Below are positions 1 to 17,313 of a stretch of 17,313 nucleotides of DNA, piece by piece. Location: NCBI GenBank assembly GCA_038093975.1, contig JBBPTG010000388.1, positions 1-17,313 on the forward strand. Reading direction: 5' to 3'. The translations under genes were made by a program, and so were the position numbers. This DNA comes from Chalciporus piperatus. Its lineage: Eukaryota > Basidiomycota > Agaricomycetes > Boletales > Boletaceae. Within the stretch, counting starts at the first letter, position 1. Each line of letters begins with the position of its first letter. The notes below the pieces were generated by a model that saw nothing but the letters and a program-made list of their open reading frames with translations, had not been told where the DNA came from and did no database searches.

Positions 1-2744
1 CAACGACAAACGGAGGAAATAGATGAACGTTTCGAAGAAGACCTATTTCCTCGTGCGGGGACCGTGATCCGAATGGACGAGACGCTGCATGAGAAGTGGC
101 GGAAATTGTTTGGAAAGGAAGATGCTGACGGAGACGCCCTGATGGATGAGGGCCCTGGCGACTCGGATGCTGCCAAGTTTACACCATTCACCTCTGAGCT
201 GGACTGGAGGATCGCTCGATGGGCAGTTCAAGAAGGGGTGGGCCACAAGTCATTGGATCGACTGCTAGCCATTCCAGGGGTGCGTTTCAATCGTGGACTC
301 ATTCATTGCAATAACTGACTCAGACGGATAGGTTGTGAAAAGTCTGGGTCTCTCATTCCATAACACCAGGAAGTTGCACAAGATAGTGGACGAGATTCCG
401 CCTCACATCAAATGGACCACTCGCGAGCTATGGTATCAATCTGATCCTGAGGCCAGACACACGATACACTATCGGGACGTCATCGATGCGGTCAAGACTT
501 TATTGGGAAATCCAGCACATGCGAAGGACATCGTCTACAGGCCTAAACAGATTTTCACCAACTCGTCCAAGAAGAAGAGAATATACCATGAGATGTGGAC
601 CGGGGATTGGTGGGCAGCAGTCCAGGTAAGTCTAATCCACATCAGTTTTCCCCGTCACTGACAGTTGTCTCAGAAACAGTTACCTGAGCACTCCTGCGTT
701 GCCCCCGTCATCATCTCAACCGATAAGACGCAGCTTACGCAGTTTTCTGGGGGGAAAATGGCATATCCGGTGTATCTGACGCTGGGCAACATTCCTCGCG
801 CCCTTCGACGCAAGCCTAGCGAAAATGCATGCGTCCTCATCGGCTATCTCTCCATCAGCAAGATTGTCGGCAAGGACTTGACAAAGAAAGAACAGTCGGC
901 GCACGTTCAACAGCTATTCCATGAGTCGATGAGGTTGATATTGGAGCCACTGATAGAGGCAGGGAAGAAAGGAGTGGAGATAGCGGGAGGAGATGGGAAA
1001 GTCAGGCGAGTTCATCCAATCCTCGCTGCGTACGTCGCCGACTATCCCGAGCAGTGTCTGGTGACCTGCGCCAAGTACGGGACATGCGCCAAGTGTCTCG
1101 TCACAGAGGATGAGCTGGAAGAGAGAGTTCCTGGACCACCTCGCACTCAGAAATCTACTGCCGATACCATAAGGAACGCCATGGCACAGGCCACGTCCAA
1201 TTCCAATTACCTGGACCTTTGCAAAGCTGCGCTGCTGTCTGGTGGGGTCAGTCGACCTTTCTGGGACGGATTCCCTCTCTGCGACATTCATCTTTCCATT
1301 ACGCCCGACGTTCTCCACCAACTATACCATGGGATCGTCAAGTACCTCACCTCCTGGTGCACCAGTCTCATGGACACCAAGGAGCTCGATTCTCGAATCC
1401 GCACTCTCCCTCCTTGTTTCGGTGTTCGTCACTTTACCAATGGGTGGTCCAAACTGTCTCAAATCGCTGGCAAAGAAAGAAAGGACATGGCCCGCATTCT
1501 CTTGGGCGTCCTGGTCGGTAAAGTCCCCTCCCAGGTCATCACCTCCTACCGCGCCCTCCTCGACTTCATATACATAGCCCAATACCCCACCCACGACGAT
1601 GATTCCCTCCAATGGATGGAGGAATCGCTCAGTCTCTTCCACGAGAATAAAGAGATTTTCCTCGCTGGGGAAAATGGGCTGGGCATCCGAGAACATTTCA
1701 ATATCCCCAAGTTCCATTCTCTCGTGCATTACGCCGACTCTATTCGATACTTCGGAACCACGGACAACTACAACACGGAAGCTTTCGAGCGCTTCCATAT
1801 AGACATGGCCAAGGAAGGCTGGCGAGCCTCCAACTTCAGAAATGAAGTTCCACAAATGACCCGGTGGCTGGAGCGACAAGAGAAAATCAGTCTTTTCCAG
1901 GGCTACTTCGAATACAGGACTCAAGACGACCTTCAGGATGATCGGGAGGAACCACTCAATCCAAAAACTTCTGGAGCTGGCGTGGTGATCGCTCGTCAGC
2001 CAGCCGTCCCAGGCCAAACTATCAATAGCATCCAAAAGAACCATCACGCTCCCTCATTCCCTCATCATCTTCGAACCTATCTCAACTCCCTTCTACCCGC
2101 TGATGAAGCTCTTCCCCGCCGCAACATTCCATTTGCCCATCTTCCATTCGACAAACTGGACATTTGGCATACCTGCAAGTTCGCTCTCGACATACTCGGT
2201 AACGACGTTGATGGTACAGAGGGGATAGATTCCATCAAAGCCAAGCCAGGCAGGTTTGATACCGTTGTCGTGGCTTATACCAGCGATGCAGAGACTACAG
2301 GTTTGCAAGGTAAGTATAGTATCTGTTTTGAATTTGTACCCAACAATCTGACATCTTGCTTTCAAAGGAATGCGAATAGGACGTTTGCGAGTTATTTTCA
2401 AACTTCCCTCCTCCCTTTCTCTTTTGACTCAGGCGCCTGATACCTGGCCAAAAGAACCATTGGCATACATAGAGTGGTATAAGCATTCGGCGTCACCAGG
2501 CAAGTTCCACAACATGTATAGAGTTACTAAACCTTCTCTTCCTCCAAATATCTCAAACTTGGCTCCTACCATTCCCGGTGACATTATCCCTCTCAAAACC
2601 ATTAGGCAGAGTTGTCAACTAATTCCGCATGTTACTGATGATGAGCGTTCTGCCGATTGGACTGGTGATATTGTTTTAGACACTTGTTCTACCTTCCTTT
2701 TGAATAATTGGTCTAGTAAGTATTCCTATCAGACGTTGTACTAG
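1..2744 (+). CDS. Plavaka-family transposase, left copy (5' partial, 4 visible exons)
   Basis: RNase H-fold (DDE-type) DNA transposase of the Plavaka family, a CACTA-like group abundant in mushroom-forming fungi; it would act in the nucleus on its own element ends. The start lies upstream of the window. Visible exons are 1-279, 332-625, 674-2309 and 2368-2744. Introns 280-331, 626-673 and 2310-2367 have GT-AG ends and keep the frame. Family signatures visible are SELDWRIARWA, GLSFHNTRKLHKIVDEIP, SSKKKRIYHEMWTGDWW, IISTDKTQLTQFSGGK with the first candidate catalytic Asp, AYPVYLTLGNIPRALRRKP, the C-x3-C-x5-C-x2-C knuckle of the CLVTCAKYGTCAKC stretch, and EAFERFHIDMAKEGWRASN. There is no premature stop, so this copy looks coding-competent as far as it is visible. 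A second copy lies inverted at 15230-17313. The family call is from recalled motifs; catalytic roles are inferred. Confidence 0.9.
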
Positions 2745-2899
2745 TAGTTGTAGATGCTACAATGTCGATTCAAAAAAGATCCATATGTACATAAATTGTT
2801 CCATTTGTTTACAAAAGTGCACAAATAAGTCATAGGTGCACATATGACTACAAATGACTGGCTATGACATACAGGGTTTTTCCTGATGTCATTTACAGC
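661..2899 (+). repeat. Left arm of a long inverted repeat (Plavaka copy)
   Basis: This stretch is the reverse complement of 15075-17313. Paired coordinates sum to 17974 along the whole arm, so there are no net indels over 2239 bp. Differences noticed are all transitions: 1300, 1306, 1423 and 2408 (partners 16674, 16668, 16551 and 15566). Identity stops sharply at 2899/15075, which marks the 3' end of the Plavaka element. The outer end is not visible because the partner arm runs off the window, so the true arm is longer. Confidence 0.97.
2745..2899 (+). repeat. Plavaka terminal noncoding region with short phased motifs
   Basis: This is the noncoding end of the left Plavaka copy, downstream of the transposase stop. 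ATGAC occurs at 2844, 2854 and 2864, exactly 10 bp apart, and its complement GTCAT at 2829 and 2888. Such subterminal arrays are typical transposase-binding sites in CACTA-like elements; a binding role here is inference. The element appears to end in GTCATTTACAG(C) at 2898/2899, because homology with the inverted copy stops there. Sequence 15075-15229 is an identical copy in inverse orientation. Confidence 0.7.
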
Positions 2900-3315
2900 C
2901 TCCGGCTGAGCCAGGCTGTCTCCTGGTCATAGATATATCTGGGGTACACTATGTGAACATGAGATTTTGCAACTGTCCAGAGGCCGATGCAGCTCATAAA
3001 CAGCTCTTTCTGGCTCAGCTTTTACCTTCCACCATCAAAGAGCCGAGCACTGTATTTACCTTTCGGCTGCTTGACGACTTCATCCGAGACAATCTGGAAT
3101 GTGGCACCTCTGCTTCCAACTACTTTAGCAAGATTCGGCGGATAACATCCAATGCATTCCCACATTTGGTGCCTGTGGGTGGCTTCATTGCTCAGCCGAA
3201 GCCCAGCCGAAGCTGAGCTCATAGTGATAACAGAACCGATATCGAGAGCTCATCCGTGCCGCTCGACTATGGAGGCTGTTAAAGCTGCTCAAGTGGAATG
3301 GATATGGAGAATGTA
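2900..3315 (+). pseudogene. KDZ transposase fragment (end of CxC2 region), truncated both sides
   Basis: The frame is open from the Plavaka junction to 3174 and matches, residue by residue in pattern, the intact KDZ protein encoded further right. Shared features are VIDISGVHYVNMRFCNC against IDSSGIFVQTVKWCKC, then FTFRLLDDF, and then RITSNAFPHLVP against RVTNNAFPDSLP. A GT-AG gap at 3175-3233 sits where the intact gene has an intron, and homology resumes with RYRELIRAARLWRLL up to about 3315 and then fades. The N-terminal part is missing exactly at the Plavaka boundary and the catalytic core is absent, so this is a dead remnant. It is too diverged from the intact gene to be a recent duplicate. 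Confidence 0.78.
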
Positions 3316-3769
3316 GTACCAACCAAGGTCACATGATGTGTTCGCGCGCGAAAAATTCAGCAAGTTTCGAGCCACTAGGAAAAGAAAGGCTACACTTTAT
3401 TAGCATTTTAGACTAGTACTCAATACCATTCATTTTACTTGTTCTTACCATTGAATATGCATCTAATATTACGCTGTTTAGTATATTAGTACTACAAACT
3501 TATATAATTGCCAACTGCGAGTTTCCTGGTGTACTGTAGGAGGCCTGTGGACAGTGTGAACTTGGCCAGTGGCTATGGCGCGGCTGTGAATTGGGGCAAG
3601 TTCTGTCCCTAAATGGATGATTTGCTGATGTTCTCGTCTCCCGATCGCCGTGCCACGGGCTCGCCTCTTGACGACCACATCTCAGACATCCCAGTACCAA
3701 GCTCTGTCAGCCGTTCTCCTTCCAGCAGTGCTCTATGACCTGCAAATCATACTCACAGAACTTTTAGGT
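3316..3769. other. Intergenic stretch without a supported gene
   Basis: An AT-rich part (about 3360-3510) is followed by a GC-richer part (about 3515-3769). Short open frames exist on both strands, but none shows a recognisable domain or a convincing exon structure. The abrupt composition change suggests juxtaposed remnants of different origin. No RNA gene was recognised. Confidence 0.5.
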
Positions 3770-4212
3770 GGTACAGGCCGGGCCTGTCCCTTAGAGAGGC
3801 TTCGGCCTGTACCAGTTGATCAGAGCTCACCCCCATTGTAAAACTGGTATAGGCCGGATATCTCCTATAGGGACCCTTCGGCCTGTACCAGTTTATCAGA
3901 GCTCACCCCCATTGTAAAACTGGTACAGGCCGGGCCTGTCCCATAGAGAGGCTTCAGCCTGTACCAGTTTATCAGAGCTCTATTATATTGTAGAACTGGT
4001 ACAGGCCGGACATTTCCTATAGGACATGCTCGGCCTGTACCAGTGTCTCAGAGGCTAGCTTGACTGCAAAGCCGGTACAGGCCGAGCATGTCCTATAGGA
4101 AATGTCCGGCCTGTACCAGTCTATCAGAGCTCAATCCCATTGTAAAATTGGTACAGGCCGAGCTTGTCCTATAGGGTGTCTTCAGTCCTAAAGGAAGTCT
4201 TCGGCCTGTACC
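3770..4212. repeat. Six-unit tandem array of 76-bp hairpin-forming repeats
   Basis: The motif GGTACAGGCCG (one unit carries GGTATAGGCCG) starts at 3770, 3846, 3922, 3998, 4074 and 4150, an exact 76-bp period. In each unit it is followed about 33 bp later by its complement, mostly CGGCCTGTACC; unit 3 has CAGCCTGTACC. Each unit can therefore form a stem of about 11-13 bp closing a roughly 22-nt loop. Hairpins are separated by a conserved linker containing CAGAGCTC in most units. The sixth unit carries about 19 extra bases inside the hairpin and ends at 4212. Function is unknown. The array lies between the KDZ remnant and the 3' end of the minus-strand gene at 4329. Confidence 0.93.
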
Positions 4213-4328
4213 GTAATTTGATCTGGTCGCTCGGTCAAGTGACCACTTAAAGCTGACTGAAGTCAATGATAAAATTATATACAACATGCATTTAATCACA
4301 ATACAAAGATGTCTAGTTATCAAATTTC
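4213..4328. other. 3' flank of the minus-strand gene
   Basis: AT-rich sequence follows the stop codon of the minus-strand gene that ends at 4329. It probably contains that gene's 3' untranslated region. No clear terminator or conserved structure was seen. Confidence 0.4.
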
Positions 4329-6978
4329 TTATGCATAGTCATCACCTTGCAGCTTCCTACTCTGTTTCCGCTGACAATTGCTGCGGTGTCCTTCGCCAGC
4401 ATCAGCATCCGAGTTCTTGGAAGGGGGTGCACCAGAGGGTCCAGCAGTGGCAGAAACATCAGCCAACTTTCGTTGTTTACTCCCATCTTTCTTCTTCTCT
4501 GCTTTGCTCTTCAATTTCCCTTTTTCTTCCTGTTTTACCTCCAGCGGCTTCAAGCCTGACTGTCCCAGCTCTTCGGCCATCTGCTGCCTTGTCTCTTCTT
4601 CCATCTTCTTTCGCACTTCTTCTTCAATCTTTTTTCGCACTTCCTCCTCCACTCTCTTCCGTAATTCCTCGGTTTTCCTTTTCATCTCCTCCTCAATCTT
4701 CTTTTCTCTGAGCCTTGTTTCCTCGTCCTCATCCTCCTCATCCTTGTCCTCTCTGGCTGCATTCTCCCTCTCTTCTCCTACCTTTTCACCCCCAGACTTT
4801 GCCAAGGTAGCAGAGGCTCGCGCTGATACCTCTTTGATGGCAGCCTCAACCTGATTCGCCCTCTGAACACCTAAAATCGAATTTTTCAGGAACCCAGGTG
4901 TGTTGTCATCGTCTTCCTCCACCTCGACTGCTCTCCAACACTCCCGTAGAAGCAAACCGAGCCCCAGCACCACGACAGTGCCCTCGTTCCTGTCCACAAA
5001 TTCATACTTTTGCAGCGAAGCCATGGTTTTGCGAAACTGGTCATGTTCAGAATGGAGCTCCTCTGGCAGATACGTTTTCGCCCAACACCAGGATGCCCAA
5101 ATTGGCAGCCCTCCTTTTGACCCCGGCTCAACCGAGCGAGAAGAAGAAGGGACCTTGAAGCAATAATATCAGTATACTGACCAAAATCATAGATTCAAAA
5201 AGTATACTTACCTTTTCGGGTAGATTTCTCCATCGTTCCAACAGCTCAATGTATACCTGATTCCTTGAAAGATTTTGCAGAAATTGAATATGATTGTCTT
5301 GACCAGATGCGGGGCTTGCCACCTCTGGTACCTCAGGTTGTCCAGAAAGATGGGGATGCTTGAAAGCTGGCCTCACTGGCGATGAGCCCCCGTCTTCTTT
5401 GTCTGTACCAGCCTCCTCATTCTCAACAGCCTTTTGCTTACCAGCTAGTGGTCTGATAGCGCTTTCTTCATCCGCCTCGGCCTCCACATACTTTTTCTTT
5501 GTTGGCGCACGGCGAGGATGATTCTGCGTAGACCTTGCAAACACAGACAAATCTTCATCTCTTGCTTTGCTGAATAGAACAATTGGCTGCTTGTCCTTTA
5601 CTCGACTTTCCCAGTGGGTCCACAATCGCTCTGTAGCAGTCTTTTTGAGCTTCGAAGGGTCCATCAAGGTGAAGTCCTCAGGAAGGCAGGCGACATCAAG
5701 GAACTCGGTCAGTGCCTTGCAAACATCCATTCATGGCACAGCGACCTCTCTCTTTGTGATCCGTACTAGATTCTATTAGTCTAAGCAGGCAGATAATGAG
5801 AATTACCACATACCATAAGCTCTTTTGAATATTTCTCGTATAGCCTCCTGTCTGGCCAACAAGAGTCGAGGCCTGGTTTCCGGAAGTAGGGGATGTCCCG
5901 ACACGTCCACATCAATAACAATCTCTTTGGACTCAGATTCTGCCTCATCCTCCGAGTCATCTACAATGTCGGAGTCAGTGAATCAGGCTATCTATATAGA
6001 TTCAGTCTTACCTTTTTCCTCGATGTATTTATGCAGAAGATCTGCACCCTCCTTGATCCAAGTCTTGGTTTTATTAGAATGCACCGTAAATTTCCTGTCC
6101 CGTGTACTGGGAGGATCAGTCTCAAAGCTGACCATTTCTGTCAGTATCGCAAGAATAAGAATGTATATGACAAACCCACATAGAAGTTTTGTACTCCTTG
6201 TTTGGTAATTGAAAACTGGTCAATATGACTGCATAAACCCCCATGGTCCTGTGAATAAGGCCAAGGAATTCCTCTGTTCGATCTGCCAGATTTTTCCTGT
6301 GATAACTGTGGAGAGCAAGAAGACGTGAGTAAATCTTACATGTCAGAGTCAATAGCTTACACGTCAAGCTTGGGCAACTCAGTGACCCCTTCAGTATTCC
6401 ACTTTCCAGCCACCCTCTCAGCTTCATCCAACCTATTCTTCGACAGACCGTTGAATCATTCTTGTACAACAGCAGTCCGTTTGCCAAAGTCACTCTTATT
6501 CGTCTTGTCTCTTGCCTTGGCATCAACCTCGGCTACTTCATCAGCCCACAAACGTTCAGCTGTTCGCTTAGTGTCCCAGGGCTTCCTAAAATCTCCACAG
6601 TGCACTGGCCTTGCTCGAGCCTCACGTTCCTCTGGAGTGAGTGCCTTTGTGGGAGCCTCGACACCAGCCAAAGCGGCTTGTTCACGAACTCTATCGTTCT
6701 TCTCTAAGTGAGTAAGGAATTCAGTGTGAATTGCCTATAGAGTGGAGGAACATCAGGAGTAGCTCTACCATGAAGCGTTCAGGACAACTTACCACACGAA
6801 ACTGGTTAGGCAGTTCTACATTCTCGCCAGCTTTGACCAGGTCATCCCGAGCTTTGACAATCTCATCGCAACATTCCTTTAAGATTGCTTGACGAGTTGG
6901 CTCTTTTCCCTGAGCAGCTTTGTATAGCTCTAAGTGTTTGTCAAGAGTGGATTTGAATACAACAGTCCAGGCAGACAT
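4329..6978 (-). pseudogene. Multi-exon gene of unknown function with two in-frame stops; charged coiled-coil C-terminus
   Basis: The inferred start is the ATG at 6978-6976. Exons (minus strand) are 6978-6793, 6734-6361, 6305-6180, 6127-6012, 5960-5814, 5765-5212 and 5153-4329; all introns are GT-AG and the phases close, giving about 775 codons. Two TGA codons interrupt the frame, at 6458-6456 (after TAVVQE, before FNGLSKNRLDEAE) and 5733-5731 (after REVAVP, before MDVCKALTEF). I found no plausible intron that removes them; TGG in the ancestor is likely. The second TGA is followed directly by an ATG at 5730 that opens a 447-aa frame, so a shorter C-terminal protein remains possible. The last exon is rich in Glu/Lys/Arg heptad-like EEEVRKK repeats (about 4570-4720), a predicted coiled coil, followed by a Lys-rich tail. 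I do not recognise a named domain. It lies directly downstream of the H3-tail-like gene, on the same strand. Confidence 0.65.
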
Positions 6979-7211
6979 GATGGAGAATTGGTGCAGGTGT
7001 TGTAATTGAGGTGCAAAGATGAAAAAATGCGTGCGAACACAATCACAATACCAGTACTGCATGCCCATAAGCTGTCTTCATTTTGGCTAATTCAGGAACT
7101 ACCTCAAATAGGAAACCTACCCGTTTACCTAAAGATTTGACCACACGCACAAAAAAAATATAATACTGCATGGCATCATCAAGCTACTCTAAGAGAAACC
7201 AGGATCAACTA
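6979..7211 (-). other. Intergenic spacer between two co-oriented minus-strand genes
   Basis: This 233-bp gap must hold the 3' end of the gene stopping at 7212 and the promoter of the gene starting at 6978. A short A-rich run lies at about 7148-7160. No definite promoter element was recognised. Confidence 0.4.
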
Positions 7212-8865
7212 TCATACTATCCTTTTCATCCACCCAGACACGCTCTGCGACTGCCCAGCTGCTACTGTAACCTTACTGTTCTCAGGTTGAAGAGCATTGA
7301 ACGATCCTTTCTCCTGAACCCGCTTACCATCCACCCAACCACACTTATTATTCCTGCACTCAAAAACATACCCATTTAGCTCCTGGCACCATACCGAAGC
7401 CCAAGGGTTCAGAGAACCACAAGTACCACATTGAAGTGGCACCTCGCATCCCCAAGGCTTGAAATCCTTGTGGATCCACTCGTATTTGGTGGTGGCCTCG
7501 GCGAGATGGAAGACCGAGCTATGTTGCCCCAAACCCGGGGCCAGTTTGAGCGAGTGCTCGAGCGCCGCCCTAAAGGGAAATCCCAGAATGACCACCGACT
7601 TGGTGACGTTCATCAGCAGGTCAGCGGTGAGGATGGGAGAGAGATGAGTGGCATTGAAGGCAAGGGTATTAGCCACCCCCAACTTATCTCCCATTGTATT
7701 AGCACAAAACATAAAATACATGAAGTGACTTACGCGCGCACGGCCTGCATTAACTCATCCCGGGACTTCTGCATGATAGCACCACAAGCAATCATATAAA
7801 GGATTGCTCCCTCAAGGATTGGCTTGAAGGGGCTTAAAATGAGACTGATCCACTATGAAACATGTGAGCTATAATGAATCCGCTGCATAGAACACTTACC
7901 TCCTCCACCGATGCAGCACATGCAGCGCCATCCTCATCCAAGCCGAGCCAAAGGTCACCGGAGTCATCGTCAGGATGGTTTGTGACCACAACAACGACAT
8001 GCTTGAAGGTCTTCTGGAGCAAGGGAGCCAATAGCTTGGCAGCCTCCCTCGGCCAGGCCAGCTGGGCTTTCGACTTGCCGACATCTAAAGGAACGTCGAG
8101 AACTTGAAGCCGGTCGTCTGTACAGTAGTCGCCCAGCAGATTCTCGATTAATGAGAAATGTCCAAAGCGGGTGATTGTTGTGAGGCAAAAGTGGATGAGG
8201 AGCGTGGGGGGCGAGAGCACCGACGAAATCAGAGATGCTTGAAACCTCCCTTTCACGGTGAGGAAAGTGGGGAGGACGGGACGACCGTCGAGCGTGAAAC
8301 CCTGTACCGTAGTTAGTTCGAACGAGATGACAGGAAATGCCACAAACTTACAATGTAGGGATTGAACTCTGTATGCTTTTGTCCCCGACAGGCCAGCCAC
8401 TCGCACGAAACACACCTGAAACTAACCCCGGGAGCCGTTACCTTATCGAGCAGGTCCGCAGGGATTTCAAGGCAGCGGTTACAATCCGCACGGTCACAAC
8501 CGGGCTCGTCGCACTTGAAGAGCATGCCACCATCTTGGCAAAGGGTGCAGAACTAGTATCTATAGAGTTAGTAGGCTTGAATGTGATGTACAATGTACTT
8601 ACCTCGGTATCCGGGTCGAATGGCAGTGGCGCATTGGGCCCCGACGACCGCGAACACTTGGTTGCTGGTTGTTGCTCGTCTGACTATCCAATGGTCAATA
8701 GAAAGATAACTGAATGAGATTTATGCTTACCTGAACCTTACTTGGTAGCATTGCCATGTGTGGCCGTTTCGAGCCAGCAGAGCTGGCAAGTTCTGGTCGC
8801 GCGAGTCGGACTCGCTTGGCGGTTCCACCCATGGTCTTCTTGGCTGTCTGTTTAGTTTTGGCCAT
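7212..8865 (-). CDS. Histone H3 tail-mimic protein with ADD/PHD-like zinc finger and C-terminal zinc ribbon
   Basis: Six exons (minus strand) are 8865-8731, 8683-8603, 8552-8352, 8301-7900, 7852-7742 and 7682-7212. All introns are GT-AG and in phase, giving 466 aa with no internal stop. Residues 2-22 copy the H3 tail without gaps: after the Met, AKTKQTAKK, then GG at the H3 G12/G13 positions, 13 of 21 positions identical, Lys at K4 and K9, and R2/R8 replaced by Lys. Residues 74-122 form a finger C74-x2-C77-x8-C86-x4-C91-x4-C96-x2-C99-x19-C119-x2-C122. The eighth ligand pattern (Cys where a PHD has His) and the GGMLFKC motif resemble the ADD finger of DNMT3/ATRX. Residues 395-424 form a C-x2-C...C-x4-C ribbon. 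The middle (140-310) is unrecognised. The start was chosen because it gives the exact H3-like N-terminus; an in-frame upstream ATG at 8913 would add 16 residues and mask it. Nuclear chromatin action is inferred. Confidence 0.82.
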
Positions 8866-9006
8866 GGTGATCAGAGCAGATACAAAAAAGAGAATCTGGG
8901 AGCTGAATGGCACGAGCCTGGGGTATGTAGTAGTGTACTAGTAGAACAGTTGTCCTCGACTCGACAGCATATGCGGACTTCAGAAAATGAGACACATCGT
9001 GAATGT

Positions 9007-9027
9007 CACGTGGTTTATGATCACGTG
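9007..9027. promoter_or_regulatory. Paired CACGTG boxes upstream of the H3-tail-like gene
   Basis: CACGTG occurs at 9007-9012 and 9022-9027, 15 bp apart. The second lies within the 10-bp palindrome ATCACGTGAT. They sit about 140-160 bp upstream of the ATG at 8865 on the minus strand, a normal promoter distance. CACGTG is the core site of bHLH regulators in fungi; binding here is inference. A further GTCACGTGAC palindrome lies at 10122-10131. Confidence 0.4.
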
Positions 9028-9177
9028 ATACAAAGAAATACAAACACAATGCTCTACTTTACAATTTTCGCTCGAGAAGTCCAACTTCCGCCGTTTTTTG
9101 AACTCATGCTATCCTTCATATCTCACACATACAATCCCTCACCGCACTTCAACAGTGTATCAACCCGGCACACCACC

Positions 9178-9214
9178 TTTTTATTATCTAGGACTGCAGC
9201 CTAGATAATAAAAA
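9178..9214. repeat. Perfect 15-bp-stem hairpin
   Basis: TTTTTATTATCTAGG (9178-9192) is followed by a 7-nt spacer and its exact reverse complement (9200-9214). It ends in an A-run and could be a bidirectional terminator-like structure or the remains of a small inverted-repeat element. No gene end clearly uses it. Confidence 0.75.
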
Positions 9215-9284
9215 AGTGCTTGTTGCCTTTTAAGGTGTGTACTTCACGCCATGTCTCATTACTGATTTTTTTCGTTCTACAATT

Positions 9285-9316
9285 CTACAGGTTCTCTATT
9301 CTACAGGTTCTCTATT
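9285..9316. repeat. Two-copy 16-bp tandem repeat
   Basis: The 16-bp unit CTACAGGTTCTCTATT occurs at 9285-9300 and again, identically, at 9301-9316, preceded by a partial copy. This is probably slippage; no function is visible. Confidence 0.85.
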
Positions 9317-9395
9317 CGGGGAGCTGGCTTACCCTCACGGTACACAAGAACAGTGTGTACCCTATGTTTTAATCCTTGATGCTAACTCTTTCCGG

Positions 9396-9660
9396 GGCTT
9401 GATTGGCAAGGGCGTGGTGTATCGGGATGCTTGGTCCTGTGCTCGCGTCCTTGTTGGTCTTCCGAGGGCGCGGTGTATCAGGACGCTTGGTCCTGTGCTC
9501 GCGTCCTCGTTGGATTTCTGAGGGCTTGATTGGCAAGGGCGCGGTGTATCGGGACGCTTGGTCCTGTGCTCGCGTCCTCGTTTGTTTTCCGAGGGCTTGG
9601 TTTCCGAGGGCGTGGTGTATCGGGACACTTGGTCCTGTGCTCGCGTCCTCGCTTGTTGGG
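9396..9660. repeat. Four-unit direct repeat (56/71-bp spacing)
   Basis: GGCGTGGTGTATCGGGA-type units start at 9411, 9467, 9538 and 9609, spaced 56, 71 and 71 bp. Each is followed by CTTGGTCCTGTGCTCGCGTCC. The 15-bp length difference reflects presence or absence of the GGGCTTGATTGGCAA prefix. Frames through the repeat are open on both strands but are repeat artefacts, not proteins. Confidence 0.88.
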
Positions 9661-9677
9661 TTTCTAATTTCCTGTCT

Positions 9678-9923
9678 GACCTTGCTCGCTAATTGCTCAG
9701 TAAGTCTTCACTGTGGTTCTCTCACACTGCTCACGCTTTTTTTCAAAGGATGATCTATGCTAGACCAGTCAAGATTTCTGTTCCCATCGCGTTTTTAGAT
9801 GACCTTGCTCACTAATTGCTCAGTAAGTCTTCGCTGTGGTTCTTTCACACTGCTCATGCTTTTTTTCAAAGGATGATCTATGTTAGACCAGTCAAGTTTT
9901 GTGTTCCCATCGTGTTTTTAGAT
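9678..9923. repeat. 123-bp tandem duplication (two copies)
   Basis: 9678-9800 and 9801-9923 align end to end without gaps. I count eight differences (about 93% identity), six of them transitions. Both copies contain GTAAGT and a T-run ending in CAAAG, which superficially look like intron signals, but no coding frame supports this. Confidence 0.9.
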
Positions 9924-10247
9924 TGTAGAAAGATATTTTTGGTTGTCATGTACTTTCGTTTGCAGAGCTGGCTTGGAAAGGAGAGGGCCCCTCCTGGAAA
10001 AGCTAGCCTGCCCTTTTGTTTTTGTTTTTGTTTCATTTGCAAAATTCGAGTTAGTCTCGAGCACTTGATGTTCAAATATAACAAATGGAGATTATGTGAC
10101 ACACTATGCCGATTTTCCAAAGTCACGTGACCACATGCCGGTCCTCTGCGGTCAGACCAATTTGATCTACTGGTGTTTCACTGTAATGAGTGTAGCTAGC
10201 CAAATAAACTTATTCATTCATTGTTAGAGCTGCAACCCTATCCCATG
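9924..10247. other. Noncoding spacer with CACGTG palindrome and AATAAA-like 3'-end sequence
   Basis: The stretch contains a TTTTTG-rich run near 10018-10030, the perfect palindrome GTCACGTGAC at 10122-10131, and CCAAATAAACTTATTCATTCATTG at about 10200-10223. The last resembles a polyadenylation region with TTCA repeats. It may be the tail of a noncoding or retroelement-derived transcript on the plus strand. No protein-coding gene is supported. Confidence 0.4.
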
Positions 10248-10422
10248 TACATTCTTCCCTCGACGTGAGTTGGGGCCCTACCCTACATATATTCTCCCCT
10301 TGATCCTACATACATTCTTCCCTCGACGTGAGTTGGGGCCCTACCCTACATATATTCTCCCCTTGATCCTGCATACATCCTTCCCTTGACTACCACATCT
10401 AAGGTGAGTCGGGGCCCTATGT
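10248..10422. repeat. 63-bp tandem repeat, about 2.7 copies
   Basis: TACATTCTTCCCTCGACGTG-type units start at 10248, 10311 and 10374, an exact 63-bp period. The first two are nearly identical. The third is diverged, with about 13 extra bases before GTGAGTCGGGGCCCTA. The array lies upstream of the TET/JBP-like gene. Confidence 0.88.
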
Positions 10423-10525
10423 TAGCTTCCCTTACAGCTCTCAAATTTTGATAGGCTATAAACTGGCATAACTATAAAATTGCCTCCCTGTCAGTGTCAA
10501 TCATGTCGTCACATCGTGGGAAAGA

Positions 10526-11921
10526 ATGTTGAAATTGAGGGCGGCTATGAGTTTAACCTTAAACTTCTTCAGACTAGATGATGACCTTGCATCCTTTGCT
10601 GACAGAGATCTGAAAGGTTTTGAATGCAGGCATTAAAAGTTCTGTCATTGTGAATGGGAATGTCGCCTTTGACAAATTTCAGAAGCCAAGGTATGAGAAC
10701 AATGTTTTAACTGAGAAAAAAATAATAATATAGGAAATGGCAGGCTTAGGACTCAGGGTTTATTGCAATCATTACGGATGCAATCAGAGAGGTTGCCTTC
10801 TATTCAGCCGACAGTGGGCATTATGTCACCCATCACAGAGGCCGAGATTAAGCTTTGTGCTGCTGTCATTGTGGCAGCCTTCCTAAATCCCAGTATGTTT
10901 AGCCTGGAATCTTTCCTGATGGAGATGTCCTACCTTCTGTTTCTAGTTAGGCTGCCATGGGACTATGAGAGATGGTCTGAGTCTGAGCGCAAGCGACACT
11001 CAGAAAAGTTTTTTGCCCAGGTACATTTGGGGCCCATCACTCAGGCCACCACTGTTGTAGACATGCACGGGAGGATTATTGTATGGTATCTTCCTGGCCT
11101 GTTAACTCCTCAGCGAGTTGTAATCTGCCCAAGTTAGAAAGGGGTTTCACTGACTGATTTTTATATTATCAGACGGAATTAAATATCATAACCACTACAC
11201 TGAAGAATGATTTTGGCAAGTCACTGAAGAATAGCAATGATCCAACCAACTGGTGAATGCAAGGTTTCACTTGTGGAGGCAGCAAGGCCACTTTTGGCGC
11301 CGGAAAGTTGTCATTATCTGTGGGTAAGCTGGCAACTGGACATAAGGTATGTTATGCCCATTGTTATTCAGATCAGCAGAATATTGACATTCAGGGAAGC
11401 GTCAGCAAGATCCCATATACTCATCTCCGTTACTCCATTTGGAGACCATTCAGAATTGGCTTCAAATGATACAGCCTTTAGAGGGGTTGCTCGATGCAGT
11501 ATTGCAGGTGGTGCATCCAGAAATGTGGGCAGGGAACTCAATCTCTACCCAGCAGCTCATTCAACAGAGTTCCTCATTCTTTTGGCCTACAGTCTACTCC
11601 GGTATGGACGTCATCGCTAACCGACTCTCGCCACCACATCGGGATCAGGGTGGGGCCCTGACCTTCTATGATCATTTGCTTAGCTTTGGTCAGGATCATG
11701 ATGCCAAACTTCGGTTGGATGATTTTGGGGCCAAGTTCGCTTATGGGGTGGGAACAAGTATACTGTTTCCTGGAAAGCACTTGACACACTCTGTGGATGA
11801 GTGGACTGGTGGTGAGAGATTGGTGATTGTTCATTATTCAAAGGATGATGTGCAGGAGCGATTGGGAATAGCCAGACCCTCTTTTCCCACCCAGTCAGCA
11901 TGGTGGACCTGCCATACTTAG
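10526..11921 (+). pseudogene. TET/JBP-family 2-oxoglutarate/Fe(II) dioxygenase, KDZ-associated (one apparent stop; 5' end unresolved)
   Basis: TET/JBP enzymes oxidise 5-methylpyrimidines (5mC or T) in DNA using Fe(II) and 2-oxoglutarate. The well-supported body is about 10617-10690, 10750-11116, 11173-11323 and 11395-11921 (GT-AG introns 10691-10749, 11117-11172, 11324-11394; phases close). FWPTVYSGMDVIANR is followed by PPHRDQGG, giving the HxD iron ligands at 11637-11645. LTHSV provides the second His (codon 11787) and GERLVIVHYS the 2-oxoglutarate Arg (codon 11817), all in the right order for the family double-stranded beta-helix. A TGA at 11254-11256 interrupts PTNW/MQGF; a CGA ancestor (NWR) is likely. 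Upstream, a frame through FFRLDDDLASFADRDLK (from the ATG at 10526) meets the VLNAGIKSSVIVNG frame with a one-base shift at about 10616, so either an unseen intron or a frameshift exists. The core is intact; whether a full enzyme is made is doubtful. Confidence 0.8.
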
Positions 11922-12009
11922 GTCAATTTGTTAGAGGTTCGCTTGAATACATGTTCATTTTTTGGGTGATAATATAAGTCCTGAGCCTGAATGAACTTGA
12001 CATTGTACC

Positions 12010-15000
12010 ATGTCACAGGCTCCAAAGACGAAGAAAGCCAAGGTTTCCACTAGCAGATCTAGACCTGCAAAACGTGAGCCTAGTGGCAACTCTTTGGTAG
12101 TTTTCGCCCCTGCTACAACTAGAAGGGGGAAACCCACCTATCGCTCTGTGGATGCCACTCCTTATTACGAATTATCATCTGATGAGGAAACACCCTGCAG
12201 AAGAAAGGTACCCAAGACCCCCGGACCTCACGAGACCAGTCAACTTCCTCTCTTAGAGATAGCCTTTGGAGATGAGGCCTTCTCATTTAATGTTCAGGAG
12301 GCTTCCAGTACAAGGTCAACCAAAGTAAGGACTCATTTAACTGTGAGATTAAGTATCTAATGAAGAGAAGGGCCAAAATGATTTTCTGGCAGAGTGGATT
12401 CCTTATCGGTCTCAATATCTCTCTATTCTTCTGCAGTCGGAAGCCACCAACGATTCCCTGCAGAAATGTATGGACTGTGCTCAGGGGAATGGCTCTATTC
12501 ACTGCCTCTCATGCCTCGGTAATCATGCCTGGTGTGGGCAGTGCGCTGTAAAGGCACACTGCAAGATTCCTTTTCATCGGCTTCAGCAGTGGACTGGAGA
12601 GTTCTACCAGCCTGTAACTCTCGGAGACCTTGGATTCACATTGAATTTAGGTCACAATGGAGATCCATGTCCACTGAACCCGACTATCGGGGATGTGGAT
12701 TGGTCCTGTGATAATTTTACTATCATCGACTCTTCGGGAATCTTTGTTCAGACCGTAAAGTGGTGCAAATGCAATGGAGCCAGCAATCAGGACAAACATC
12801 TTCAACTTCTACGGGCACGTCTTTTTCCTTCCAGCATTACAAAGCCTCAAACTGCATTCACATTTGATGTCCTGGACGAGTTTCTCATTGAAGCCCTGGA
12901 GTGCAAAACATCCGCTGCTAGTTTCTACACAAAACTCAGGAGGGTCACCAATAATGCCTTTCCTGATAGCCTTCCGGTAAGTGTCATTCCAGGTCTGATG
13001 TATCACTGATTCTAACAGGGATGTTTATCAAAAGGATCGCTATTGGGAGTTGATGAGGGTATCAAGAATGTGGAGAGACCTGACAAATCGAAAACGAGCA
13101 GGATTTGGCCATGAACCTGAGCAAAAGCCAGGTCATGGACAGTTGGCCATATTTTGTCCAGCATGTCCTCAACCTGGAATCAACTTGCCAGAGAAATGGA
13201 TGGAAGAGTATGATAGGTAAGCAGGTCGTTTTTAACTACCGGTATATTATTGACATGATTGAAGTGATACCATGGCCCTTCGTTATGTGGTGGATGGAAA
13301 TTTTACTGCTCAGCATATGAAGATGCAAAGGCCAGAGGATGACATCAGTCTCTCTGACGGTCTGGGTTATATGGTGGCCAACAAGCCGTATGAAGACCAT
13401 GTGAAGGCAGCAGAGACTAACAATGAGGTAGATTCTAGGTTCTGGTCAATTCAATTAATAATAAATGGCTCATTCTTCACCTTTTGTAGAGGTCAACTTG
13501 TCAGAATCATCGAGCAGTCAATAATGCCAATACAAGCAAGACGCACTTAAGGGCCACTGGGGTGGGCGCAACAGCCTGTGCTCGACATGGATGCTTTGTT
13601 CCCCATTCTGTGGTCGACTTTTACAAGGGAGAACAGTGAGTTATCTAGTTTGAATAACACATATCTGGTAATTGTAAACTCTGGCTTGAAATAGGCACAA
13701 GAATATCGACTACTCGATTTGCCAAGCCATCTCTTACAAATCTGATGGTATACAAAAAGCCATGATCATTTATGATGTGGCTTGTCAATGGCACAAAAGA
13801 TTTCCAGCGAGAGTCCAGAAATGTGATGCTCTCTCAGTGCCCGAGAATATGGAGATTGTGCCTGCCATTGGGAAATGTCATCTCAGCGCTCACAAGCTCA
13901 CCTGCTTTCCTAGGTTTAGTCTGATGTTTCTTAAAGGAGCAGGTCATGTTGACGGAGAAATCTTGGAAACTCTTTGGGCCTCCTTTAACAAAATCTCTCC
14001 TTCTGCTAGATCTATGACTTTGGCTCACCAGCAGGAGCTCTATGATGATTACATGAGGGATTCTAATTGGAAGAAGCTTACTGGACTTGGTTCGTGATAC
14101 TTCTATTGGTTGGTACACATCAAAGTTCACTGAGATTTGTTATATAGTCAAAGCTCTATTAAGGAAACATACATTGGCATCAGATGGGGTGAAGAAGACT
14201 AAGGAACCATTTGAGGAACTAAGTGAATCCTTGGAAATTGGCATATTGAATTCTTGGGTCCAAGAGGCTGAAAGAGCAGACAAGGAAAGAGATAAAGCTT
14301 TGGATATATACAGTTTGCAAATGGGCAAAGGTGTGTCATCATCGGAACATTTGTTTTCAGAGTTGATTCACTCTATTCATAGCCCCTACCTTGGCGGAGA
14401 TGAGATTGAATCTTCTGAAGGAAGGGTGTGGCTCTGGATAATTGAAGGGATTAGTATTGAGGATGCTCAGTAAGTGCTGGATATGCGTTTCTTCAAGGTG
14501 GTGTTTAAAATTGCATTGCATAGAGATGCACTTCGTGCAGATATTCGATGTCTGCCGAGGGATGCCTCGGCTAGACAAAATGCTAATGTTGTGCAAAAGC
14601 GACAAAGGCTTCATAGGAGGATAATGAAGTTTAATCAGACAGCCTCACTCTTCACTGCTGGATTAGAGTGGGACTCAGATGCCACCTCTTTACCCAAGGA
14701 TGTTCCTGAATACTGTCTCGAGGAAGACCCTCAGGCTGGGATTGCAGAGATAGTGGATGAGAATGAAAAGGAACGAATTTTTTGGGAGGAAGATAATGAT
14801 GAGGAAGCCGAGGAAGATGAAGACGTGGATGGGTATTGTGCAGCAGAGAACCTATCCTTCTGGATGCCTTCTTCAGTGGTGGCCGGCAGCTCAGATCAAG
14901 AGGAGGGGTTACAGGATATGATGAAAGAGGAGGTCCAGTTGCGCATTGGACAAGCTAATGATTGCTTGGAACAACTGAGAACTGATTTGGGGGTTAAGTC

Positions 15001-15025
15001 TGTTCTCTTTAGGTCAAAATTCTGA
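12010..15025 (+). CDS. KDZ-superfamily transposase with CxC2 cysteine cluster (intact frame, 8 exons)
   Basis: Exons are 12010-12324, 12371-12976, 13035-13216, 13265-13427, 13490-13635, 13695-14089, 14148-14469 and 14524-15025. All introns are GT-AG (46-62 bp) and the total is 2631 nt, an exact 876 aa plus stop. The N-terminus is basic. The CxC2 cluster includes CMDCAQGNGSIHCLSCLGNHAWC and KWCKCN, then FCPACPQPGINLP. Core motifs are VVDGNF (Asp at 13293), CARHGCFVPHSVVDF, MIIYDVACQW (Asp at 13774) and GAGHVDGEILETLWA (Glu at 13957), the presumed DDE triad, followed by an acidic stretch and the C-terminal VQLRIGQANDCLEQLR. The C-terminus stops soon after VLFRSK, where I expect more residues; the stop is 49 bp before the inverted Plavaka copy, so the tail may be truncated. 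It lies 88 bp after the TET/JBP-like gene on the same strand, the published KDZ-TET linkage. Confidence 0.92.
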
Positions 15026-15074
15026 AGCTCTACCTCGGTCCGGACAGATACCAGATCCCAACAAGAGCTCAGAA
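15026..15074. other. Junction between KDZ transposase stop and inverted Plavaka copy
   Basis: This 49-bp remnant follows the KDZ stop codon. A one-base-shifted reading gives a TRAQK-like string that could be residual KDZ C-terminal coding sequence, which is weak evidence. Plavaka homology begins at 15075. Confidence 0.4.
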
Positions 15075-17313
15075 GCTGTAAATGACATCAGGAAAAACCC
15101 TGTATGTCATAGCCAGTCATTTGTAGTCATATGTGCACCTATGACTTATTTGTGCACTTTTGTAAACAAATGGAACAATTTATGTACATATGGATCTTTT
15201 TTGAATCGACATTGTAGCATCTACAACTACTAGTACAACGTCTGATAGGAATACTTACTAGACCAATTATTCAAAAGGAAGGTAGAACAAGTGTCTAAAA
15301 CAATATCACCAGTCCAATCGGCAGAACGCTCATCATCAGTAACATGCGGAATTAGTTGACAACTCTGCCTAATGGTTTTGAGAGGGATAATGTCACCGGG
15401 AATGGTAGGAGCCAAGTTTGAGATATTTGGAGGAAGAGAAGGTTTAGTAACTCTATACATGTTGTGGAACTTGCCTGGTGACGCCGAATGCTTATACCAC
15501 TCTATGTATGCCAATGGTTCTTTTGGCCAGGTATCAGGCGCCTGAGTCAAAAGAGAAAGGGAGGAAGGAAGTTTGAAAATAACTCGCAAACGTCCTATTC
15601 GCATTCCTTTGAAAGCAAGATGTCAGATTGTTGGGTACAAATTCAAAACAGATACTATACTTACCTTGCAAACCTGTAGTCTCTGCATCGCTGGTATAAG
15701 CCACGACAACGGTATCAAACCTGCCTGGCTTGGCTTTGATGGAATCTATCCCCTCTGTACCATCAACGTCGTTACCGAGTATGTCGAGAGCGAACTTGCA
15801 GGTATGCCAAATGTCCAGTTTGTCGAATGGAAGATGGGCAAATGGAATGTTGCGGCGGGGAAGAGCTTCATCAGCGGGTAGAAGGGAGTTGAGATAGGTT
15901 CGAAGATGATGAGGGAATGAGGGAGCGTGATGGTTCTTTTGGATGCTATTGATAGTTTGGCCTGGGACGGCTGGCTGACGAGCGATCACCACGCCAGCTC
16001 CAGAAGTTTTTGGATTGAGTGGTTCCTCCCGATCATCCTGAAGGTCGTCTTGAGTCCTGTATTCGAAGTAGCCCTGGAAAAGACTGATTTTCTCTTGTCG
16101 CTCCAGCCACCGGGTCATTTGTGGAACTTCATTTCTGAAGTTGGAGGCTCGCCAGCCTTCCTTGGCCATGTCTATATGGAAGCGCTCGAAAGCTTCCGTG
16201 TTGTAGTTGTCCGTGGTTCCGAAGTATCGAATAGAGTCGGCGTAATGCACGAGAGAATGGAACTTGGGGATATTGAAATGTTCTCGGATGCCCAGCCCAT
16301 TTTCCCCAGCGAGGAAAATCTCTTTATTCTCGTGGAAGAGACTGAGCGATTCCTCCATCCATTGGAGGGAATCATCGTCGTGGGTGGGGTATTGGGCTAT
16401 GTATATGAAGTCGAGGAGGGCGCGGTAGGAGGTGATGACCTGGGAGGGGACTTTACCGACCAGGACGCCCAAGAGAATGCGGGCCATGTCCTTTCTTTCT
16501 TTGCCAGCGATTTGAGACAGTTTGGACCACCCATTGGTAAAGTGACGAACGCCGAAACAAGGAGGGAGAGTGCGGATTCGAGAATCGAGCTCCTTGGTGT
16601 CCATGAGACTGGTGCACCAGGAGGTGAGGTACTTGACGATCCCATGGTATAGTTGGTGGAGAACGTCAGGCGTGATGGAAAGATGAATGTCGCAGAGAGG
16701 GAATCCGTCCCAGAAAGGTCGACTGACCCCACCAGACAGCAGCGCAGCTTTGCAAAGGTCCAGGTAATTGGAATTGGACGTGGCCTGTGCCATGGCGTTC
16801 CTTATGGTATCGGCAGTAGATTTCTGAGTGCGAGGTGGTCCAGGAACTCTCTCTTCCAGCTCATCCTCTGTGACGAGACACTTGGCGCATGTCCCGTACT
16901 TGGCGCAGGTCACCAGACACTGCTCGGGATAGTCGGCGACGTACGCAGCGAGGATTGGATGAACTCGCCTGACTTTCCCATCTCCTCCCGCTATCTCCAC
17001 TCCTTTCTTCCCTGCCTCTATCAGTGGCTCCAATATCAACCTCATCGACTCATGGAATAGCTGTTGAACGTGCGCCGACTGTTCTTTCTTTGTCAAGTCC
17101 TTGCCGACAATCTTGCTGATGGAGAGATAGCCGATGAGGACGCATGCATTTTCGCTAGGCTTGCGTCGAAGGGCGCGAGGAATGTTGCCCAGCGTCAGAT
17201 ACACCGGATATGCCATTTTCCCCCCAGAAAACTGCGTAAGCTGCGTCTTATCGGTTGAGATGATGACGGGGGCAACGCAGGAGTGCTCAGGTAACTGTTT
17301 CTGAGACAACTGT
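15075..17313 (-). repeat. Right arm of the long inverted repeat (Plavaka copy)
   Basis: Reverse complement of 661-2899 with no net indels; four transitions were noticed. It begins with the Plavaka terminal noncoding region (15075-15229) carrying the same phased GTCAT motifs, and continues to the window edge. The remaining 5' part of this element, the equivalent of 1-660, must lie outside the window. Confidence 0.97.
15230..17313 (-). CDS. Plavaka-family transposase, right copy (5' part outside window)
   Basis: Inverted counterpart of the left Plavaka gene. Visible exons (minus strand) are 17300-15665 and 15606-15230, with the intron 15664-15607 in the same place; the window ends inside the equivalent of intron 626-673. 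The main exon encodes the same protein as the left copy, including IISTDKTQLTQFSGGK and EAFERFHIDMAKEGW. The only amino-acid change noticed in the 591-residue open frame, TSLLPFS to TSFLPFS, falls inside the intron. No premature stop is visible. Both copies are therefore equally young and may be functional if their 5' parts are intact. Confidence 0.9.

Follow-up and report, generated by a model that had tools for sequence, protein, structure and literature searches.

A histone H3 tail copy at the head of a transposon-borne fungal protein with an H3-reader-type finger and a predicted caspase-like domain

Histone mimicry is known mainly from viruses and bacteria and from a few host proteins. A stretch of 17,313 nucleotides from Chalciporus piperatus (contig JBBPTG010000388.1; the whole stretch is called the window below) raises the question of whether a transposon can carry such a mimic too and, if so, what an H3-like tail would do on its protein. 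An earlier note on this DNA had interpreted the start of a minus-strand frame in a transposon region as an H3 tail imitation that could recruit or decoy silencing machinery. The conserved N-terminal mimic, the transposon setting and the absence of a histone fold were borne out by our analysis; the finger, the caspase-like domain and the neighbouring genes had been missed. The conserved transposon-borne family is a larger finding than the one reported there, and its function is something that we infer.

Read on the minus strand, the frame that opens at 8865 gives MAKTKQTAKKTMGGTAKRVRLARPELASSAGSKRPH..., and the context of its ATG is ATCACCATGG. It opens with the following feature:

8800..8862, minus strand: H3-tail mimic AKTKQTAKKTMGGTAKRVRLA, right behind the start Met (ATG 8865-8863)

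Residues 2-22 of the protein align without gaps to H3 1-21, with 13 of 21 identical (A1, T3, K4, Q5, T6, A7, K9, G12, G13, A15, R17, L20 and A21) and lysine at positions 2 and 8, which reproduces exactly the matches listed in the note. Compared with the host's own H3, with its T10, 14 of 21 positions are identical. All five host H3 genes that were found (L036-L040) have T10 instead of S10; T10 also occurs in the own-genome N-terminal mimics, and S10 in 10 of 12 Boletales mimics.

The chance of such a match was 3.5e-11 given the protein's overall composition and 1.1e-8 given that of its first 45 residues. As an empirical control, we have scored every ATG of the window, on either strand, that is followed by 21 codons (681 in all), and the runner-up scored 6. 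Among 8,839 ATGs from the window together with loci L009-L040 (overlaps between loci mean that a few ATGs are counted twice), none scored 7-11 and 17 scored at least 12, all 17 belonging either to the five H3 genes or to copies of the mimic family. These loci serve as a background and not as a genome census, since they were chosen for holding or adjoining the mimic family or H3. The composition probabilities and the ATG control together ruled out a chance resemblance to H3. A true histone gene was also excluded, in agreement with the note: the Pfam scans revealed no histone family behind the tail, a finger and a caspase-like domain come next, and the five pattern-found H3 genes sit elsewhere.

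The frame of 8865 has a stop at 8940 and then no in-frame ATG before 8865, the predicted start. A start at 8913, considered previously, was dismissed because the codon there is GTG on the minus strand. The gene end formerly placed at 8600 is close to an exon boundary, and the gene runs on:

8865-8731, 8683-8603, 8552-8352, 8301-7900 and 7852-7734, minus strand: predicted exons 1-5, with GT..AG introns
7212..7683, minus strand: last exon, out of phase by one base when joined to exon 5

Exons 1-5 (7734..8865) give 312 stop-free amino acids, and the joined protein aligns with homologues. At the last acceptor the window reads GATAAG/ versus GATAG/C, in phase, in the sister copies C47, C166, C216 and C1, so that the phase problem is explained by an acceptor shifted by one base. 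Judged from these letters, the window copy may be damaged, and may therefore yield a truncated or altered C-terminus.

Three word-filtered protein searches retrieved at least 14 homologous proteins, from Boletus, Lanmaoa (2), Butyriboletus, Chiua (2), Suillus (5), Rhizopogon, Melanogaster and Amanita muscaria (10 member sequences), with identities of 60-72% within Boletaceae and about 30% between sub-families. A comparison of 313 residues of the window protein with the plasmid collection gave no relatives. The H3-like block was present in 13 of the 14 homologues, from Boletales and Amanita, and missing from P0009, which means that the mimic is no one-copy coincidence. It follows the annotated Met directly in nine homologues, comes after one extra residue in P0008 and P0010, and lies inside longer gene models in P0001 and P0011. 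The homologue check proposed in the earlier note thus left the mimic unrefuted, the block being the most constrained of the segments compared. Its mean pairwise identity was 0.76, the highest of the seven segments compared, against 0.31 for the linker behind it (13 of 36 pairs alignable), 0.47 for the finger, 0.40 for the following 42 residues, 0.33 and 0.42 for the caspase-like part and 0.32 for the C-terminus. These values come from alignment A7, of whose 12 sequences 9 were used; P0004, P0009 and P0011 were dropped as odd gene models.

Position by position, we have compared 17 rows (13 homologues plus four own-genome types, P0009 left out), which matched H3 at 10-15 of 21 positions. K9 and G12 are conserved in all 17 rows, T3, Q5 and T6 in 16, G13, A15 and R17 in 15, K4 in 14 and A7 in 13. 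Other positions depart from H3: A1 is alanine in five rows, with T or P at position 1 in seven; R8 is replaced in 16 (K in 13) and kept in one; K14 is kept in none; and K18 is kept in one and is V, I or L in 16. In an own-genome sub-family (C149, and C132 with a stop) the block lies about 40 residues from the start and is not N-terminal. The changes at A1, R8, K14 and K18, together with this internal block, argue against a tail that is read exactly like H3. V-R-T or A-R-T stands straight after the Met in P0002, P0005, P0006, P0007 and the C47 type (C47, C166, C1, C216 and C36; ARTLQKPNKTTGGSATRVMLA, 12/21 versus H3), and A-K-T in the window; removal of the Met would presumably expose the mimic's N-terminus.

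The shared R8K (13/17) and K18 to V/I/L (16/17) changes make one common ancestor of the mimics likely. Such a history would suit a 5' exon that was captured from H3 and retained for nuclear import or chaperone binding, with the histone marks themselves not mimicked, and the block does have basic residues. It is, however, the uncharged T3, Q5, T6, G12 and G13 that are among the best kept (15-17 of 17), while the basic K14 and K18 were lost. An import signal would keep basic rather than uncharged residues and is therefore disfavoured; we consider this origin and role improbable.

What the block adjoins was overlooked in the earlier note and, as far as the sequence tells, is a finger of the H3-reader type:

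8403..8552, minus strand: zinc finger of the PHD/ADD type with cysteine ligands only (residues 73-122), similar to readers of the H3 N-terminus

Its eight zinc ligands have PHD spacing and are all Cys as in ADD; across the 10 rows of alignment A5, C7, C10, C19, C22, C27, C50 and C53 do not vary and C30 is almost invariant. None of the seven members scored had a PHD/ADD match over the Pfam cut-off: the window finger matched DNMT3 ADD weakly (E 0.012, 16.2 bits vs. a cut-off of 27), P0002, P0005, P0011 and P0013 matched PHD with 8.8-12.7 bits (cut-off 24), and P0003 and P0012 gave no match. A profile built from ten fingers matched CHD4 PHD (5.1e-8), ATRX ADD (1.1e-6), AIRE PHD1 (1.3e-5), SP140 (1.9e-5), BHC80/PHF21A (4.9e-5) and, lower, NSD3, MLL PHD3, TRIM33 and others in the PDB. 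The full-length profile A8 matched CHD4 (3e-9), BHC80, AIRE and H3 histones (1.6e-5) there, and also, over residues 2-92, the H3-DNMT3A ADD chain 3a1b (1.2e-5). Of these proteins, CHD4, AIRE and BHC80 recognise the H3 N-terminus in its unmodified state, and ATRX recognises it when it carries K9me3. MLL PHD3, an H3K4me3 reader, is also among the matches, so that the profile list alone leaves the specificity of the finger unsettled.

The residue preceding the finger's Phe-Cys, whose counterpart in BHC80 we take to be the acid that reads K4, is D in P0001, P0002, P0005, P0006, P0007 and P0009, E in the window, G in P0003, P0004, P0012 and P0014, R in P0013 and L in P0011. Because of this variation, K4 reading may not be universal. 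By eye, the acid is found only in rows that have the mimic's K4 or lack the mimic. We do not claim covariation, as four Suillus/Rhizopogon rows have K4 without the acid and the independent lineages are too few.

A tail and a finger in one chain have two parallels. In the engineered 3a1b an H3 tail precedes an ADD finger, much as in the window protein, but 3a1b is man-made and has no caspase-like domain. In BAZ2B, according to the sections of PMC5663869 that describe it, an H3-mimicking interdomain linker shares the chain with an H3-reading PHD and competes with H3, a precedent for a tail that occupies its own finger; unlike the mimic, the BAZ2B stretch is a linker and not the N-terminus, owes its effect to a cluster of positive charge and not to residue-by-residue copying, and is part of a host protein. 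Our preferred reading, held tentatively, is that the gene encodes a transposon-borne chromatin effector whose H3-like tail would occupy its own finger and/or compete for host readers. In the AF2 models of homologues P0006 and P0013 (alignments of only 9 and 11 rows), a tail docked on the finger was not seen, and pLDDT was 25-42 over the first 40 residues in both; self-binding is thus not predicted, the N-terminus being left unplaced.

The same models point to what lies beyond the finger, a caspase/CHAT-like domain that the earlier note had also passed over:

7500..8211 (approximate), minus strand: caspase/CHAT-like (clan CD) domain, limits transferred from homologues
7975..7977, minus strand: putative catalytic His 248 (NHPDDDSGD), H in 12/12 aligned homologues
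7784..7786, minus strand: putative catalytic Cys 296 (ACGA)
7341..7430, minus strand: C-terminal zinc ribbon CGTC...CRNNKC, within the out-of-phase last exon

Both AF2 models are predicted to contain a caspase-like fold, and the fold matches agree with clan CD. For the first model, caspases share the match lists with receptor and Rossmann-like folds, and no Foldseek match reached 1e-3; taken alone, Foldseek is weak on both models. The predicted fold resembles that of clan CD CHAT/caspase peptidases such as SAVED-CHAT 8tl0, with His and Cys at two strand ends; the mimic protein differs in having no sequence-family match to it and in adding a finger and an H3 tail. A peptidase family was found neither in Pfam (five proteins) nor in NCBIfam (four proteins) with E up to 10. 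At the Cys column, C stands in 10, V in one and a gap in one of 12 homologues, of which 8 are in register. Both residues of the predicted dyad are present in the window copy. CHAT/caspase folds include dead enzymes. The four Cys of the zinc ribbon are invariant in the four rows aligned.

A predicted caspase/CHAT fold with His and Cys, an H3-reader-type finger and an H3-like segment in one chain would also be expected if the block were the substrate or pro-segment of the caspase-like domain, that is, if an H3-clipping protease cut itself first. H3 clipping by other protease classes is described, but none of the 8 papers listed among 25 literature matches names a clan CD H3 protease, and the conserved block is longer than a usual cleavage site. 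We regard self-cleavage of this kind as quite unlikely.

A TET/JBP gene head-to-head with the mimic gene and a conserved partner gene downstream, neither of them mentioned in the note, complete the neighbourhood:

4329..7077, minus strand: partner gene B, with several exons, adjoining the mimic gene downstream
8866..10714: head-to-head intergenic region, of which segment 9910-10033 recurs in C1 and C36
10715..11921, plus strand: TET/JBP dioxygenase gene (Pfam Tet_JBP, E 8.7e-12 in 11388-11921)
12001..15025, plus strand: KDZ transposase gene region, limits set by open frames (CxC2 cysteine cluster, E 5.3e-29 in 12353-13009)

The TET/JBP and KDZ genes that adjoin the mimic gene agree with the transposon setting claimed in the note. 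Gene B, whose scanned pieces match no Pfam family over cut-off, lies next to the mimic gene in C388, C1, C47 and C216, is present as rearranged pieces in C166, and is fused to the mimic gene in the Suillus gene models P0004, P0008 and P0010. Direct repeats occur at 9395-9923 of the intergenic region.

The mimic family was found on 11 contigs of the own genome (35.5 Mb, 484 contigs). TET/JBP scored over cut-off on at least 6 of these 11, divergent each time: within 10 kb of the mimic gene on C388, C1, C166 and C36, and at 17-20 kb on C132 and C178, where the distance and scores unlike those of the other four suggest that it may be unrelated. No TET/JBP was among the matches listed for C47, C149, C216, C123 and C250. 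Over the own genome, 25 TET/JBP loci pass the Pfam cut-off, and the majority of them outscore the four beside the mimic gene. KDZ lies beside the mimic gene, after TET, on C388 and C36 only, and was not found in the stretches examined around C1 and C166. The window genes differ from those of C36, C1 and C166 in about 29-36% of the aligned DNA, which argues that the gene arrangement is old; these copies are not independent.

Fungal KDZ/TET elements were reportedly first described by Iyer in 2014. TET-positive Kyakuja/Zisupton (KDZ) transposons of Agaricomycetes have been proposed, in the account given by Kojima (2025, PMC12730594), to escape methylation silencing, with TET/JBP acting on 5mC. 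KDZ transposase and TET/JBP occur together in those elements, as they do beside the mimic gene in C388 and C36; the main text of PMC12730594 holds no mention of PHD, zinc finger, mimic, H3-like, protease, peptidase or caspase. Kyakuja has CA..TG ends and a 7-bp target duplication; the right side of the window element is cut by a Plavaka copy at 15072. In the host genome, SRA-domain and DNA-methylase matches over cut-off make a methylation pathway to fight likely.

The adjoining TET/JBP gene and these host matches also fit a decoy acting in trans. Its tail, with the Met removed, would bind host PHD readers or H3K4/K9 enzymes and so, by analogy with PAF15 and DPPA3 acting on UHRF1, might make it harder for the host to maintain DNA methylation or heterochromatin; as K14 (0/17) and, but for one row, K18 are absent, it could not take the marks that H3 takes there. 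PAF15 (PCLAF) and DPPA3/STELLA are vertebrate host proteins whose chains are not known to have a reader finger or a caspase-like domain. In the portions of PMC7060239 and PMC11187062 that bear on them, both are H3-like ligands of the UHRF1 PHD, as the mimic is H3-like. There, PAF15 binds this PHD much as H3 does (Kd 2.2 vs. 1.5 uM), the VRT motif of mouse DPPA3 rivals H3 for UHRF1, and the H3-like segment of PAF15 is exactly N-terminal with V for A1, as in P0002, P0005 and P0006, which begin VRTKQTAKK right behind the Met. In those sources the resemblance is a short VRT match. Neither protein is transposon-borne, unlike the mimic family. A decoy leaves the H3-reader-type finger of the same chain unexplained, and it sits poorly with T or P at position 1 in 7 of 17 rows and with the internal block of the C149-type sub-family. 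We judge it possible, if on the doubtful side.

At the level of sequence, the mimic, the constraint on it, the class of the finger and the gene neighbourhood are in evidence, and we hold the anatomy of the gene (mimic, finger and domain architecture) to be very probably as described. Under the preferred reading of a chromatin effector, the gene would be part of a DNA transposon of the KDZ type in which a TET/JBP dioxygenase is also encoded, and the product of the mimic gene, presumably nuclear, would run from an H3-tail copy through a disordered linker and a PHD/ADD finger to a caspase/CHAT-like domain and a zinc ribbon. The tail would bind its own finger, within or between chains, and so restrain the caspase-like domain. 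At chromatin, real unmodified H3 tails would oust the copy and free this domain, which could then cut or re-shape H3 tails or act on a tail-bound silencing factor, while TET/JBP would oxidise 5mC and the element would stay expressed. In its most specific form, a two-pronged anti-silencing kit made of TET/JBP and an H3-tail-gated caspase-like protease released by real H3 tails, this proposal is an unlikely one. The 5 of 11 family contigs without a listed TET/JBP speak against the preferred reading, as do the finding of KDZ beside the gene on C388 and C36 only, the possible damage to the window copy and the fact that the AF2 models come from homologues only.

Each part of the protein alone is of a known kind; it is the combination that we take to be new. 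No Pfam or NCBIfam family covers the architecture and the literature matches listed do not describe it, on which we base its novelty; no transposon-encoded H3-tail mimic was among the open-licence PMC matches listed (titles and abstract starts). In a transposon family of Boletales and Agaricales, the H3-tail copy, the H3-reader-type finger and the predicted caspase-like domain have stayed together on a single chain through deep divergence, sub-families sharing about 30% identity. Should the parts do what their appearance suggests, transposons would counter silencing at the histone as well as the DNA level, and the H3 tail would be usable as a built-in switch.

Further mobile sequences surround the element. 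Inverted Plavaka transposon copies (661-2902 and 15072-17313), 99.8% identical, flank the region and reach the contig end; the pair may represent a composite element or very recent insertions. A second CxC2 KDZ fragment (2884-3153), separate from 12001-15025, abuts the left Plavaka end. To the left of gene B, an array of ~76-bp units (3769-4185) contains GGTACAGGCCG/CGGCCTGTACC palindromes and may be a subterminal repeat of the element, since a similar array is present at C47:41579-42231.
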